Source: Acidobacteriota bacterium (GTDB lineage Bacteria > Acidobacteriota > Holophagae > Holophagales > Holophagaceae). From it: a DNA stretch of 64,000 nt. Below are positions 1 to 64,000 of this stretch, piece by piece. The position numbers and the translations under genes are program-made. The notes under the pieces are model-generated. The model did not search any database, was not told the origin of the DNA, and worked only from the letters and a program-made list of their open reading frames with translations. The DNA is taken from contig JACQZU010000014.1 of NCBI GenBank assembly GCA_016213735.1, positions 372,001-436,000 on the forward strand. Reading direction: 5' to 3'. Positions within the stretch are counted from its first letter, which is position 1. The number at the start of each line of letters is the position of its first letter.

Positions 1-996
1 GCCAGCAGCGACCCCCGCCTGCTCTACTACATCGGGCCCATGTTCCGTTACGAGCGCATGCAGGCAGGGCGGTACCGGCAGTTCTGGCAGATCGGAGCCG
101 AAACCTTCGGGGTGGCGACCCCCGATGCCGAGGTGGAGAGCCTGGTCATGCTCCACGACTTCCTGAGGGAGCTGGGGCTTCGCCAATTGGAATTCTCGAT
201 CAACAGCGTGGGCACCCCGGAGTGCCGTCCCGCCTTCCACGCCGCCTTCCGGGCCTTCTTCGAGTCGCGGGCGGAGGCCTTCTGCGAGGATTGCCGGCGT
301 CGCATCCAGATCAACCCCATGAGGGTGCTGGACTGCAAGAACGCCTCCTGCCAGGCGGCGCTCGAGGGCCACCCGCTGATCACGGACCACCTGGATGAAG
401 ACTCCCGGGCCCACCACGGGCGGCTGAAGCTCCTGCTCGACCGCCTGGGGGTGCCCTACCGGGAGAATCCTCGCCTGGTGAGGGGCCTGGACTACTACAC
501 CCGGACGGCGTTCGAGATCCTCTCGAGCGACCTGGGAGCCCAGAGCGCCCTGGTGGGCGGCGGACGCTACGACGGGCTGGTGAAACAGCTCGGGGGCCCG
601 GACGTTCCCGGATTCGGTTGGTCCATCGGCCTCGACCGCCTCGCCACGGTCCTCCAGCAGGTGGCCGGAGATGCGCCGGAGCCGGAGGTCCCCCTGCTCA
701 TCCCCATGGGCCCACGGGCATCCGAACGGGCCCTGGTGCTTGCCCGGGAACTCTGGGAGGCCGGCCATCCGGTCCGCCTGGAAACCCGGGGGCTGAACCT
801 CAAGAAGGCCCTGGCCACCGCCAACCGCCAGGGCGTCCGCCTGGCCCTCCTCCTCGGAGAGGGAGAACTGGACCGGGGTGTGGTGGCCGCCAAGTTCCTG
901 GACACGGGGGCCCAGGAGGATTGGCCCCTGGCGGATCTCCCGAACCGCCTGGCCACGGGCGGAAGGGGATGGCCTCAAGTGACATCTACCTCATAA
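1..996 (+). CDS. hisS: Histidyl-tRNA synthetase, 3' part
   Basis: Class II aminoacyl-tRNA synthetase that charges tRNA-His in the cytoplasm. The frame is open from the window edge, so the N-terminal ~85-90 residues with motif 1 are missing and no start can be assigned. Seen here: motif 2 (FRYERMQAGRYRQFWQ, from about base 43; M replaces the usual P in RPQ), the histidine-specific RGLDYYTRTAFE stretch (bases ~484-519), motif 3 GGGRYDGLVKQLGG followed by GWSIGLDRL (bases ~556-640), and a C-terminal anticodon-binding domain. Length and motif order match bacterial HisRS. The identification is secure. Confidence 0.96.
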   Translation, partial: ASSDPRLLYYIGPMFRYERMQAGRYRQFWQIGAETFGVATPDAEVESLVMLHDFLRELGLRQLEFSINSVGTPECRPAFHAAFRAFFESRAEAFCEDCRRRIQINPMRVLDCKNASCQAALEGHPLITDHLDEDSRAHHGRLKLLLDRLGVPYRENPRLVRGLDYYTRTAFEILSSDLGAQSALVGGGRYDGLVKQLGGPDVPGFGWSIGLDRLATVLQQVAGDAPEPEVPLLIPMGPRASERALVLARELWEAGHPVRLETRGLNLKKALATANRQGVRLALLLGEGELDRGVVAAKFLDTGAQEDWPLADLPNRLATGGRGWPQVTSTS

Positions 997-1066
997 TGCG
1001 ATAATTCTCCCCTGGGCCCCCCAGGCCCCGCCCGTGCCCTGCAATTCTTGGAAGGTCCTGTTCCTC

Positions 1067-2287
1067 ATGCCGCCCAGCACCTCCCCCAGCCTGGAAACCC
1101 CCGAGGGAAGCCTCCCCTTGCAGCGGCCGGGGCTTCCCCGCGCGGCGTGGTGGGGCGCGGGGGCGCTGTTCCTCATCCTGGCCGTGGTCTTCCTGGTCCG
1201 GAGTGGCAAAGACAAGGGAAACCCCCAAGCGGCCAGGGGGATCCCCGTGGCCACCACCGCCGTCAAGAAGGGAGACATGCGCATCCTCCTCGGCGGTCTC
1301 GGCACCGTCACCCCGGTGCAGGTCGTCACGGTGCGGAGCCGCGTGGACGGCCAGTTGGTGCGGGTCGCCTTCACCGAGGGGCAGTTCGTGAAGGAGGGGG
1401 ATCTGCTGGCTGAGATCGACCCCCGTCCGTACCAGGTGCAGCTCATGCAGGCGGAGGGCCAGCTGGCCAAGGACCAGGCGGCCCTGCAGAATGCCAACTC
1501 AGACCTGAGGCGGCTTCAGGCCCTCGTGGCCCAGGGCATCATCTCCCGCCAGCAGCTGGATACGCAAAGCACCGCGGTGGCCCAGTTCGAGGCCTCCATC
1601 AAGGCCGACCAGTCCCAGGTGGAGAGCGCCAAGCTCAACCTCACCTACAGCCGCATCACCGCACCCCTCTCGGGCCGGGTGGGGCTGCGCCTGGTGGATG
1701 CGGGAAACATGGTGCGCGCCTCGGACCCCAACGGATTGGCGGTGGTGGCCCCCGTCCAACCCATCAACGTCGTCTTCACCCTGGCCGGGGACGCCGTCCC
1801 CCAGGTGCTCGCGAAGGTCCGGGCCGGGAAACACCTCCGCGTGGAGGCCTGGGACCGCGAGCAGAAGAGGATGCTCGGGGAGGGCCGCCTGGCCGCGGTG
1901 GACAACCAGGTGGACCCCGCCACCGGCACGGTGAGGCTGAAGGCGGTCTTCGCCAACGAGGACGGCGCCCTGTTCCCCAACCAATTCGTGAACGCCCGCC
2001 TGGAGGTGGACACCCTGCGCGGAGTCGTCCTGGCCCCTGCCTCCGCCATTCAGCACAGTCCCCAAGGGGACTTCGTCTATGTGGCCAAGGCGGACGGGAC
2101 CGCGGAGATGCGGCCCGTGACCCTCCTGGCCTCGGAGGGAGAACAGACGGCCATCGGGGCGGGCCTCTCCCCCGGCGAACTGCTGATCACCGACGGCCTG
2201 GAAAAGCTCCGCCCCGGCAGCAAGGTCCAGGTCGAAGGGGATTCCCGCGGGAAGGGGCCGGAAGGCAAGGGAAAGGGCAAGGGATGA
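1067..2287 (+). CDS. mdtA: RND efflux periplasmic adaptor subunit (MdtA-like)
   Basis: Membrane-fusion protein linking an inner-membrane RND pump to an outer-membrane channel. 406 residues from the ATG at 1067, which has GGAAGG 11 nt upstream; an in-frame GTG at 1034 is less likely. Residues ~27-45 are a membrane anchor. A lipoyl/barrel-sandwich half follows ([20 protein letters not shown]), then an alpha-hairpin (~125-190), the second lipoyl half ([17 protein letters not shown]), a beta-barrel and a C-terminal Gly/Lys-rich tail. It heads an operon with two RND permeases in the MdtA-B-C order. No TolC-type gene follows, so the outer-membrane channel must be encoded elsewhere. The substrate cannot be read from sequence. 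Confidence 0.93.
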
Positions 2288-2333
2288 TCCCGCCTCGCCC
2301 GGCTCCGGTGCCGCGGGCCGTGGGGAGGAGGCG

Positions 2334-5300
2334 GTGAATCCCTCCCGCCCCTTCATCCTCCGGCCCATCGCGACCTCTCTGCTCATGGCGGGCCTTCTGC
2401 TGGTGGGTTTCATCGCCTTCCGCAAGCTGCCTGTTTCGGCGCTGCCCCAGGTGGACTACCCCACCATCCAGGTGCTGACTTTCTACCCTGGGGCCAGCCC
2501 CGAAGTCATGGCGTCGGCCATCACAGCCCCCCTGGAGCGGCAGTTCGGCCAGCTTCCGGGGCTGAACCGCATGTCTTCCCAGAGTTCGGCCGGCAGTTCC
2601 ATCGTCACCCTCCAGTTCGTCCTGGACCTGAACATCGACGTCGCCGAACAGCAGGTGCAGGCGGCCGTGAACGCCGCCGGGACCTACCTCCCCCGGGACC
2701 TCCCCAATCCCCCGGTGTACAGCAAGATCAACCCTGCCGACGCCCCCATCCTGACCCTGGCCCTCACCTCGAAGACCCTCCCCCTCCCCAAGGTCCAGGA
2801 CTTCGCGGACACCCGCCTCGCCCAGAAGATCAGCCAGTTGCCGGGGGTGGGCCTGGTCAGCATCAGCGGGGGCCAGAAACCGGCGGTGCGCATCCAGGTG
2901 AATCCCTCGGCTCTGGCAGCGCACGGCCTCACCATGGCGGACCTGCGGGCGGCCGTGGGCCAGGCCAACGTGAACCAGGCCAAAGGCAGCTTCGACGGCA
3001 GCCGGCAGGCCTACGCCATCGGAGCCAACGACCAGCTCCTGAGTGGAGAGCAGTACCGCCCCCTGGTCATCGCCTACCGGAACGGGGCCCCCATCACCCT
3101 CCAGGATGTGGCCACCGTGGTGGACGGCGTGGAGAACACCCGGCAGGCCGCGTGGATGGGCCGACGGGAGGGGGGGGAGAAGGGGGCCGAGCTGGTCCCC
3201 GCCGTGATTCTCAACATCCAGCGCCAGCCCGGGGCCAACATCATCGCGGTGGTGGACCGGGTGAAGGAGCTGCTCCCCCAGCTTCGGGCCTCCCTGCCTG
3301 CGGCGGTGGATCTCTCGATCCTCACCAACCGAACCACCACCATCCGGGCCTCGGTGGAGGACGTGGAGTTCACGCTGGTGCTCACCATCGCCCTCGTGGT
3401 CATGGTCATCTTCCTCTTCCTCCGGACCCTGGCGGCAACGGTGATTCCCAGCGTGGCGGTGCCCATCTCCATCGTGGGGACCTTCGCAGCCATGTTCGCC
3501 CTGGGCTACAGCCTGAACAACCTGACCCTCATGGCCCTCACGATCTCCACCGGCTTCGTGGCGGACGATGCCATCGTGATGATCGAAAACATCATGCGCT
3601 ACATCGAGGAGGGGGAGCGCCCCCTGGAGGCGGCCCTCAAAGGCGCCGGCCAGATCGGCTTCACCATTCTCAGCCTCACGGTCTCCCTCATCGCGGTGCT
3701 CATCCCGCTGCTTTTCATGGGGGACGTGGTGGGAAGGCTCTTCCGTGAATTCGCCATCACCCTCTCCGTGGCCATCCTGGTCTCGGCGGCGGTGTCCCTC
3801 ACCCTCACGCCGATGATGTGCGCCAAGCTCCTGGCCCACCAGCGGGAGCACGAACAGGGGCGCTTCTACAAGGCATCGGAACGGATCTTCAAGGCGGTGA
3901 TCGCTTCCTACGGGCGCACGCTGGAGTGGGTGCTGGCACGCCAGAAGGCCACGCTGGCCGTGGCCCTGGCCACCCTGGCCGCCACCATCCTGCTCTACTT
4001 GGTCATTCCCAAGGGTTTCTTCCCCATCCAGGACACCGGGGTGATCCTGGGCATCTCCGAGGCGCCACAGTCCATCTCCTTCGCGGCCATGGCCCGGCGC
4101 CAGGAGGCGCTGGCCAAGGTCATCCTCCAGGATCCGGCCGTCGAGAGCCTGTCCTCCTTCATCGGGATCGACGGGACCAACACCACGCTGAACAGCGGGC
4201 GCATCCAGATCAACCTCAGGCCCCTGGAGGAACGGCGGCTCAGCGCCAGCGAAATCATCCGCAGGATCCAGCCCACCCTGGCGCGGGTGGAGGGAATCCA
4301 ACTCTTCCTCCAGCCCGTCCAGGACCTCACGGTGGAGGACCGGGTCAGCCGCACCCAGTACCAGTACACCCTGGAGGATGCGGATGCGAAGGAACTGGGC
4401 GTTTGGGTCCCCCGCTTCGTGGCCAGGCTCCAGGCGCTGCCTGAGCTTCGGGACGTGGCCAGCGACCTTCAGGATGCAGGGCTCCAGGCCCGGGTGGTGC
4501 TGGACCGGGCCAGTGCCTCCCGGCTCGGAATCACTCCGCAGATGGTGGACGACGCGCTCTACGACGCCTTCGGCCAGCGTCAGATCTCCACCATGTTCAC
4601 CCAGCTGAACCAGTACCGGGTGGTGCTGGAGGCCATGCCGGGGCTGGTGGAACATCCCGAGGACCTCCAGAACATCTACGTCCGCCCCCCCTCCGGAGGG
4701 ACGATCCCCCTCGCGGCCTTCACCCGCCTGGAGACGGCCACCGCACCCCTCTCCATCAACCACCAGGGACAGTTCCCCAGCGTCACGGTCTCCTTCAACC
4801 TGGCCCCCGGCTCTTCCCTGGGAGAGGCGGTGAAGGCCATCGAAGGCGTCAAGAGGGACATCGAGCTCCCCCCCAGCATCAAGGGAGCCTTCCAGGGCAC
4901 CGCTCAGGCCTTCGGCCACTCGCTCTCGAACACGCCCTGGCTGATCCTGGCGGCGGTCCTGACCGTTTACATCCTGTTGGGGGTCCTCTACGAGAGTTAC
5001 ATCCACCCCGTGACGATCCTTTCCACCCTTCCCTCGGCCGGAGTGGGGGCCCTGCTCTCCCTGATGCTGTTCCGGACGGATTTCAGCGTCATCGCCCTCA
5101 TCGGGATCATCCTGCTCATCGGCATCGTTGAGAAGAACGCGATCATGATGATCGACTTCGCCCTCGAGGCGGAGCGGAAGGAGGGTCGGCCCCCCCTCGA
5201 GGCCATCACGCAGGCGGCCCTGCTCCGTTTCCGTCCCATCGTCATGACCACCTTTGCCGCCCTCCTGGGGGGTCTGCCCCTGGCCCTCGGCAGCGGCGTG

Positions 5301-5480
5301 GGATCCGAACTGCGTCGGCCCCTGGGCATCGCCATCGTGGGGGGGCTCATCTTCAGCCAGCTCCTGACCCTCTACACCACCCCCGTGATCTACCTCGCCT
5401 TCGACAGGCTCGCGCGCCGCCTGACCGGGCGCAGCGCCAACCTTCGGGAGGAGGCCGGGGAACCGGCCCCCGCGCCGTGA
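2334..5480 (+). CDS. mdtB: RND efflux permease (MdtB-like)
   Basis: Proton-driven inner-membrane transporter, 1048 residues, full length for HAE1-type RND pumps. The GTG start follows a GGGGAGGAGG ribosome-binding site. The N-terminus [20 protein letters not shown] is the first transmembrane helix. The TM4 aspartate pair is present ([13 protein letters not shown]) and the TM10 lysine lies in [14 protein letters not shown], so the proton relay looks intact. It is 46 nt after mdtA, and its stop overlaps the next permease start by 4 nt (GTGA), as expected for an MdtB-MdtC heteromer with coupled translation. Confidence 0.94.
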
Positions 5481-8400
5481 GCCTCTCCGCCCCCTTCATC
5501 CGGCGGCCGGTGGCCACGACGCTGTTGACGGTGGCCCTGGCCATGCTGGGGGCCCTTTCCTACCGCTTCCTGCCCGTGGCACCCCTCCCCCAGGTGGAGT
5601 TCCCCACCATCCAGGTGCAGGCAGGGCTTCCCGGGGCGAGCCCGGAGACCATGGCCTCCGCGGTGGCCACCCCCCTGGAGAGGCAGTTCGGGCGGATCGC
5701 GGGCATCACGGAAATGACCTCGGCCAGCTCCCTTGGTAACACGAACATCACCCTCCAGTTCGACCTGGGCCGGAACATCGACGCCGCGGCCAGGGACGTC
5801 CAGGCGGCCATCAACGCCGCCCGGGGGGACCTGCCGGCCAGCCTTCCAAGCAACCCCTGGTACCGCAAAGTGAACCCGGCGGATTCGCCCATCCTCATGC
5901 TCTCCCTGACCTCCAGCCTGGTGCCCCGGGAGCGGATGTACGACATCGCCTCCACGATCCTCCAGCAGAAGCTCTCCCAGGTGAAGGGTGTGGGCCAGGT
6001 GTTCGTCTGGGGCGGGGCCCTGCCCGCGGTGCGGGTGGACGTGAATCCGGTGGCCCTCCACGCCCGGGGGGTCAGCATGGAGGACCTTCGCTCTGCCATT
6101 TCGGCCGCCAACGTGAACCGGCCCAAGGGGTCCATCTCGGGCCCCGAAAGCACCTGGTCCCTCCACACCAACGACCAGCTCTTCACCGCCGCGGACTACC
6201 GGGACCTCATCGTCACCTACAAGAGCGGGGCCGCCCTGCGCCTCCAGGACGTGGCCAAGGTTCGCGATTCGGTGGAGAACATCCGCAGCGCCGGGCTCAC
6301 CAACGGGGTCCCGGCCATCATGATGCCGATCTTCCGGCAACCCGACGCCAACATCATCGAGACCGTGGACGAGGTGAAGGCGATCCTGCCCTCCCTCCAG
6401 GCCTCCCTTCCTCCTTCGATGGAGCTGAAGGTGATGATCGACGCCACGCGGGTCATCCGGGCCTCCGTGCGGGACATCCAGCTGGCCATGGGCATCTCCA
6501 TCTGCCTGGTGGTGCTGGTGGTCTTCCTCTTCCTTCGCACCCTCCGGGCCACCCTCATCCCCGGCATCGCGGTCCCCATTTCGCTCATCGGCACCTTCGG
6601 GGCCATGTACCTCATGGGCTACACCGTCGACAACCTGAGTCTCATGGCCCTCACCGTCGCCACGGGCTTCGTTGTGGACGACGCCATCGTGGTGGTGGAG
6701 AACATCACCCGCCACCTGGAGGCGGGCATGCGGCCCATGGAGGCGGCCTTCCACGGCGCCCGGGAGATCGGCTCCACGGTGGTCTCCATCAGCATCTCCC
6801 TCGTGGCGGTATTCATCCCCATCCTGCTCATGGGAGGGATCGTCGGCCGGCTCTTCCGTGAATTCGCCGTGACCCTTTCGGTGTCCATCCTGATCTCCAT
6901 GGTGGTCTCCCTGACCACCACCCCGATGATGTGCTCCCGCATCCTACGCCCGGCCTCCGAGGAGCGGCACGGACGGCTGTTCAAGGCCAGCGAGGAAACC
7001 TTCCAGAGGATCCTCAGGGGGTATTCGGCCTCTCTGGACTGGGTCCTCCGTCACCCGCTGTTGACCGTGACGACCTGGCTCGCCACCCTCGCCACGACGG
7101 TGGCCCTCTACTGGTTCATCCCCAAGGGCTTCTTTCCCCAGCAGGACACGGGCCGCATCACCGGCACGATCCAGGCCAGCCAGGACGTGAGCTACCAGAC
7201 CATGGAGCGCCTCATGGGCCGCTTCATGGACATCGTTCTCAAGGACCCTGACCTGGAGAACGTGACGGCCTTCGTGGGAGGCGGGAACACGGGAAGAATG
7301 TTCGGATCCCTGAAACCCAGGCCCGGCCGGAAGGCCAGCGCGGACCAGGTCATCGCCCGCCTGAGGGCCAGGACCGCCCACATCCCCGGCGCCCAGCTCT
7401 TCATGCAGCCCGTCCAGGACCTCCGGATCGGGGGCAGACCCAGCAGCTCGCAGTACCAGTACACCCTCCAGGGAGACGATGCGAAGGAGCTCTTCGAGTG
7501 GGCACCCAGGGTGCTTCAAAAGCTCCGGACCCTGCCCCAGCTCACGGACCTCAACACCGACCTCCAGAACAAGGGCCTCGAGGCCACGCTCGAGATCGAC
7601 CGGGCCACGGCCGCCCGTCTGGGCGTCAGCACCCAGGCCATCACCAACACGCTCTACGACGCCTTCGGGCAGCGATTCGTCTCCACCCTCTACACGGCCC
7701 TCAACCAGTACCACGTGGTCCTGGGGGTGGATCCGGCCTTCGGGCAGACCCCGGAGGGACTCCGCCACATCTACGTTCGCTCCGACCGGGGAGGCCTGGT
7801 CCCCCTCAGCGCCTTCGCCTCCTTCAAACCCAGCAGCACCGCGCTCTCCGTCAGCCACCAGGGTCAGCTGCCGGCCGTGACCCTTTCCTTCAACCTGCCT
7901 CCCGGGGTGGCCCTGGGGCAGGCGGTGGAGGCCATCGACCGGGCCCAGGGGGAGATCCACCTGCCGGGCAGCATCCGTGGCACCTACATGGGCACGGCCC
8001 AGGCCTTCAAGGACAGCCTGGCCAACCAGCCCCTCCTGATCCTCGCCTCCCTCCTGGCGGTCTACATCGTGCTGGGAATGCTCTACGAAAGCCTCATCCA
8101 CCCCCTCACGATCCTCTCCACCCTCCCCTCCGCGGGGGTCGGAGCCCTCCTGGCCCTCCTGGCCTTCCGAATTGAACTAAACGTCATCGCCCTCATCGGG
8201 ATCATCCTGCTCATCGGGATCGTCAAGAAGAACGCCATCCTGATGATCGACTTCGCCCTGGAGGTGGCCCGGCGGGAGGGCAAGGGACCGCGGGAGGCCA
8301 TTTTTCAGGCGAGCCTTTTGCGCTTCCGGCCCATCACCATGACCACCCTGGCGGCCCTCCTGGGCGGCCTGCCCCTGGCCATCGGGCTGGGCACCGGCTC

Positions 8401-8593
8401 CGAACTCCGGCGGCCCCTCGGCATCGCCATCGTGGGCGGCCTGCTCTTCAGCCAGCTTCTGACCCTCTACACCACTCCGGTGATCTACCTCTACATGGAC
8501 CGGTTCAAGGGCTGGTGCGAGCGGGGGATCCGGTCATTGCGCGGCGCGGTGGGCGCCGATCCCGAAGGTCAGCGGTTCCGGGGCCTCCCCTAG
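5477..8593 (+). CDS. mdtC: RND efflux permease (MdtC-like)
   Basis: Second RND permease of the operon, 1038 residues, probably the partner of the upstream permease in a mixed trimer by analogy with E. coli MdtBC. It starts with GTG overlapping the previous stop. TM1 is residues ~10-30. The TM4 relay reads [13 protein letters not shown] and the TM10 relay [14 protein letters not shown]. The two permeases are clearly related along their length, consistent with ancient duplication. No candidate local regulator (two-component pair or TetR) is next to the operon. Confidence 0.94.
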
Positions 8594-8623
8594 AGCCCCC
8601 CAGCCCGAAACCTCTCGTTCACC

Positions 8624-10057
8624 TCACCACCTCACCCTCACCCGGTAGCCCAGGGTCGCGCTTCCCTCCGCGGGGACAGGCACCCGGAATTTCGCGGTGC
8701 CCGCCGCGGCCTTTTCGTGGGGATGGCTCTGTTGGAGGATCTCCCAGTCGCCGAAGATGGGCTCCAGGATGGTGACGGTGGCCGCTTCCTTCTTGGCATT
8801 CTTAAGTTCCACCTCGAAGGCCAGTTCGTAGGCCGTGCCGTAGCGTCCCTGGCGGCCGAGGTTCTTGTAGTCGGTCTGTCTGCGCCGGGCCGTAAGGTCG
8901 AAGGAATCCCCCAGTTTCAGCCTCACCGTTTCGTTCTTCGGGGTGTGGTCCACGGCGTCCTCGCCGACGAACTGGGCACGGCCCTCGGCGTCTCGCTTGT
9001 ACACCCGCACCGTCCCCTTGGGCAGGGGCATGCCCAGACGGGATTCGACGCGATTGTCGAATTCCACGAAGACCCCGACCTTGAGTTTGGACCCGAGTTC
9101 CCCGTACTGGCCCTGGTAGTAGTAGCTGTCCCCCTTGAGCAGGAACTCCTTGCGCACCGGAACCCCGGAGGCCCCGAGAAGGGCCACCTGCTTGGTCTGG
9201 GCCGCACGCAGGGTGGTGGGTCGGTCCAGCGTGTACAGATGGTATTCGAAGAGGCTCTCCTCCTTCATCTGGGGAGGGGCCGGCGCCGCCCGGGGGGCCA
9301 TCTCCTGCATGGCGTAGGCCCGGCGCGGCTCCTGGACCCGGTTCACGTCCCCCGCCACGAGTTGCAGGGTGGCGTTGGGGTAGGCGACCCCGCTGCCGTT
9401 CGTGAGGGTGACCCACCCGCTGAGATCGACGTTCTTCTCGTCGGGCGAGAGGTTGGCCACATAGTCCGCCCGCCAGGAGAGCCCGCCCGTGAGGTAGCTC
9501 AGCTCGAGCTTCTGGGCCCGGGCCTCGGCGCTGTTGAGGCTGACCACCAGGGTCGGCCTGGAGCGCAGGTTTTCCGGAACCCTCGGGAAGACGAGGCGGC
9601 CCGGGGGGCTGGTCTCGATGCGGTCCGCGAACTGGAGCACGGTCCCGCTGTTGGTGGCCAGCACCACGGCCTCCTCCTTGAGCTCCCGGGCTCCGGCTCC
9701 TTCAGGGTTCGGGAGGCTGCGGACCACGGTGACCTTCTCCCCCACGTACTTTTCCAGCAGCTTCTGGGGGGTGAGGAGGTCGAAGTCGAAATTCTGCTCC
9801 AGGACAAAGAATCCCTTGGGGTCGGTGACGTTTCTGAGCAGGGCGGTCTCCGGCCGGATCTGGGCGCTCACCTCCTGGAAGGCCAGCTGCACCTCTCCCC
9901 TCGGAAGCCGGATTTCCCGCAGGTCCTTCACCAGGGCCAAGTTGTCGTTGTAGATGGTGACGGAAAGCCCCTGGAGGTCCCGCTGGGTGGTGGGGATCTC
10001 CTTGGGCCCCTGGGCCGCCAGGAGGACGGGAAGGGTGGAAATGAGGGCGACTCGCAT
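8624..10057 (-). CDS. DUF4139 domain-containing secreted protein
   Basis: 477 residues. The ATG at 10057 has GGAGG about 6 nt upstream; the frame stays open further upstream but is not coding there. Residues 1-16 look like a Sec signal peptide (MRVALISTLPVLLAAQG). The rest is beta-rich and matches the DUF4139 fold (relatives include mucoidy-inhibitor-A-like proteins): SYLTGGLSWRADYVANL near the middle and ILEPIFGDWEILQQSHPHEK near the end are typical. Function is unknown. It is divergent from the OmpA-type gene across a 255-nt region that is less GC-rich than the coding DNA and probably holds both promoters. Probably periplasmic or outer-membrane associated (inference). Confidence 0.82.
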   Translation of the reverse strand: MRVALISTLPVLLAAQGPKEIPTTQRDLQGLSVTIYNDNLALVKDLREIRLPRGEVQLAFQEVSAQIRPETALLRNVTDPKGFFVLEQNFDFDLLTPQKLLEKYVGEKVTVVRSLPNPEGAGARELKEEAVVLATNSGTVLQFADRIETSPPGRLVFPRVPENLRSRPTLVVSLNSAEARAQKLELSYLTGGLSWRADYVANLSPDEKNVDLSGWVTLTNGSGVAYPNATLQLVAGDVNRVQEPRRAYAMQEMAPRAAPAPPQMKEESLFEYHLYTLDRPTTLRAAQTKQVALLGASGVPVRKEFLLKGDSYYYQGQYGELGSKLKVGVFVEFDNRVESRLGMPLPKGTVRVYKRDAEGRAQFVGEDAVDHTPKNETVRLKLGDSFDLTARRRQTDYKNLGRQGRYGTAYELAFEVELKNAKKEAATVTILEPIFGDWEILQQSHPHEKAAAGTAKFRVPVPAEGSATLGYRVRVRW

Positions 10058-10312
10058 AGGGCCTCCGGGGTCCACGCAGGGGCGGTTGCCTGAATTGTGA
10101 CCCGGGGACCCCGGTCCATACTTGCGGTTTTTCCCCATTTCCGGGGGATTCAGAGGCCCTCGGTGGAAGCTTTTTTTGGAGGCTGGACGAGGGAGATCGG
10201 GTTCTTTTGGAAAAAAATTACAAGTACCGCTATTTCTTGGTCTTGCCCCGAAGCGGAGCCATGGGTATGATCCCAGAGCAATCGAACCGACTTCTTCCCG
10301 AGGAGCGAGCCA

Positions 10313-11677
10313 ATGGCTTCCGCACGATGGATCCTTCCCTTCACCGCCTCGCTTGGCCTGATGGCCGGAACCGACGGACCCAGCAAGTTCTGGCCGTGGG
10401 AAATCCAGGCGGGCATCGACCAGATGGGATACAAGAACCACGACGTCCAGGGGCCTGCGGGCAGCTTCAAGATGGGCGCCGACGCCGCCACTGCGCCCAG
10501 TGTGCGGGTGGCGCTCGAACCCTTCTGCTTCAAGTGGGGCGGCATCCAGTTCTCCCTCGGCTACCGGGCGGGCAACGACGTGACGCTCAAGTACGGGTCC
10601 AAGGCCCAGGCCGACATGAAGCACAAGGAGCAGCTCCAGGCCGGCGTCCTGGCGCGCTTCCAGCCCATGAAGAACTTCGAGTGGGGCCTCGGCCTCGATG
10701 AGCGCCGCGACTACATGCGCGCCACGGGCGCCACCGGCACCCCGACGGAAGAGACCCTCTGGCGACCCTGGTTCCGCGCCGTCGCGCGCTACGTCTGGGA
10801 CGACGGCCGCTCCTACACCACGCCTTTCGTCGGGGTGGAATTCGCCAAGGCTCTTTCGGATGTGAAGATCGATCCCCAGGTCTACTACCAGGACTACGTC
10901 GTCCTCACTTCTGATTTCGTGGCGGGCCGCCGGAGCCGCGACAAGGCCCCCGACAGCCTGACCCGGGGGCATTTCCCCGACTGGCAGTTTGCGCTTGTCG
11001 GCGGCATCCGCTTCGGCCGTCACGCTCCCGGATGCGGAAGCGTGGCCCCCACCCCCATGGCCGCCCCCGCTCCCGCCCCGGCCCCGGCCCCGGTCACCCC
11101 GCCGGCCCCGGCCCCGGCCCCCAAGCCCGAACCGGCTCCTGAGTCCGCCAAGCCCGTGCCCGCCGCCGCCCCAGCCCCCGCCCCCAAGGTGGAGGTCGAG
11201 GAACTGGTGGTCCGCTTCGGCTTCGACCAGTCCACCAAGACCAAGAAGGCCCTTCAGACCGTCAAGGACTGGGCCTCCAAGTACAAGGGCAGCGTGGACG
11301 CCGGGTCCGTGCAGGTGACGGGCCACACCGACAGCATCGGTTCCCACGGCTACAACCAGAAGCTCTCGGAACGCCGGGCCGCCGCCGTCGTGAAGGTCCT
11401 CAAGGAGCAGGGCATCACCATCCAGCCCAGCAACACCAGCGGCAAGAGCTTCGATCAGCCCACCGCGGACAACAAGACGGCCCTCGGGCGGGCCAAGAAT
11501 CGCCGCACGGAAGTTCAGGTCAAGGGCGACAAGTACAAGATCACCGGCAAGGTCGAGACCGAGCCCGTGCTGGCCGCCAAGAAGAAGGCCGCCAAGCCGG
11601 CGGAGCCCAAGGCGGAACCCGCCCCCGAGGCCAAGCCCAAGGCCGAAGCCAAGCCCAAGGCCGAAACCAAGAAGTAG
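10313..11677 (+). CDS. OmpA-family outer-membrane protein with extended basic tail
   Basis: 454 residues, with GAGGAG 7 nt before the ATG. A short hydrophobic N-terminus (~1-18) could be a signal peptide. Residues ~20-245 are rich in aromatic beta-strands and resemble a small OMP barrel. An Ala/Pro linker (~245-300) follows, then an OmpA_C peptidoglycan-binding domain (~300-405) with VTGHTDSIGSHGYNQKLSERRA and GRAKNRRTEVQV. The last ~45 residues are Lys/Ala/Pro-rich and extend past the usual end of the family. Likely role: anchoring the outer membrane to peptidoglycan. A strong terminator follows. Confidence 0.88.
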   Translation: MASARWILPFTASLGLMAGTDGPSKFWPWEIQAGIDQMGYKNHDVQGPAGSFKMGADAATAPSVRVALEPFCFKWGGIQFSLGYRAGNDVTLKYGSKAQADMKHKEQLQAGVLARFQPMKNFEWGLGLDERRDYMRATGATGTPTEETLWRPWFRAVARYVWDDGRSYTTPFVGVEFAKALSDVKIDPQVYYQDYVVLTSDFVAGRRSRDKAPDSLTRGHFPDWQFALVGGIRFGRHAPGCGSVAPTPMAAPAPAPAPAPVTPPAPAPAPKPEPAPESAKPVPAAAPAPAPKVEVEELVVRFGFDQSTKTKKALQTVKDWASKYKGSVDAGSVQVTGHTDSIGSHGYNQKLSERRAAAVVKVLKEQGITIQPSNTSGKSFDQPTADNKTALGRAKNRRTEVQVKGDKYKITGKVETEPVLAAKKKAAKPAEPKAEPAPEAKPKAEAKPKAETKK

Positions 11678-11695
11678 ACCCCTGTCGTTCCTGAA

Positions 11696-11730
11696 AAGCG
11701 GGGCCCCTCGCGGGGCCCCGCTTCCTTTTG
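11696..11730 (+). terminator. Rho-independent terminator after the OmpA-type gene
   Basis: A perfect 12-bp stem (11696-11707 pairing with 11712-11723) with a 4-nt TCGC loop, followed by CCTTTT. It starts 18 nt after the stop codon. The stem is symmetric, so it could also serve the minus-strand ABC-F gene that ends at 11761. Confidence 0.9.
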
Positions 11731-11760
11731 CCCAGAATCCGAGAAGAGGTGGATCCTGCT

Positions 11761-13374
11761 TCAGCCGGGGGCCCCGGCACGGTATTCGGCGTAGGTGCCC
11801 TGGAAATCCTGGATCCCGTCCCCCGTGAAGACCCACAGCCGGGTCGCGACCTCGTCGATGAGGTCCTCGTCGTGGGTGACCAGAAGGAGGGTTCCTTCGT
11901 AGCGCTGGAGGGCCGCGTTCAGGGCAATCACCGCCTCCAGGTCCAGGTGGTTGGTGGGCTCGTCCAGCACCAGCACGTTGGGCTTCTGGAGCATGAGCTT
12001 GCAGAAGAGGAGGCGGCAACGCTCGCCGCCGCTGAGGACCCCGGTCTGCTTGGACCCCTCCTCGCCCCGGAACAGCATCTGTCCCATGACCCCGCGGATC
12101 TGCTCCTTCAGGGCGTCGGGATCGAATTGGTGCAACCAGTCGGCCAGGCCGTGGCCCGGGGGGATGCTTTCCGAGAAGTCCTGGGCGAAGAACCCCACCT
12201 GCACCTCGTGGCCCCATCTCACCGATCCCCTGTCCCGGAGCAGTCCGCCCTCCTCCACCCCCGGTGCATCGGCGAGCAGGGCGTTCAGGAGGGAGGACTT
12301 GCCGGCGCCATTCCGTCCCAGAATGGCGATCTTCTCCCCCCGCTGGACATTGGCCGTGAAGCCGCGAATGACCTCGAGGCGTCCCTCCTCCACCTGGTAG
12401 CCCTTCCAAACGTCCTCGAATTCCAAGGCGTGGCGGCCGCTGGGGCGCTTCTGCTCGAACTTGATGAAGGGCCGCTGGATGTTCGACCGGGCCAAGTCGC
12501 TGGGCTGGAGCCGTTCCACCTCCTTGCGCCGGCTCGCCACCTGGCTGCTTCGGGTCCCGGCGGCGAAGCGCTGGATGAATTCGTTGAGCTGGGCGATCTT
12601 CTTCTCCCGCTGGGCGTTCTCGGATTCGATCCGGGAGCGGACCTGCATCTTCTGCATGACCATTTCGTCGTAGCCGCCGGGGTACTGGATGATGGTCTGG
12701 TAGTCAATGTCGGCGATGTGGGTGCAGACGTTGTTCAGGAAGTAGCGGTCGTGTGAAATGACGACCACCGTTCCGTCGTAGCCCCTCAGGAACCCTTCAA
12801 GCCAGTGGATGGAATCGAGGTCCAGGTGGTTGGTGGGCTCGTCCAACAGGAGGGCGGCGGGGTGGCCGAAGAGAGCCTGGGCGAGCAGGACCCGCACCTT
12901 CTGCCCCCCCTGCAGCTCGGCCATGGGCCGCTGGTGGAGCGCTTCGGGAATGTCCAGACCGTCAAGGAGGATCGCCGCCTCGCTTTCCGCGGCGTAGCCG
13001 TCCTCGTCCGCGATGACGCCCTCCAGCTCACCCAGCCGCATCCCGTCCGCATCGGTCAGGTCGGGCTTGGCATAGATCCGGTCCCGCTCTTCCAGTGCCT
13101 CCCAAAGGGTCCGGTTTCCCATGATCACCGTGTCGACCACCCTGAAGGCGTCGAAGGCGAACTGGTCCTGGCGGAGGACCCCCATCTTCCGGGGGCGCTG
13201 GACCTGCCCGGCCTGCTGCTCGAGATCTCCGGAGAGGATCTTCATGAAGGTGGACTTCCCGGCGCCGTTGGGTCCCGTGAGTCCGTAGCGCCGCCCTGGG
13301 GAGAAGGTGGTGGTGACCTCCTCGAACAGGATGCGCGCCCCATAGCGCATGGTGAGGTTCTGGACTGAAAGCAT
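11761..13374 (-). CDS. ABC-F family ATPase (YbiT-like)
   Basis: 537-residue soluble protein with two ABC ATPase domains and no membrane segment; ABC-F proteins act on the ribosome. Start chosen at the ATG at 13374 (MLSVQNLTMRYG), the usual family N-terminus; an open extension to 13503 is not supported. Domain 1 has Walker A GPNGAGKST and Walker B LLLDEPTNHLDLD. Domain 2 has GRNGAGKSS, signature LSGGE and VLDEPTNHLDLE. The first domain's signature region reads LQGGQ. Stretches such as RQDQFAFDAFRVVDTVIMG and ERDRIYA closely match E. coli YbiT rather than EttA or Uup. Convergent with the OmpA-type gene. Confidence 0.92.
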   Translation of the reverse strand: MLSVQNLTMRYGARILFEEVTTTFSPGRRYGLTGPNGAGKSTFMKILSGDLEQQAGQVQRPRKMGVLRQDQFAFDAFRVVDTVIMGNRTLWEALEERDRIYAKPDLTDADGMRLGELEGVIADEDGYAAESEAAILLDGLDIPEALHQRPMAELQGGQKVRVLLAQALFGHPAALLLDEPTNHLDLDSIHWLEGFLRGYDGTVVVISHDRYFLNNVCTHIADIDYQTIIQYPGGYDEMVMQKMQVRSRIESENAQREKKIAQLNEFIQRFAAGTRSSQVASRRKEVERLQPSDLARSNIQRPFIKFEQKRPSGRHALEFEDVWKGYQVEEGRLEVIRGFTANVQRGEKIAILGRNGAGKSSLLNALLADAPGVEEGGLLRDRGSVRWGHEVQVGFFAQDFSESIPPGHGLADWLHQFDPDALKEQIRGVMGQMLFRGEEGSKQTGVLSGGERCRLLFCKLMLQKPNVLVLDEPTNHLDLEAVIALNAALQRYEGTLLLVTHDEDLIDEVATRLWVFTGDGIQDFQGTYAEYRAGAPG

Positions 13375-13490
13375 GGCGTTCCCCGAACCCTCCATCCTAG
13401 CGCGGAGGGCCCCTGGTCCCTGAGGGGCCTTTTCTTCGTGAAGGCTGCACGGGGCGGGGGGTTCGGGGATAATGGGGATCCCCATCCCCC

Positions 13491-15014
13491 ATGAGCCACC
13501 CATCCTCCATCGGCCGATACGAAATCCAGCGCGTCCTGGGGTACGGAGCGATGGGCGTGGTCTACCTTGGGAACGACCCGCTGCTCCACCGGCCCGTGGC
13601 CATCAAGGCCATGAGGGACCTGGGATCGGCCCATGGCGAGGACCGCCAGAACACGCGGGAGCGCTTCCGCCGGGAGGCGGAGATCAGCGCCAAGCTCAAC
13701 CACCCGAACGTCATCACGATCTTCGACGTGGGGGAGGATCCCAAGGTGGGTCCCTACATGGCCATGGAATTCATCAACGGACGGAGCCTCGCCCAGCTCA
13801 TCCGGGACGGCCTTCCTCTTGAATCCGGGCTCTCCCTCCTCCTCCAGGGCATGGGCGCCCTGAAGGCTGCGGAGGACGCGGGGGTGGTCCACCGGGACAT
13901 CAAGCCCGAGAACGTCCTCGTGGGGGCCGACGGGCGCTTCAAGCTCATGGACTTCGGGATCGCCCGGCGCGGGGAGTCCAAGCTGACCCAGGCCGGGATG
14001 GTGTTCGGGACGCCCTCCTACACGGCTCCGGAGCTTCTGGTGGGGGCGGAAGCGAACCCCGGCACCGACCGCTACGCCTTCGCGGTCACGGCTTTCGAGG
14101 TGCTCACCCGGCAGGTTCCCTTCCACGGCACCAGCATCGGAACCACCCTCTACAAAATCGTCCACGATCCCCCCCAGCTTCCGGAGGACATGGACCCGCC
14201 GCTCAAGAAGGTGTTCGCCCGGGCATTCGCCAAGCGGGCGGAGGACCGGTACCCGGACCTCCAGTCCTTCATGGGGGACCTGGTCGCCGCCGCCCCCATT
14301 CCGGACGAGGTGAAACTCAGGTTCCTCCACCAGCTTCAGGAAGAACGGGGGCCCCTGGACACCAAGGTCTACCCGCCGACCTTCCTCGCGCAGCGGCACA
14401 GCCTCGCGATGGCCGCCGGGGGCCAGACGGATCCCGGCCTGGCCGGCCGGGCGGAGGACGCGGCGCCGGAGGCGCCCCCGGAGGTCCCCCGGGCTGCCGG
14501 AGCCACTGCATCCCGACTCAAGTGGGGACTTGCCGTGGCCGCGGTGGCCCTGGTCGGGGGGCTGAGCGCTCTCCTGGTCCTCCTGGCGAGACCGCGCACC
14601 CTGGACCTCTTCTCCGAACCCATGGGAGCCGAGGTGCTTGTGGACGGCGTCAGCCTCGGGGCCACCCCGATCGCCCGGGCCGCGATCCCCAAGGGGGCCC
14701 GTCTCCTGCGCTTCCAGAAGACCGGCTACCTGCCGATGGAAGTGCCCGTTCCCGCCAAGGGCAGCCAGGTCAGTCCGGTCTTGGAGCCCAATCCCTTCGA
14801 GGTGCGGGTGGTGACCGACCCCCCCGGCGCCGACGTGTACCTCAATGGGCAGTTCGTCGGGAAGAGCCCCATCCAGGCCCTTCGGGTGCCCTCCCGGGGC
14901 GCCCCCGAAATGCGGATCCACCTCGAGGGGCATGAGGAAAAACGCTTCAGCGTGGACAACCGGGAACTCTTCCCGGAGGTCATTCTCCTGCCGCCCCTCC
15001 GCCCCGGTCGGTAG
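13491..15014 (+). CDS. Ser/Thr protein kinase with PEGA repeats
   Basis: 507-residue Hanks-type kinase. Glycine loop at 17-22, ATP-binding K39, HRD at 134-136, DFG at 154-156, then GTPSYTAPE in the activation segment, so all catalytic residues are present. A linker leads to a transmembrane helix at ~345-366, followed by two PEGA domains (~371-420 and ~430-490), each with PxGAxVxxxGxxxGxxP, expected on the periplasmic side. The predicted topology is a cytoplasmic kinase with an extracytoplasmic sensor or envelope-binding tail. A GATAAT hexamer lies 17 nt before the ATG, and no good ribosome-binding site is visible. Its last 35 nt overlap the convergent glycerate kinase gene. Confidence 0.93.
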   Translation: MSHPSSIGRYEIQRVLGYGAMGVVYLGNDPLLHRPVAIKAMRDLGSAHGEDRQNTRERFRREAEISAKLNHPNVITIFDVGEDPKVGPYMAMEFINGRSLAQLIRDGLPLESGLSLLLQGMGALKAAEDAGVVHRDIKPENVLVGADGRFKLMDFGIARRGESKLTQAGMVFGTPSYTAPELLVGAEANPGTDRYAFAVTAFEVLTRQVPFHGTSIGTTLYKIVHDPPQLPEDMDPPLKKVFARAFAKRAEDRYPDLQSFMGDLVAAAPIPDEVKLRFLHQLQEERGPLDTKVYPPTFLAQRHSLAMAAGGQTDPGLAGRAEDAAPEAPPEVPRAAGATASRLKWGLAVAAVALVGGLSALLVLLARPRTLDLFSEPMGAEVLVDGVSLGATPIARAAIPKGARLLRFQKTGYLPMEVPVPAKGSQVSPVLEPNPFEVRVVTDPPGADVYLNGQFVGKSPIQALRVPSRGAPEMRIHLEGHEEKRFSVDNRELFPEVILLPPLRPGR

Positions 15015-15870
15015 GAAGAGGCTCGAGCCCGAAGCTGACATGGTCGAATTCGCTGGCGGCGTCTTCCCAGCCCTCCCCCCGGGAACCGAAATGGCCCAGG
15101 ACCCGCACCCCTAGGGAGCGGGCCCTCCGGGCCACGGCCACCGGAAGCTTCCCCTCCAGGGAGGAGGCGTCCAGGCGCCCCTCCCCGGTCAACACTTCGG
15201 TGCATCCGCCGAGCCGCGCGTCGAAGTGGAGCACCTCGAGCATGGCCTCGGCGCCATCCTCCAGGCCGGCCCCGAGGATGGCGAGCCGGGCCCCCAGGCC
15301 CCCCGCCGCTCCCGTCCGGGGTCCGGAGGGCAGCCCCAGCCCAAGCAGGCGGGCCTCGAGAAGAGGGATGTCCTCCGGCCGGGCACCCTTCTGAGGTCCA
15401 AAGATCCGAGCCGCGTCCTCCAGGCGGGTGCGCACATCGCAAAAGGCCCGGGTTGGCGGCAGACGAAGGGGGGGCCAGTCCCGCCCTCCATCGACCGTGG
15501 CGCTGCCGCCGAGCCCGATCCACAGGCTGGGAGCCCCTTCCAGCTGCGCGAGGAGTTGCCCCAGACCCCGGCTCGATGCCCGGAGGGGATCGAGCACCTC
15601 CAGTCCGGCCAGGCCCACCACCTTCGCACACTCCACGCAGGCGGTGCCGTCCGGGAGCTCCAGCCAGGGCACGGCCCGGGCTCGGCCGAAAGGGTCCTCC
15701 GCGCGGGCTTCCCTCCAGGATCCCCCGAGGCCCGCGTGAAGGCATTCCAGGAACCCATCACCGCCATCGCTCAAGGGCAGGATGGAGTCCCCGGGCCGGG
15801 CCAGGCGCCGTGCGGCTTGGAGGGGGCTGAAAGTGCCCTTGAAGGCCGTGGGACAGACCAGCCGCGTCAT
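14980..15870 (-). CDS. Glycerate kinase family protein, short form
   Basis: Predicted glycerate 2-kinase of the GlxK/GarK family, phosphorylating glycerate with ATP in glyoxylate/glycerate metabolism. 296 residues from the ATG at 15870, against ~370-380 for typical members. Family landmarks: TAFKGTFSPLQAARRLA near the N-terminus, PLSDGGDGFLE, CVECAKVVGLAGLE, the signature LWIGLGGSATVDGG, GAAGGLGARLAILGA and LTGEGRLDASSLEGK. The missing length is spread over loops rather than one truncation. The start overlaps the upstream GTPase stop by 4 nt (ATGA). The 3' end overlaps the convergent kinase gene by 35 nt. Confidence 0.82.
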   Translation of the reverse strand: MTRLVCPTAFKGTFSPLQAARRLARPGDSILPLSDGGDGFLECLHAGLGGSWREARAEDPFGRARAVPWLELPDGTACVECAKVVGLAGLEVLDPLRASSRGLGQLLAQLEGAPSLWIGLGGSATVDGGRDWPPLRLPPTRAFCDVRTRLEDAARIFGPQKGARPEDIPLLEARLLGLGLPSGPRTGAAGGLGARLAILGAGLEDGAEAMLEVLHFDARLGGCTEVLTGEGRLDASSLEGKLPVAVARRARSLGVRVLGHFGSRGEGWEDAASEFDHVSFGLEPLPTDRGGGAAGE

Positions 15871-16865
15871 GGTCGGGGGCGCCGCCGCCGGGCGCCCGCA
15901 GGAGGTCGCTCCAGCCCGCGCAGGGCCTTTCGCCAGGGGACCGGATCCAGATCCAGGCCGATCACCACGGCGACGCATTCCTGGAGAGCCCCTCCTGGAG
16001 GGAAGGGAAGGGGGGTGACCTCGAGGCGTCCGTCCGCCCACTGGAAGGCCCACCGGTCCCCTCCGTCGCTGCGGGGCGGAAATCCCTGGAAGAGGCAGAT
16101 TCCCTTGGCCCGGAGCAGTTCGCCCGGCGGAGGGGCGGCCAGGAAGGACTCCAGGGCCTGAGGGTCGATGGGATGGTCGAAGCGCAGGGCGATGGCGCGC
16201 GCCGGGGTGGCCGGAAGGGGTCCTTCCTTTACCTCCGCCCCGGCCAGACCCGCCCAGGGGTCGGGACTTCCCGGAGGGGGGACGCCCAGGCGACTGTGGA
16301 CGATGGGGACTCCAGGACGCTGGCTCCGGAGCTGGGATTCCCAGGCCACCGCGGAACTCGGGTCCAGGTCCGCCTTGCTCACGTAGACCAGGCTGGCTAG
16401 GGCGGCCTGGCGACGGAGCAGCGAGCGTTCCTGCAGGTGGTGGAGGGGGGCCAGGGCCGACATCAGGGTCAGGCAGCCCTGGATCCGGACCCGCCCTGCC
16501 AGACAGGGCTCAAGGTCCAGGTCCACCAGGTCCGTGGGGTCCGCGAGTCCCGTAGTCTCGATCACGATCCGTTCAGGGCGGGAATCCGGGGGCCCAGAGG
16601 CCCAGGCGTCCAGAGCCTTCACCACGTCCCCCCGGAGGCTGCAGCATACGCACCCGTTCACCAGGTTCTCGATGCCTGCCAGTTCCGGACGGGCCGTCCC
16701 GATCAGGGTGCCGTCGACGCTCACGCTTCCGAACTCGTTGACCAGGATCGCCACCCTTCTCCCCTCGGCCAATTCCCGGCGGAGAAGGTGATTCACGGCC
16801 GTGGTCTTGCCGGCACCGAGCGGTCCCGTGACGATGAGGAGGCCGATGGGCGCCATGGGGACCAT
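15867..16865 (-). CDS. CobW/UreG-family GTP-binding metallochaperone
   Basis: 332-residue G3E GTPase with the COG0523 layout. Walker A GPLGAGKT at 14-21, an NEFG switch region, the metal-binding CxCC motif (C72-V-C74-C75), ETTGLADP, and a SKAD nucleotide-specificity motif, followed by a CobW_C-type domain. Members deliver or store metals such as Zn or Co; the metal here cannot be told, since no Zur box or metal-enzyme gene adjoins. Start at 16865 with GGGAGG upstream; an ATG 9 nt downstream is an alternative. Translationally coupled to the glycerate kinase and divergent from the Kdo transferase gene, 72 nt away. Confidence 0.88.
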   Translation of the reverse strand: MVPMAPIGLLIVTGPLGAGKTTAVNHLLRRELAEGRRVAILVNEFGSVSVDGTLIGTARPELAGIENLVNGCVCCSLRGDVVKALDAWASGPPDSRPERIVIETTGLADPTDLVDLDLEPCLAGRVRIQGCLTLMSALAPLHHLQERSLLRRQAALASLVYVSKADLDPSSAVAWESQLRSQRPGVPIVHSRLGVPPPGSPDPWAGLAGAEVKEGPLPATPARAIALRFDHPIDPQALESFLAAPPPGELLRAKGICLFQGFPPRSDGGDRWAFQWADGRLEVTPLPFPPGGALQECVAVVIGLDLDPVPWRKALRGLERPPAGARRRRPRP

Positions 16866-16937
16866 GATGCCAGCCCCTCCCGCAGGGAGGGCGACCGCCC
16901 GGTGGCTCCACGCCCCTCCCTCGGACACACTGGGACG

Positions 16938-18215
16938 GTGGACGCCCTCGATCTCAGCTACCGCGCCCTGTCTTCGCTGGCCGGAGCCTGCGGGAGGGCC
17001 CTCCGGCGCGGGCTTCCGCCCGGGTGGCGAAGCCGCCTTGAAGCGGATCCCGGCGCCCTTCAGGGAGGGTGGATCTGGCTCCACGCGGTGAGCGTGGGGG
17101 AGATCCTGGTGGCGGAGGGGCTGGTTCGAAGGCTGCTCGAGGCCGCCCACCGCATTCATCTCACCACCGGAACCGAAGCCGGCCTGGCCCTGCTGGCCAC
17201 CAAGGGCCGCTCCTGGGACCCGGAGGCCCTCGGGCTCTCCTGGAGTGCGTTCCCCTTCGACGACCCCCTGGGATTGGCCCCCTTCCTGGAGGTTCCGCCG
17301 GCCCTGTTTGTCGCCCTGGAGACCGAACTCTGGCCCGGGCTCCTGATGAGCCTGGCGCAGCGAGGAATTCCCGCCGTGGTGGTGAACGGCCGCCTCACCG
17401 AGCGCAGCCGGGGACCCTGGATCCGCTCGGCGGTCGGCCGCCTCGCCCTGGTGGCGGCCCGGGACGAGGCCTCCGCCGCAGCGTTCCGGTCCATGGGAGC
17501 CCCGCGGGTGGAGCTGGGAGGAAACTTGAAGGCTGACCTGCCCCCGCCGCCGCCCCTCCATGAGGGTTGGGGGCCCCTGATGGAAGCCTGGAAGGAGTGC
17601 CGCGTGCTCGTGGCTGGAAACACCGTGGAGGGGGAGGAGTCCTGGATCCTAGAGCGCTTTTCCGCCCTGGGCCCCTCCTGGAGAATGATCCTGGCCCCCC
17701 GGCAGCCCAGGCGATTCCCGGAGGCCGCGCGCCTCCTCGGGGATCGGGGAATCCCATTCCGGCGGGCCTCCGAGACCTGGCCGGAGTCACCCCCAGGGTG
17801 GGCGGGAACCCGCGTGCTGCTCCTCGACACCCTGGGAGAGCTGGCCTCGGCCTATGCCCTGGGAACCCTCGCCCTGGTGGGGGGAGGATGGGGTTGGAGC
17901 GGCGGCCACAATCCCCTGGAACCCCTTCGCTGGGGTGTCCCCACCTGGATCGGCCCGGGGTACTCCAATTTCCTGGACCTGGTGGGACCCCTCTTGGGGC
18001 AGGGCCTGGTGGAGGTTCATGAGGAACGCGAAATTCGCACCATGCCTGAATCTGTTTTTTCTTCCTTCCCTCTCCGTGGGAGCGGTCTGGGAAGCTTGGA
18101 GCCTCGAATGCCACCGGAATTTTCGGGGGCCTTGGAAAAAACGTGGGGACTGTTGAGGGAATTCCTCCCCCAGGGCCGATATGATGGCCCCAGGCTCAAC
18201 AGGGGACCCGAATGA
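16938..18215 (+). CDS. waaA: 3-deoxy-D-manno-octulosonic acid (Kdo) transferase
   Basis: Inner-membrane-associated glycosyltransferase (GT-B fold) that adds Kdo to lipid IVA in LPS synthesis. 425 residues from the GTG at 16938, the normal WaaA length; the frame is open upstream but non-coding. The N-terminal domain has HAVSVGEILVAEGLVRRL with the catalytic Glu, then LETELWPGLL. The C-terminal domain has VAGNTVEGEE, LLLDTLGELASAYALGTLALVGGG and GGHNPLEPLRWGVP, all diagnostic. No ribosome-binding site is obvious; a CACACT hexamer sits exactly 6 nt before the GTG (possible leaderless start). The stop overlaps the next gene's ATG (ATGA). Confidence 0.94.
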   Translation: MDALDLSYRALSSLAGACGRALRRGLPPGWRSRLEADPGALQGGWIWLHAVSVGEILVAEGLVRRLLEAAHRIHLTTGTEAGLALLATKGRSWDPEALGLSWSAFPFDDPLGLAPFLEVPPALFVALETELWPGLLMSLAQRGIPAVVVNGRLTERSRGPWIRSAVGRLALVAARDEASAAAFRSMGAPRVELGGNLKADLPPPPPLHEGWGPLMEAWKECRVLVAGNTVEGEESWILERFSALGPSWRMILAPRQPRRFPEAARLLGDRGIPFRRASETWPESPPGWAGTRVLLLDTLGELASAYALGTLALVGGGWGWSGGHNPLEPLRWGVPTWIGPGYSNFLDLVGPLLGQGLVEVHEEREIRTMPESVFSSFPLRGSGLGSLEPRMPPEFSGALEKTWGLLREFLPQGRYDGPRLNRGPE

Positions 18216-19132
18216 GCGCCAACCCGCCGCATGTGCTCCTCATCGATGACGATGAGTCCGTGCTGGAAATGGTGGGGGAAGCCCTGACGCACTACGGGAT
18301 GAAGGTGCATGCCTTCTCGGACGGGGAACGGGCCATTCGGCTGGTCCAGGATGCGGCCTCAACCCCCCTGGACCTGGTGATTTCCGACATCAACATGGAG
18401 GGAATGGACGGCTTCGACGTCATCCATCGCGTCAAGGCCATCCAGGCGGACCTGCCCGTGGTTCTCATGACTGGCCAGGCCAGCCTGGACTACGCCATCC
18501 GGGCCATGCGGATGGGGGCCGTGAACCTGTTCCAGAAGCCCCTGACCATGCGGGAACTCGTGAAGAGCGTGTTCCACCTGGTGGAAACCCACCGGGATTT
18601 CAGGATGGCCCAGGCGGGGCTAAAGGGCCTGGTGCGGGAGACCCGGCACTTCAGCTTCCGCTCGGACGAACTGGACGTTCCCAGCGTGGTGAAGCACCTG
18701 ACGGACCGACTGGTTCCCATGGGCTTTGCCACCAAGAACAACCTGGACGTCATCGCCATCGCCTTTCACGAGGCCCTCGTGAATGCCCTGGAACACGGGA
18801 ACCTGGAACTGGATTCCTCGCTCAAGGGCGACCTCCTGGGGGAAAAGGACCCCTACCTTGAAACCCTGGAGGCCCGTCTTCAAGACCCGCTCCATGGAGC
18901 CCGGAAGGTGGACGTCTTCCTGGAATCGACCCCCGACCGGTTCGAGGTGTCCATCCGAGACGAAGGCCCGGGGTTCGACACGCGCATCGCCCGGCAGCCC
19001 GCCGACGACAACCTGACCCGATCCTGCGGACGGGGCCTGCCCCTCATCCGGCTGGTGCTGGACGAGGTCCGCTTCAACGACCAGGGCAATCAGATCTGGA
19101 TGGTTCTCCACAAGAAGGGCCTCGAAGCCTGA
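18212..19132 (+). CDS. Response regulator with C-terminal RsbW-like HATPase domain
   Basis: 306 residues. Residues ~7-125 form a CheY-like receiver with the acidic pair D12/D13, phospho-acceptor D59, T in LMTGQ and K in QKPL. Residues ~150-300 are a HATPase_c_2 domain of anti-sigma/serine-kinase type: EALVNALEHGN (N box), RDEGPGFD (G1) and CGRGLPLI (G2). There is no DNA-binding domain and no phospho-His region, so output is probably kinase or partner-binding activity controlled by receiver phosphorylation. Coupled to the Kdo transferase gene by a 4-nt overlap. No cognate sensor kinase is adjacent. Confidence 0.88.
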   Translation: MSANPPHVLLIDDDESVLEMVGEALTHYGMKVHAFSDGERAIRLVQDAASTPLDLVISDINMEGMDGFDVIHRVKAIQADLPVVLMTGQASLDYAIRAMRMGAVNLFQKPLTMRELVKSVFHLVETHRDFRMAQAGLKGLVRETRHFSFRSDELDVPSVVKHLTDRLVPMGFATKNNLDVIAIAFHEALVNALEHGNLELDSSLKGDLLGEKDPYLETLEARLQDPLHGARKVDVFLESTPDRFEVSIRDEGPGFDTRIARQPADDNLTRSCGRGLPLIRLVLDEVRFNDQGNQIWMVLHKKGLEA

Positions 19133-19272
19133 GGGGCGCACCTCCCGGAGAGGGGCAAGCCCGGGGGGGCATCGGGTTTGCGGCGCCATTCCCTGGAGTC
19201 CGCCGAGAGGCGCCCCGCCCGCGATTCCAGGCGCAGGCGGAGACCGGTGGGAGGCCAGGCTCCCGGAAAGGA

Positions 19273-19593
19273 TCAGAAAGCCCGCTCGATGAAGGCCTTG
19301 AGCTGGGGCTTCGGCTGGCCGCCCACGATCTTGTCCACCAACTGACCGTCCTTGAAGAGGAGCAGGGTGGGGATGGACATGATCCCGTATCGGCCGGCAA
19401 CCTCGGGATTCTCGTCCACGTTGATCTTCACGATCCTGGCCCTGCCCTGGATCTCCCCCGCGAGTTCGTCCAGGATGGGGGCGATCATCCGGCAGGGGCC
19501 GCACCACGGGGCCCAGAAATCGATGAGGGTGACGCCGCTGGCCACGGTCCCGGGAAATTCGGCGTCGGTGATGTGGGCCACGAGGTCGGACAT
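19273..19593 (-). CDS. trxA: Thioredoxin
   Basis: 106-residue cytoplasmic thiol-disulfide oxidoreductase. The active site WCGPC has C31 and C34. The cis-proline loop (SIPTLLLFKDG) and the buried Asp of TLIDFWA are present. No signal peptide, and length is normal for TrxA. Start at 19593; the AGGTGAT just upstream is a good ribosome-binding site. Downstream of ribBX and the cyclic-nucleotide-binding gene on the same strand, with a 33-nt gap, so possibly the last gene of that transcript. Confidence 0.95.
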   Translation of the reverse strand: MSDLVAHITDAEFPGTVASGVTLIDFWAPWCGPCRMIAPILDELAGEIQGRARIVKINVDENPEVAGRYGIMSIPTLLLFKDGQLVDKIVGGQPKPQLKAFIERAF

Positions 19594-19626
19594 GGATCAC
19601 CTATAGGAAGAGGAGGGCCCCCGGGT

Positions 19627-20121
19627 TCAGGGGACGGGCAGGGGGCCCTCGGGGTTGGCACCGCCCCACTGGGCGATGGTGAAGATGCTCATGTAGCGGT
19701 CGTTGGTCTCCCTCAGGCGCTTGGCCAGGACCTCGCAGAGGGAGTAGAGGATCTTGAGGGCCAGCTGGTGGTGGGACTCGATGAGGGTCCTCAGTTCCCG
19801 GAGGGGCACGAAGAACAATTCCGTGGGCTCGTTCGCCAGGGCATCGGCCGCGCGGGGGCTGTAGTCGATGAGCGCCATCTCACCGAAGTAGGCGTGGGGC
19901 TCCAGCACCGCGAGGGCCTCTTCCCCCGTGGGGCTCTGCTTTGAGATGCGGACCGAGCCCTTCACCACGATGAAGAGGCCGTCCCCGGGGTCTCCCTCCC
20001 GGAAGATCACGGCGCCCTCCTTGTAGGTCCTCACCTGCCCGATGATCAGGATCTGGGCGCGCTCCGTCTCGTCCAGATTCCTGAACAGGGGCGAATGGGT
20101 GAGGAAGGCCGTGTTGATCAA
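19627..20121 (-). CDS. Cyclic nucleotide-binding domain protein (no DNA-binding domain)
   Basis: 164 residues consisting of one cNMP-binding beta-barrel: FREGDPGDGLFIVVKGSVRISK, then the phosphate-binding-cassette region AYFGEMALIDYSPRAADALA, followed by helices (~120-150). Unlike Crp/Fnr proteins it has no helix-turn-helix, so it probably acts by protein contact. The cassette R in SPRAAD is retained, so nucleotide binding is plausible. The start is TTG at 20121, overlapping the upstream ribB stop by 4 nt (TTGA); no ATG in a suitable place was found. Function unknown. Confidence 0.82.
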   Translation of the reverse strand: MINTAFLTHSPLFRNLDETERAQILIIGQVRTYKEGAVIFREGDPGDGLFIVVKGSVRISKQSPTGEEALAVLEPHAYFGEMALIDYSPRAADALANEPTELFFVPLRELRTLIESHHQLALKILYSLCEVLAKRLRETNDRYMSIFTIAQWGGANPEGPLPVP

Positions 20122-21227
20122 TGAGGTTCCAGGGGCACGGTGGAGACGATGTCCAGGCCGAAGCCACGGAGCCCAATGTACTTCTTTTCCGAACGGCTGA
20201 GGAGGCGCATTTCATGGATCCCGAGTTCCCTCAGGATTTGGGCCCCGACCCCCACGTCATGGTCGCGCATGGCCGGAGGGGGGCCCGGGGCGAAGCGGGT
20301 CTCCGCCGGGCGCCGGAGGTAGACGAGGACTCCCCGCCCTTCGGCCTGGATCCGGGCCATGGCCGCGGAGAAGGTTCCGCTGCCTGAGGCGCCGAAACCT
20401 TCGAGGTCCTCGGGGATGGTGGCCATGTGGACCCGCACCAGGGGGGGGGTTCCCTCCAAGGACCCGAGGACGAAAGCCTCATGGACCAGGCCATCGAGTA
20501 CGCTCTCGAATCGGTGCCAGGCCACCGGTCCCCACCGGGTGTCCAGGGGCTGGTGCCCGAGGGCCTTCACGATCGGGTCCTTGCGGAGGCGGTAGGCCAC
20601 CAGGTCGGCCACCGTGATGAGGGGCAGTCCGTGCCGCGCGCAGAAGGGGACCAGGTCCGGCACCCGGGCCATGCTGCCGTCGTCCTTCATGATTTCGCAG
20701 ATGACCCCCGCGGGGCGGAGCCCGGCCAGGCGGGCCAAGTCCACACTCGCCTCGGTCTGGCCCGTCCGAGCGAGGACCCCCCCCTTGCGGGCGCGGAGGG
20801 GAAAGACGTGTCCGGGTTTTACGAAGTCCTCCGGCCGGCTGGAGGGATCAGCCAGGGCCAGGATGGTGCGGGCCCGGTCGTGGGCGGAGATCCCGGTGCT
20901 GGTGCCGTCCCGGGCCTCCACCGAGACGCAGAAAGCGGTCTCGAAGGGGCTGGTGTTGTCCTGGACCATCAGGGGGATGGCGAGGGCGTCCAGGCGCTCT
21001 CCCTCCAGGGCGGCGCAGATGAGGCCCCGGCCGTGGGTGGCCATGAAAGCGATGGCTTCCGGGGTGGCCCGTTCAGCCGCGAGGGTCAGGTCTCCCTCGT
21101 TCTCCCGATCCTCGTCGTCCACCACGACCACCATCCTGCCGGCCTTGATGGCGGCGATGGCCGCCTCCACGGAGGAGAAGGGGGTGGGAGGGGGGAGGGC
21201 GTCCGGCACGGAACCTCCAGCATCCAC
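20118..21227 (-). CDS. ribB: DHBP synthase with degenerate GTP cyclohydrolase II domain (RibBX type)
   Basis: 369 residues. Residues ~17-215 form 3,4-dihydroxy-2-butanone-4-phosphate synthase, with DDEDRENEGDL (37-47) and the ARTGQTEASVDLARLAG region, making the four-carbon riboflavin precursor from ribulose 5-phosphate. Residues ~220-369 align with GTP cyclohydrolase II, but the zinc-binding cysteines (normally in GDxxxSxxCDCG) are absent, this stretch reading FGASGSGTFSAAMARI, and the GRNIGL motif is lost. Only RibB activity is expected; a separate RibA should exist elsewhere. Hybrids of this kind have been described in Proteobacteria as RibBX. GTG start at 21227; a GTG 18 nt downstream is possible. 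Confidence 0.88.
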   Translation of the reverse strand: MDAGGSVPDALPPPTPFSSVEAAIAAIKAGRMVVVVDDEDRENEGDLTLAAERATPEAIAFMATHGRGLICAALEGERLDALAIPLMVQDNTSPFETAFCVSVEARDGTSTGISAHDRARTILALADPSSRPEDFVKPGHVFPLRARKGGVLARTGQTEASVDLARLAGLRPAGVICEIMKDDGSMARVPDLVPFCARHGLPLITVADLVAYRLRKDPIVKALGHQPLDTRWGPVAWHRFESVLDGLVHEAFVLGSLEGTPPLVRVHMATIPEDLEGFGASGSGTFSAAMARIQAEGRGVLVYLRRPAETRFAPGPPPAMRDHDVGVGAQILRELGIHEMRLLSRSEKKYIGLRGFGLDIVSTVPLEPH

Positions 21228-21353
21228 GAGACACCCCTGGCGGGGAAGGGTTCACGGTGGCCCGGAGCTCACCGGGCTCTCGACGGACCGGGGCCAGGGA
21301 TGCTGCTAGACTTCTGAGGAACCCAAGGTTGCCGTCATTCCGAAGGGGATTCC

Positions 21354-22382
21354 ATGTCCCAAGGTCTCATTCAGGGCTCGATGCGCGAAGCCCCCCTGCC
21401 CGACATCATCCAGCTCGTCAGCCAGGGCAACAAGAGCGGCTGCTTCCACGTCCTGGACGAGCCCAAGCGCTGCAAGATCTTTCTCAAGGACGGCCGCATC
21501 GTCCATGCCGTGAGCCACGACTGCGAAGGGCTGGACGCCTTCTACCAGGTCGCATTGTGGCTCGACGGAAGCTACCGCTTCGAGGAGGGCGGGGGCGAAG
21601 TGCCCATGACCATCACCAAGCCCAACGCTTCCGTCCTGATGGAGATGGGCCGGCGAATGGAAGAATGGCGGGTCATCAGCCAGCGCATCCCAAGCGTGGA
21701 CCTCTACCCGGCTTCCACCGTGCTCCCCGGGGACGAGCCCCAGGGCGTCAACCCCCGGCAGGCCAAGCTCCTGTCCATGCTCACGGGCTGGTACACCGTC
21801 CAGGAACTGTCCGAACTTCTCCAGAAACCCATCCTGACGGTGGCCAAGGACCTCTACGACCTGGTGATGGGGGGGCAGGTCGTCATGAAGGGGCTTCGCT
21901 CCGGGAAGGCTCCAAGGGTCGAGGCCCCGCCTCCCCCGGCGCCCGCCCCTCCGCCGCCGACCCCTTCCGGATTCCCCGTCGCGGAAGAGCCCCCGCCGAC
22001 GGCACCGGCCCCGGCTCCCCTTGCGCCCACCCCCGTTCCCCCCACACCCGCAGCCCCCGCCGCCGGGGCTCCGGCCCATCCCCCGGCGCCCGCTTCCGCG
22101 TCCGTCCCCTTTCCTGCCGTCCACGACCCCGTGAAAATGGCCCGGCTCACCGCCTTCACCCAACGCATCGCCCAGACCTCCAAACGGGTTCTCCCCCAGG
22201 AATTCCACGAACTGGTGGACCGGCTCCAGGCCCGCGCGACCCAGCAGATCTTCTCCGGGGAGGGCCCGGAGGCGGTGAAGAACCTCGCCCTCGCCGTGTC
22301 CCGCGGTGCCGTGGACCAGGGCTGCGACGCGGACCTGGTGAAGACCCTCAACGCTGAGCTGAAGGCCCTCTTCAGCAAATAA
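21354..22382 (+). CDS. DUF4388 (PATAN-like) domain protein
   Basis: 342 residues. Residues ~3-100 form a DUF4388 domain (GLIQGSMREAPLPDIIQLVSQGNKSGCFHV, shown in part: SMREAPLPDIIQLV; then ILKDGRIVHA-like FLKDGRIVHAV), a domain linked to regulatory and gliding functions in deltaproteobacteria and acidobacteria. A winged-helix-like segment (~130-175), a long Ala/Pro linker (~185-255) and a helical C-terminus (~258-342) follow. No signal peptide. A TAGACT hexamer at 21307 may be the -10 element. Nine nucleotides separate it from the lipoprotein gene and ftsX follows, so the three are probably co-transcribed. Precise role unknown. Confidence 0.75.
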   Translation: MSQGLIQGSMREAPLPDIIQLVSQGNKSGCFHVLDEPKRCKIFLKDGRIVHAVSHDCEGLDAFYQVALWLDGSYRFEEGGGEVPMTITKPNASVLMEMGRRMEEWRVISQRIPSVDLYPASTVLPGDEPQGVNPRQAKLLSMLTGWYTVQELSELLQKPILTVAKDLYDLVMGGQVVMKGLRSGKAPRVEAPPPPAPAPPPPTPSGFPVAEEPPPTAPAPAPLAPTPVPPTPAAPAAGAPAHPPAPASASVPFPAVHDPVKMARLTAFTQRIAQTSKRVLPQEFHELVDRLQARATQQIFSGEGPEAVKNLALAVSRGAVDQGCDADLVKTLNAELKALFSK

Positions 22383-22391
22383 GGAAACCTC

Positions 22392-23501
22392 ATGAAATTC
22401 ACACTTCTCCGGGGCCTCCTCGGGGCGGCCCTCGCCGCGTCCCTGCTCCAGACCTCCTGCGTGGATCCCAGCGAGGGCGGGGGGTCCACCAGCGGCACCA
22501 GCCTCTATGTATTCGACGGCGCCGACTCTCCCGCCTCAGGGCGGATCCGGGTCTGGAACGACGCCAACACCCTCTTCACCAACCCCGCCGCGCTCCCGGA
22601 CCGGACCCTCAGTGGCGCCTTCCTGGACAATGTCCAGGTCCTGGGCTGGGGCGGAATGGCCATGGACACCGCCAGCAACAAGCTCTACCTGGTCTCCGAG
22701 GCGGGAGATGTGGTGCGGATCGAGCGGGTCCGCAGCCAGAATGGCTCCCTGAGCGCCTCCACGGACATCGTGAAGTTCTCCCTCGGCAACGGGTCCACGG
22801 ACCGCCTCGCCGGGAGCAAATTCAGCCAGGTGTCCTTCGATCCCCAAACGAACACGCTTTATGCCATGGAGACGGGGGATTCCGACACCCGGGTGTGGGT
22901 GGTGGCGAACCCGGGATCCTACGGGATCAATGCCACGGTCACGCGGCAGACCGTGGGGGTGGCGGGGGACAAGCGGGGAAGCGGGGTCGCCGCGGCCCAG
23001 GGCAACCTCCTGGCCTACTTCGACGACGGCAACCCCGTGGTGAACGCTGCGGACCAGACCCAGTACACCGGTCCTCGTCTCCGCAAGGGCAGCGCCTCGG
23101 GATTCCTCCTCTCCGGCTACCCCCTCGTGGGGACCTCCAAGACTCAGCTGCGGGCCTACGGCGCCCTGGCCTACGACACGGGCAACAGCCAGGTCTTCCT
23201 GGCCCGACACCTCGTCGACACGGGGGCGGCTGGGCCGGCGGTCCTCGTGTTCAAGATCGGCCAGTTCACCAGCGGCCTGGACCAGGCTCCCAACACCAGC
23301 CTCGGCGATGCCACCCTCTCCTACCTCCGGATTCTGGCCCACGGGGGCAACAAGGACTGGCTCGCGGCGGCCACCAGCATCAATGGAGCCCCGGCGGGGA
23401 CGCTCTACCTCTGGCGGAATCCCCTCTCCGCCACCACGCCCCGCGCGCTGGACCTGGGTCCCGTGAAAATCCGCGGCCTCTGTTTCGACGGAAGCAATTG
23501 A
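22392..23501 (+). CDS. Putative lipoprotein, beta-propeller-like
   Basis: 369 residues. The N-terminus MKFTLLRGLLGAALAASLLQ followed by TSC is a signal peptide with an approximate lipobox (Q at -3 is unusual), giving a candidate lipidated C23. A Ser/Gly/Thr linker follows, then a domain of repeated short blades such as GGMAMDTASNKLYLVSEAGD and QVSFDPQTNTLYAMETGDSD, reminiscent of NHL or propeller folds. No catalytic motif is recognised. It lies between DUF4388 and ftsX, and its stop overlaps the ftsX ATG by 1 nt. Function unknown; probably envelope-anchored. Confidence 0.68.
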   Translation: MKFTLLRGLLGAALAASLLQTSCVDPSEGGGSTSGTSLYVFDGADSPASGRIRVWNDANTLFTNPAALPDRTLSGAFLDNVQVLGWGGMAMDTASNKLYLVSEAGDVVRIERVRSQNGSLSASTDIVKFSLGNGSTDRLAGSKFSQVSFDPQTNTLYAMETGDSDTRVWVVANPGSYGINATVTRQTVGVAGDKRGSGVAAAQGNLLAYFDDGNPVVNAADQTQYTGPRLRKGSASGFLLSGYPLVGTSKTQLRAYGALAYDTGNSQVFLARHLVDTGAAGPAVLVFKIGQFTSGLDQAPNTSLGDATLSYLRILAHGGNKDWLAAATSINGAPAGTLYLWRNPLSATTPRALDLGPVKIRGLCFDGSN

Positions 23502-24427
23502 TGGTCTTCCTCCGACTGCTCCGCATGCTCCTGCGGGATGCGGGCAGGGACCTTGTGAGGCAGCGGGGATCCCACCTCTTGGCCCTGGTCACCCTCGCTT
23601 CGGGACTGCTCCTGGCTGGGGGCGGGTTGCTCCTGGTGGAGTCGCTGGACCGATGGGTGGGACGGCTGGAGAACCTCACCAGGATCACGGTGTTCGCCGC
23701 CGAGGGCGGCAGCCTCGGGGAGGCGGAGGCCATCCTGCGCCGGGATCCGAGGATCCGGGAACTCCGGCGGGTCAGCGCTTCCGAAAACCTGCGGGCCTTC
23801 CGGGAGGCCACGCGGGAGGCGGGGGTGCTCCTGGAAAATTCCGGTGGAGGCGTCCTCCCGGAGAGCCTGGAACTGGGCCTTCGTGAAGACCTGGTCCAAT
23901 CCCGGAAGGCCATGGAGGTTGGGGAAAGCCTTCGAAGCCTCCCCGGCGTGGGGGACGTGCTCGTGGACCAGGAGCGCCTGGAGGGACTCCAGCGTTTCGG
24001 GCGTCTGGCGCGGTCCGCCCTCAGCCTCCTGGGGCTGCTCCTGCTCACCGCCGCGGGAGTCGTCACAGGGAACGTGATCCGGATGGGCATCCTGGCCCGG
24101 GATGAGGAAATTGCCATCATGCGCCTGGTCGGGGCCACCGAAGGTTTCATCCTTTCCCCCCTCCTGGCCCAGGGGGCCATTCTGGGCCTGACCGGGAGCG
24201 TGCTCGCGATCCTGGGCCTCTGGATCCTCTGGTTCCCCGCCGAGAGGGGCCTGGCCGGCCTCAGTCCGATCCTGGTAAACCTGGCCCGCCAGGGCTTCTT
24301 CTCCTGGGGTGCCTTGCTTCTCCTGGCCCTGCTGGGCACGGGCACCGGGGCCCTGGGAGCCGCCTGGGGCTTCTGGAGCACCCAGCGGGCCCAGCGGCGC
24401 CGCGAAGCCCAGGCGGAAGGCCTGTGA
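23501..24427 (+). CDS. ftsX: FtsX-like permease protein
   Basis: 308 residues with the FtsX layout: TM1 (~27-48), a periplasmic domain (~50-165, starting LTRITVFAAEGGSLGEAE), then three C-terminal helices (~170-195, ~220-245, ~270-295). The conserved IMRLVGATEGFILSP lies between TM2 and TM3. FtsX normally pairs with the ATPase FtsE to control septal murein hydrolases. Here no ftsE lies upstream; the preceding genes are a lipoprotein and DUF4388. Start ATG overlaps the previous stop. Either FtsE is encoded elsewhere or this FtsX has a different partner. Confidence 0.85.
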   Translation: MVFLRLLRMLLRDAGRDLVRQRGSHLLALVTLASGLLLAGGGLLLVESLDRWVGRLENLTRITVFAAEGGSLGEAEAILRRDPRIRELRRVSASENLRAFREATREAGVLLENSGGGVLPESLELGLREDLVQSRKAMEVGESLRSLPGVGDVLVDQERLEGLQRFGRLARSALSLLGLLLLTAAGVVTGNVIRMGILARDEEIAIMRLVGATEGFILSPLLAQGAILGLTGSVLAILGLWILWFPAERGLAGLSPILVNLARQGFFSWGALLLLALLGTGTGALGAAWGFWSTQRAQRRREAQAEGL

Positions 24428-24502
24428 TCCAGCCCACAGGGGACCGCTTGGTATCCTGATCCCCCGGGCCGCCCCGTGGACGGTCCAGCGACGGAGGTCC
24501 CC

Positions 24503-26758
24503 ATGCTCAGGAAACAGCAGGCCCTCGACTACCACGCCCAGGGTCGGCGCGGGAAGATCGAGGTCGTTTCCACCAAGCCCTGTTCGACCGCCCGGGACCT
24601 CTCCCTCGCCTACAGCCCCGGGGTGGCGGAACCCTGCCTGGAAATCGAGAAGAATCCCGAGGACGCCTATCGCTACACGGCCAAGGGCAACCTCGTGGCC
24701 GTCATCTCGAACGGCACCGCCGTCCTGGGCCTGGGCAACATCGGCGCCCTCGCCGGCAAGCCCGTGATGGAGGGGAAGGGGGTGCTCTTCAAACGCTTCG
24801 CCGACATCGACGTGTTCGACATCGAAGTGGACGAACTGGACATCGACCGTTTCTGCCACGTGGTGAAGGCCCTGGAGCCCACCTTCGGGGGGATCAACCT
24901 GGAGGACATCAAGGCACCAGAGTGCTTCGAGATCGAGACCCGCCTGAAGAAGGAGATGAAGATCCCCGTCTTCCACGACGACCAGCACGGAACCGCCATC
25001 ATCAGCACCGCCGCCCTCTTCAACGCCGCAGAACTTGTGGGCAAGAAGCTGAGCGACATGAAGGTGGTCTTCAGCGGGGCGGGAGCTTCCGCCATTGCCT
25101 GCGCCAACATGATGATCGGGGCGGGCGTGAAGCTGGAAAACCTCTGGCTCTGCGACACCAAGGGGCTGGTCTATGAAGGGCGCAAGGAGGGGATGAACGT
25201 CTACAAGGAGCGTTTCGCCAAGAAGACGGACATGCGCAATCTGGCCGAAGTGATCGTGGGGGCCGACGTCTTCGTGGGCTGTTCCAGCAAGGGCGCCCTC
25301 ACCCCCGACATGGTCCGCAGCATGGCGAAGGACCCCATCGTCTTCGCCCTGGCCAACCCCGATCCAGAAATCGACTACCCCACCGCCAAGGCCACCCGCT
25401 CCGACATCATCATGGCCACGGGGCGAAGCGACTATCCCAACCAGGTGAACAACGTTCTGGGGTTCCCCTTCATCTTCCGGGGCGCCCTGGACGTCCGCGC
25501 CACAGAGATCAACGAGGAGATGAAGATCGCCGCGGCCAAGGCCCTGGCGGCCCTGGCCCGGGAAGAGGTGCCCGACGCCGTGTCCCGCGCCTACGGCGGG
25601 CAGAAGTTCAGCTTCGGCCCCGACTACATCATCCCCAAGCCCTTCGACTCCCGCGTGCTCCTCTGGGTGGCCCCGGCCGTGGCCAAGGCCGCCATGGACA
25701 CCGGCGTCGCCAAGCAGCCCATCAAGGACTTCGCCAAGTACAAGGAGCAGCTCGAAGGGCTCCAGGGGAGGAGCCGTGATGTCATCCGCGGCGTGCTCAA
25801 CCAGGCCAAGCTTGAGCCCAAGCGCATCGTGTTCCCCGAAGGCGACCACCCGGGCATCCTCCACGCCTGCCAGGCCATGGTGGACGAGGGGATCTGCACC
25901 CCCATCCTGCTGGGAAAGGTTGGCGAGGTGAAGGCGAAGGTCGCGGAGCTGGGGCTGGACCTCGCCAACGTCGAGATCGTGGATCCCGAGACCGTGCCCT
26001 GGCGCGAGGAGGCCATCCGCACCTACCACGAGATGCAGCGGCGGCGCGGCATCACCCGCTTCGAGGCCACGCGGCGCCTCCAGCACCGCATCTACTTCGG
26101 CGCCCTCATGTGCCACCTGGGCCGGGCCGACGGGATGGTGGGCGGCATCAGCCACTACTATCCCGACATGATGCGCCCCTGCCTGGAGGTCATCGGAACC
26201 CGCCCGGGCGTGAAGAAGGTCTGCGGCGTGTACGTGATGGTTCTGAAGAACCGCGTTCTCCTTTTCGCCGACACCACCATGATCCTGGACCCCTCCAGCG
26301 AGGACCTGGCCGAGGTCGCCCTCCTCACCGCGGACCTCGCCCGGGAACGCTTCAACCTCGAACCCAAAGTGGCGATGCTCTCCTTCTCCAACTTCGGAAG
26401 CGTGGAACATCCCCTGGTGCGGAAGGTCCAGAAGGCCGTCCGGCTGGTCAAGGAGCGCCGTCCCGAACTCCACTGCGACGGCGAGATCCAGGCGGACACC
26501 GCGCTCTCCGCGGAGATCCTGACGGAGAACTACCCCTGGGCGGACCTCCAGGGCGGGGCCAACATCCTGGTCTTCCCCGATCTCAATTCCGCCAACATCG
26601 CCTACAAGTTGGTGCAGCGCCTGGCCGGGGCCGAGGTGATCGGTCCCATCATCTGCGGGATGAAAGCCCCCGTGCACGTCCTCCAGCGTCACGCGGACCA
26701 GAACGACATCATCCACCTCACCGCCCTGACGGTGGTCGAGGCCCAGCAGAAACGCTAG
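24503..26758 (+). CDS. maeB: NADP-dependent malic enzyme with phosphotransacetylase-like domain
   Basis: 751 residues, the standard MaeB length. Oxidative decarboxylation of malate to pyruvate. Residues ~1-425 are the malic enzyme: [21 protein letters not shown], the metal/catalytic stretch [11 protein letters not shown], and a Rossmann motif [15 protein letters not shown]. Residues ~430-751 resemble phosphate acetyltransferase, which in MaeB proteins is regulatory (acetyl-CoA sensing) rather than catalytic. Start at ATG 24503 with GGAGG 5 nt before it; an upstream GTG at 24476 is less likely. A strong stem-loop follows the gene. Links C4 acids with acetate metabolism. Confidence 0.95.
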
Positions 26759-26770
26759 CGCGGCGGTCCC

Positions 26771-26804
26771 GACAGGAAGGCGGGGCCCTGCCCGCCTTCC
26801 TGTC
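26771..26804 (+). terminator. Stem-loop terminator after maeB
   Basis: A perfect 14-bp inverted repeat (26771-26784 with 26791-26804) with a 6-nt loop, 12 nt after the maeB stop. There is no clear T-run after it (TCGGGG), so it may work as a factor-assisted terminator or an mRNA 3'-end stabiliser. Confidence 0.7.
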
Positions 26805-26837
26805 TCGGGGGCCGGGAGTAACGAGGGAGGCCGAGTC

Positions 26838-27581
26838 ATGTCCTCGCCAGCGACCGTCCTCCTGCTGGGTGCCACTGGACGCACCGGGGGAATGGTGTTG
26901 CAGCAGCTCCTGGGCAGGGGCCTGGCCGTGCGCGCCATCGTGAGGTCCCGGGCGAAGCTCCCCCAAGGGACCGAAGCCGACCCCCGGCTGACGGTGGTGG
27001 AGGCTTCCCTGCTGTCCCTGGCCGATGAGGAGATCCGACAGCACCTCCGAGGGTGCGCCGCCGTGGTCTCCTGCCTCGGGCACGTGCCCAACCTCAAGGG
27101 GATCTACGGGGGCCCCCGCGACCTCGTCACGAGGGCGACCGAGCGGCTCTGCCGAGGGCTGGAAACCCTGGGGCCCCCCTCTCCGGTCAAATTCATCCTC
27201 CTGAGCAGCGTCTCGGTGAACCGCCCGGACCGTCCCGACGGGCGCCGGGGCCCCCTCGAGAGGGCCTTCCTCCGGGTGCTCTGCCTGGTGCTTCCCCCCG
27301 CACGGGACAACCAGCGCGCGGCGGAATTCCTTCACGGGAAGATCGGGCGGGACCATCCCTTCGTGCAATGGGCGGTGGTCCGGCCCGATTCCCTCCAGGA
27401 GGGGGACCTTTCGGAGTACCGGGTGGACGAGGGCCTGGTGAACAGCCTGGCCGCCCCGGGCCGGTCCAACATGGCCAACGTCGCGCACTTTCTGGGGGAG
27501 TTGGTGGAACACCCGGACGTCTGGGCCGAATGGAAAGGACAGATGCCGGTGCTAATCAACGCCGCACCGGGGCGTTCCTGA
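26838..27581 (+). CDS. NAD(P)-binding protein, atypical SDR (NmrA/SDR_a5-like)
   Basis: 247 residues. The N-terminal Rossmann motif GATGRTGGMVLQQLLGRG (residues ~11-28) is of the atypical-SDR type GxxGxxG. AAVVSCLGH and FILLSSVSVNRP follow at the strand positions used by NAD(P)H-binding SDRs. The C-terminal part has WAVVRPDSL, typical of the substrate-domain entry. The classical YxxxK catalytic pair is not obvious, so it may be a sensor or a reductase with unusual chemistry. GGGAG/GAGGG precedes the ATG. Substrate unknown. Confidence 0.75.
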   Translation: MSSPATVLLLGATGRTGGMVLQQLLGRGLAVRAIVRSRAKLPQGTEADPRLTVVEASLLSLADEEIRQHLRGCAAVVSCLGHVPNLKGIYGGPRDLVTRATERLCRGLETLGPPSPVKFILLSSVSVNRPDRPDGRRGPLERAFLRVLCLVLPPARDNQRAAEFLHGKIGRDHPFVQWAVVRPDSLQEGDLSEYRVDEGLVNSLAAPGRSNMANVAHFLGELVEHPDVWAEWKGQMPVLINAAPGRS

Positions 27582-27587
27582 AGGCAT

Positions 27588-28376
27588 TCAGCCCCGGCGA
27601 AGGCCTTCCACCCAGGCCGCGACCGCCGCATCCGGCTCGAGACGCAGGCTGGTCTCCAGGTCCTCGAGGGCCTGGTCCCGGTTCCCGAGGCGAAGGTTGG
27701 CCCGGGCGCGCTCCCGGTAGGTTTCAGGGTTTTCCGGCTCCAGCAGGATCAGGTGCGTCGCGGACCAGAGGGCCTCGGCCCAGGCTTCCTGCCGGCGGTA
27801 GCGGACGTGCAGGTTCCGGACCAGGCGGGCCAGGACCGCCCGGTGGGAAATGGGTTGGAGCATGGAGGGGTTGAAGGGGAGGCGGCCTCCGCTGGCTCCC
27901 TCCACGAGGCGCGCGGCCTCCTCCTCCCCCACCGCCCGGCCCTGGTGGAAGGGGTCGAAGCAGAGTGTGCCCATCTCCGTCCGGAGCCCTGCGAGGAAGT
28001 GGCCGGGGAGCCCGATGCCCACCGCGTCCAGGCCCAAGCGGCGGCCCAGGTCGATCCAGAGGATGGCCAGGGCGATGGGCAGCCCCCGCCGACGCTGGAT
28101 CACCAGGGGCAGCGCCGCGTTCGCGGGGTCGTCGTAAGTGTGGACGTCCCCCCGGAAATCCAGGTCGCGGAACAGGTACCCGTTGAGTTCGTCCAGAGCC
28201 TGGTGGAGGTTCCAGGGAAGGGGCATCCTCCCCGCCAGTTCGTGGGACCAGGCCTCCAGGAGCCTGAGGGTGGGGCCCGGGTCGGGGTTCGCCAGCAGGG
28301 GGGACACGGCGTGGACGGCGCCCTCCGCCAAGCCGCGGCAGCCCGGATCGGATTGGAGGTACTCGTGGAGGGACAT
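27588..28376 (-). CDS. SirB1/transglutaminase-like protein with TPR tail
   Basis: 262 residues. The central region has the SirB1-type stretch RRRGLPIALAILWIDLGRRLG, then GIGLPGHFLAGL and CFDPFHQGR, matching the transglutaminase-like domain family. No catalytic Cys is evident in the classic position, so enzymatic activity is doubtful. The last ~75 residues form two TPR-like helix pairs. No signal peptide. Only 6 nt downstream of the coiled-coil membrane protein gene, so a likely operon with it and the PP2C phosphatase. Cellular role unknown. Confidence 0.78.
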   Translation of the reverse strand: MSLHEYLQSDPGCRGLAEGAVHAVSPLLANPDPGPTLRLLEAWSHELAGRMPLPWNLHQALDELNGYLFRDLDFRGDVHTYDDPANAALPLVIQRRRGLPIALAILWIDLGRRLGLDAVGIGLPGHFLAGLRTEMGTLCFDPFHQGRAVGEEEAARLVEGASGGRLPFNPSMLQPISHRAVLARLVRNLHVRYRRQEAWAEALWSATHLILLEPENPETYRERARANLRLGNRDQALEDLETSLRLEPDAAVAAWVEGLRRG

Positions 28377-28382
28377 GGGGGC

Positions 28383-28922
28383 TCAGCCCCTCCGCCGCCA
28401 CCAGCCCCTCAGCCCCAAAGCCAGGGCCACCGCGGCCACCGCGGCCAGGGACCAGGTCAGCCACTGGCTCTGGGCCTCCTCGATCTTCGCCTTCTGCTGG
28501 GCCTTCTTGGCATTCTCCTCCAGCGAGAGCTGTTCCTGGGCCTTGCGGGCGTCCTGGACGGCCTTGCGCGCGTCCTTCTGTGCGTCCTGGACCTCCTTCC
28601 GTGCCCTGCCGTCCTCCTCGCTTTCCAGGACCGCCCGGGCCGATCGAGGAGCTTCCTCCCGCCTCGAGGCGGGGGCCCAGCCATCCCGGCTGCCCGAGGA
28701 TTCCCAGGTGCCGCCCTGGCCCTGTTCCACCAGGTCGGCGAGGTCCTGCAGGTCTCCCCGGATGGCCTGGAGTTCGCTCTGCTGTCGGTGCAGAAGCATC
28801 CCCTGCACGTAGCCCAGGCCCAATTGGAGGGCCAGGAGCGCCACGATGGCCCTTCCGATCCACGGAGGCAGCCCCGGCGGGGCGGGAGGGGAAGGCGTGG
28901 GCTTCTGGTCGGCGTCGCTCAT
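28383..28922 (-). CDS. Membrane protein with coiled coil between two TM helices
   Basis: 179 residues, not recognised as a known family. A Pro-rich N-terminus precedes TM1 (~22-42). A long charged segment follows, with a strongly predicted coiled coil at ~105-145 (repeated KAxxDAxKAxxQ-type heptads), then TM2 (~152-172) and an Arg-rich end. The two helices place the coiled coil on one side of the membrane. The start ATG overlaps the stop of the upstream PP2C phosphatase gene by 4 nt (ATGA), which suggests coupled expression and perhaps a shared complex. Confidence 0.68.
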   Translation of the reverse strand: MSDADQKPTPSPPAPPGLPPWIGRAIVALLALQLGLGYVQGMLLHRQQSELQAIRGDLQDLADLVEQGQGGTWESSGSRDGWAPASRREEAPRSARAVLESEEDGRARKEVQDAQKDARKAVQDARKAQEQLSLEENAKKAQQKAKIEEAQSQWLTWSLAAVAAVALALGLRGWWRRRG

Positions 28923-31522
28923 GCAGGGTCCCGGGCGAGAATCAGGAGGGTGCGGTCGTCCCTATTCTGCGCTTCGAAGGAAGCCACGTCGCGGAATAAG
29001 GCCTCCGAAGCGGCCCGGACCGATCCCGTGCCCCACACCCTTTGGAGCAGGCTCGCGACCCGCCCCGCGCCGTAGAGTTCCCCTTTCTTGTTCATGGCCT
29101 CGGTGAGGCCGTCGCTGTAGAGCACCAGCCACTGCCGTGAATCCAGGGTTCCCTCCACGACCTCCCAGTCGTTGATTCCCTGGGGCCGGAGGCCGAGCCC
29201 CCGGCCATGGGGGCACAGCTCTCGGGTGTCTCCCTCCTGCCCGCCTCGGATCAACAAGGCCGGAGGATGACCCGCCCTGGCCAGCCGGAAGCGGCCCGCG
29301 CCGTCCCACTCCAGCAGCGTGAGGGTGAGGAAATCCTTCACCCCGAGGAGGTTCCGCAGGGTCTGGTCCAGGTTCACCAGGATGTCCTCCAGGCGATGGT
29401 CGGCGTGCTGCATGGCGAATTCGAGGAGGGCGATGGCCTGGCTCATGTAGAGCGCGGCGGCGAGGCCCTTCCCGCTCACGTCACCCACCGCCGCGAGCCA
29501 GCGCCCGTCCGAGCGCCGCTTCACCCAGAGCAGGTCTCCGCCCGTTTCGAAGGCCGGTTCCAGGCGCAGCGCCAACTGGAAACCCGGGACCTCGGGGAAG
29601 GCGGTGGTGGTGAGCGTCTCCTGGATCCTCCGGGCGGTGTGGAGTTCCTGTTCCAGGCGCCCCTGGTCCAGCAGCTTGCGGTGGAGCACGGCGGTCTCGA
29701 TGACAATCCCGGCGGCGATGGCCACCTCCCGGAGCAGTTCCCGGTCCTCCCTGCTGTAGTTCAGTTCGGCGTACTTTCCCCCCAGGAGGATGGCGGAGTG
29801 GAGTTCCTGGTTGGCCAGGATGAGAACCAGGACCTGGGCCTCCATGGCGTCCAGGTGGGCCCGGAGGCCCGGCCCGCATTCCTGCACCCAGGCGGCCTCA
29901 TCGCTCCCGATGCCCAGCACCAGTTCCCTGTTGTCCCGGGCGTGGCGCAGGACCGGGGCCGGGAATTCGAGCATCGTGGCCTGGAAGGACCGACCCTCCC
30001 CACTGTCCTCGAGGGGCGGAAGTTCTATCGCCTGGCCCCGGGCGGGAAGCACCAGGAGGAGCTGGGGTTGGAAGGCCTCCTGGAGGGCCTCCTTGAGCCC
30101 CGAGATGAGGGACTCCTCGCTGAGCCGGTTCCGGTGCTCCCGGAGGGCCCCCGTGACGATTTCCCGGGCGGTGCCCAGGTCCCGGCGGAAGCGGCGGCGG
30201 AGGAAAAGGAGGAGGCGCTGGAGGATCCAGCCGAGGGGCAGGGCCAGCAGGCCGATCAGGGCCCCCGCCCACCCCGCCGGGATGTTCTGGAGCCAGTGCG
30301 CGAAGGCCAGGGCCAGGGCCCCCAGGTAGAGCGCCAGGACCAGACCCAGGCACACGAAGTAGATCACCCACCGGGCCAGGGCCCGGCGGACGTCGAAAAA
30401 GCCGTGGCGCAGAACCGCGTAGGCGAAGACCAGGGGCATGAGGGGCAGGGGAAGCAGCAGGATCCACTGCTGCCGGCGGAAGGTCAGGCCCTGGTTTCCA
30501 AGGAAGACGTTCAGGATCCCGAAGATCACCAGGTCCAGCACCACCGCCGAGGTCAGGAGCAGCACCGGAACCACGGCTCGGCGAAGCCGGGGGGCCAGGC
30601 GGAAGGTCCCGACCCAGAAAAGCACGCAGGCCCCGGCCACCACGACTCCGGTGAGGACCTGGAAGGTCCTCCCGGTGAAGAAGAGCGTCGCACCGAGGGC
30701 CGGAGGTATCGGGGCCCCGGGCTTCCAACCCAGAATGCTGCCGATCTCCGGACGGAAAATCTGGACCATCCCCCCGGTGGTCAGGACCAGGCCCAGGAGC
30801 GCGAAGGTTCCGTAGAGGGCCAGGAGGAAGCGGCGGTTGCGCCGGAGCGGGAAGGGGTGCGGGAAGCGGAGGAAGAAGTGGAAAAGCAGGGGGCCCAGGA
30901 GGACCCCTGTCACAAGGCCCAGGGCCCCCTGGGCGACTTGGATCCATCGGGGGGGGGTGTTCACGAATCCCGCGCTTTGGGACCCGGCGAGGAGGAAGAG
31001 CAGGCCGAGGTAGTAGAAGTGCCTGCTGGTCTTGCGCTGGGGGCTCGAGGCCACCACCAGGAGGCCCACAGCCCAGAAGAGGAGCCCCGTGACCAGCCGC
31101 ACCAGCTGCGTCCGGTCCAGGGGCTTGACCATGCGGATGGGAAGGTGGAGGGTTTCCCCTTCCCGTTTCACCGTATAGATCAGGATTCGGCCTTCAAGGG
31201 TGTCGTTGATCTGCCTCTGGGCGGCGGTGAGGCCGTCGCCCGTGGCGAGGACCTTTCGGCCCTGGATGGCGAGAAGTTCGTCCCCATCGAGGATCCCGGC
31301 CTGTTCGGCCACTCCGTCGGGCAGGACTTCCTTGATGATCACCCGGGGAGGTTCCAGCTTTCCCTGGGCGCCCACCCGGGCGGGTTCCAATTTCCACCAG
31401 CATTCGTCGTCCGAGAAGGCGTAGACCCACTGGTTCAGGTAGAAGGAGCCCAGCGCCAGGCCCAGTGCCAGTAGGCTGGTCCAGACGAGACGCCATCGGA
31501 TGGGCCGGATGGATGCGATCAA
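28919..31522 (-). CDS. PDZ-multi-TM-PP2C (SpoIIE/RsbU-type) Ser/Thr phosphatase
   Basis: 867 residues. TM1 (~10-30), a PDZ-like domain (~57-125: VLPDGVAEQAGILDGDELLAIQG-type, in part AEQAGILDGDELLAIQ), about eight membrane helices (~140-420), a GAF-like region (~470-600), then a SpoIIE/PP2C domain (~620-867) with the metal-binding GGD, VGDVSGKGLAAAL and a terminal DDRTLLIL. The first motif reads GGDLLW rather than the usual GGDxYD. It should dephosphorylate a Ser/Thr-phosphorylated partner such as an anti-sigma antagonist. The start is TTG at 31522: the codon before it in frame is TAG and no downstream ATG precedes TM1. Only 21 nt separate it from the divergent SDR gene. Confidence 0.86.
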   Translation of the reverse strand: MIASIRPIRWRLVWTSLLALGLALGSFYLNQWVYAFSDDECWWKLEPARVGAQGKLEPPRVIIKEVLPDGVAEQAGILDGDELLAIQGRKVLATGDGLTAAQRQINDTLEGRILIYTVKREGETLHLPIRMVKPLDRTQLVRLVTGLLFWAVGLLVVASSPQRKTSRHFYYLGLLFLLAGSQSAGFVNTPPRWIQVAQGALGLVTGVLLGPLLFHFFLRFPHPFPLRRNRRFLLALYGTFALLGLVLTTGGMVQIFRPEIGSILGWKPGAPIPPALGATLFFTGRTFQVLTGVVVAGACVLFWVGTFRLAPRLRRAVVPVLLLTSAVVLDLVIFGILNVFLGNQGLTFRRQQWILLLPLPLMPLVFAYAVLRHGFFDVRRALARWVIYFVCLGLVLALYLGALALAFAHWLQNIPAGWAGALIGLLALPLGWILQRLLLFLRRRFRRDLGTAREIVTGALREHRNRLSEESLISGLKEALQEAFQPQLLLVLPARGQAIELPPLEDSGEGRSFQATMLEFPAPVLRHARDNRELVLGIGSDEAAWVQECGPGLRAHLDAMEAQVLVLILANQELHSAILLGGKYAELNYSREDRELLREVAIAAGIVIETAVLHRKLLDQGRLEQELHTARRIQETLTTTAFPEVPGFQLALRLEPAFETGGDLLWVKRRSDGRWLAAVGDVSGKGLAAALYMSQAIALLEFAMQHADHRLEDILVNLDQTLRNLLGVKDFLTLTLLEWDGAGRFRLARAGHPPALLIRGGQEGDTRELCPHGRGLGLRPQGINDWEVVEGTLDSRQWLVLYSDGLTEAMNKKGELYGAGRVASLLQRVWGTGSVRAASEALFRDVASFEAQNRDDRTLLILARDPA

Positions 31523-31543
31523 CTAACCCCCGGAGGAACCTGC

Positions 31544-32233
31544 GTGGGCCAGTGTAAACCCCTGTGGATCATCGTTGGCGGCCGGATGCGGCTGGGCAAG
31601 GTCCTGGCGGAGGACCTGGCCCGGGACCATGACCTGGTGCTGACCAGTTCCACCTCCTGGGAGGGGGAGGCCTGGGCCTCGGTGCACCGCCGCTGGACCT
31701 GGAAGGCCCAGGACCCGGGGGTGGCCGACCGGATGTCGGAGGATCTGGGGTGCCTGGGCCGGCCCCTGGCCGGGGCCGTCCTGGTGGCCGGGGGGTTCGC
31801 CGACCAGCCCCTCGGCAGTTGGACTCCCGAGGACCTGGCCGCCACCTGGACCCTGGACCTCAGCTTTCCCATGCTGGCAGCACAGGCCATCGCGGGCAGC
31901 CTCGAGGAGGGATCCTGCATGCAGTTCCTGCTCGATACGGCCATCCACCGGCCCTGGTTGAGGCGGCTCCCCTATTCCGTGGCCAAGGCCGGGCTGGGGG
32001 CCCTGGTGCCGGGCCTGGCCCGGGCCCTCGCCCCGAAGGTGCGGGTGGTGGGCCATGCGCTCGGAACCCTCCTCCCGTCGGAAGGTTCCGATCCTGGAGT
32101 CCTGGCCTCCGCGACCCTTCTGGGCAGGATCGGGGACCCCGCAGACCTGGCGAGGGCCGTCCGCTTCGCCGCCGAGAGCCCCTTCCTGACGGGGGAGATC
32201 CTCACCCTGGACGGCGGGCAGTCCCGCGTCTGA
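31544..32233 (+). CDS. SDR oxidoreductase resembling pteridine reductase/FolM
   Basis: 229 residues from a GTG with GGAGG 7 nt upstream. The cofactor loop reads GGRMRLG rather than the classic TGxxxGIG. The catalytic tyrosine and lysine lie in YSVAKAG, and LDGGQ ends the fold. The GGxxRxG loop and the DTAIHRPWLRRLPYSVAKAG stretch recall PTR1/FolM pteridine reductases. The gene is 11 nt upstream of queE, whose substrate is a pterin, which supports but does not prove a pterin role. Its divergent neighbour's start codon is only 21 nt away. Confidence 0.75.
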   Translation: MGQCKPLWIIVGGRMRLGKVLAEDLARDHDLVLTSSTSWEGEAWASVHRRWTWKAQDPGVADRMSEDLGCLGRPLAGAVLVAGGFADQPLGSWTPEDLAATWTLDLSFPMLAAQAIAGSLEEGSCMQFLLDTAIHRPWLRRLPYSVAKAGLGALVPGLARALAPKVRVVGHALGTLLPSEGSDPGVLASATLLGRIGDPADLARAVRFAAESPFLTGEILTLDGGQSRV

Positions 32234-32244
32234 GGAGTCCGGTG

Positions 32245-32913
32245 ATGCGGTACAAGGTGAACGAGATCTTCCGCAGCCTTCAGGGGGAGGGGACCCGGGC
32301 GGGGCGGCCTTGCGTGTTCGTGCGCCTCACGGGCTGCCCCCTCCGCTGCACCTACTGCGACACCGCCTACGCCTTCCATGAGGGCCGGTCCCAGGACACC
32401 GAACAGATCCTCGCCGCCGTGGCGGATCTCCTGGCGCCCCTCCGGCGAGGCCCCGAGGCGCCCTTCGTGGAGTTGACGGGAGGCGAACCCCTGGCCCACC
32501 CCGGAGCCTCGGAGCTCCTCCAGGCCCTGCGGGGACTCGGCGTCCCGGTGGCGCTGGAAACCGCGGGGAGCCACGATCTGGCTCCGGTCCCTCCGGAGGT
32601 CATCAAGATCGTGGACCGGAAGACCCCCGGCAGCGGCGAGGGAGAACGCTGGCTGGAGTCCAACCTCCAGCACCTTGTGCCTGGGCAGGACGAGCTCAAG
32701 TTCGTCCTCACCGGACCGGAAGACTATGTCTGGGCCCGGGAATGGTGCGGGGAGCGAGGGATCTGGGACCGGTTGACGGTCCTCTTCGCGCCGGCCTGGG
32801 GGACCCTGGACCCCGCCTGGCTGGGGGAGCGCATCCTGGCGGACGGCCTGCCCGTGAGGCTCCAGCTCCAGCTGCACAAGATCCTCTGGGGACCCCTGCG
32901 AAGCGGCGTCTGA
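32245..32913 (+). CDS. queE: 7-carboxy-7-deazaguanine synthase (radical SAM)
   Basis: 222 residues. Radical-SAM ring contraction of 6-carboxytetrahydropterin to 7-carboxy-7-deazaguanine in queuosine synthesis. The N-terminal NEIFRSLQGEGTRAGRPC is diagnostic. The cluster ligands C31, C35 and C38 fit CX3CX2C, and ELTGGEPL follows. The C-terminus LQLQLHKILWG matches the family. Start ATG at 32245 with GAGGAG upstream; GTG three bases earlier is possible. No queC, queD or queF is adjacent in this window. Confidence 0.95.
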   Translation: MRYKVNEIFRSLQGEGTRAGRPCVFVRLTGCPLRCTYCDTAYAFHEGRSQDTEQILAAVADLLAPLRRGPEAPFVELTGGEPLAHPGASELLQALRGLGVPVALETAGSHDLAPVPPEVIKIVDRKTPGSGEGERWLESNLQHLVPGQDELKFVLTGPEDYVWAREWCGERGIWDRLTVLFAPAWGTLDPAWLGERILADGLPVRLQLQLHKILWGPLRSGV

Positions 32914-32929
32914 CCCGCGGCCCGGTCCT

Positions 32930-33814
32930 TCAGCGGCGCTTGGGGACCTCGCCCCCGTTCGGGGTTCCTGCCGGAAGCTGGGCCAGGGTGGCCTCGAGAG
33001 GGCCCAGGACGGAAGGCGAGGCGCTCTGGGCCTTCGCGAGGCGGATGGCCTGGTCCAAGGTCTGCCGGGCCCCGGCCTGCTGGCCGAGGGCCAACTGGAT
33101 CCTCGACTTGAGGTGGAGGTTGGACGGATTCTCTTTCACCTGGATGGAACGCTCGCACCAGGTGAGGGCCTGGGCCAGGTCCCCATCCTGCTCCAGCAGG
33201 TACTCCGCGGCATCGGCGAAGAGCTTCCAGTCCCCCGGCTTGGCCTGGGCCATGGCCTTCTTCATGCGGGCGGTGACGATGCCCTTGACGTCCACCTCCA
33301 CCAGGAAACTCACCCGGAGCTTCTCCCAGTACATGTCCACGTAGGCGGTGCTGAGGCTGGCGGGGTAGATCTCGTAGGTCAGCCATTCGTTGAGGCTCAC
33401 CACCTTGGGCGTCACAGTGAAGCGGGCCACATCCTCCCGGGGGTCGTACTCGTAGGCTCCCTGCTGACGCCACCGCTTGTTCAGGATCACGGTCCACTGG
33501 TCCGGCCCCGGAATCATGAACACCGCGTAAGTGCCTGCGGGGACCGGCTTCCCGGCCACCTTCACGGGATCCGAGAAGCGGATGGTCGTGGCCTCGTTGG
33601 CCCCCGCCCGCCAGACCTGCCCGAAGGGGACCAGGTCCCCCCAGATTTTGCGGAAGCGCACGGCCGGGCGGTGGAAGTCGACCCGGATCTCCGTGGTCCC
33701 GATGGTCTGGGAGACCGAGGCCGGGGGGCTCAGTTTTGGAAAGAGGGGCTTGCCCTGGGGACGCAGGGGGCCGCCGAGCAGGAGGATGGTCAGAATCAGG
33801 AGGTTGCGCTTCAT
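32930..33814 (-). CDS. DUF2911 domain secreted protein, copy 1
   Basis: 294 residues with a signal peptide (~1-20, MKRNLLILTILLLGG). Residues ~30-175 form a DUF2911 domain: DFHRPAVRFRKIWGDLVPFGQVWRAG, in part VPFGQVWRAGANEATTIRFS, then AGTYAVFMIPG. The C-terminal ~110 residues are helical and TPR-like. The protein has a paralogue immediately upstream on the same strand (33849-34697), sharing the same domain order. Function of DUF2911 is unknown. No operon overlap is seen (34-nt gap). Convergent with queE. Confidence 0.82.
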   Translation of the reverse strand: MKRNLLILTILLLGGPLRPQGKPLFPKLSPPASVSQTIGTTEIRVDFHRPAVRFRKIWGDLVPFGQVWRAGANEATTIRFSDPVKVAGKPVPAGTYAVFMIPGPDQWTVILNKRWRQQGAYEYDPREDVARFTVTPKVVSLNEWLTYEIYPASLSTAYVDMYWEKLRVSFLVEVDVKGIVTARMKKAMAQAKPGDWKLFADAAEYLLEQDGDLAQALTWCERSIQVKENPSNLHLKSRIQLALGQQAGARQTLDQAIRLAKAQSASPSVLGPLEATLAQLPAGTPNGGEVPKRR

Positions 33815-33848
33815 CGAAGGTCCGGCAGACCAGCTTACAGGCCCCGGG

Positions 33849-34697
33849 TCAGGGTTTCAGCCCTGCCTTCCATGCGGCGAGGTCCTTTTCCAGATTCTCA
33901 AGGTATTCCTTCGGGGCCTTGCCCTTCGCCAGAACCGCGGCCCGCTCCAGGTGGGGCAGGGCCTCACGGGTCTTCCCGGCCTTGTGGAGCAGGCGGGCCT
34001 TGCACTCCTGGCTCCAGAAGCTCTCTCCCGCCTTGAGGCTCTTGTCCACCCAGGCCATGGCCCGGTCGAGGTGGAGGTCGTTCTGTTGACAGTAGACGGC
34101 GGCCTGGAGCCAAGGCGCGGGATCCTCGTCCTTGGCCCGGGTCAGGGTGTCCTCCAGGTGTTTCCAGTAGGTCCCGCGGACGTCCGCGCCCACCGCGAAG
34201 GGCACGGCGAGCTTCTCCCACCTCAGTTCCACCTGCCACCCTTGCTCACCGTCCGGCGCCACCGCGTACTCCAGCCACTCCTGGTGGGGGATGGCCCGGG
34301 GCTTGGCGCTCCAGCGGAGGACGTCCTCGGACTCCTTGTAGAAATACGCGCCCCATTGCTTGGCCTGCTTGTTGAGGATGAGGGTCCAGGCCTCGGGTCC
34401 AGGAATCGCGAACAGGCCATAGCTCCCTGCGGGGATCTCCTTGCCGGCGATCCGGACGGGATCGCTGAAGGAGATCACCGTGGCCGCGTTGGCCCCGGTC
34501 CTCCACACCTGCCCGAAGGGCACCAGGGCGCCCCAGATCGGCCGTCCCTTCACGGCGGGCCGGGCGTACTCGATCTTCAGATTGCAGATTCCCAGGTCGT
34601 GGCTGAGGGTGACGGCCGGGCTCACCCGGAAGGGTTTCACCTGGACGGGCTGGGCCAGGAGCAGGGTGGGGAGGGTGAAAAAGGCAAGGACACGCAT
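33849..34697 (-). CDS. DUF2911 domain secreted protein, copy 2
   Basis: 282 residues, with a signal peptide MRVLAFFTLPTLLLAQ. The DUF2911 domain (~25-170) contains VPFGQVWRTGANAATVISFS and AGSYGLFAIPG, aligning along its length with copy 1, followed by a helical C-terminal region of ~110 residues. GGAG precedes the ATG. Tandem arrangement and shared architecture point to local gene duplication followed by considerable divergence. Divergent from the pcm pair; 80 nt separate the two start codons. Confidence 0.82.
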   Translation of the reverse strand: MRVLAFFTLPTLLLAQPVQVKPFRVSPAVTLSHDLGICNLKIEYARPAVKGRPIWGALVPFGQVWRTGANAATVISFSDPVRIAGKEIPAGSYGLFAIPGPEAWTLILNKQAKQWGAYFYKESEDVLRWSAKPRAIPHQEWLEYAVAPDGEQGWQVELRWEKLAVPFAVGADVRGTYWKHLEDTLTRAKDEDPAPWLQAAVYCQQNDLHLDRAMAWVDKSLKAGESFWSQECKARLLHKAGKTREALPHLERAAVLAKGKAPKEYLENLEKDLAAWKAGLKP

Positions 34698-34777
34698 GGG
34701 ATCTCCTCGTGGCGCCTTCCAGGATGCGGCGGGGCGGCACTGGCGGGGCGGGAAAAGCGCCCGACCTTGGAGTCATG

Positions 34778-35419
34778 ATGGATTTCCGCGAGGAATTCGC
34801 CGGGGCCAGGGCGGCCATGGTCCGGGAGCAGATCGAGGCCCGGAAGGTCCGCGACTCCCGGGTGCTGGCGGCCATGGGCGCCGTGCCCCGGCATCGCTTC
34901 GTCCCTGAAGCCCTGCGCTCCGAGGCCTACGAGGATAGGCCCCTGCCCCTGGGGCCGGGTCGGACCCTCAGCCAGCCCTACATCGTGGCCTTCATGGCCG
35001 AGGCCCTCCGGCTCCAGGGCGGCGAGCGGATCCTGGAGGTGGGCTCGGGTTCGGGGTACCTGCTCGCCGTGCTCTCCCACCTGGGCGCGGAGGCCCTCGG
35101 AGTGGAACTGGATCCCGGTCTGGCCGGGCAGTCCCTGCGCACGCTGCAGGACCTGGGCTGCTCCGGGGTTCAGGTCCGCTGCGGAGACGGGGCCCAGGGA
35201 TGGCCGGAGGCGGCCCCCTTCGATGCGGTGCTGCTGAGCTGCGCCGCCGAGGAACTCCCTAGGGCCCTCTGGGACCAGCTCCGTCCCGGGGGCCTGGCCC
35301 AGTTTCCCCAGGAGCGGGGCGGCTGGGGGCAGGACTTGGTGCTGCTCAGGAAGTCCGACCCCGTGGAACGTCAGGTGCTCCTCCCGGTGGCCTTCGTGCC
35401 CCTGAGGAGCCCGCCGTGA
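34778..35419 (+). CDS. pcm: Protein-L-isoaspartate O-methyltransferase, cytosolic copy
   Basis: 213-residue SAM-dependent methyltransferase repairing isoaspartyl residues. Family landmarks: AMGAVPRHRFVPEALRSEAYEDRPLPLG, in part VPRHRFVPEALRSEAYEDRP; TLSQPYIVAFM; and the SAM motif LEVGSGSGYLLAVL. Start at the second of two adjacent ATGs (34778), which sits 5 nt after GGAG; the first (34775) is too close to it. There is no signal peptide. The stop overlaps the next pcm start by 4 nt (GTGA), so the two copies are translated together. Confidence 0.9.
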   Translation: MDFREEFAGARAAMVREQIEARKVRDSRVLAAMGAVPRHRFVPEALRSEAYEDRPLPLGPGRTLSQPYIVAFMAEALRLQGGERILEVGSGSGYLLAVLSHLGAEALGVELDPGLAGQSLRTLQDLGCSGVQVRCGDGAQGWPEAAPFDAVLLSCAAEELPRALWDQLRPGGLAQFPQERGGWGQDLVLLRKSDPVERQVLLPVAFVPLRSPP

Positions 35420-36099
35420 AGGCCCTGGCAGGAGCCATCCTGGTCAGCATGACCTGCCTGGCCCAGGGAGGAACCGCGGACCTTCGCGGACAGACCATGG
35501 TTCGCGACCAGATCGCCGCCCGGGGCATCCGGGACCGGCGGGTCCTAGAGGCCATGGCCTCGGTGCCCCGGCACGAATTCGTGCTCGCCCCATTCCGGGA
35601 TTCGGCCTACGAGGACCGCCCCCTTCCCATCGGGCGGGGGCAGACCATCAGCCAGCCCTACATCGTGGCCCGGATGGCCGAGGCGCTGGAGCTGAAGGGG
35701 AAGGAGCGGCTCCTGGAGGTGGGTTCCGGCTCGGGCTATGCGGCCGCGGTCTTCGGCCGCCTGGCCGCCGAAGTCTACGGGATCGAACTGGAGCCGGAGC
35801 TGAACGACCGCGCGGTGAAGGTCCTGGCGTCCCTGGGCGTGCGAAACGTCCACCTGCGGGCGGGCGACGGATTTCAGGGCTGGCCCGCGCAGGCCCCCTT
35901 CGACGCCATCGTCCTTAGTTGCGCGGCTCCCGAACTTCCGGCCCCGCTGTGGGAGCAGCTCCGGATGGGCGGGGTGGCGGTGATGCCCGAAGGCGAGGCC
36001 GGAAGGGTCCAGCGCCTCGTGCGCATCCGGAAGACGATCCAGGGCCCCCGGAAAGAGGTCCTGGAGCTGGTCGCCTTCGTGCCCCTGCGGCGGCCGTGA
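35416..36099 (+). CDS. Protein-L-isoaspartate O-methyltransferase paralogue with signal peptide
   Basis: 227 residues. The catalytic domain is closely related to the upstream Pcm: SVPRHEFVLAPFRDSAYEDRPLPIG (in part DSAYEDRPLPIGRGQTISQP), YIVARM and LEVGSGSGYAAAVFG. It differs by an N-terminal hydrophobic stretch, MKALAGAILVSMTCLAQG, which looks like a Sec signal peptide placed directly before the region where cytosolic Pcm begins. An exported Pcm would lack a periplasmic SAM supply, so location needs testing; the stretch might instead be a membrane anchor. GTG start overlapping the previous stop. Ends directly against the convergent dtd gene (36099/36100). Confidence 0.85.
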   Translation: MKALAGAILVSMTCLAQGGTADLRGQTMVRDQIAARGIRDRRVLEAMASVPRHEFVLAPFRDSAYEDRPLPIGRGQTISQPYIVARMAEALELKGKERLLEVGSGSGYAAAVFGRLAAEVYGIELEPELNDRAVKVLASLGVRNVHLRAGDGFQGWPAQAPFDAIVLSCAAPELPAPLWEQLRMGGVAVMPEGEAGRVQRLVRIRKTIQGPRKEVLELVAFVPLRRP

Positions 36100-36534
36100 T
36101 CAGCGCTCCAGCACGAAGGTCACGGGCCCGTCGTTGACCAATTCCACTTCCATGCGCTGCTGGAAGAAGCCGGTCTGAACGGGGAGGCCCTCTGCCCGAA
36201 GGGCTTCCACGAAGAGTTCGAAAAGTTCCCGGGCGGGCTCTGGGGCCATGGCCCCATCGAAGGAGGGGCGGCGCCCCTTGGCGATGCTCCCGGCGAGGGT
36301 GAACTGGGAAACGGCCAGGATTTCCCCTCCGGCCTCCGGAAATCCGAGGTTCATGCGGCCCTGACTGTCCTCGAAGAGTCTCAGGGAGGCCACCTTGGCC
36401 GCCGCCCAGCGCAGGGTGTCCGGCGTGTCCCCGGCTTCCACCCCCAGCAGCACCACCAGACCCGGCCCGATGGCCGCAGAGTCCTCGCCACAGCGGACCT
36501 CCGCGCGGAGCACCCGCTGGATCACCGCCCGCAT
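36100..36534 (-). CDS. dtd: D-aminoacyl-tRNA deacylase
   Basis: 144 residues, the full length of the family. Removes D-amino acids (and glycine from tRNA-Ala) from mischarged tRNA. Both signature motifs of the active site are present: SQFTL at 76-80 and the NDGPVTF block at 134-140. N-terminus MRAVIQRVLRAEV is typical. The ATG overlaps the stop of the upstream dehydrogenase by 1 nt (TGATG), implying co-translation. Convergent with the second pcm copy with no intergenic base. Confidence 0.94.
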   Translation of the reverse strand: MRAVIQRVLRAEVRCGEDSAAIGPGLVVLLGVEAGDTPDTLRWAAAKVASLRLFEDSQGRMNLGFPEAGGEILAVSQFTLAGSIAKGRRPSFDGAMAPEPARELFELFVEALRAEGLPVQTGFFQQRMEVELVNDGPVTFVLER

Positions 36535-37484
36535 CAATAGCCCCGCTGCCGGCTCACCGGGTCGGGAATGGGCCGTCCTTCGGCGAAGGCCCGGAGCTTT
36601 GCCAGGATGTCCGGCAGGAGGTCCCGCGGAGTGGAGGGCCCCGAATGGTGGGGGGTCACGGTCACCCTGGGGTGTGTCCACAGGGGGGAACCCACGGGAA
36701 GGGGCTCCTCCGCGAAAACATCCAGCACCACACGGCCCAGGCGGCCCCCTTCCAGTGCCGGGATCAGGGCGGAGGGGTCCACCAGATCCCCCCGGCCCAC
36801 ATTGATCAGGGTGAGGCGCGGATTCCCGTGCTGAAGAACCCCGGCCCCGATCAGGCCCCGGGTCTGGGCCGTGCTGGGGGCGGCGAGGACCAGGACGCGA
36901 GCCGCCGCCAGGGCTTCGGGCAGGTCGGAGGGGCCCCGGAGGGGGAACTCCGGATCGCTCCGGGGGGTGCGGACGATTCCGGTCACCTCCATGCCGATCT
37001 CCCGGAGCGCCCGGCCGATCTGCCGTCCAATTCGCCCGAAGCCCACGACCCGGGCCTTCCCGCCCCCGCGGTTTTCCGGAAGGCACTTGGGATTCCACCG
37101 GCTCGCCGCCTGGTCCTCGCGACACTCCCGGATCCGCTGGACGTCTTCCAGGAGGTGTCCCAGCACGTAGCGCGCCATCCAGAACCCGAAGCGTCCGTCG
37201 GCCCGCGTGATGACCACTTCCGGGGAAACTTCCGGATCCGAAAGCAGGTGGTCCACGCCGGCGCCTGCGCACTGGATCCACCTGAGCACTGGCATCCGGG
37301 CCAGGGCCCCTGGGGGCAGCTTCCAGGCGAAGAGTCCTTCGGCCTCGGCGAGCCACCCCTGGTCCGCCGCCCCGAAGTCGCGAGGATGCCAGCTGCGGAT
37401 CTCCAGGCGCGGTTCCGCCTCCTGGAGGGCCGGGGTCCACTCCTGATGGCGGTGGTGGAGCACGCAGAGGCGTCGCGGGGGCAT
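36534..37484 (-). CDS. D-2-hydroxyacid dehydrogenase (GhrA-like)
   Basis: 316 residues from the ATG at 37484; an in-frame ATG at 37520 is less likely. NAD(P)-dependent reductase of 2-oxoacids. Nucleotide-binding motif GFGRIGRQIGRALREIG; catalytic Arg in NVGRGDLVD region, Glu in DVFAEEPLP, and His in TPHHSGPS. The short N-terminal substrate domain and FxxWM/FGFWMARYVLGHLL stretch resemble glyoxylate/hydroxypyruvate reductase A. Exact substrate is not determinable. Co-transcribed with dtd through a 1-nt overlap. Confidence 0.85.
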   Translation of the reverse strand: MPPRRLCVLHHRHQEWTPALQEAEPRLEIRSWHPRDFGAADQGWLAEAEGLFAWKLPPGALARMPVLRWIQCAGAGVDHLLSDPEVSPEVVITRADGRFGFWMARYVLGHLLEDVQRIRECREDQAASRWNPKCLPENRGGGKARVVGFGRIGRQIGRALREIGMEVTGIVRTPRSDPEFPLRGPSDLPEALAAARVLVLAAPSTAQTRGLIGAGVLQHGNPRLTLINVGRGDLVDPSALIPALEGGRLGRVVLDVFAEEPLPVGSPLWTHPRVTVTPHHSGPSTPRDLLPDILAKLRAFAEGRPIPDPVSRQRGY

Positions 37485-37544
37485 CGGCGTCAGTCTCCCG
37501 GAGGGGGATTTTTCCCGCAAGAGCGTGGGTCCAGTGGTCCCGAT

Positions 37545-37573
37545 TTGGGGCCTCCCTTGGCCCCGGCTATAGT
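37545..37573 (+). promoter_or_regulatory. Sigma70-type promoter for the six-Cys peptide gene
   Basis: TTGGGG at 37545-37550 and TATAGT at 37568-37573 are separated by 17 bp. The TATAGT lies 41 nt before the ATG at 37615, and an ATTGGAG ribosome-binding site follows at 37601-37607. Confidence 0.5.
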
Positions 37574-37614
37574 GGGGGCTCAGGGGCCGTGCCCCGTTCC
37601 ATTGGAGTCATCCC

Positions 37615-37809
37615 ATGAAGAAGTTCCTCGCCCTCGCCCTCGTCAGCTCCTTCGCCTTCGTCGCCTTCGCGGAAGACAAGAAGGCCGAGGCCCCCAAGAA
37701 GCCCGAGGCCTGCAAGATGGAGTGCTGCAAGAAGAACAAGGCCGACTGCAAGACCTGCCCGGATTGCAAGAAGGCCGCCGCCGCCAAGGCCGACGCCAAG
37801 AAGAGCTGA
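37615..37809 (+). CDS. Small exported Cys- and Lys-rich peptide
   Basis: 64 residues. The signal peptide MKKFLALALVSSFAFVAFA ends in a canonical AFA cleavage site, leaving a mature ~45-residue peptide. The mature part holds six cysteines in a compact block (C33, C37, C38, C45, C48, C51; CKMECC...CKTCPDC) surrounded by lysines, with an Ala/Lys tail. A good promoter, ribosome-binding site and terminator flank it, so it is a stand-alone gene. Pattern suggests metal binding or disulfide-rich structure in the periplasm; no family recognised. Confidence 0.75.
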   Translation: MKKFLALALVSSFAFVAFAEDKKAEAPKKPEACKMECCKKNKADCKTCPDCKKAAAAKADAKKS

Positions 37810-37826
37810 GGCATCCGTCTTCCAGG

Positions 37827-37853
37827 AAGGGCGGCCTCCGGGCCGCCCTTTTC
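37827..37853 (+). terminator. Bidirectional terminator between peptide gene and lipA
   Basis: Perfect 10-bp stem (37827-37836 with 37841-37850), TCCG loop, followed by TTC; the A/T ends of the stem give short T-runs in both directions. It lies between the convergent peptide gene and lipA. Confidence 0.85.
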
Positions 37854-37884
37854 ATGCCTCATCAGGGGTCCCGGGAACCGTCCT

Positions 37885-38769
37885 TCAATCCCCGGCGCTC
37901 TCTCGGGCGTGGTAGCTGCTTCGGACCAGGGGCCCGCTCTCGACCCGGGGGATGCCCAGGGACAACCCCTGCTCCCGGTATTGATCGAATTCCTCCGGCT
38001 TCACGAAACGACGAAGGGGCAAGTGGGTCGGCGATGGCGGAAGGTACTGGCCCAGGGTGACGACGTCCACCCCGGAGGCGCGCCAGTCGCCCAGGAGGGC
38101 TTGCACCTCGGCGTCCGTCTCCCCCAGGCCGAGCATGGCGCCGCTCTTGACCTTCATCTCCGGGGCCTTCTCGTCCCGCCAGCGGGCCGCCCGTCGCAGC
38201 AGTTCCAGCGACCGCCGGTAGTCCGCATCGGGGCGCACCCGGTGGTAGAGGGAGGGGACGGTCTCCACGTTGTGGTTCAGCACCCGGGGGCCGGCGGCCA
38301 GCACCGTGCGCAGATCCTCCTCGCGGCCCTGGAAATCGGGCACGAGGACCTCCACCCCGCAGGCGGGGTTCAGGGCGCGGATCCAGGCGATGGTTTGGGC
38401 GAAGTGCCCCGCCCCCCCGTCCTCGAGGTCGTCCCGGTTCACGCTGGTCACCACCGCAAAGGAGAGGCCCAGGGCGGCGACCGCCTCGGCCACGCGCTGG
38501 GGCTCGCCGGGGTCCACGGATCCGGGCCGGCCCTTCCCGACATTGCAGAATCCGCAGTGGCGCGTGCACACCTCCCCCAGGAGCATGAAGGTGGCGGTCC
38601 GGTGGAGGCCCCAGCACTCGTGTTGGTTGGGGCAGCGGGCCTCCTCGCAGACGGTCACCAGGCTCTTGGACCGCATGAGGCGCTCCACCTCCGCGGTGAC
38701 CTCGGGGGCGGGCACGCGGACCCGGAGCCAGGGGGGGCGGGGTCCCGGAAGGGTGGGAAGGCGTGGCAT
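37885..38769 (-). CDS. lipA: Lipoyl synthase
   Basis: 294 residues. Radical-SAM enzyme inserting two sulfurs into protein-bound octanoyl groups. The auxiliary cluster ligands fit CX4CX5C (C41, C46, C52) and the SAM cluster ligands CX3CX2C (C68, C72, C75: CTRHCGFC). GEVCTRHCGFCNVGKG and VTSVNRDDLEDGG are diagnostic. The C-terminal RSSYHA carries the conserved serine that ligates the auxiliary cluster. Start at ATG 38769. lipB is not adjacent. Confidence 0.96.
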   Translation of the reverse strand: MPRLPTLPGPRPPWLRVRVPAPEVTAEVERLMRSKSLVTVCEEARCPNQHECWGLHRTATFMLLGEVCTRHCGFCNVGKGRPGSVDPGEPQRVAEAVAALGLSFAVVTSVNRDDLEDGGAGHFAQTIAWIRALNPACGVEVLVPDFQGREEDLRTVLAAGPRVLNHNVETVPSLYHRVRPDADYRRSLELLRRAARWRDEKAPEMKVKSGAMLGLGETDAEVQALLGDWRASGVDVVTLGQYLPPSPTHLPLRRFVKPEEFDQYREQGLSLGIPRVESGPLVRSSYHARESAGD

Positions 38770-38857
38770 CTCAGTTCTTGGGAAGGTGGCTCCGACGAAG
38801 GGCGGGGCCGCCCCCCCATCTTGACCTGCGGACGCCCTCCGGGGTGCCTCCCGACGG

Positions 38858-38863
38858 TACAAT
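38858..38863 (+). promoter_or_regulatory. -10 element placed for a leaderless scpA mRNA
   Basis: TACAAT sits exactly 6 nt before the scpA ATG, which would put transcription start on the A of the ATG. No ribosome-binding site lies between. A TTGACC at 38821 is too far (31 nt) to be its -35 element. Confidence 0.45.
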
Positions 38864-38869
38864 CCAGGC

Positions 38870-39664
38870 ATGTCCGACCTCGAGCCCGCGCAGCCAGCCA
38901 CGGAAACGGCGCCGCCCCCCTCCGCCTTCGAACCCCCCCGGGGTTTCGAGACGAAATTCAAGGGGCTGCCCCTCCACCTGGGGGCCTTCGAGGGACCCCT
39001 GGACCTTTTGCTCCACCTCATCCGGGAGCAGAAGCTGGAACTCCTGGACCTCCCCATGGCGGAGGTGACGCGGCAGTACATGGATTACCTGCTGCTCATG
39101 GAGGAGCTGAACCTCGAAGTGGCCTCGGAATTCGTGGCCATGGCCGCCCAGCTCATCCAAATCAAGAGCCGCCTCCTCCTGCCCAGGCCCCCGGCCGGGG
39201 ACGGCGCCGAAGAGGACCCCCGGGCCGAGCTGGTCCAGAAGCTCCTGGACTACCAGCAGGTGAAGGAGGCCGCCCGGGAGCTCTCCCGCCGGGAATCCGC
39301 CTGGCAGGACACGGTGTACGTGAAGGGCCTCGACCTCGGCGAGCACGCCAAGGTGGAGGAAGAGCCCATCAAGGTCACGCTCTTTGACCTGCTCGCAGCC
39401 TACCGGGAGGCCCTGAAGCGCCTGCTGCCCCCCCCGCCGGTGGAGGTCCGCACCGCCCCCAAGAGCCTCGAGCAGCGGATCGAGGAAGTGCTGGCGGCCC
39501 TGGCGACCGGCCAGTGGACCCCCTTCAAAGGCCTGCTGGACTTGGCCCGCTCCCGGGAAGACCTCGTCCTGACCTTCCTGGCCCTGCTGGAGCTGGTCCG
39601 GACAGGCAAGGTCCACCTCGTGCAGGCAGAGGCCTTCGGGGAAATCCGGGTCCAGGCGGCCTGA
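38870..39664 (+). CDS. scpA: Segregation and condensation protein A
   Basis: 264-residue kleisin subunit of the SMC-ScpAB condensin complex. After a ~30-residue acidic/Pro-rich extension comes the family N-terminus FEGPLDLLLHLIREQKLELLDLPMAEVTRQY (in part FEGPLDLLLHLIREQKLELL), then ASEFVAMAAQLIQIKSRLLLP, and the C-terminal winged-helix region FLALLELVRTGKV that binds the SMC head. scpB does not follow, which is unusual: the next gene is an unknown membrane protein. No ribosome-binding site; see the -10 element at 38858. Confidence 0.95.
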   Translation: MSDLEPAQPATETAPPPSAFEPPRGFETKFKGLPLHLGAFEGPLDLLLHLIREQKLELLDLPMAEVTRQYMDYLLLMEELNLEVASEFVAMAAQLIQIKSRLLLPRPPAGDGAEEDPRAELVQKLLDYQQVKEAARELSRRESAWQDTVYVKGLDLGEHAKVEEEPIKVTLFDLLAAYREALKRLLPPPPVEVRTAPKSLEQRIEEVLAALATGQWTPFKGLLDLARSREDLVLTFLALLELVRTGKVHLVQAEAFGEIRVQAA

Positions 39665-39680
39665 CCCCGGAGGACCGGCC

Positions 39681-40118
39681 TTGGCTGACGCGCCCGTCCA
39701 GCCCTCCCGCCATCTCCCCTGGCAGCCCTACCTCGCCGGGGCGCTGATGGCGGTGTTCATGCCTCTGTTGGCCCAGGGAGCGCTGGGGCCAGTCGTGCCA
39801 GGGGGGCAGGCCCCGCTGGAAGGGCTGGTGCAGGAGCTTGGCTACACCTTCACCGCCCTCAGCGTCCTCGCGGTCCTGAGGGCTGGATTGCGATTCCGGA
39901 ATTGGGGCCGGCCGCACCGTCGCCCGGGCCCCTGGGGCCTGGCCGTGGGACATGCGGCACTTCTGCAGGTCTGCACCGCCTGCGGCCTTCTCTACTGGTC
40001 CCTTGCGGGACCGGCGGTGGAGCGCCACGCCAGGACCTTCCTGGCCCTCAGTCCGCTGACCTTCCTCCTGTTCTGCCCGCGTCCCTCCCCCCCCGGGATC
40101 CGGCAGGGAGCTCCCTGA
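39681..40118 (+). CDS. Small membrane protein of unknown function
   Basis: 145 residues from a TTG at 39681 that has GGAGG 7 nt upstream. Three to four hydrophobic segments: ~17-38, ~55-72, ~85-108 and ~120-132. No motif recognised. It starts 16 nt after scpA, in the position where scpB is often found, but has no similarity to ScpB. A continuous high-GC3 reading frame supports it as a real gene. Confidence 0.6.
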   Translation: MADAPVQPSRHLPWQPYLAGALMAVFMPLLAQGALGPVVPGGQAPLEGLVQELGYTFTALSVLAVLRAGLRFRNWGRPHRRPGPWGLAVGHAALLQVCTACGLLYWSLAGPAVERHARTFLALSPLTFLLFCPRPSPPGIRQGAP

Positions 40119-40162
40119 GCGCCCGGAGGCGCTGGAGGTTATCCTGGAGGACAGCCCAAGGG

Positions 40163-42694
40163 ATGTGCATGCACCCCGCCCGGAAGACCAAGGCCGCTCC
40201 GCCGGATCCCCCCGCTTCCGGCAAAACCCTGCCGGTGACGCCCTCCAGCGAGCCCACCCAGGCCCTGGACCCCCGGGCCACCCACATCGCCCAGGGGGAG
40301 GATCTGGAACGGATCCGGGAAGCCACCCAGTCGATGCCCCAGGGCGCGCCTTCCCGGATCGATTCCGCCCAGCCGGGGGACACCCAGGCTCCGGGAACGG
40401 GCGCGACCATGCCTGTCGAGGATGTGGATCCCTCCAAACGGGTCCAGGTATCCCTCAAGGAGCTGCGGCGCATCGTGGCGGAGAAAACCAAGGAGCGGGA
40501 AGAATCGGGCGCCACCCCGCCCCTCGTGCCAGGGGAGCAGACCCAGGTTCTTCCGGTTTCCGCGGAGACCACGCTCAGGATTCCGCCCGGGGAGGACAGT
40601 CCCACCTCCCTCATGTCCGTGGACTCCATGGTGCCGGAGGCCACCCTCATTCTCCGGCCCGGGGAAAGCACCCAGGCCCCCGGGCTCCCGGTTGAGGAGG
40701 GGGCCACCACCCTCATGGCGGTGGATTCCGCCGTGCCCGAACGAACCCTGATCCTCCGGGCGGAGGACTTCCCCTCCCAGGACCCGAGCACGGGAAAGGT
40801 CTCCGTGGAGCTTGCGGCGGCCCCGGAAGATTCCAAGCCCAGGGATCCCGCCGAGGACACCGAAGGGACGGCCAAACGTCCCCCGGAACGGGTCCAGGAA
40901 GCCCTTGAGCGGATGGAGCTCGGAACGGCTCTGCTACCCCAAGTGGCGCCGGCCTCGGGGTCCGGGGAGGGTGAGGAGACCACCACCCCGATCCAGAAGC
41001 CCCTGCAGGGAATGGGCTCCACGCATCCCGACGCCACGCTGATCGTCCGGAGGGAAGAGCTGGAACAGGGCGGGACGGTCGAGCCCGAGCCCGCGACCAC
41101 GCTGATGCCTCTTGCCCACCCCGACGCCACGCTGATCGTCCGGAGGGAAGAGCTGGAGCAGGGCCCGAAGATCGAGCCTGCGGCCGTGCCTGAGGCCGCA
41201 GCCGATCCTGCGCCCTCCACCCTGCTGATGCCGCTGGCGCATCCCGATGCCACGCTGATCGTCCGGAGGGAAGAACTGGATACGGTCGCAAAGACCGAGC
41301 CCACGGCCGTGCCTGAGGCCGCAGCCGATCCAGCGCCTGCCACCCTGCTGCTGCCTCTCGCCCATCCCGACGCCACGCTGATCGTTCGAAGGGAAGAACT
41401 GGAGACGGCCGCGAAGACCGAGCCCCTTCCCGAACCCGAGTCCGTGGCGGAGCCCGCGACCACGCTGATGCCTCTTGCCCACCCCGACGCCACGATGATC
41501 GTCCCGAGGGAAGAGTTGGAGCAGGGCGCGAAGACCGAGCCCCTTCCCGAACCCGAGGCCGTGGCGGAGCCCGCGACCACGCTGATGGCTCTTGCCCACC
41601 CCGACGCCACGCTGATCGTCCGGAGGGAAGAGCTGGAGAAGGGCGCGAGGATCGAGCCTGCGGCCGTGCCTGAGGCCGCAGCCGATCCTGCGCCTGCCAC
41701 CCTGCTGATGCCGCTGGCGCACCCCGATGCCACGCTGATCGTCCGGAGGGAAGAACTGGATGCGGTCGCAAAGACCGAGCCCGTTCCCGATCCCGTACCC
41801 GAAGCCGTGGCGGAACCCGCGACCACGCTGTTGCCCCTCTCCCACCCTGACGCCACGGTCATCGTTCGGAGAGAGGAACTGGATGAGGGCGGGACGGCCA
41901 AGCCCCTGGCGGAACCCGAGCCTGGGGCCGTGCCCGAGCCGCCCCCTTCGCCTTCGACGGGTTTCCTCCTCGTCCCCGGACCTGTCTCCCCAGGCGAGTC
42001 CCCAGCCGTTCCACCTCCGCCCCAAGAGCCGGAAACCCAGCTCCTACCCAAGCCCCAACCTGCCCAGCCTACGCTGGCCATGCCCCGGCAGGAGCCGGCG
42101 CCGGCCACCCTGTTGATGCCCCGGGTGGGTCCGGGAGTCCCCGCGTCCACCATGATGCTTCCGGTGGAGGAACTCTCCGCACTCTCCGAAATCCCATCCC
42201 CGCCGGTGGAAGGGCAGCCCGAGGCCGTCTCGCCCTACGAGACCCAGGTGATGCGGACCGCCCCCCGCCCCCAGCCCCCGCCCGCCCCTGCGGCACAGGC
42301 CCCGCCCTTCGTCGCTCCCGAAGCGCAACCCACCTCCGCCCGGGGTCGGCCCCTGTTCTGGGTTGCGGGGGGGGTGCTGGTCCTCCTCGGCGTGGTGGGC
42401 GCGGTGTGGGCCTTCCGGCCGGGTCCCCTGGGCGGAAGCGCCTCAGGCCCTGCTCTCCCCAGCCTGGGAGAATCCAGGGCACGGAGGGAGATCCCTCCCG
42501 CCTTGAAGCGCTACGAGGAGCAGGCCCGGAAGGGCGATGCCGGGGCGATGCGCTACCTGGGAACCTGCTTCGCCAACGGCCTCATGGTCCCCCAGGATCT
42601 TGCCGAGGCACGGTACTGGTACCGCCGCGCCGCCGAGGCTGGGAGCATGAAGGCCCGGGAGGAACTCGCCCAGCTGGAACAGTCCGGGAAATAG
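40163..42694 (+). CDS. Large repeat membrane protein with Sel1 C-terminus
   Basis: 843 residues, ATG at 40163 (a second ATG at 40169 is possible). Residues 1-~285 are acidic, Pro/Thr-rich and hold degenerate units (VPEATLILRPGE, VPERTLILRAEDF). Residues 288-~586 carry eight tandem repeats with core HPDATLIVRREELE, spaced 31-41 residues and separated by Glu/Pro/Ala-rich linkers ending in TTLMPLA. A Pro-rich region, one TM helix (~730-751) and a short Sel1-like repeat domain (~775-835, AMRYLGTCFANG and AEARYWYRRAAEAG) follow. The order predicts a single-pass protein with a long disordered repeat region on one side and the Sel1 domain on the other. I do not recognise the repeat. Ends directly against uvrC. 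Confidence 0.8.
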   Translation: MCMHPARKTKAAPPDPPASGKTLPVTPSSEPTQALDPRATHIAQGEDLERIREATQSMPQGAPSRIDSAQPGDTQAPGTGATMPVEDVDPSKRVQVSLKELRRIVAEKTKEREESGATPPLVPGEQTQVLPVSAETTLRIPPGEDSPTSLMSVDSMVPEATLILRPGESTQAPGLPVEEGATTLMAVDSAVPERTLILRAEDFPSQDPSTGKVSVELAAAPEDSKPRDPAEDTEGTAKRPPERVQEALERMELGTALLPQVAPASGSGEGEETTTPIQKPLQGMGSTHPDATLIVRREELEQGGTVEPEPATTLMPLAHPDATLIVRREELEQGPKIEPAAVPEAAADPAPSTLLMPLAHPDATLIVRREELDTVAKTEPTAVPEAAADPAPATLLLPLAHPDATLIVRREELETAAKTEPLPEPESVAEPATTLMPLAHPDATMIVPREELEQGAKTEPLPEPEAVAEPATTLMALAHPDATLIVRREELEKGARIEPAAVPEAAADPAPATLLMPLAHPDATLIVRREELDAVAKTEPVPDPVPEAVAEPATTLLPLSHPDATVIVRREELDEGGTAKPLAEPEPGAVPEPPPSPSTGFLLVPGPVSPGESPAVPPPPQEPETQLLPKPQPAQPTLAMPRQEPAPATLLMPRVGPGVPASTMMLPVEELSALSEIPSPPVEGQPEAVSPYETQVMRTAPRPQPPPAPAAQAPPFVAPEAQPTSARGRPLFWVAGGVLVLLGVVGAVWAFRPGPLGGSASGPALPSLGESRARREIPPALKRYEEQARKGDAGAMRYLGTCFANGLMVPQDLAEARYWYRRAAEAGSMKAREELAQLEQSGK
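41024..41920 (+). repeat. Eight in-frame coding repeats (HPDATLIVRREEL units)
   Basis: Units start at 41024, 41117, 41240, 41363, 41480, 41597, 41720 and 41843. Spacings are 93, 123, 123, 117, 117, 123 and 123 nt, all multiples of three. DNA identity is very high in the core, with some units near-identical over more than 100 nt (for example units 2 and 6, 4 and 5), suggesting recent amplification or gene conversion. Confidence 0.92.
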
Positions 42695-44500
42695 TCAGCC
42701 TCCCGCCTTCCAGGCCGCGACCTGGCGGGCCGCCGCGGGCCCAGCGGCTCCAGCCACCGCGGCCTCGTCGGCCTCCCGGAGCTTGGCCACGCTTCCGAAG
42801 CTCTGCAGGAGCTTCCGGGCGGTGGCGGGACCGATGCCCGGGATCTTCGTGAGCTCGGTCTGGACGGTGCGCTTGGCCCGCAGCCCCCGGTGGTAGGTGA
42901 TCGCGAAACGGTGCGCCTCGTCCCGGATGCGCTGCAGCAGCTGGAGCACGGGCGAGGACTTGGGGATCCGGATGGGTTCGGAGGCCTCCGGGCGGAAGAC
43001 CAGCTCCTCCTTCTTGGCCAGGCTGGCGAGCTGGAGCTGGTCCAGGCCCAGCTCCGCCAGGGCCTCCTGGGCCGCGTGGAGCTGTCCGAGGCCGCCGTCG
43101 ATGAGCACCAGGTTGGGGAACTCCTTGCCTTCGTCCCGCAGGCGCCGGTAGCGCCGGCCCACGGCCTCCTTCATGTTGGCGAAGTCGTCGTTCTGCTCGT
43201 GGGTCATCTTGAAGCGCCGGTAACCCGCCTTGTCCGGCAACCCGTCCCGGAAGACGACGCAGCTGGCCACCACCTCCCGGCCCTGGCCGTGGCTGATGTC
43301 GAAGCATTCCATCCGCACCGGCACATGGCTCAGGCCCAGGAAGGCCTGGAGGCCCTCCAGCACCGCCTGGTTCAGGCGGGCGGGCTCGAACTTCCGCTCC
43401 AGGGCCAGGGTGGCGTTCTCCTGGGCCATGGCCAGCAGTTCCACCTTCTCGCCGCGCTGCGGGACATGGATGGCGGGCTTGGTTCCCCGCATGCCCCCGA
43501 GCCAGTCCCGGAGCAGCTCGGGGTCCTCCGGGGGCACCTCCACCAGGATCCGGGCGGGTACGGCCTCGGCGGCGTACACGCGCTGGAGCACCTGGGCGGT
43601 GAAGGCGCCGTCCAGGCGCTCCACGTCGTCCACCAGGTATTTGTTCCGGGCGATGATCCGGCCCTCCCGCAGCACCAGTCGGTGGACGCAGGCCCGGCCG
43701 TCGAGCAGCGCCGAACCGAAGATGTCCGTGTCCTCCTGGTCCACCACCGCGGCCTTCTGGCGGGAGAACCAGGCGTCCAGCTGGGCCAGCTCGTCCCGGT
43801 AGGCCGCCGCCTGCTCGAAGGCATGCTTCTCCGCCGCGAGCCACATGGCGGTCTCCAGGCGGCTCTTCAGTTCCTCGCGCTTCCCCTCCAGGAAGAGCCG
43901 CGCCTCCTTCGCCTGCTCCCGGTAGGCTTCCTCGGTGACGGCTGCGATGCAGGGAGCCGTGCAGCGGTGCAGCTGGTACTTCATGCAGGCCCGCCCGCGC
44001 TTGCCGTCGATGGGAATGTCGCAGTCCCGGATCTGGAAGAACCGGTACACCAGCTCGGCGGTGCGGTAGGCCGTGGAGGCGGGGAAGAAGGGCCCGAAGT
44101 AGAGCGAGCCGTCCTTGGTCACCTTCCGGGTGACGAAGACCTTGGGGAAGGCCTCCTTCCAGGTGAGCTTCACGTAGGGGTAGCTCTTGTCGTCCCGCAG
44201 CATGATGTTGAACGGCGGGTCGTGCTCCTTGATGAGGTTGTTCTCCAGCACCAGGGCTTCCAGCTCCGTCTGGCAGACGATGAGCTCCAGGTCCCAGATG
44301 CGGCCCACCAGCCGGCGAGTCTTGGCGTCCAGGTGCCGGGACTGGAAGTAGGACTTCACCCGGTTTCGCAGCACCTTGGCCTTGCCCACGTAGAGCAGGT
44401 TCCCCTCCCGGTCGCGGTAGAGGTACACGCCGGGGCGGGCAGGGAGGTCCCCCAACTTTCTGCGGAGGGCGGGGGATTTTTCGACGTTGCTGCGCGCCAC
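42695..44500 (-). CDS. uvrC: UvrABC excinuclease subunit C
   Basis: 601 residues. Makes both incisions in nucleotide excision repair. N-terminal GIY-YIG nuclease (~14-95: GVYLYRDREGNLLYVGKAK, with R and E in later positions), a Cys-rich segment (C163, C177, C182 region), a UVR motif (~200-240), the RNase-H-like endonuclease domain (~380-540; ECFDISHGQG, LIDGGLGQL), and tandem helix-hairpin-helix (~550-600; IPGIGPATARKLL). GTG start at 44500, one base after the stop of the small upstream gene. The 3' end touches the convergent repeat-protein stop with no gap. Confidence 0.96.
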   Translation of the reverse strand: MARSNVEKSPALRRKLGDLPARPGVYLYRDREGNLLYVGKAKVLRNRVKSYFQSRHLDAKTRRLVGRIWDLELIVCQTELEALVLENNLIKEHDPPFNIMLRDDKSYPYVKLTWKEAFPKVFVTRKVTKDGSLYFGPFFPASTAYRTAELVYRFFQIRDCDIPIDGKRGRACMKYQLHRCTAPCIAAVTEEAYREQAKEARLFLEGKREELKSRLETAMWLAAEKHAFEQAAAYRDELAQLDAWFSRQKAAVVDQEDTDIFGSALLDGRACVHRLVLREGRIIARNKYLVDDVERLDGAFTAQVLQRVYAAEAVPARILVEVPPEDPELLRDWLGGMRGTKPAIHVPQRGEKVELLAMAQENATLALERKFEPARLNQAVLEGLQAFLGLSHVPVRMECFDISHGQGREVVASCVVFRDGLPDKAGYRRFKMTHEQNDDFANMKEAVGRRYRRLRDEGKEFPNLVLIDGGLGQLHAAQEALAELGLDQLQLASLAKKEELVFRPEASEPIRIPKSSPVLQLLQRIRDEAHRFAITYHRGLRAKRTVQTELTKIPGIGPATARKLLQSFGSVAKLREADEAAVAGAAGPAAARQVAAWKAGG

Positions 44501-44501
44501 G

Positions 44502-44684
44502 CTACATCCGCCGGAAGGCCCGCCGGATCAGGAGGAGCAGCAGGAGCACGAAGCCGCCGCCCACCACGTAGCCCCAGTTCACGTTGGAGAAGCCTTCCAG
44601 CTGTCCCCGGTAGTTCGTGGTCTTGACGGACTCCTCGGGCTTTTCCTGGAGCAGGGCGAGGATCGGGAGGGCAGGGGTTCGCAT
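44502..44684 (-). CDS. Small single-TM protein upstream of uvrC
   Basis: 60 residues: a short hydrophobic N-terminus, a hydrophilic middle and a C-terminal helix (GGGFVLLLLLLIRRAFRRM, ~41-60) with positive residues after it, which suggests a tail-anchored membrane peptide. It lies one base upstream of the uvrC GTG, so uvrC translation probably depends on it. No family recognised; the ribosome-binding site is poor, so the call is moderate. Confidence 0.5.
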   Translation of the reverse strand: MRTPALPILALLQEKPEESVKTTNYRGQLEGFSNVNWGYVVGGGFVLLLLLLIRRAFRRM

Positions 44685-44742
44685 GGGGGGACCTGCCCCG
44701 CAGTGTACGCCCGCCTGCCTGGACCGGCCCCCTTCCCGCCCC

Positions 44743-44748
44743 TACACT
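44743..44748 (+). promoter_or_regulatory. -10 element placed for a leaderless mRNA
   Basis: TACACT lies exactly 6 nt before the ATG at 44755, the same geometry as at scpA. No ribosome-binding site is visible before this ATG. The sequence ACACTGG also appears at the same distance from the waaA start. Confidence 0.45.
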
Positions 44749-44754
44749 GGCCCG

Positions 44755-45378
44755 ATGCTTCAGTTGGAGACCTTCCCCGTGGGCCCCCTGGGTTGCAACT
44801 GCACCCTGCTGTGGAGCCAGGAATCAGGGCGGGGGGTGGTGGTGGACCCCGGGGGCGACGGCCCGAAAATCCGCCGGCGGGTCGAGCAACTGGGCATCCA
44901 GGTTCAGGCCCTTCTGCACACCCACGCCCACTTCGACCACGTGGGGGCCACCCGGGAGCTCCAGGACCTCTGGCAGTGCGAAGCCTTCCTCCACCCGGGG
45001 GACGCCTACCTGGTGGAGCACCTGGACATGCAGACAGGCCTCTTCGGAATGGCGCCGGTGCCCCGGCCCCAGACCACGCCCCAGGACCACGGGGACACGC
45101 GCCAGGGCCTCCGGACCCTCCACACCCCGGGGCACACCCCCGGTTCCTGTTGCTTCCAGGGCGAATTCACAGGTGGGCGCGTGGTGATGGCCGGGGACAC
45201 CCTCTTCGCCCGGGGGGTGGGGCGCACCGACCTCTGGGGCGGGAGCTGGGAGCAGCTGGAAGAGAGCATCCTGAAACACCTCTACCCCCTGGACCGGGGC
45301 ACCCTCGTCATCCCGGGCCACGGCCCCCTCACCACCATCGGCGAGGAACAGGATGAGAATCCCTTCGTGAGGAAGTGA
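44755..45378 (+). CDS. MBL-fold hydrolase (glyoxalase II-like)
   Basis: 207-residue metallo-beta-lactamase-fold enzyme. Metal ligands: THAHFDH (HxHxDH), the histidine of TPGHTPGS, the Asp of AGDTLF and the final GHG. N-terminus FPVGPLGCNCTLLW is typical of short GloB-like thioesterases (YcbL type). Start at ATG 44755; frame is open upstream but non-coding. Followed after 2 nt by a second MBL-fold gene. Thioester or hydroxyacylglutathione hydrolysis is likely but unproven. Confidence 0.88.
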   Translation: MLQLETFPVGPLGCNCTLLWSQESGRGVVVDPGGDGPKIRRRVEQLGIQVQALLHTHAHFDHVGATRELQDLWQCEAFLHPGDAYLVEHLDMQTGLFGMAPVPRPQTTPQDHGDTRQGLRTLHTPGHTPGSCCFQGEFTGGRVVMAGDTLFARGVGRTDLWGGSWEQLEESILKHLYPLDRGTLVIPGHGPLTTIGEEQDENPFVRK

Positions 45379-45380
45379 CC

Positions 45381-46235
45381 ATGCAGATCGGGCGCTGGGA
45401 TGTCCAGGTGGTGAGCGGGGGAACCTTCGCCCTGGACGGAGGCGCCATGTTCGGGACCGTGCCCAAGACGGTGTGGTCCAAGATTTACCCTCCCGACGAG
45501 GAGAACCGCATCCCCATGGGGACCAACTGCCTGCTGATCCGCGGAGAGGTCGGTGGGCGGCGGCACGTGATCCTGGTGGAGACCGGCAATGGGGACAAGG
45601 AGGACCCCGACTGGCGGAACCGCTTTGCCCTGGGCCCCCCCGGAGCCCTGGACGCGGCCCTGGCGCGCCACGGCGTTCGGACCGAGGAGATCACCCTCTG
45701 CATCCTCACCCACCTGCACTTCGACCACGCAGGAGGCAGCACCCGCCTGGGCCCCGAGGGGCGGCCGGTGCCCGCCTTTCCCAACGCCCGCCACCTCGTC
45801 CAGCGCCGGGACCTTGAGGACGGCCGCAGGCCCCACCTGCGGGTGCGGGCCAGCTACCTCGCCCGGAACTGGGAGCCCCTGGAGGCCGCGGGCCTCCTGG
45901 AGACCGTGGAAGGCCCCAGCGAGGTGCTGCCGGGCATCCGTCTCTGGCCCGCCCCGGGGCACATCGCCGGCCTCCAGGGGCTCACGGTGGAGGACGGCGG
46001 GAGAAAACTGCTCTTCCCTTCGGACCTCGTCCCCACCGCGCGTCACATCCAGCCGGCCTGGTGCATGGGCTACGACCTGGATGTCGTGACCTGCGTGAAT
46101 GAGCGCCTGAAGTTCCTTGCCGAGGTGGCGGACCGCGACGCTGTATGTGTCTTCTACCACGACCCCCACATTCCGGCGGGGACCGTCCATTCGGGGGACA
46201 GGGGCCGCTACCTGGTCCGCCCCCTGGAGATTTGA
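45381..46235 (+). CDS. MBL-fold metallohydrolase (lactonase-like)
   Basis: 284 residues, larger than the upstream enzyme and of a different MBL subfamily. HxHxDH reads THLHFDHAGG; further ligands are in APGHIAG, the FPSDLVP Asp and the FYHDPH His. The layout resembles AHL-lactonase/AttM-like proteins. Start ATG 45381 with GAGGAAG 5 nt before; a GTG at 45375 overlapping the previous stop is an alternative. Probably co-transcribed with the gene before it. Substrate unknown. Confidence 0.85.
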   Translation: MQIGRWDVQVVSGGTFALDGGAMFGTVPKTVWSKIYPPDEENRIPMGTNCLLIRGEVGGRRHVILVETGNGDKEDPDWRNRFALGPPGALDAALARHGVRTEEITLCILTHLHFDHAGGSTRLGPEGRPVPAFPNARHLVQRRDLEDGRRPHLRVRASYLARNWEPLEAAGLLETVEGPSEVLPGIRLWPAPGHIAGLQGLTVEDGGRKLLFPSDLVPTARHIQPAWCMGYDLDVVTCVNERLKFLAEVADRDAVCVFYHDPHIPAGTVHSGDRGRYLVRPLEI

Positions 46236-46304
46236 TTCAAGATTCCGGGATCATCTGGCGATGAGACTCCTGCGGACTTAATTTTGTCCCCGCGGAGGTG
46301 TCCC

Positions 46305-46556
46305 ATGCTCCCCGTGGATCCCGGGGAAAACCCCGTTGTCGACCTGCTTTTTCATGGGCGGCATCCCTTTCCCCGAGCCGTCGAAGTGCGGTTGCTCCAC
46401 ATCCACCGCCTGGATCCCCGGCTCTGGCGGGAGCTGGCCGTGGAAGGTGAATGCTGGCAGCGCATCCGCGGCGGCGAGGATTCCTACGGCCGGGTGATTC
46501 TCTTCCTGGACCGCATCCTCGGCCACCTGGACCCTGGGGGCAGGCCGGAGCATTGA
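46305..46556 (+). CDS. Small conserved-looking protein of unknown function
   Basis: 83 residues from the ATG at 46305, which has GGAGG at good spacing. Charged, no TM or signal; a WxRIRGGED segment and FLDRILGHLDPGG at the C-terminus. No family recognised. It is followed after 9 nt by the convergent histidine kinase gene. Confidence 0.6.
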   Translation: MLPVDPGENPVVDLLFHGRHPFPRAVEVRLLHIHRLDPRLWRELAVEGECWQRIRGGEDSYGRVILFLDRILGHLDPGGRPEH

Positions 46557-46565
46557 GGGTCCTGC

Positions 46566-49500
46566 TCAGGCCCTCGAAGGTTTGGCAGGTACCCGGAGGG
46601 TGAAGCAGGAACCCCTCCCGGGCTCCGACCGCAAGTGGAGGCTTCCTCCAAGGAGCTGGGCCATCCGGCTGGAAAGGGCCAGGCCCAGGCCGGTGCCGCC
46701 GAATTTCCGCGCGATCTCCGCGTTGGCCTGCTCGAAGGGGTTGAAGACCCGCTCAACCTCGTCCGGGGCCATCCCGATGCCGGTGTCCTCGAGCCGGAAC
46801 AGGCAGTCCCCTCCCTCCTCAGACACGCTGAGGGTGATGACCCCCTCCGTCGTGAATTTGCAGGCGTTGGAGCCCAGGTTGAGCAGGATCTGGCGGAGTT
46901 TCAATGGATCCGTGCGAAGGACCGGCAGGCCTGCCCCCAGGTCCAGGTGCAGGTGATTGCCCCGCTTCTCCGCCAGGGGCCGGAGGGTGTGGATGATCTC
47001 TTCGGCGATGTCCGCGGGGTCCACCCGGCCCACCTGGAGGTCCACCTTCCCGGCTTCGATCTTGGAGAGGTCCAGGATGCCGTTGATGAGTTCCAGCAGG
47101 TGCCGGCCCGAGGCCAGGATGTGGTCCATGTCCGCGGCCTCCTTGGCGTCGCCCCGTTCGATGGCGGCTTCCTGCACCAGTTCGCTGAACAGCAGCATGG
47201 CGTTCAGGGGCGTGCGGAGTTCGTGGCTCATGGTGGCCAGGAAGGCCGTCTTGGCGGCGGAGGCCTCGTCGGCCCGCTCTTTTTCGGTGCGCAGGAGGTC
47301 GTTGAGGGATCGCAGGTCCTGGGTTCGTGCTTCCACCAGCTCCTCCAGCTGGCGGTTCCTTGCCCGCAGGATGCGCTCGCGGTGGCGGGCCAGCTCCACC
47401 ACCCCCGCGCCCGCCGCGGCCAAGACCAGGGCCAGGAACCACCAGGCCTTCCACCAGGGCCTCTGTACGGTGAAGGGGAGGGACAGAGAGGGCCCCAGGG
47501 TCCCAAAACCACCGTTGCACCGGACCTCCAGGCGGTGCTGCCCGGAGGGGAGGCCCGCGTAGCGGACCTTGAATTCCGACAGCGGGACCCAGGCCTCGTC
47601 CACGCCTTCGAGGTGGGCCTCGAGGAAGGAGCGGCTGGGGTGGGAGTATGCGGGGAGGGCGAAGCGGGCCTCCAGGGTGGCGCCCGGAGGCAGGGAGGGG
47701 CCGGGGCCTCCGACGGCCAGCGCACGGCCGCCGCTGCGCCAATCCAGGAGCCTGGGGGCAGGGGGAGGCACGGCGGCCTCCACCGGGGCAGGATGATGGA
47801 TTCCCAACCCTTCGGTGGTGCCCAACCAGAGGGTCCCGTCCGGGTCGAGGTGCAAACCCTGGTTCGTGGCGTCGGCCCCCGGAACCCCTTCCCCCGGGGG
47901 GATCCAGTCCAGCACCCGGTGGGTGGCTGGGTCCACGCGGGCCAGGCCCTGGCCAGTTCCAAGCCAGAGGTGGCCTTCCGGAGTCCGGGCCTGGGAGTAG
48001 ATCACCAGGGAGGCGCGATCGGGGAAGGGCCGCCACTCGTCCACCTGAACCCAGCCATTCTTTCGGGGCTCGTGCCGCGTCAGGATCGCCTGGTCGAAAT
48101 AGGAGCACCAGACTCCTCCGTCCGGCGTGCGCAGGGCCGAGAAGGGTGTGTGCGGGAGGGTGGAGGGAATCTTCTCCCAGTGGCCATCCTGGAGCAGGAA
48201 GAGGGCCCGCCGGGTGGCCAGGAAGATGCTCCCACCGTCGTCCTGCATCACTTGCCACACCTGGCGGGGCGCGGATCCCTGGACCAGGGCCCGCTCCCAG
48301 ATCCAGCCCGTGCTTCGCCTCCGGCCCCGTGCCAGTCCGTCCGAAAAATCGGACACCCATACCGTTCCGTCCGGTTCGACCGCCAGGCCCCTGGAATTGG
48401 CCGACAGGGGCAGGACCTCCACCCGGACGCTTTCCACCGTCCGGCGGACGGGATCCACGCGGTAGAGGACGCCGCCGGGGCTCCCGACCCCGTAGATGAA
48501 GCCGTCCGGCCCGAGCCTGAGGCGGGAGAACTGGCCCCGCCCAAGCCTCGCCCACCCGGTGGGGGTTCCCACGGCGAGCCCGTCGTCCGTGGCCACCCAG
48601 ACCTGACCCTGCCGGTCCCGGATGATGCTCCACACCACATCGTTGGGCAGGCCCTGGGCGGTCCGGTGATGGGACCAGCGCCCCTGTCCCAGCACCTGGG
48701 AGACCCCCACCGAGGCCAGCCACCAGTTTCCCTCGTGGTCCACCAGGGCGGTCAGGGGGCTGGTCCCGGTCCAGCCCTCGCCAGCTGGGATGAGGGAATC
48801 TCCACGGCCGCGGAGCATCCCCCTGGGGGTGTTGACCCAGACCCACCCCTCTCGGTCCCGGGTGAGGCTCGGACTGTCGGGAACCCCTCCTAGGACCGGA
48901 TTGGGGACGGCCTTCCAGGAGGCGGAACCCGGGAACCTCCGGAAGAGCCCCCGATTGGACCGAAGCCAGAGCACGCCCTCGCCGTCCACCGCCAGGGCCA
49001 GGGGGAGGGCCTCTCTCCCCAGGTCGGGGAGGGCCTCCCGCACCCACCGCCGCTCCACCGCGTCCCACCGGGCCAGGTGGCGGTTCCCCGCGGCCCACAC
49101 CTCCGTGTCGGGGTGGGCGAAAAGGGCCGTGGCCCCTTCCCCCCCGGGCCACGTCCCCGGAACCTGAAAGGTGCGGTGGTCCTCGGAGCGCAAGGGGCCG
49201 GAAGGGGTGAGGGCCCACAGGGCCCCCTGGCGGTCCAGGCCCAGCCGCGGAACCGAGGCCGAGGGGAACCCCGCGACCTGAAGGTATTGCCCTGTGGCGG
49301 GGTCGTAGGAGCCGAGGCCGTCGCGGGTCCCGATCCACAAGCGACCGTTCGGGGTGGGCAGAAGCACCTGGACGAAGCGGGACCCCAAGGGCAGGTCCAT
49401 GGCCTCGAAACGCCGGCCGTCGAAGCGGAACACGCCGGACTCGGTGCCGGCCCAGATGAGGTGGCTCTCGTCCTGCACCAGGGAATAGACGGAGAGGTTG

Positions 49501-49625
49501 GTCAGGCCGTCCGCGAAGCCGAAATGGCGCTGGGGCAAGGCCCCCGGGCCCTGGGCCCGCCCCAGCAGGCCCAGGAGGCCCAGGAGGCATCCCAGGCCCC
49601 GTCTGCGGCATCCGAAGAAGTCCAT
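46566..49625 (-). CDS. Periplasmic-propeller sensor histidine kinase
   Basis: 1019 residues. Signal/anchor (~5-23), then about 600 residues of two-component-regulator propeller blades (for example IWAGTESGVFRFDGRRFEAM, LWIGTRDGLGSYD, LWLGTTEGLGIH), a Y_Y_Y-like domain (~650-735), TM (~740-760), coiled coil, HisKA with phospho-acceptor H801 (MSHELRTPLN) and HATPase (~900-1015; N box NLGSNACKF, G1 DTGIGM, G2 GGTGLGL). There is no receiver domain fused at the C-terminus and no response regulator gene next to it, so its partner is elsewhere. The architecture resembles Bacteroidetes/Acidobacteria polysaccharide or nutrient sensors. Confidence 0.9.
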   Translation of the reverse strand: MDFFGCRRRGLGCLLGLLGLLGRAQGPGALPQRHFGFADGLTNLSVYSLVQDESHLIWAGTESGVFRFDGRRFEAMDLPLGSRFVQVLLPTPNGRLWIGTRDGLGSYDPATGQYLQVAGFPSASVPRLGLDRQGALWALTPSGPLRSEDHRTFQVPGTWPGGEGATALFAHPDTEVWAAGNRHLARWDAVERRWVREALPDLGREALPLALAVDGEGVLWLRSNRGLFRRFPGSASWKAVPNPVLGGVPDSPSLTRDREGWVWVNTPRGMLRGRGDSLIPAGEGWTGTSPLTALVDHEGNWWLASVGVSQVLGQGRWSHHRTAQGLPNDVVWSIIRDRQGQVWVATDDGLAVGTPTGWARLGRGQFSRLRLGPDGFIYGVGSPGGVLYRVDPVRRTVESVRVEVLPLSANSRGLAVEPDGTVWVSDFSDGLARGRRRSTGWIWERALVQGSAPRQVWQVMQDDGGSIFLATRRALFLLQDGHWEKIPSTLPHTPFSALRTPDGGVWCSYFDQAILTRHEPRKNGWVQVDEWRPFPDRASLVIYSQARTPEGHLWLGTGQGLARVDPATHRVLDWIPPGEGVPGADATNQGLHLDPDGTLWLGTTEGLGIHHPAPVEAAVPPPAPRLLDWRSGGRALAVGGPGPSLPPGATLEARFALPAYSHPSRSFLEAHLEGVDEAWVPLSEFKVRYAGLPSGQHRLEVRCNGGFGTLGPSLSLPFTVQRPWWKAWWFLALVLAAAGAGVVELARHRERILRARNRQLEELVEARTQDLRSLNDLLRTEKERADEASAAKTAFLATMSHELRTPLNAMLLFSELVQEAAIERGDAKEAADMDHILASGRHLLELINGILDLSKIEAGKVDLQVGRVDPADIAEEIIHTLRPLAEKRGNHLHLDLGAGLPVLRTDPLKLRQILLNLGSNACKFTTEGVITLSVSEEGGDCLFRLEDTGIGMAPDEVERVFNPFEQANAEIARKFGGTGLGLALSSRMAQLLGGSLHLRSEPGRGSCFTLRVPAKPSRA

Positions 49626-49729
49626 CCCCCCCTGGATCGGCCCTCAGGCTCTCGGGATGAATTCCGGGGGCCGGATCCGCCGGGCGGGAAACCGGGCGCT
49701 AGACTGGGGCATTCCTCCACGGGAGCCTC

Positions 49730-50164
49730 ATGGCCTTCACCCCCGGAAGCAAGCACGGCCAGATGGCCGACATCAACATGACGCCTCTTATTGACGTCAT
49801 GTTGGTGCTGCTCATCATCTTCATGGTCGCGGCCCCCATGCTCACCACGGGGGTGGACGTGAAGTTGCCCGAAAGCCGAACAGGCAAGAGCCTGGAGAGC
49901 GAGGCCCTGGTGGTCACCCTGGCTCGCGACGGGGCCCTGGAATTCGACCGTCGCACCGTGAGCGAGGAGGGCCTGCGCAAGGCCCTGGTTCAGAAGGCCA
50001 TGGAGGCCCGCAAGCCCCCCATCCTCGTGCGCGCCGACCACAACATCCCGTACGGCCGCGTCATCGGCGTGGTGGACATGATCCGCGAGGCGGGCTTCTC
50101 CCAGGTGGGCTTCGTCACCCAGGGCGCGGCCCAGGCGCCGCCGGACGCGCGAAACGAGAAATGA
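49730..50164 (+). CDS. exbD: ExbD/TolR-family proton-channel subunit
   Basis: 144 residues. N-terminal cytoplasmic [23 protein letters not shown] carries the single TM helix with the functionally essential Asp (ID in PLIDVML), then a periplasmic domain ending in a [24 protein letters not shown]-type stretch. It energises an outer-membrane transducer. No exbB/tolQ gene precedes it. TAGACT at 49700 may be a -10 element; GGGAG precedes the ATG. The stop overlaps the next start by 4 nt (ATGA). Confidence 0.9.
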
Positions 50165-50976
50165 GCCAGGACCTTTATCCTCTGCTCCGGGAGCGTGCCG
50201 CGCTCCGGGGGATGGGGCTGCCCCTGGGCCTGGCCCTCAGCGGGGCGGTGCACCTGGCGGCGGTGGGGGGGATCTGGGCCCTCTCCCTTCGCCCAGGGGT
50301 GAAGCAGGAGGAAGTGAAGGTCACCTGGATCAACCTTCCAGCCTCCGGCGGCAAGATCGGCGGCGAGTCGCCCCTGGAGGAGGGGAAGACCGGCCAGCGC
50401 ATCCGACGCACGGAGGAGGTGGCCCCCAAGCACGACGAGAAGGCCGGCCAGGCCAAGCAGGCGGACCTCACCGGCACCAAGCTGGCCAGGCCCGTGGCCA
50501 AGGGCACCAGCCAGGACCAGAGCAGCCGCGGCACCTCGCCCCTGGCCTCCAAGGGCGCCAACCCCGTGAAGAACCCGGTTTCGGGTGCCACGGGCAAGGG
50601 CGGGGGTGGCGGCATCGGAGAGGGCACCGGGGGCTATCCCGGCCTGCCTGCCACCAACGGGGTGGGCGGCGGATCGGGGCAGATCGGCATCGAGGGCGAC
50701 TTCCCCTTCTCCTACTGGCCCAGGGCCGTGCAGGAACGCGTCACCTACAACTGGAACCGCATCAGCAGCGCCCAGGGCCGGGTGCAGATCTTCTTCCGGG
50801 TGAACCGCGACGGCCGCATCGACGGTCTTCGGGTGGAGGTGCCTAGCGGCAACCGCGCCCTGGACGAGAGCGCCCTTCTGGCGGTGAAGCGCAGCGACCC
50901 CGTCATGCGCCTGCCCGACGGCTTCGAGGGCGACGCCATCGGCGTGCGCTTCTGGTTCACCTACCTGGGGAACTGA
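50161..50976 (+). CDS. TonB/TolA-like energy transducer
   Basis: 271 residues: TM helix (~20-43), a hydrophilic, Gly/Lys/Ser-rich periplasmic linker (~50-185), and a C-terminal TonB-type domain (~190-271; [41 protein letters not shown], in part [37 protein letters not shown]). Coupled with exbD by a 4-nt overlap, so it is the partner of that proton-channel subunit. Either TonB (receptor-linked import) or TolA (envelope constriction) is possible; the Gly-rich linker is not helical, which favours TonB. Confidence 0.83.
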
Positions 50977-50985
50977 GGGCGGCGC

Positions 50986-51366
50986 TCATTCGTTGATGTT
51001 GTCGATGCTCACGAAGGCGTAGGCTCGGCCCCTGGCCTCGAAAATGAAGCGCAGGGGGATGCGGTCGTTGTCGCAGAAGGCTTCGAACCACACCTGCCGC
51101 TTCAGGGTCTCCCGGCTGGGGTTGGCCGCCAGCAGGCACTTCTTGCGCTTGGCGGTGAAGATCGCCTTGTACTTGCCCTTCAACGCCTCGGGGCCCTTCA
51201 GGGTGCCGAACTCGTTGGAGCGCAGGGGGAAACGGGTGATCCGGGCCAGGGACTCGGGGCTGTCCTGGCGAAGGGCCTCCTGGAAGGCGGCCCAGGTGCG
51301 CGCCATCTCGGGCGGCAGGGGCGGGGCCGCCAGGATGGCCAGGGCGAGGAGGGGCGCGTCGAGCAT
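50986..51366 (-). CDS. Small secreted protein of unknown function
   Basis: 126 residues. N-terminal ~18 residues (MLDAPLLALAILAAPPLP) look like a short signal peptide. The mature part has an NTF2-like feel (FQEALRQDSPESLARITRFP then a compact beta region RLIPLRFIFEARGRAYAFVSIDN-type). GGAGG precedes the ATG. Convergent with the TonB gene (9-nt gap). Confidence 0.6.
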   Translation of the reverse strand: MLDAPLLALAILAAPPLPPEMARTWAAFQEALRQDSPESLARITRFPLRSNEFGTLKGPEALKGKYKAIFTAKRKKCLLAANPSRETLKRQVWFEAFCDNDRIPLRFIFEARGRAYAFVSIDNINE

Positions 51367-51429
51367 GGGGCCTCCGGGGTGCCCCCAGCTTGGCGCCGTC
51401 CCGCGGCGGGGGCCAGGGTGCGGCGCTCC

Positions 51430-51825
51430 TCAGCCCGGCACCGCGGGCACGGGGAGGCGCAGCTCGGGTTCCGTGTGGAAGAAAGCCAGGGCCAGGCTTC
51501 CCCGCACCGGGATTCCGGGTGCATCCAGGGGAAGGTTCTCGTAAGGCGCGAGGAAGGCCGCCCGCGCGGGGTCGAGGTGAAGCTCGAGGGCTTCCAGGGC
51601 CCCGTGCAAGGATTCCAGGCGACCCGCCCCGCATTCCAGATGCAAGCAGGCGGCGGCGTTGGAGAAGGCTTGGTCGTCCGTCACGAAGGCCCCAGCTTCC
51701 TGGAGCGCGCTGTGGACCCAGTCCAGGATTCCGTGCCGCTCGGCCCGGGTGAGCGCCAGGAGCTGGAAGGGGGGCGGCTCCGTCCCAGGCGCCTGCCGTC
51801 TCAGCTGCCCGCCGGCGGCTCCCAC
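51430..51825 (-). CDS. Hypothetical protein
   Basis: 131 residues from a GTG at 51825 with GGAG only 2 nt upstream, so the start is uncertain. The 3' 25 nt of the VOC gene overlap its beginning. No signal, no TM, no family recognised; a short helix-rich region DWVHSALQEAGAFVTDDQAF is followed by a beta-like region. The frame has normal codon use. Confidence 0.45.
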   Translation of the reverse strand: MGAAGGQLRRQAPGTEPPPFQLLALTRAERHGILDWVHSALQEAGAFVTDDQAFSNAAACLHLECGAGRLESLHGALEALELHLDPARAAFLAPYENLPLDAPGIPVRGSLALAFFHTEPELRLPVPAVPG

Positions 51826-52172
51826 AGCTCCACCTTGTTCCCCTCGGGATCCAAGACCCAGCCGAATTTCCCGAACTCCGAGGCCTCGGTCTTCTCCAGG
51901 ACCTCGCAGCCTTCCGCGCGCAGGGCCTGGAGCAGGGCGTCGAGGTCAGCCACGCGGTAGTTCACCATGAAGGGGGCGCGGCCGGGGTCGAAGGTGGGGC
52001 TGCCGGGCTCGGCGATGTTCCAGACCGTCATCCCCGCAGGGTCGGCCCAGGGGAAGACGGCCCCGCCCCATTCCAGCACGTCGATGCCCAGGTGCCGCTG
52101 GTACCAGGCTCGCAGGGCGACGGGATCCTGCGCCTTGAAGAAGATGCCGCCGATGCCGGTGACGCGCTGCAT
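51801..52172 (-). CDS. VOC-family (glyoxalase/dioxygenase fold) protein
   Basis: 123 residues, one VOC module pair (betaalphabetabetabeta x2): GIGGIFFKAQDPVALRAWYQRHLGI, in part AQDPVALRAWYQRHLGI, then MVNYRVADLDALLQALRAEG and WVLDPEGNKVELWEP ending with the metal-ligand Glu position. Likely a metal-dependent enzyme or drug/antibiotic-binding protein; substrate unknown. Small flanking genes on the same strand give no clue. Confidence 0.85.
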   Translation of the reverse strand: MQRVTGIGGIFFKAQDPVALRAWYQRHLGIDVLEWGGAVFPWADPAGMTVWNIAEPGSPTFDPGRAPFMVNYRVADLDALLQALRAEGCEVLEKTEASEFGKFGWVLDPEGNKVELWEPPAGS

Positions 52173-52241
52173 GGGGACTCCGGTGAGAGGGGCACGGGGG
52201 CCCGGGGCCCCGAGTGTATCAAGCGGGGCGGGCGCCGCGCT

Positions 52242-52534
52242 TCACTCCGGGGGATCGAGGCGTTCGCAGGCCTCTCGGATCTCCTTGAGGTCGATCACGA
52301 GGATGTAGCCCCGGTAGAAGGGGATGCAGAGGCGTTCCCAGAGGGGGACCAGGGTGCGGCCCAGTCGGCGGGGCTCTTCGGGCTCGCAGGTGGCGGCCGC
52401 GGCACCGGGGGGGGCGTGCGGGCGATGCGGAAGGGGGTCCCCGCGGGGAGGTGGCCGGGGCGGCTCCCGGTGCCGGGGCCGGCCCAGAGGGTGAGGGCGA
52501 GGACGGGGAGCTCCCGGATCGTCCGGAAACGCAT
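52242..52534 (-). pseudogene. Frameshifted small gene (secreted protein candidate)
   Basis: Reading from the ATG at 52534 gives an N-terminus (MRFRTIRELPVLALTLW) that resembles a signal peptide, but the frame runs out of protein-like sequence at a run of eight C (eight G on the + strand, 52407-52414). One extra C would restore the frame to GAAAATCEPEEPRRLGRTLV, then LWERLCIPFYRGYILVIDLK and a TGA at 52244-52242, all with strong GC3 bias. Either a real or assembly frameshift in a homopolymer, or a slippery, phase-variable gene. Corrected product is about 97 residues. Confidence 0.6.
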
Positions 52535-52575
52535 TCCCTCCGCCATGGCGGGGGAGGGCCTGGGGCGGCCGGCCG

Positions 52576-52881
52576 TCACCGGCCAGCCCCGCCGTCCTTC
52601 GCCAGCCGCCGCCGGTACAGGAGGATGGCGCCCAGGGCGGGGAGGGCGGCGAGGAGGTGCAGGGTCAGGAGGATCCCCGTGCCGTAGGGGGGCCACGCGC
52701 GGTCCAGCAGCCGGGCCAGGCCCGTGAAGAGCAGGGGGAAGAGGGGCAGGGCGGGCACCACGCTGGTGCCCTGGGGGGGCTCCCCCGCCTGGGCCCGGCG
52801 CCAGTCCCCCTGGGCGGCCCCCGCCAGGAGGATGAGCAGCCAGCACAGGCTGAGGGCCAGGAAGAGGAGGAGGGTTCGCAT
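52576..52881 (-). CDS. Small two-TM membrane protein
   Basis: 101 residues: TM1 (~2-22, MRTLLLFLALSLCWLLILLA), a polar loop (~25-43), a second hydrophobic stretch (~44-58), and a third (~69-90) ending in RRRLAKDG. Start at ATG 52881. Probably an inner-membrane protein; family unknown. The frameshifted gene lies 41 nt downstream on the same strand. Confidence 0.55.
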   Translation of the reverse strand: MRTLLLFLALSLCWLLILLAGAAQGDWRRAQAGEPPQGTSVVPALPLFPLLFTGLARLLDRAWPPYGTGILLTLHLLAALPALGAILLYRRRLAKDGGAGR

Positions 52882-53034
52882 GGGGGCCGGCGACCCATTG
52901 TCCTGCACTCCAAGGGTGTGAGGGGGCGGACAAGGGGGGCGACTTTCAGACCCCTCCCCCCCGTGTCCGCGGCCGGGGCCAGGACCAGGACCGGGGGCGG
53001 AGGGGTAGGATGGAGCGGCTTCCCGGGAGCTTCC

Positions 53035-53583
53035 ATGCGATGCGCCGCGCCGCGCTTCTTGCCCTTCCGCCGCGCGCAGGGGGGCTTCGCCTCGCCTATG
53101 CTCTCCCTCATGGCGGCCGTGGGACTGTGGACCTTCGTGGAAGCCCTGGAGGCGGCGCGCCCCTTCTCGGCCAAGGCCGTGGAGACTCTCACCGGGGCCA
53201 CGCTGGAGCGGGTGGACGGGAATCCGCATTACACGCTGCTCTACGCGGGTCCCCGCGGCTGGCCTGTGGAGCAGCGGGGCCGCCTGGGGACGAACGCCCA
53301 CCAGGTGCCCGTCACCTCGGTGGACCTGCGCCTGGAGCGGGCGGGCGCCACGGGCGGCTCCTTCCTGGTGGTGGGCCTGGGGCCCGGGGCCGCCACCCGG
53401 GCCGAACTCCTGGCCCGCCATCCGGACGCCGTGCCCGAGCCCCCCAATCCCGGCCCCCCGGGGGGGCGGGGCACCTCCGCCCCACGGCCCGACACCTATT
53501 GGGTGAAGCGGCCCTGGGGGCGCCTGGCCTACGGTGTGCTGAAGGAGGGCGTGGTGAGCGTGGCCTTCCATGAGGGGAAGTAG
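53035..53583 (+). CDS. Membrane-anchored protein of unknown function
   Basis: 182 residues from ATG 53035 with GGGAG 5 nt upstream. A single N-terminal hydrophobic segment (~21-38, MLSLMAAVGLWTFVEAL) is followed by a globular region. A TAGGAT hexamer at 53006 may be its -10 element. No family recognised. A start at 53098 (the second ATG) is possible. Confidence 0.55.
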   Translation: MRCAAPRFLPFRRAQGGFASPMLSLMAAVGLWTFVEALEAARPFSAKAVETLTGATLERVDGNPHYTLLYAGPRGWPVEQRGRLGTNAHQVPVTSVDLRLERAGATGGSFLVVGLGPGAATRAELLARHPDAVPEPPNPGPPGGRGTSAPRPDTYWVKRPWGRLAYGVLKEGVVSVAFHEGK

Positions 53584-53677
53584 GGAGGCGAATACAGGGC
53601 TACGGCGAGGGGAGACGGGCGCGGCCCGCGGTGACGGCCGCCGCCACGGCCACGGCCCTCGGTCTCGGCATGGGTCC

Positions 53678-53800
53678 TCGGTCTCGGTGTCGGCATCGGC
53701 ATCGGTGTCGGTGTCGGTGTCGGCATCGGCATCGGGTGCCGAAACCGGAACTGACTCTGTTTCCGACTCCGAACCCGACTCCGAATCCGAGTCCGGGCCC
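53678..53800. repeat. Short-period direct repeats (six-base TCGGTG/TCGGCA units)
   Basis: About ten near-perfect hexamers (TCGGTG, TCGGCA) run from 53678 to ~53737, followed by a 12-base-period stretch (CCGACTCCGAAC variants) from 53764 to ~53800. Both strands remain open, but the encoded peptides (Ser-Val/Ser-Ala or Pro-Met) are simple low-complexity runs. I do not assign a gene here. It lies between the 53.0-53.6 kb gene and the RsbW-like gene. Confidence 0.8.
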
Positions 53801-53814
53801 GTGTCCGGCCGTCC

Positions 53815-54255
53815 TCAGGCGCCTTCGGGCTCCCTACCCTTCTTCACCTTCACCAGCACCAGGGTGGAGCCTTCGGCGTCCTTCTCCATCGCCACGGTGT
53901 CCATGACCTGCTTCATGAAGAAGACTCCCCGTCCGCAGGGCTTGAGGAGGTTCTCGGGCAGGTTGGGGTTGGGGATGGAGTCCAGGTCCACTCCCGGGCC
54001 CGTGTCGTGGATGCGAATCTCCAGGCGGTCCGCGGCGGGGTTGAAGGCCACCCAGACGGGCTTCTTCTTGTCCAGCTTGTTGCCGTGGCGCATGGCGTTG
54101 GCGATGCCTTCCTGGATCGCCAGCCAGACCCGCTCGCCGTCCTCCTGGGAGAAGCTCATGTGCTTGAGCAGCTCCGAGCCCACCACCTGGATCAGGTCGA
54201 TGAACCTGAGGTCGGTGTTGCAGGTGAGCGTGACGGGCAGCAGCTGCGCGGACAT
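53815..54255 (-). CDS. RsbW-like ATP-binding anti-sigma/serine kinase
   Basis: 146 residues, single HATPase_c_2 domain. N box AIQEGIANAMRHGN, G1 box HDTGPGVD, G2 box CGRGVFFMKQVMDT, and the final beta-strands STLVLVKVKK. Related in layout to the HATPase part of the receiver-ATPase gene at 18.2 kb. Proteins of this group phosphorylate STAS antagonists or act as RsbW-type switches; neither a STAS protein nor a sigma gene adjoins. Start at ATG 54255; a TTG at 54330 would add 25 residues. Confidence 0.85.
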   Translation of the reverse strand: MSAQLLPVTLTCNTDLRFIDLIQVVGSELLKHMSFSQEDGERVWLAIQEGIANAMRHGNKLDKKKPVWVAFNPAADRLEIRIHDTGPGVDLDSIPNPNLPENLLKPCGRGVFFMKQVMDTVAMEKDAEGSTLVLVKVKKGREPEGA

Positions 54256-54412
54256 GGTCAAATAGGCCCCCGGAAAGAACCGGATGGACCAAATTACTTG
54301 GAAAACGCCCCGGGGGGCCAGGGAATTCAAAGTGGACGCCCTGGTTCCCGCGGGCCGCCGGGGGTATGCTGAATTACCCGACTAGGTTGGTCAGGATTCC
54401 GGGAGCCCTCCG

Positions 54413-56131
54413 CTGAAAGTCGTCGTCGCCAAGACCGCCGGGTTCTGCTGGGGCGTGAAGCGCGCCATGGACGCGGTGCTGGAGGCCTCCGCCGCCCGGG
54501 ACGGCTCCCGGGTCCAGACCCTGGGTCCCCTCATCCACAATCCCCAGGCCCTGGAACTCATCGGGCAGCGGGGCGTCTCGGTGACCCAGGCCCCGTCCGA
54601 AGTCCAGGCGGGCACCGTGGTGATCCGGGCCCACGGCATCCCCATCCAGGACCTGCGCGGGCTCAAGCAGCGGCAGGAGGCGGGGGAACTGAAGGTGGTG
54701 AACGCCACCTGCCCCGAGGTGGCCAAGGTCCACAGCCGCATCAAGAAGTTCAGTCCCAAGGGCTACTTCACCATCATCCTGGGCAGCCACGGGCACGCCG
54801 AGAGCGAGGCCCACCGCAGCTTTGCGGAAAGCGGTTCCCGGATCGTGGCGAACATGGCGGAGGCGGAGGCCCTCACGGACGCGGAGCTGGCTCGGGCCCT
54901 GGTGGTGGCCCAGACCACCTTCACCGTCACCGAGTTCGGGGGGATCACGGACTACATCCGCTCCCGGGCCGGTGACCTCATCGTGGAGAACACCATCTGC
55001 GACGACACCTGGATGCGCCAGGACGAGGCCCATCGCATCGCCGCCTCGGTGGATCAGGTGATCATCGTGGGGGGGAAGAACAGCGCCAACACCCGCCACC
55101 TGGCGGAGCTGGCGGCCCACCACGGCAAGCCCTACCAGTACGTTGAGACCGCCGCGGAGCTGGAGCTGGGCGGCTTCCGGGGCCACGAGACCGTGGGGGT
55201 GCTGGCGGGGGCCTCCACGCCTACCTGGCTGGTGGACGAAGTGGTGGATGTGCTGGAGCAGCTGGGGGACGCCCCCGGGCGCTTCACGAGCTTCCTCAAG
55301 GGGGGCCTGGCGGCCCCGGGCCTCCTGGCCCTGGGTTCGGCGTTCATGACGCTGGGCGTCCACGCCTGGATGGGACTGCCCCGCACCCTGGCCTTCCCCC
55401 TCCTGACCGGGGGCTACGTGCTGGCCATGTACCTCCTCACGCCGTACGTGGATCCCCTGGGCCTGGGTTCCAAGGGCCCCGCCCGGGCCCGCTTCCTCCA
55501 GCGGAACCGGCGCGCCCTGCTGGGCGTGGGCATCCTCTCCCTGGCGGGCTCCCTGGGCATCGCCGCCAGCCTGGGCCTTCTGCCCCTGGCCGTGATGGCC
55601 GGCGCCTCCGTGCTGGGGGTGGCCTACACGGTGCGGCTGCCCTTCGCCGGAGGCTGGAGCCTCCGCGCCATCCCGGGGTCGAAGGACATCATGGTCAGCG
55701 CGGCCCTGGCGGTGGTGGCGGTGGGCATGCCCTTGCTGCATGGGGGCGGCTTGGCGCCCGGCCGGGCGGCGGCGGCCTTCTTCTTTGTGGCCGTGCTGGG
55801 CTTCGCCCGCACCGTGGTCTCCAACATCCGGGACATGCAGCACGACCAGATCCTGGGGCGTGAGACCCTGCCGATCCTGGTGGGACGGCGCAACGCCAAG
55901 CTCCTCACGGCGGTGCTCCTGACCCTGGCCTGTCTGCTGGCAGGGGGCCTCAGCCTGGCCCAGCTGGACCTCCCCCGGGCCCTCCTGGCCCTCCCTGTCC
56001 TGGGGCTGGCCGCGGCCTATCCGCTGGTCCACCTCTGGTATTTCCACGAGCGCTTCACGGTGGGCAAGGGGAGCTTCCGCCCCAGCCTGGACCTGGGTCT
56101 CTTCCTCCTCGCCCTGCTCGCGCTGCCCTGA
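54413..56131 (+). CDS. ispH: IspH fused to UbiA-like prenyltransferase domain
   Basis: 572 residues. Residues 1-~285 are 4-hydroxy-3-methylbut-2-enyl diphosphate reductase (last step of the MEP pathway): [4Fe-4S] ligands C12 (GFCWGVKRA), C100 (NATCPEV) and C196 (ENTICDDTW), with HAE in the acid/base position. Residues ~290-572 are a hydrophobic domain of about eight TM helices that looks like UbiA: RDMQHDQILGRETLP (472-486) matches the second Asp-rich motif. The first UbiA Asp-rich motif is not present in its usual form. The start is CTG at 54413 with GGGAG 7 nt before it; the frame upstream contains no ATG, GTG or TTG before a TAG at 54383, and the first downstream GTG (54455) would delete C12. 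Confidence 0.87.
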   Translation: MKVVVAKTAGFCWGVKRAMDAVLEASAARDGSRVQTLGPLIHNPQALELIGQRGVSVTQAPSEVQAGTVVIRAHGIPIQDLRGLKQRQEAGELKVVNATCPEVAKVHSRIKKFSPKGYFTIILGSHGHAESEAHRSFAESGSRIVANMAEAEALTDAELARALVVAQTTFTVTEFGGITDYIRSRAGDLIVENTICDDTWMRQDEAHRIAASVDQVIIVGGKNSANTRHLAELAAHHGKPYQYVETAAELELGGFRGHETVGVLAGASTPTWLVDEVVDVLEQLGDAPGRFTSFLKGGLAAPGLLALGSAFMTLGVHAWMGLPRTLAFPLLTGGYVLAMYLLTPYVDPLGLGSKGPARARFLQRNRRALLGVGILSLAGSLGIAASLGLLPLAVMAGASVLGVAYTVRLPFAGGWSLRAIPGSKDIMVSAALAVVAVGMPLLHGGGLAPGRAAAAFFFVAVLGFARTVVSNIRDMQHDQILGRETLPILVGRRNAKLLTAVLLTLACLLAGGLSLAQLDLPRALLALPVLGLAAAYPLVHLWYFHERFTVGKGSFRPSLDLGLFLLALLALP

Positions 56132-56188
56132 AGCCCGGAGGGATCCGGGAGGTCGGATCCCATTGTGGATGGAGGACCGAGGAATCGG

Positions 56189-56216
56189 TTGACACCGGCA
56201 GGCCCTGCCTTAGTCT
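56189..56216 (+). promoter_or_regulatory. Promoter of the hydrogenase operon
   Basis: TTGACA at 56189-56194 and TAGTCT at 56211-56216, spaced by 16 bp; the -35 is a consensus match. The following 60 nt, rich in A/T compared with surroundings (56221-56280), is a plausible 5' leader or regulator site; no FNR-like palindrome with intact halves was found. GGAGGGAGG precedes the ATG. Confidence 0.65.
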
Positions 56217-56284
56217 GGTTTCAATCACCACGTAACGGTCATTTAATAATACTAGGACTCAGTCTACACCACCGGAGGGAGGTC

Positions 56285-57391
56285 ATGGCCGAACCGAGGA
56301 GCACCATCTGGGAAACCATGCAGGAGCGGGGCCACAGCCGCCGCGACTTCCTGCAGTTCTGCGCCTACGCGGCCACGCTGGCGGGCATCGCCCCCGCGGC
56401 CCACGGCAAGGTGGCGGAGGCCTTCGAGAAGAAGGCGCGGCCGCCGGTGATCTGGCTCCACTTCCAGGAGTGCACCTGCTGCAGCGAGTCCTTCATCCGC
56501 GCCGAGCATCCCGTGGTGGCGGACGTGCTGATGGACGCCATCTCCCTGGACTACACCGAGACCCTGCAGGCGGCCTCGGGCCACGCGGCGGAGAAGTGCA
56601 AGGCCGACACCATGAAGGCCTACGCCGGGAAGTACATCCTCCTGGTGGAGGGCTCGGTGCCCACGGAGGCCGACGGCGTGTACTGCTGCATCGGCGGGCG
56701 GACGGCCCTGGACATCCTGAAGGAGGCCGCCGCCGGCGCCGCCGCGGTCATCGCCTGGGGCAACTGTGCCAGCTACGGCTGCGTGCAGAACGCCAAGCCC
56801 AACCCCACGGGAGCCACGCCCATCAGCAAGCTCATCGGCAAGCCCGTCATCAACGTGCCGGGCTGCCCCCCCATCGCCGACGTCATGGTCGGCGTGGTGA
56901 CGCACATCCTGGTCTTCGGCCGCCCGCCGGAGCTGGACGCCCAGGGGCGGCCCAAGGAATTCTACGGCCGCCGGGTCCACGACACCTGCTACCGCCGCCC
57001 CACCTACGACGCAGGCATGTTCGTGGAGACCTGGGACGACGACGCCGCCCGGAAGGGCTACTGCCTCTACCACATGGGCTGCCGCGGCCCGGTGACCTAC
57101 AACGCCTGCGCCGTCACCAAGTGGAACGAGCGCACCAGCTACCCCATCCAGTCCGGCCACGGATGCATCGGGTGCAGCGAGAACCAGTTCTGGGACAACG
57201 GCCCCTTCTACCAGCACCTGCCCTCCTTCCCGGGCTTCGGCATCGAGTCCACCGCGGACAAGATCGGCCTGGCGGCGGGGGCGGCCGCGGCGGTGGGGGT
57301 CGCGGCCCACGCCATCTCCACCAACATCCGGAAGCGGGGACTCATCCACGAGCACGTGGCCGAGTCCGTGACCGAGAACAAGTCCGAGTGA
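56285..57391 (+). CDS. hyaA: [NiFe] hydrogenase small subunit, O2-tolerant type
   Basis: 368 residues. Tat signal SRRDFLQFC (18-26) and a C-terminal TM helix (~335-352) predict a periplasmic, membrane-bound enzyme. Proximal cluster cysteines: C63, C65, C66, C161, C166, C194. The two extra ones (C65 in CTCC and C166 in CASYGC) are the supernumerary ligands of the [4Fe-3S] cluster known from O2-tolerant hydrogenases (E. coli Hyd-1 C19 and C120), with matching spacing (98 residues). Distal and medial cluster ligands follow (HDTCYRRP, GYCLYHMGCRGP, GCIGCSE). Start ATG 56285, with a strong ribosome-binding site. First gene of a hydrogenase operon. Confidence 0.96.
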   Translation: MAEPRSTIWETMQERGHSRRDFLQFCAYAATLAGIAPAAHGKVAEAFEKKARPPVIWLHFQECTCCSESFIRAEHPVVADVLMDAISLDYTETLQAASGHAAEKCKADTMKAYAGKYILLVEGSVPTEADGVYCCIGGRTALDILKEAAAGAAAVIAWGNCASYGCVQNAKPNPTGATPISKLIGKPVINVPGCPPIADVMVGVVTHILVFGRPPELDAQGRPKEFYGRRVHDTCYRRPTYDAGMFVETWDDDAARKGYCLYHMGCRGPVTYNACAVTKWNERTSYPIQSGHGCIGCSENQFWDNGPFYQHLPSFPGFGIESTADKIGLAAGAAAAVGVAAHAISTNIRKRGLIHEHVAESVTENKSE

Positions 57392-57409
57392 CGAGGAAAG
57401 GACCGACCG

Positions 57410-59128
57410 ATGAGCAACCGAATCGTCATTGATCCCGTCACGCGCATCGAGGGCCACCTCCGCATCGAGGCGGTGATCGAGAACGGCGTCGTGAAGGACG
57501 CCTTCAGCGCCGGCACCATGGTGCGGGGCATCGAGAAGATCCTGAAGGGCCGGGACCCCCGGGACGCGTGGGCCTTCACCGAGCGGGTCTGCGGCGTGTG
57601 CACCACGGTGCACGCCCTGGCCTCCGTCCGGGCCGTCGAGGATGCCCTGGGCATCCAGGTTCCGAAGAACGCCGAGCTGGTTCGCAACCTCATGTTCGCG
57701 GCCCAGTACGTGCAGGACCACGTGGTGCACTTCTACCACCTCCACGCCCTGGACTGGGTGGACGTGGTGAGCATGCTGAAGGCCAACCCCGTGGAGGCGG
57801 CCAAGATCGCGCAGTCCATCTCGCCCTGGCGGAACAACACCGCCGGCCACTTCGCCGCGGTGCAGAACCGCGTGAAGAAATTCGTGGAGAGCGGCCAGCT
57901 GGGCATCTTCGCCAACGGCTACTGGGGCCACAAGGCCTACAAGCTGCCCCCCGAGGTCAACCTCCTGGCCGTCTCCCACTACCTGGACGCCCTGGAGTGG
58001 CAGAAGGACCTGGTGAAGATCCACGCCATCTTCGGCGGCAAGAACCCCCACCCCAACTACCTGGTGGGCGGGGTGCCCTGCTCCTTCAACCTGGAGGAGG
58101 TGAACGCCATCAACACCGAGCGCCTGAACCACGTCGGCAGCCTCATCAAGCAGGCCATCGAGTTCGTGGAGCAGGTCTACGTTCCGGACCTTCTGGCCGT
58201 GGCGGGCTTCTACAAGGACTGGGCGGCCATCGGCGGCGGCCTGGAGAACTACCTCGCCTACGGGGACCTGCCCACCAACGGCTACGGGGACCCCTCCAAG
58301 TTCATGCTGCCCCGTGGGGCCATCCTGGGCCGGAACCTCAACGAGATCCACGAGGTGAACGGAAAGAATGTCGAGGAGATCAAGGAGTACATCTCCCACT
58401 CCTGGTATTCCTACGCGGGGGGCGACGCCAACGGACTGCACCCCTGGAAGGGCGAGACCGAATTCAACTTCACCGGCCCCAAGCCGCCCTACACCCAGCT
58501 CAACGTCGAAGGCAAATACAGCTGGCTGAAGACGCCGCGCTGGAAGGACCACCCCATGGAGGTGGGCCCGCTCAGCCGCATGCTCGTGGCCTACGCCAAG
58601 GGCGTGACCGACGTGAAGGAAGTCGTGGGCGCCGTCCTCAAGAAGCTGGACGTGCCCATCACCGTGCTCTTCTCCACCCTGGGGCGCACCGCGGCCCGGG
58701 GGGTCGAGACCCAGGTGGTCGCGCACTGGATGAAGGGGATCTACGACGACCTGATCACCAACATCAAGAACAACGAACTGCGCACCCACACCCGGTACCG
58801 CTGGGACCCCGCCACCTGGCCCGCGGAGGCCCAGGGGGTGGGCATGACCGAGGCGCCCCGCGGCGCCCTGGCCCACTGGATCAAGATCAAGGACCAGAAG
58901 ATCGACAACTACCAGCTGGTGGTCCCGAGCACCTGGAACGCATCCCCCCGGGACGGCAAGGGCCAGCGTTCGGCCTACGAGGCCTCCCTCATCGGCACCC
59001 CGGTGGCCAACCCCGAGCAGCCGGTGGAGATCCTTCGGACCATCCACTCCTTCGACCCCTGCATCGCCTGCGCGGTCCACGTCTACGACCCGGAGGGCAA
59101 GCAGGTCCACCAGGTTTCCTTCTACTGA
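57410..59128 (+). CDS. hyaB: [NiFe] hydrogenase large subunit
   Basis: 572 residues. The four Ni-Fe site cysteines are in L1, RVCGVCTTVHALASVRAVE (C61, C64), and L2, DPCIACAVH (C551, C554). The 15-residue tail VYDPEGKQVHQVSFY after H557 is the C-terminal extension removed during maturation by the HyaD/HybD protease. Typical MSNRIVIDPVTRIEGHLRIE start. Follows hyaA by 18 nt. No signal peptide, as expected: it is co-translocated with the Tat-bearing small subunit. Confidence 0.97.
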   Translation: MSNRIVIDPVTRIEGHLRIEAVIENGVVKDAFSAGTMVRGIEKILKGRDPRDAWAFTERVCGVCTTVHALASVRAVEDALGIQVPKNAELVRNLMFAAQYVQDHVVHFYHLHALDWVDVVSMLKANPVEAAKIAQSISPWRNNTAGHFAAVQNRVKKFVESGQLGIFANGYWGHKAYKLPPEVNLLAVSHYLDALEWQKDLVKIHAIFGGKNPHPNYLVGGVPCSFNLEEVNAINTERLNHVGSLIKQAIEFVEQVYVPDLLAVAGFYKDWAAIGGGLENYLAYGDLPTNGYGDPSKFMLPRGAILGRNLNEIHEVNGKNVEEIKEYISHSWYSYAGGDANGLHPWKGETEFNFTGPKPPYTQLNVEGKYSWLKTPRWKDHPMEVGPLSRMLVAYAKGVTDVKEVVGAVLKKLDVPITVLFSTLGRTAARGVETQVVAHWMKGIYDDLITNIKNNELRTHTRYRWDPATWPAEAQGVGMTEAPRGALAHWIKIKDQKIDNYQLVVPSTWNASPRDGKGQRSAYEASLIGTPVANPEQPVEILRTIHSFDPCIACAVHVYDPEGKQVHQVSFY

Positions 59129-59141
59129 CCCGGAGGCCGCC

Positions 59142-59831
59142 ATGGACGCCATCAAGGCACCGAGCTACCGGCGGATCTACGTCTGGGAGCTGCCTGTCCG
59201 GGCCTTCCACTGGATCAACGGGATCTGCATCCTCCTCCTCGGCGTCACGGGCTACCTCATCGGCCGGCCCTTCGCCGTGATTTCGGAGCAGGAGGCCTCC
59301 TTCCAGTATTGGTTCGGCACCGTGCGCTTCCTCCACTTCGCCGCCGGCTACCTCTTCCTGATCAACATGCTGGCCCGCATCTACTGGGGCTTCGTCGGCA
59401 ACCGCTACGCCAACTGGAAGCAGTTCATCCCCACCCGGAGGAAGTGGTTCACCGAGGTGGCGGACGTGCTGCGGGTGGACGTCCTCCAGACCCGGGTCCA
59501 GGGGAAGATCCACATCGGCCACAACCGACTCGCGGGCTTCATCTACTTCCTCAGCTTCTGGGTCTACGGCTTCCAGGCCCTCACCGGCTTCGCCCTGTAC
59601 GCGGCCATGAGCCCTTCCTGGATCGGGAGGGCCGCCGCCGCGGTCATCCCCGGGACCTGGAACGACATGGGCGTCCGCCAGTGGCACCACGCGGGGCTCT
59701 GGTTCTTCGTGCTGTTCACGATCATCCACGTGTACCTGGTCTTCTACCACGACTACGTCGAGGGCCGCGGGACCACCTCCTCCATGGTGGGCGGCTGGAA
59801 ATTCGAGCGGGAAGACTACTTCAAGTCCTGA
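59142..59831 (+). CDS. hyaC: Hydrogenase b-type cytochrome subunit
   Basis: 229 residues with four TM helices (~22-42, ~62-85, ~126-155, ~185-205). Conserved histidine ligands for two hemes sit in RAFHWING, RFLHFAAGY and HHAGLWFFVLFTIIHVYLVF. Transfers electrons from the hydrogenase dimer to quinone and anchors it in the inner membrane. Follows hyaB by 13 nt. Completes the H2:quinone uptake module. Confidence 0.95.
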   Translation: MDAIKAPSYRRIYVWELPVRAFHWINGICILLLGVTGYLIGRPFAVISEQEASFQYWFGTVRFLHFAAGYLFLINMLARIYWGFVGNRYANWKQFIPTRRKWFTEVADVLRVDVLQTRVQGKIHIGHNRLAGFIYFLSFWVYGFQALTGFALYAAMSPSWIGRAAAAVIPGTWNDMGVRQWHHAGLWFFVLFTIIHVYLVFYHDYVEGRGTTSSMVGGWKFEREDYFKS

Positions 59832-59898
59832 ACCCCGCCGGAGCGGGAAGTCCGGGTCCAACCGGGACCCTGGGCTTCCTGCGCCGGGCCGTGATGGA

Positions 59899-60369
59899 AT
59901 GGAAACCATGCAGGAACCGCGCGGCACCCTCGTCCTTGGCCTGGGCAACACCCTGATGGGGGACGAGGGGGTGGGGGTCCGGGTCGTGGAACTCCTCCTG
60001 GAAGGCCCCCCGCCGCCGCCCGGCGTCACCTGCCTGGACGGAGGAACGGGCAGCCTGGTTCTCCTGGAGCCCATGCAGGGGGCCCGGCGCCTTCTTCTGG
60101 TGGACGCGTCCGCGGACGGCCATCCCCCCGGAACGGTGCGCCGGATCATCCCCCGCTTCGCTTCGGACTTCCCCCCGAGCCTGAGCGCCCACGACATCGG
60201 TCTGCGGGACCTGCTGGACAGCTTCTACCTCCTGGGGGAGAGCCCGGAGGTGGTGCTCTACGCCATTTCCATCCCCTGGCCCCAGGAACTGGGCACGGGC
60301 ATCGCCCCGGAGGTGGAGGCGGGGGCCGCGCAGGCGGCGGCCATGATCCGGGAGGAGTGGGCCTCCTGA
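59899..60369 (+). CDS. hyaD: Hydrogenase maturation endopeptidase
   Basis: 156 residues (or 153 from the in-frame ATG 9 nt downstream). Cleaves the large-subunit C-terminal extension once Ni is inserted. LVLGLGNTLMGDEGVGVRVVELL with the Ni-binding Glu and Asp of the family, VDASADG, and SAHDIGLRDLL carrying the conserved His. 67 nt after hyaC. No hypABCDEF or other accessory gene follows, so the remaining maturation machinery is elsewhere. Confidence 0.93.
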   Translation: METMQEPRGTLVLGLGNTLMGDEGVGVRVVELLLEGPPPPPGVTCLDGGTGSLVLLEPMQGARRLLLVDASADGHPPGTVRRIIPRFASDFPPSLSAHDIGLRDLLDSFYLLGESPEVVLYAISIPWPQELGTGIAPEVEAGAAQAAAMIREEWAS

Positions 60370-60419
60370 GGCGTCCTCCCGGGCGGGGGTTACAATGGGG
60401 CCACTTCCAAGGAGCCTCC

Positions 60420-60719
60420 ATGCGCAACCGCACCCTCATCGTGGCCCTGGCCGCCCTCCTGGCCGGCGGCATCCTCGGCTTTGCCGGCGCCGCCAAGGCC
60501 TACGAGAAGACCGGCACCGTCAAGAGCGTCGAAGGCGACAGCTTCGAACTGGACTTCGGCAAGGAGGTCTGGCGCTTCTACACCGACGGCGCCACCGCCG
60601 GGAAGGACGCCCTCAAGGCGGGCCAGAAGGTGACCGTGAGCTACAAGCAGGTGGCCACCAAGATCGAGGCCAAGGGCGAGGCCAAGAAGGCCGACGCGAA
60701 GCCCGCGAAGAAGAAGTGA
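60420..60719 (+). CDS. Small secreted protein, OB-like
   Basis: 99 residues. Signal peptide ~1-28 (MRNRTLIVALAALLAGGILGFA...AKA). A beta-rich domain (~29-80: KTGTVKSVEGDSFELDFGK, then KAGQKVTVSYKQVATKIEAKG) may be OB-like; a Lys/Ala tail ends the protein. AAGGAG precedes the ATG and TACAAT (60391-60396) is a possible -10. The next gene overlaps it by 4 nt (GTGA). Unknown family. Confidence 0.65.
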   Translation: MRNRTLIVALAALLAGGILGFAGAAKAYEKTGTVKSVEGDSFELDFGKEVWRFYTDGATAGKDALKAGQKVTVSYKQVATKIEAKGEAKKADAKPAKKK

Positions 60720-61591
60720 CCGGCAAGGCCGGCGCCCGGCGGTCCGAGCCCCAGGGGCCCGACCGCTGGGTGCTGATCACGGGCTGCGGCAGCGGCATCG
60801 GCCGGGCCCTGGTCCAGCCCTGCAGGGACGCGGGCTGGGGGGTGGTGGCCACCGCGCGGCAGTTGGCGGACCTGGAAACCCTGCCCAACGGCAACGACCT
60901 CTACCGGAAGGCCCTGGACCTCACCCGGCCCGCCACCCTGGCGGACACCGTGGCGGGGTGCTCGGACCTGCGCCTGGTGGCGGTGATCAACAACGCGGGA
61001 TACGGCCAGGTAGGCCCCCTGGAACTGCTCCGCCCGGAGGAACTGCGGGCCCAGTTCGAGACCAACGTGGTGGGCCTCCAGTCGGTCACCAATGCTTTCC
61101 TGCCCCTGATCCGGAAGAACGCCCGGAAGGGCGAAGGCCGCATCCTCCAGGTGGCCTCCATGCTGGGGCGCCTGTCCATCCCCCTGGCGGGTCCCTACAA
61201 CGCCAGCAAGCACGCCGTGGTGGCCCTGGCCGAGACCCTGCGACTGGAGGTGGGGCGGGAGGTGCACATCGTCCTGGTGGAGCCTGGAGCCGTCAAGACC
61301 CGGTTCCGGGAAAACCTCTCACGTCACTGGGGAGACCTTCCCGAGCGCGTGAAGGGAACGCGCTACGAACGCACGCTGAAGGGCTACATGGAGCGCCGGG
61401 AGGAACTGGGAGAGGCGCACGGCCTGGACCCCGAGGCCTGCGCCGCCCGGATCGTGCAGGCCCTGAACGCCCGCCGCCCGCCCCGCCGCGTGGTCATCGG
61501 CCGGGACGCCTTCTGGGCGGGAAAACTCAAGGCCCTCCTGCCCGCCTGGGCCTGGGAGTGGATGCTGCGCAGGACCTACCGGATCCGGTGA
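60716..61591 (+). CDS. SDR family oxidoreductase
   Basis: 291 residues from a GTG overlapping the previous stop. Classical SDR: TGCGSGIGRAL (GxxxGxG), NNAGYG, catalytic Ser/Tyr/Lys in QVASMLGRLSIPLAGPYNASKHA, and PGAVKTRF after the active site. A short Lys/Arg-rich N-terminal extension precedes the fold. The C-terminal part (ALNARRPPRRVVIGRDAF) is typical of larger SDRs acting on lipids or steroids. Substrate unknown. Confidence 0.88.
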   Translation: MTGKAGARRSEPQGPDRWVLITGCGSGIGRALVQPCRDAGWGVVATARQLADLETLPNGNDLYRKALDLTRPATLADTVAGCSDLRLVAVINNAGYGQVGPLELLRPEELRAQFETNVVGLQSVTNAFLPLIRKNARKGEGRILQVASMLGRLSIPLAGPYNASKHAVVALAETLRLEVGREVHIVLVEPGAVKTRFRENLSRHWGDLPERVKGTRYERTLKGYMERREELGEAHGLDPEACAARIVQALNARRPPRRVVIGRDAFWAGKLKALLPAWAWEWMLRRTYRIR

Positions 61592-61922
61592 GGACGAAGG
61601 AAGGCTCCGGGGAGCGGCGGGGACCCGTTCAAACGGTGGGTTCCCGAAATCCCTTCCGGGGGGTCCGATTCGGGGTTGCTCCAGGGATTCCGGACGCCGG
61701 ATGGCCTCGTGGGGGTCCTGAGGACCCTGCATCGGCGGGCGGGCGGATCTCCGCCAGTCGGCCGGAAACCACATGGGAACGGGCGTTCGAAGATGGAGGC
61801 CCACCGCCAAGGCCCTGGATTCCTACTGTCTTGCGGTTCGGCGGGGCCGATGGCGAGAGGTCCCCGGGGAACGAAAACCCAATGCCCATGCAGCTCCTGA
61901 CGCTCTTGAACGCCCCTGGGCA
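61592..61922. other. 331-nt gap without a gene
   Basis: Between the SDR stop and the stop of the convergent kinase gene. Short open frames occur on both strands, but none has the codon bias or protein-like composition of its neighbours, and no strong terminator hairpin or RNA-like structure was recognised. It may be a former coding remnant; nothing can be assigned. Confidence 0.6.
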
Positions 61923-64000
61923 TCAGTGGGAGACCACCGCGAGGAAGCGAGGATTCTGGGCCAGGCCCTTCCATTCGGGTTTCCCGGGGATCTCCCGCAG
62001 AGCCTGGCGGCCGTTCGGGGTGCGGGGCACTTGCTCCAGGCGGGCCAGGGCCTCCGCATCCCGCCCGAGCAGGTGCTCCACCTCCGCCAGTTCGACGAGG
62101 GTGGCGATGGTCCCGGGATGATCCTCCCCCACCACCCGGCATTTGGCCTCCCAGGCCTCCAGGTACAGCGCGCGGGCCTCCCCCAGGCGACGAAGGCCCC
62201 GGAGGGTGTAGGCCAGGTTGAACTTCCCCGAGAGGGTCAGGGGGTGTTCCGGACCCAGCACGCGGTTGAGCTTCTCCAGGGTCGCCCGCAGCAGCTCGGC
62301 GGCGGCCTCCGGCCGGCCCCCGTCGTCCATGGCCCCCGCCAGGTTCATCATGGCCCTCAGGGTGTTGGGATGCTCCTCCCCCAGCACCCGCCGCTTCGCT
62401 TCCAGCACCTCTTCGTAGAGACGTTCCGCTTCCTGGAAACGCCCCTGTTTGTAGCGGAGGTTTCCGAGCTGGTTCCTGGAGGACAGCGTGTCGGGATGAT
62501 CGGGCCCGAGGATCCGGAGGCGGGATTCCAGGGTCCTGGTGCACAGGGGCTCCGCCTCCTCCAGGCGACCCTGGGCGAAACACACCCCCGCCAGGTTGTA
62601 TCGGGAAGAGAGGGTGTCCGGATGGGCGGGGCCCAGGGTGCCTTCCCGGGCTTTCAGCACCCGGGCGTGGAGGGTTGCGGCCTCCTCGAGGCGGCCGAGG
62701 GCGAAGAGCGCGTTGGCCAGGTCGTTCTCCGAACTCAGGGTGGCTTCGTGGTCCGTTCCCAGGCGGCGGGCCCGGGCCTGGCTCGTCTGGCGGTAGATCT
62801 TCTCGGCCTCCGCATGTTGGCCCTGGTCGTCCAGGGCGTTTCCGAGATTGTTGAGCGCCACGAGGGTGTCCGGATGGTCCGGCCCCCGGTCCCTCCTCCG
62901 ATGCTCCAGGGCCTCGGCGAACAGACCCTGCGCCTCCTTGGGCATGCCGAGGCGGAGGTAGAGGGCCCCGAGGGTGGCCATGAGCCTGCTCCGGACTTCC
63001 GGATCCCTCACGGCCCCGAGGCGTCCCTGGGCCCGGAGGAGCACCTCCTTGGCGGAGAAGGTCTTCCCCTGTGCATTCTCCGGATTCCAGACGTCGAACA
63101 TGCCCTCCAGGAAGCCCCGGATGTCCTGGTTGATGGAGGCCTCCCTGCGGATCCTCCGGGCCTGGAGGCCCATGACCACGCCGAAGGCCGCGACCATGAG
63201 GAAAAGGAGGGAGGCCACCGCCACGCCCGTGCGGTAGCGCCGGAGGAAGAGCCTGGCTTTGCGGGTTCGGCTGGAGGGGCGGGCCAGGAGCGGCTGGGCC
63301 CCGAGGAAGCGCCCCACCTCTTCCCCCAGCATGCCCACGCTCGGGTAGCGGAGGTCGGGCTCCTTGGCCAGGCCGGTCTCGAGGATGGTCCACAGATCGG
63401 GATCGGGCCGGGGGACTCCATTCCAGGATTCGGACCACGGCGCGGGAGGCTGTTCGCAGATGGTCCGGATGCAATCCAGGATGGGCAGACCCTCCAGGTC
63501 GTAGGGGCGCCGCTGGAACAGCAGCTCGTAGAGGATCACTCCCAGGGAATAGACGTCGGTGCGGACATCCAGGGCGCCCCGTTCGCCCCGGGCCTGTTCG
63601 GGACTCATGTAGGCCAGGGTGCCCACGAGCATCCCGGGCTCTGTGGCGCCCGCGGGGTCCAGGGAGCCGTCCTCCAGGAGCCTCGCCAGTCCGAAGTCCA
63701 GGATCTTCACCGCGGGAAGGTCTCCTGGCCGATCCGGGTCGAGGACCATGATGTTGGCCGGCTTCAGGTCCCGGTGGACGATGCCCCGGAGGTGGGCGTA
63801 GTTCACGCCTTCGCAGACCGCCTGGAACAGCCGGAGCCGGAGGCGCAGCTCCGCCTCTCCGCCCAGGGCCGGCCGAGACGAGATCCATTCCAGGAGGGAG
63901 GCGCCCTGGACCCGTTCCATGGCCAGGTAGTCCTGCCCTTCGGGGGTGCGGCCGGCTTCGTAGATGGTGGCGATGGCCGGGTGCTTGAGGCGGCCCAGGG
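61923..64000 (-). CDS. Ser/Thr protein kinase with C-terminal TPR array, 5' end beyond window
   Basis: Open to the right edge, so the start and the N-terminal kinase lobe (glycine loop, ATP lysine) are not seen. 691 codons of the frame lie in the window. Visible: the strand before ERVQGASLLEWI, catalytic HRDLKPANIMV, DFGLARLL, a YMSPEQARGE activation end; a TM helix (VASLLFLMVAAFGVVMGLQA); then about 10 TPR units of kinesin-light-chain style (HPDTLSSRNQLGNLRYKQGR and variants). Hanks-type kinase with an extracytoplasmic TPR domain is expected. Ends with a stop at 61923. Confidence 0.93.
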   Translation of the reverse strand, partial: LGRLKHPAIATIYEAGRTPEGQDYLAMERVQGASLLEWISSRPALGGEAELRLRLRLFQAVCEGVNYAHLRGIVHRDLKPANIMVLDPDRPGDLPAVKILDFGLARLLEDGSLDPAGATEPGMLVGTLAYMSPEQARGERGALDVRTDVYSLGVILYELLFQRRPYDLEGLPILDCIRTICEQPPAPWSESWNGVPRPDPDLWTILETGLAKEPDLRYPSVGMLGEEVGRFLGAQPLLARPSSRTRKARLFLRRYRTGVAVASLLFLMVAAFGVVMGLQARRIRREASINQDIRGFLEGMFDVWNPENAQGKTFSAKEVLLRAQGRLGAVRDPEVRSRLMATLGALYLRLGMPKEAQGLFAEALEHRRRDRGPDHPDTLVALNNLGNALDDQGQHAEAEKIYRQTSQARARRLGTDHEATLSSENDLANALFALGRLEEAATLHARVLKAREGTLGPAHPDTLSSRYNLAGVCFAQGRLEEAEPLCTRTLESRLRILGPDHPDTLSSRNQLGNLRYKQGRFQEAERLYEEVLEAKRRVLGEEHPNTLRAMMNLAGAMDDGGRPEAAAELLRATLEKLNRVLGPEHPLTLSGKFNLAYTLRGLRRLGEARALYLEAWEAKCRVVGEDHPGTIATLVELAEVEHLLGRDAEALARLEQVPRTPNGRQALREIPGKPEWKGLAQNPRFLAVVSH

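Follow-up and report, generated by a model that had tools for sequence, protein, structure and literature searches.

Locus and protein architecture

The window (the whole 64,000-nucleotide stretch of DNA analysed here) carries on its forward strand, at 40163-42694, a gene for an 843-aa membrane protein, whose open reading frame (ORF) contains no internal stop and is also picked by a codon-usage gene finder; a second in-frame ATG is found at 40169. A long N-terminal tail rich in Thr, Pro, Ala and Glu (aa 1-730; 40163-42352, +), predicted to be cytoplasmic, is followed by a single predicted transmembrane (TM) helix (aa 731-749; 42353-42409, +) and a Sel1 repeat (aa 795-828; 42545-42646, +) matching Pfam PF08238 at 36.6 bits against a cut-off of 30.7. 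Both the helix and the Sel1 domain had been named in the initial annotation of this DNA. The predicted topology has as its pointers Lys and Arg residues located mainly on the N-terminal side of the helix and an N-terminus that lacks a hydrophobic stretch. Residues 769-843 were modeled as four helices (mean pLDDT 87.9), and the top Foldseek matches of this C-terminal model were Sel1-type, generic Sel1 proteins (best E 0.01). When the 843-aa protein was compared with Pfam and NCBIfam, only Sel1 passed its cut-off, with a TPR match below threshold; neither an FHA domain nor an ABC transporter domain was found in the Pfam scan.

Upstream of the gene lie ScpA (38870-39664, +), a conserved neighbor, and a 145-aa hydrophobic protein (39681-40118, +), which has no Pfam match and has a place between ScpA and the 843-aa protein gene that is conserved in many orthologous loci. 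The conserved convergent neighbor downstream (42695-44500, -) encodes a protein that we take, from its family, to be UvrC. No FHA or kinase gene adjoins the gene; the kinases of the window are found at 13491-15014 and 61923-63998. Other repeats are present in the window, with tandem repeats of periods 18 and 30 (AAGCCCAAGG-type) at 11604-11671, inside the ORF 10361-11677, and several overlapping short tandem repeats of TCGGCA type (periods 6-30) at 53658-53795.

Repeat units of the tail

Eight near-identical units and two degenerate ones upstream, as initially described, were located in the translated ORF. The degenerate units are VPEATLILRPGES (VPEATLILR, Thr161; 40631-40669, +) and VPERTLILRAEDF (VPERTLILR, Thr195; 40733-40771, +), and a distant unit-like motif, VPASTMMLPVEEL, is found around Thr663 (42137-42175, +). 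The eight 14-residue unit cores, all on the forward strand, occupy 41024-41065, 41117-41158, 41240-41281, 41363-41404, 41480-41521 (the DATMIVPREEL variant), 41597-41638, 41720-41761 and 41843-41884 (the DATVIV variant), with unit-to-unit spacings of 31, 41, 41, 39, 39, 41 and 41 aa and the consensus HPDAT[LMV]IV[RP]REEL (HPDATLIVRREEL). An invariant Thr before a hydrophobic pair and Arg had been proposed; the Thr is indeed present in 8/8 cores, as is Ile at +2, but position +1 varies among Leu, Met and Val, and the Arg is replaced by Pro in 1/8. Most linkers also contain a second Thr motif (TTLMPLA or TLLMPLA), absent from the first description.

At the DNA level, Tandem Repeats Finder reports an array of period 123 with 6.7 copies (score 790) at 41089-41905 (+). 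Shifted by 480 nt, the array is 78% identical to itself, which suggests that units 1-4 were duplicated as a block to give units 5-8 and bears out the recent expansion initially suspected. Cores 2 and 6 are identical in their DNA, as is no other pair; because the unit DNA differs between copies, a pure assembly artefact is less likely, although a miscount is still possible, with the unit number coming from one assembly. The unit, initially not recognized, matches no Pfam or NCBIfam model, and no convincing relative of it was found outside the gene in 61 family genomes (best E 0.09).

A family of orthologues in Holophagaceae

The source genome comprises 3.59 Mb in 28 contigs. A search of 60 relatives returned matches in 32, mostly to the TM and Sel1 end of the protein, and at least one of the window neighbors LipA, ScpA and UvrC was found beside the match in 24 of 25 loci. 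Where the contig permits, the locus order is LipA, ScpA, 145-aa protein, 843-aa protein gene, UvrC and GloB. Judged from these sequences, the tailed TM-Sel1 proteins are a true orthologue family of Holophagaceae and not an orphan; among its carriers with a species name are Geothrix oryzisoli, G. limicola, G. campi and G. fermentans, whose strain DSM 14018 has the orthologue at locus L160. Their C-terminal halves align, whereas the tails are barely or not alignable and are built of different repeats. Tail length ranges from 42 to 661 residues, with 1 to 29 T-x-x-hydrophobic sites, or from 42 to 730 residues and 1 to 38 sites when the window protein is included. Orthologues of genus g11, for instance, have their own array of other units (e.g. 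ADATLRLKREEMSLEEPTVALQAG) with the same Thr code. Four of these g11 orthologues (L081, L093, L094, L166) contain two separate Thr arrays per tail, unlike the window units in sequence.

A common Thr code

Despite their unlike repeats, all orthologue tails reuse one code, [D/E]-x-Thr-x-x-[I/L/V/M]. Near-duplicate orthologues were removed before counting (18 and 15 kept of 24), and two orthologues cut by contig ends (L099, L100) were left out of all counts. Among 18 thinned sequences, Thr is followed by [ILVM] at +3 in 54% of cases (z +14.4) and preceded by [DE] at -2 in 37% (z +11.7), and Ser shows neither preference. The same bias is seen after removal of the window and long g11 tails (67/117 at +3, 36/117 at -2). 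In the window tail alone, 38 of the 64 Thr residues have [ILVM] at +3, acid at -2 is enriched (z +4.3), and the full motif, [DE]-x-T-x-x-[ILVM], is formed around 15/64.

The code was also fixed first and then tried on 18 unused orthologues, leaving out a non-orthologue (L170) and loci that repeat already used genomes. In this hold-out, position +3 of Thr was hydrophobic in 88/180 cases (z +9.4) and position -2 was acidic in 71/181 (z +11.1), values reached in 0/500 shuffles for either position; Ser showed no excess (23/127 at +3, 13/130 at -2). Across 41 orthologue tails, 138 of 496 Thr residues lie in the full motif, compared with 206/8267 in 563 other proteins predicted in 40 stretches and the window. 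Disordered-like segments of similar composition in other proteins of the genome lack the +3 bias (152/941, z +0.5). A hydrophobic residue at +2, present in the window units, is not enriched in the orthologues. One code shared by such unlike repeats is, in our view, the best indication that the tail functions through this code.

Conservation and selection

Conservation in the tail is highest at the motif Thr residues. At aligned sites of close orthologues, where rows inside one group are not independent, identity is 0.90 for motif Thr, compared with 0.54 for other Thr, 0.50 for Ser and 0.77 for Pro; it is 0.82 for acids at -2 versus 0.67 for other acids, and 0.69 for the +3 hydrophobic residue. 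Within the window protein, the eight unit cores differ at a pS of 0.336 and a pN of 0.040 (pN/pS about 0.12). The two closest linker pairs give a pS of 0.00-0.04 and a pN of 0.07-0.09, with no purifying selection, and more distant linker pairs give a pN/pS of roughly 0.5 to 0.7. From these comparisons of copies, duplication seems to keep producing copies in which the 14-residue core is maintained by selection and the linkers are only loosely constrained.

Kinases, FHA proteins and published codes

Hanks-type kinases, initially said to be encoded in the genome, are abundant: the source genome has 35 Pkinase, 15 FHA and 2 PP2C matches, and its FHA count exceeds that of each of 36 other family genomes searched. 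The FHA self-ligands of DgcB, GarA and OdhI are described as having Glu at -2 and hydrophobic residues at +2 and +3 (PMC6733907), positions that HPDATLIV fits with its acid at -2 and its hydrophobic +2 and +3. The fit to the FHA code is only partial, as the units lack two further ligand features, Ser at +1 and a hydrophobic residue at -3, and have Leu, Met or Val at +1 and Pro at -3 instead. Thr sites lost upon depletion of PknA in Mycobacterium tuberculosis are described with Leu or Val at +3, Lys or Arg at +4 and an acid at +7 (PMC7164672), and DATLIVRREEL fits this motif as well, with Val, Arg and Glu at these positions.

Similar Thr motifs were sought in the kinases and FHA proteins themselves. 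Disordered-like segments of the kinases show a mild bias at +3 of Thr (37/162, z +2.4; 17/76, z +3.3 with a stricter cut) and no enrichment of acid at -2 (18/163, z -0.2); in those of the FHA proteins, Ser also shows a +3 excess, in small numbers (10/33, z +2.3). The full motif is not enriched in whole kinase (13/577) or FHA (8/233) proteins. When 8818 Thr sites were ranked with a profile of the orthologue motif, the top 200 included 10 sites in FHA proteins and 28 in kinases, against about 5 and 13 expected; the profile of the window unit gave no excess in its own top 200 of these sites (FHA 5, kinases 10). The best of five post hoc regular expressions for a longer form, T-phi-phi-phi-x-x-x-[DE]-L, matched 3/321 Thr of FHA proteins and 3/8267 of others (p 0.001), with 1/3 of the FHA-protein matches inside the FHA fold; two of the other four gave p 0.002 and 0.04, and two were not significant (0.26 and 0.12). 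This longer-form signal in FHA proteins is suggestive only.

Individual proteins provide further look-alikes. In some kinases T-V-x-L/V strings are found just ahead of the TM helix. One kinase (L135:5227-6999) has several of them (TVLLPSAGPTVTLPQAGATVVLPQAG) between its kinase domain and TM helix, forming a small ladder. On contig C20 of the source genome, two FHA-GGDEF proteins are encoded in tandem (L121:4884-5870 and 5953-6900), with a kinase gene directly after them. Both have a short acid-rich Thr motif ahead of the FHA domain, and similar Thr motifs precede the FHA domain in other Holophagaceae FHA-GGDEF proteins. The best PDB relative of the first (L121:4884-5870) is 6HBZ, an accession that belongs to DgcB (PMC6733907). 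In FHA-RDD membrane proteins, GTVRM is present just after the FHA domain in 7/7 cases (L125:4924-5988 in the source genome and L235-L240 in six Holophagaceae); it is kept within an otherwise variable linker and looks like a self-ligand. The Thr look-alikes in kinases and beside FHA domains suggest a parallel to the tail code, on which the profile and regular-expression tests are weak or mixed.

The number of sites per tail does not correlate with the number of kinases or FHA proteins across 24 genomes (Spearman 0.05 and 0.11). The 11 of 37 genomes in which no syntenic orthologue was seen have few kinases (p 0.0007) and include reduced and incomplete genomes, so that little weight is given to gene absence tracking low kinase number.

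Proposed function and alternatives

The anatomy of the protein, its orthology, the Thr code and its conservation, the selection on the cores and the fact that the genome encodes kinases and FHA proteins are established here. A multi-site phospho-Thr or peptide-docking array had been proposed in the initial annotation, and this idea gains support, at the level of sequence, from the shared Thr code, the conserved motif Thr, the unused Ser, the published codes and the many kinases and FHA proteins. The best reading, which we hold to be moderately probable, is a membrane-anchored phospho-Thr scaffold of variable valency, read by FHA proteins and with its Sel1 part in the periplasm; we infer the topology, the phosphorylation of the tail, its binding by FHA proteins, the clustering and the part played by Sel1.

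The 843-aa protein would be a type II membrane scaffold with its unstructured tail in the cytoplasm, and this tail would probably act as a docking ladder, tunable and switched on by kinase phosphorylation. The ladder would comprise about 38 T-x-x-hydrophobic sites, of which the HPDATLIVRREEL cores contribute eight. Hanks-type kinases would phosphorylate the tail Thr residues, FHA proteins of the same cell would bind phospho-Thr via the acid at -2 and the hydrophobic residue at +3, and the periplasmic Sel1 part would anchor or position the assembly. With many FHA-binding sites per molecule, one molecule could bring several FHA effectors together beneath the membrane, and many similar sites may provide avidity and possibly clustering, as in the phosphorylated FHA module of Rv1747. 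The evolving quantity would be the number of sites and not the exact repeat. As a bolder extension, which we consider doubtful, the protein could be a bacterial equivalent of the phospho-repeat hubs of eukaryotes, with about 30 kinases converging on one scaffold that gathers FHA effectors and a gain set by repeat number; the effectors gathered, as part of this same doubtful claim, would be two DgcB-like diguanylate cyclases, a GAF-SpoIIE protein, a nucleotide cyclase and an FHA-RDD membrane protein.

It is also conceivable, if unlikely, that the Thr residues are kinase sites with an output other than the recruitment of FHA proteins, and that the tail serves as a phosphate sink, a kinase docking platform or a charge switch that alters tail shape or the position of Sel1. 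No single FHA partner is linked to the gene, the +3 bias is also present in kinase linkers, and the code also fits the STPK substrate motif as described for M. tuberculosis, for which no reader is needed (PMC7164672). However, acidic residues are strongly favored at -2 in the tails, a preference that matches the FHA ligand code as reported (PMC6733907) and is absent both from kinase linkers and from the PknA logo positions described in PMC7164672.

Somewhat less plausible is a motif acting as a phosphorylation-independent docking peptide, for example by strand addition to some partner. T-L-I-V-R is strand-prone, and some FHA interactions are reportedly phospho-independent, to judge by the title of work by Nott in 2009. 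Nevertheless, the Thr is unreplaced in 8/8 cores, and it is odd for a strand-addition peptide that motif Thr should be more conserved than the hydrophobic residue at +3. A low-complexity spacer, grown by neutral repeat expansion and with the motif as a by-product of composition, would agree with the highly variable tail length and the unconstrained closest linker pairs, but is already disfavored and very improbable, given that the position bias persists through composition-preserving shuffles and the hold-out and is missing from other disordered-like segments, that the cores show a low pN/pS and that motif Thr is conserved. Secreted linkers often contain stretches rich in Thr and Pro, yet an O-glycosylated tail outside the cytoplasm is very improbable, given an N-terminus free of hydrophobic stretches, Lys and Arg mainly on the N-terminal side of the only TM helix, and a +3 hydrophobic requirement and exclusion of Ser that are not expected of glycosylation.

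If the FHA-read scaffold is correct, it would be a bacterial kinase-to-FHA scaffold whose valency evolves by DNA repeat duplication with a fixed phospho-code. The kinase networks of Holophagaceae, a family for which our literature search found no work on kinase substrates, would gain a predicted shared target and, in it, dozens of sites open to testing. The orthologues, with 1 to 38 sites, would form a natural series for the effects of valency. Neither the 843-aa protein nor a tandem array of phospho-Thr sites serving bacterial FHA domains was the subject of any paper returned by the same search.

Comparison with known systems

The N-terminal phospho-Thr tails of GarA/OdhI and DgcB resemble the window units as they are described, with Thr in a disordered tail, an acid at -2 and hydrophobic residues at +2/+3 (PMC6733907; PMC5448819). 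However, these proteins have one motif beside their own FHA domain, whereas the 843-aa protein has dozens of motifs, no FHA domain and a membrane anchor. In Rv1747, an ABC transporter of M. tuberculosis, phosphorylation of a cytoplasmic disordered region is reported to govern assembly with phospho-Thr-binding FHA domains, and condensates are described (PMC10906006). A membrane protein with a cytoplasmic disordered region is common to both, that of the 843-aa protein being predicted, but Rv1747 contains two FHA domains of its own and an ABC transporter, and the 843-aa protein contains neither.

MmpS3 is a small membrane protein, and to our knowledge neither it nor FhaA is a tandem array of one unit. 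FhaA and MmpS3 of M. tuberculosis are reported to be heavily multi-phosphorylated, at 23 and 16 sites, respectively (PMC7164672). In eukaryotes, the MELT array of the kinetochore scaffold KNL1 is described as a set of repeated phospho-Thr motifs that recruit the reader Bub3 (PMC3779320); the motif (MELT versus HPDAT[LMV]IV) and the reader differ, and the likeness is an analogy only. By Pfam and Foldseek, the C-terminal domain of the 843-aa protein belongs with Sel1-repeat proteins, but differs from them in being short (about four helices), attached to a TM helix and preceded by a long tail. Altogether, the proposed scaffold would join a known class, that of regions with multiple phospho-Thr sites recognized by FHA domains, here in an unusual layout and in an orthologue family with a measurable code.

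Follow-up and report, generated by a model that had tools for sequence, protein, structure and literature searches.

IspH is the last enzyme in the making of isoprenoid building blocks. Proteins in which it is joined to a UbiA domain were named "Rosetta stone" proteins by Rao et al. in 2015, with the function of the UbiA part given there as unknown; 47 such IspH-UbiA proteins were reported, primarily from Desulfobacterales and all said to be in sulfate reducers, and the UbiA half was classed as PT_UbiA_5, with two DXXXD sites stated to be present (PMC4746011). Membrane localisation combined with a local supply of prenyl precursors was proposed for them, and attempts to express the full-length protein failed (PMC4746011). 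IspH-RPS1 fusions are described in the same paper (PMC4746011). In a survey of cultured Acidobacteria, (almost) all genes of the MEP pathway, including ispH, were found in the species examined, among them Geothrix fermentans and Holophaga foetida (PMC5462960).

The window analysed here is a stretch of 64,000 nucleotides from a member of the Holophagaceae (assembly GCA_016213735.1, contig JACQZU010000014.1), in which a first-pass annotation had read one gene as a fusion of IspH with a UbiA-like membrane domain and had suspected that this combination might be new. The fusion itself was borne out by the 572-codon frame, by Pfam matches to both LYTB and UbiA, by an AlphaFold model and by Foldseek, whereas the suspected novelty was not, such proteins having been named and discussed in 2015 (PMC4746011). 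The protein belongs to the known IspH-UbiA kind, and its architecture is not new.

Layout of the fusion gene and its two halves

The features of the locus, in positions of the window, are as follows.

53815-54330, upstream and divergent: ATPase of the HATPase_c_2 (anti-sigma) type, from Pfam
54365-54370: TATGCT, a -10-like box just ahead of the palindrome
54380..54392, no strand assigned: 13-base palindrome GACTAGGTTGGTC (GAC-N7-GTC), 33 bases before the fusion start, a possible operator
54413..56131, + strand: IspH-UbiA fusion gene, 572 codons plus stop, with an implied CTG start
54413..55264, + strand: IspH (LytB) half, residues 1-284, from Pfam LYTB, TIGR00216 and Foldseek
54446-54448, 54710-54712 and 54998-55000, + strand: codons of the cluster cysteines C12, C100 and C196
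55280..56128, + strand: membrane half of the UbiA superfamily, residues 290-572, about nine helices, from Pfam, AlphaFold and Foldseek
55439..55465, + strand: site of UbiA motif 1, residues 343-351, TPYVDPLGL, aligned with the fusions and the genome's three other UbiA-family proteins
55832..55873, + strand: UbiA motif 2, residues 474-487, DMQHDQILGRETLP
56285-60366, downstream of the fusion: small and large subunits of a [NiFe] hydrogenase, cytochrome b and maturation protease, from Pfam
60357-61591: a small gene and an SDR gene

The fusion is read in a single uninterrupted frame that ends with a stop codon at 56129-56131, and the CTG at 54413 encodes its conserved first residue. Because an in-frame TAG lies upstream at 54383, because a start at the next ATG, GTG or TTG downstream (GTG 54455) would lose Cys12, a cluster ligand, and because the start of the fusion in relatives aligns at the same residue (mostly ATG, TTG once, and in one case GTG one codon earlier), the record implies a CTG start at 54413, unless it is wrong by one base there. 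Standard ORF calling of this presumably essential, CTG-started gene would begin at the GTG and drop the first cluster cysteine.

The N-terminal half matches Pfam LYTB over residues 3-281 of the fusion protein (E 3e-76), passes the cut-off of the NCBIfam IspH model TIGR00216 and resembles E. coli IspH in Foldseek with a TM of 0.85. The three cluster cysteines, the conserved histidines and the catalytic glutamate are all present, as the first-pass annotation had noted for the cysteines, and C12, C100, C196, H42, H74, H128 and E130 are invariant in an alignment of 51 fusions. Domain matches, alignment and modelled fold together identify this half as a complete [4Fe-4S]-type IspH. Since the fusion is the sole IspH in 34 of the 35 fusion-bearing genomes tested (ESSENTIALITY), and IspG and Dxr were found in the window's genome with no detectable HMG-CoA synthase, the IspH half would be expected to be active as an HMBPP reductase and is presumably essential. 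The one exception among the 35 carries two IspH, both in frames of more than 500 codons. A second, diverged copy of the fusion type, 513 residues long, 40% identical and with a truncated UbiA half, was seen at G008:C1:718429-719955 (L035), in a genome that also carries a normal fusion.

The C-terminal half matches Pfam UbiA (PF01040) at residues 367-541 with an E of 1.4e-13, above the gathering score, in line with the original reading of this half as UbiA; it resembles several NCBIfam prenyltransferase models and reaches the cut-off of no named subfamily. In the AlphaFold model, built from an input of 51 fusions (pLDDT 87, pTM 0.83), an IspH domain is followed by about nine membrane helices, and Foldseek places the UbiA half closest to AfUbiA of Archaeoglobus fulgidus (4tq3/4tq4, TM up to 0.64) and ApUbiA of Aeropyrum pernix (4od5), the closest solved structures including AfUbiA entries with DMAPP or GPP bound. 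At the level of profile match and predicted structure, these results establish a UbiA fold for the C-terminal half.

The two aspartate motifs of this half have fared differently. In the window copy, only the middle aspartate (D347) of the NxxxDxxxD of motif 1 remains, and among 59 distinct Holophagaceae sequences the asparagine is S, T or A in 56, N in 2 and Q in 1, the middle aspartate is D in 52, N in 4 and E in 3, and the last aspartate is gone in all 59. The remaining group of 30 rows, which includes the window copy as one row, has N first in 26, D in the middle in 13 and D last in 9. Motif 1 deviates in every fusion group sampled, Desulfobacterota included, and the non-canonical first motif remarked on at the outset is a property of the whole fusion family; regular-expression matches for motif 1 in two loci proved to be motif 2 in another register. 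The DxxxD of motif 2 is intact, as also noticed before, with D474 and D478 present (DMQHD, then GRETLP); all Holophagaceae retain the motif, a single D-to-E change aside, and across phyla the fusion alignments show almost no variation in the IPxSK loop, D478 and G..ETLP. The dN/dS of the UbiA half ranges from 0.06 to 0.31 in 23 close pairs, one of which is counted twice under two locus ids, and is usually above that of the IspH half. The membrane half is thus under purifying selection, which speaks against mere decay but is no proof of catalysis.

Distribution, descent and genomic setting

A search that covered 60 related genomes found the full-length fusion in 30 of the 37 genomes of the window's family, the window's own included, at 51-68% identity; the remaining seven, mostly less complete assemblies, gave no match or only a partial or broken copy. 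Six of the fusion-bearing Holophagaceae assemblies are single contigs. G058 and another family of the same class have more distant fusions (34-40% identity). Named carriers are Geothrix fermentans, G. campi, G. rubra and other Holophagaceae and, beyond the Acidobacteriota, Desulfosarcina widdelii, other Desulfobacterota and MAGs labelled Candidatus Zixiibacteriota. Neither Geothrix nor Holophaga is known to be a sulfate reducer.

The UbiA type of the fusion was found in 24 of 196 near-complete Acidobacteriota genomes, every time in an open frame of fusion size, and in 93 of 247 genomes of the phylum of Desulfosarcina, nearly all in frames of fusion size; the exceptions seen in the latter phylum were contig ends, short frames and one ordinary UbiA with a canonical motif 1. 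In these genomes the type appears to occur essentially only in fused form. The one clear unfused match, which is also the closest unfused relative (G274; 293 aa, 73 bits), resembles an ordinary UbiA, with NRLTDVEED as a canonical motif 1, and was set aside as a free-standing relative, and a further candidate (G492) was discarded with its frame stopping at a contig end.

Because the IspH halves of all sampled fusions fall into one group with support of 99/98, apart from most unfused IspH in the tree, and the UbiA halves can be aligned over their full length with those of the Desulfobacterota fusions, common descent with the Desulfobacterales fusions is indicated. The simplest reading would be that the fusion arose once, long ago, and then spread vertically and perhaps also laterally. 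Two unfused IspH (L134 in G259 and L137 in G265) nest inside the fusion clade of the IspH-half tree with moderate support; their genomes give no match to the fusion's UbiA type at E 1e-15, and these cases likely represent secondary loss of the UbiA half.

In the window, the hydrogenase genes seem to sit between neighbours that are adjacent elsewhere, because the small gene and SDR gene that follow them resemble the pair directly after the fusion in Geothrix campi (L046). Among the flanks compared, in which the window's neighbours were identified by Pfam and those of other groups were recognised by eye from sequence, no neighbour gene conserved across groups was found, and at the loci inspected none pointed to an acceptor or acceptor pathway for the UbiA half. 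Operon context was accordingly rejected as a pointer to a partner, the flanks differing between groups (ParA/ParB-like, FtsY-like, SDR).

Of 61 distinct upstream regions from Holophagaceae, 55 carry a GAC-N7-GTC palindrome about 30 bases before the start, against 1.25 expected from shuffling, and the relatedness of these sequences inflates the figure of 55; outside the Holophagaceae, 0 of 30 regions upstream of the fusion have it. Its form, GACYRN3YRGTC, recalls the core of IscR/Rrf2-type sites, and the palindrome is possibly the operator of some regulator. A palindrome regulon was considered and dropped: the genome holds 56 sites, the same number as for a reversed-pattern control, and the 20 sites inspected did not show the promoter layout seen at the fusion.

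Roles considered for the membrane half

The reading that we favour, with a probability of roughly 70%, is that IspH is tethered to the membrane alongside a domain of UbiA fold which binds or uses a prenyl diphosphate. The membrane half would hold IspH at the cytoplasmic face of the membrane, and the UbiA pocket, with motif 2 intact and one carboxylate of motif 1 left, would bind a prenyl diphosphate, either as the donor for some acceptor or in a product-binding or regulatory site beside the DMAPP and IPP output of IspH. The same tethering and supply hypothesis was put forward by Rao et al. (PMC4746011), and the idea of the first-pass annotation that the fusion couples the two activities or recruits IspH to the membrane agrees with it. 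Counted in its favour are the domains and fold, the sole IspH, the presence of IspG and Dxr without HMG-CoA synthase, the fused state in several phyla, the near absence of unfused copies of this UbiA type, the 99/98 clade, the dN/dS values, motif 2 with the IPxSK loop, the matches to DMAPP- and GPP-bound AfUbiA and the separate quinone-type UbiA. Against it, motif 1 in Holophagaceae lacks the asparagine and the last aspartate, so that binding of a prenyl diphosphate is not assured; no neighbour indicates an acceptor, the published full-length expression failed (PMC4746011), and the two nested unfused IspH suggest that loss of the membrane half can occur.

Under the supply hypothesis of Rao et al. 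(PMC4746011), the UbiA half would be a true, active prenyltransferase, receiving DMAPP or a downstream prenyl diphosphate from IspH and prenylating some membrane acceptor. We regard this as a tentative possibility: the UbiA fold, the intact motif 2 and purifying selection are consistent with it, as are the one motif-1 carboxylate kept in Holophagaceae and the asparagine plus aspartate kept in some other groups, but motif 1 deviates throughout the groups sampled, in contrast to the NRLTDVEED of the closest unfused relative, and an acceptor-pathway neighbour was not found at the loci inspected. Three other UbiA-family proteins are encoded in the window's genome: a UbiA_other/MqnP-like protein, a CtaB-like protein and a third with no NCBIfam match at the threshold used; the first, encoded separately, exceeds the TIGR01475 cut-off, for which reason a role of the fusion as the cell's quinone prenyltransferase was judged unlikely and the fusion should be dispensable for quinone prenylation. 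It is doubtful whether the UbiA half has been repurposed, without classical two-metal prenyl transfer, to bind DMAPP or IPP from the attached IspH as a feedback sensor or for another reaction, the Holophagaceae form being far diverged and lying behind a dedicated, palindrome-controlled promoter. We consider it unlikely that the half is a mere membrane anchor, an old UbiA that neither catalyses a reaction nor binds a ligand any longer and persists for its role in localisation, for instance close to an electron donor of IspH in the membrane; the eroded motif 1 of Holophagaceae and the somewhat faster evolution of the UbiA half than of the IspH half in most pairs would fit, but the near-invariance of motif 2, the IPxSK loop and G..ETLP across phyla goes beyond the needs of an inert anchor. 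An error of sequencing or assembly that merged two genes is exceedingly improbable, the odd CTG start codon being the single argument for it. The same length and an unbroken frame, with no frameshift at the junction, recur in many genomes of other groups and in no fewer than 30 from the Holophagaceae, of which six are single-contig assemblies, and this conservation refutes an artefact.

Comparison with described fusions and UbiA proteins

The IspH-RPS1 fusions of Firmicutes likewise carry a C-terminal partner domain on IspH, but there the partner is ribosomal protein S1 and not a membrane protein, and the NCBIfam IspH-RPS1 model matches the window protein across its IspH part only. With the UbiA superfamily (AfUbiA 4tq3/4tq4, ApUbiA 4od5, DGGGP synthase 6m31, UBIAD1) the fusion has in common the fold and the DxxxD...G..LP region of motif 2, whereas its motif 1 departs from NxxxDxxxD.

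With the fusions of Rao et al. the window protein shares an N-terminal IspH and a C-terminal nine-helix UbiA, and it is homologous by alignment and IspH tree with the Desulfobacterota fusions. In contrast to that set, the window's kind is found also in Holophagaceae and other Acidobacteriota, beyond sulfate reducers, the Holophagaceae motif 1 is altered further, and the upstream palindrome is absent in other groups. The two DXXXD motifs, a descriptive and not a family-defining statement in Rao et al., are not both present, as the window copy has motif 2 only; the statement does not hold for the sequences sampled here, a set other than that of Rao et al., and this casts doubt on the published view of the UbiA half as a normal prenyltransferase on the strength of two aspartate motifs (PMC4746011). 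The family extends to cultivable relatives of Geothrix whose sole IspH is the fusion, which should be essential there; they would be tractable hosts for finding out what purpose the joining of an isoprenoid-precursor enzyme to a UbiA domain serves. Relative to the open-licence literature, the present analysis adds to the known fusions a distribution past the sulfate reducers, a single well-supported IspH clade, a UbiA type that is almost never found unfused, purifying selection on the membrane half, a rebuilt motif 1 and the upstream palindrome of the Holophagaceae.
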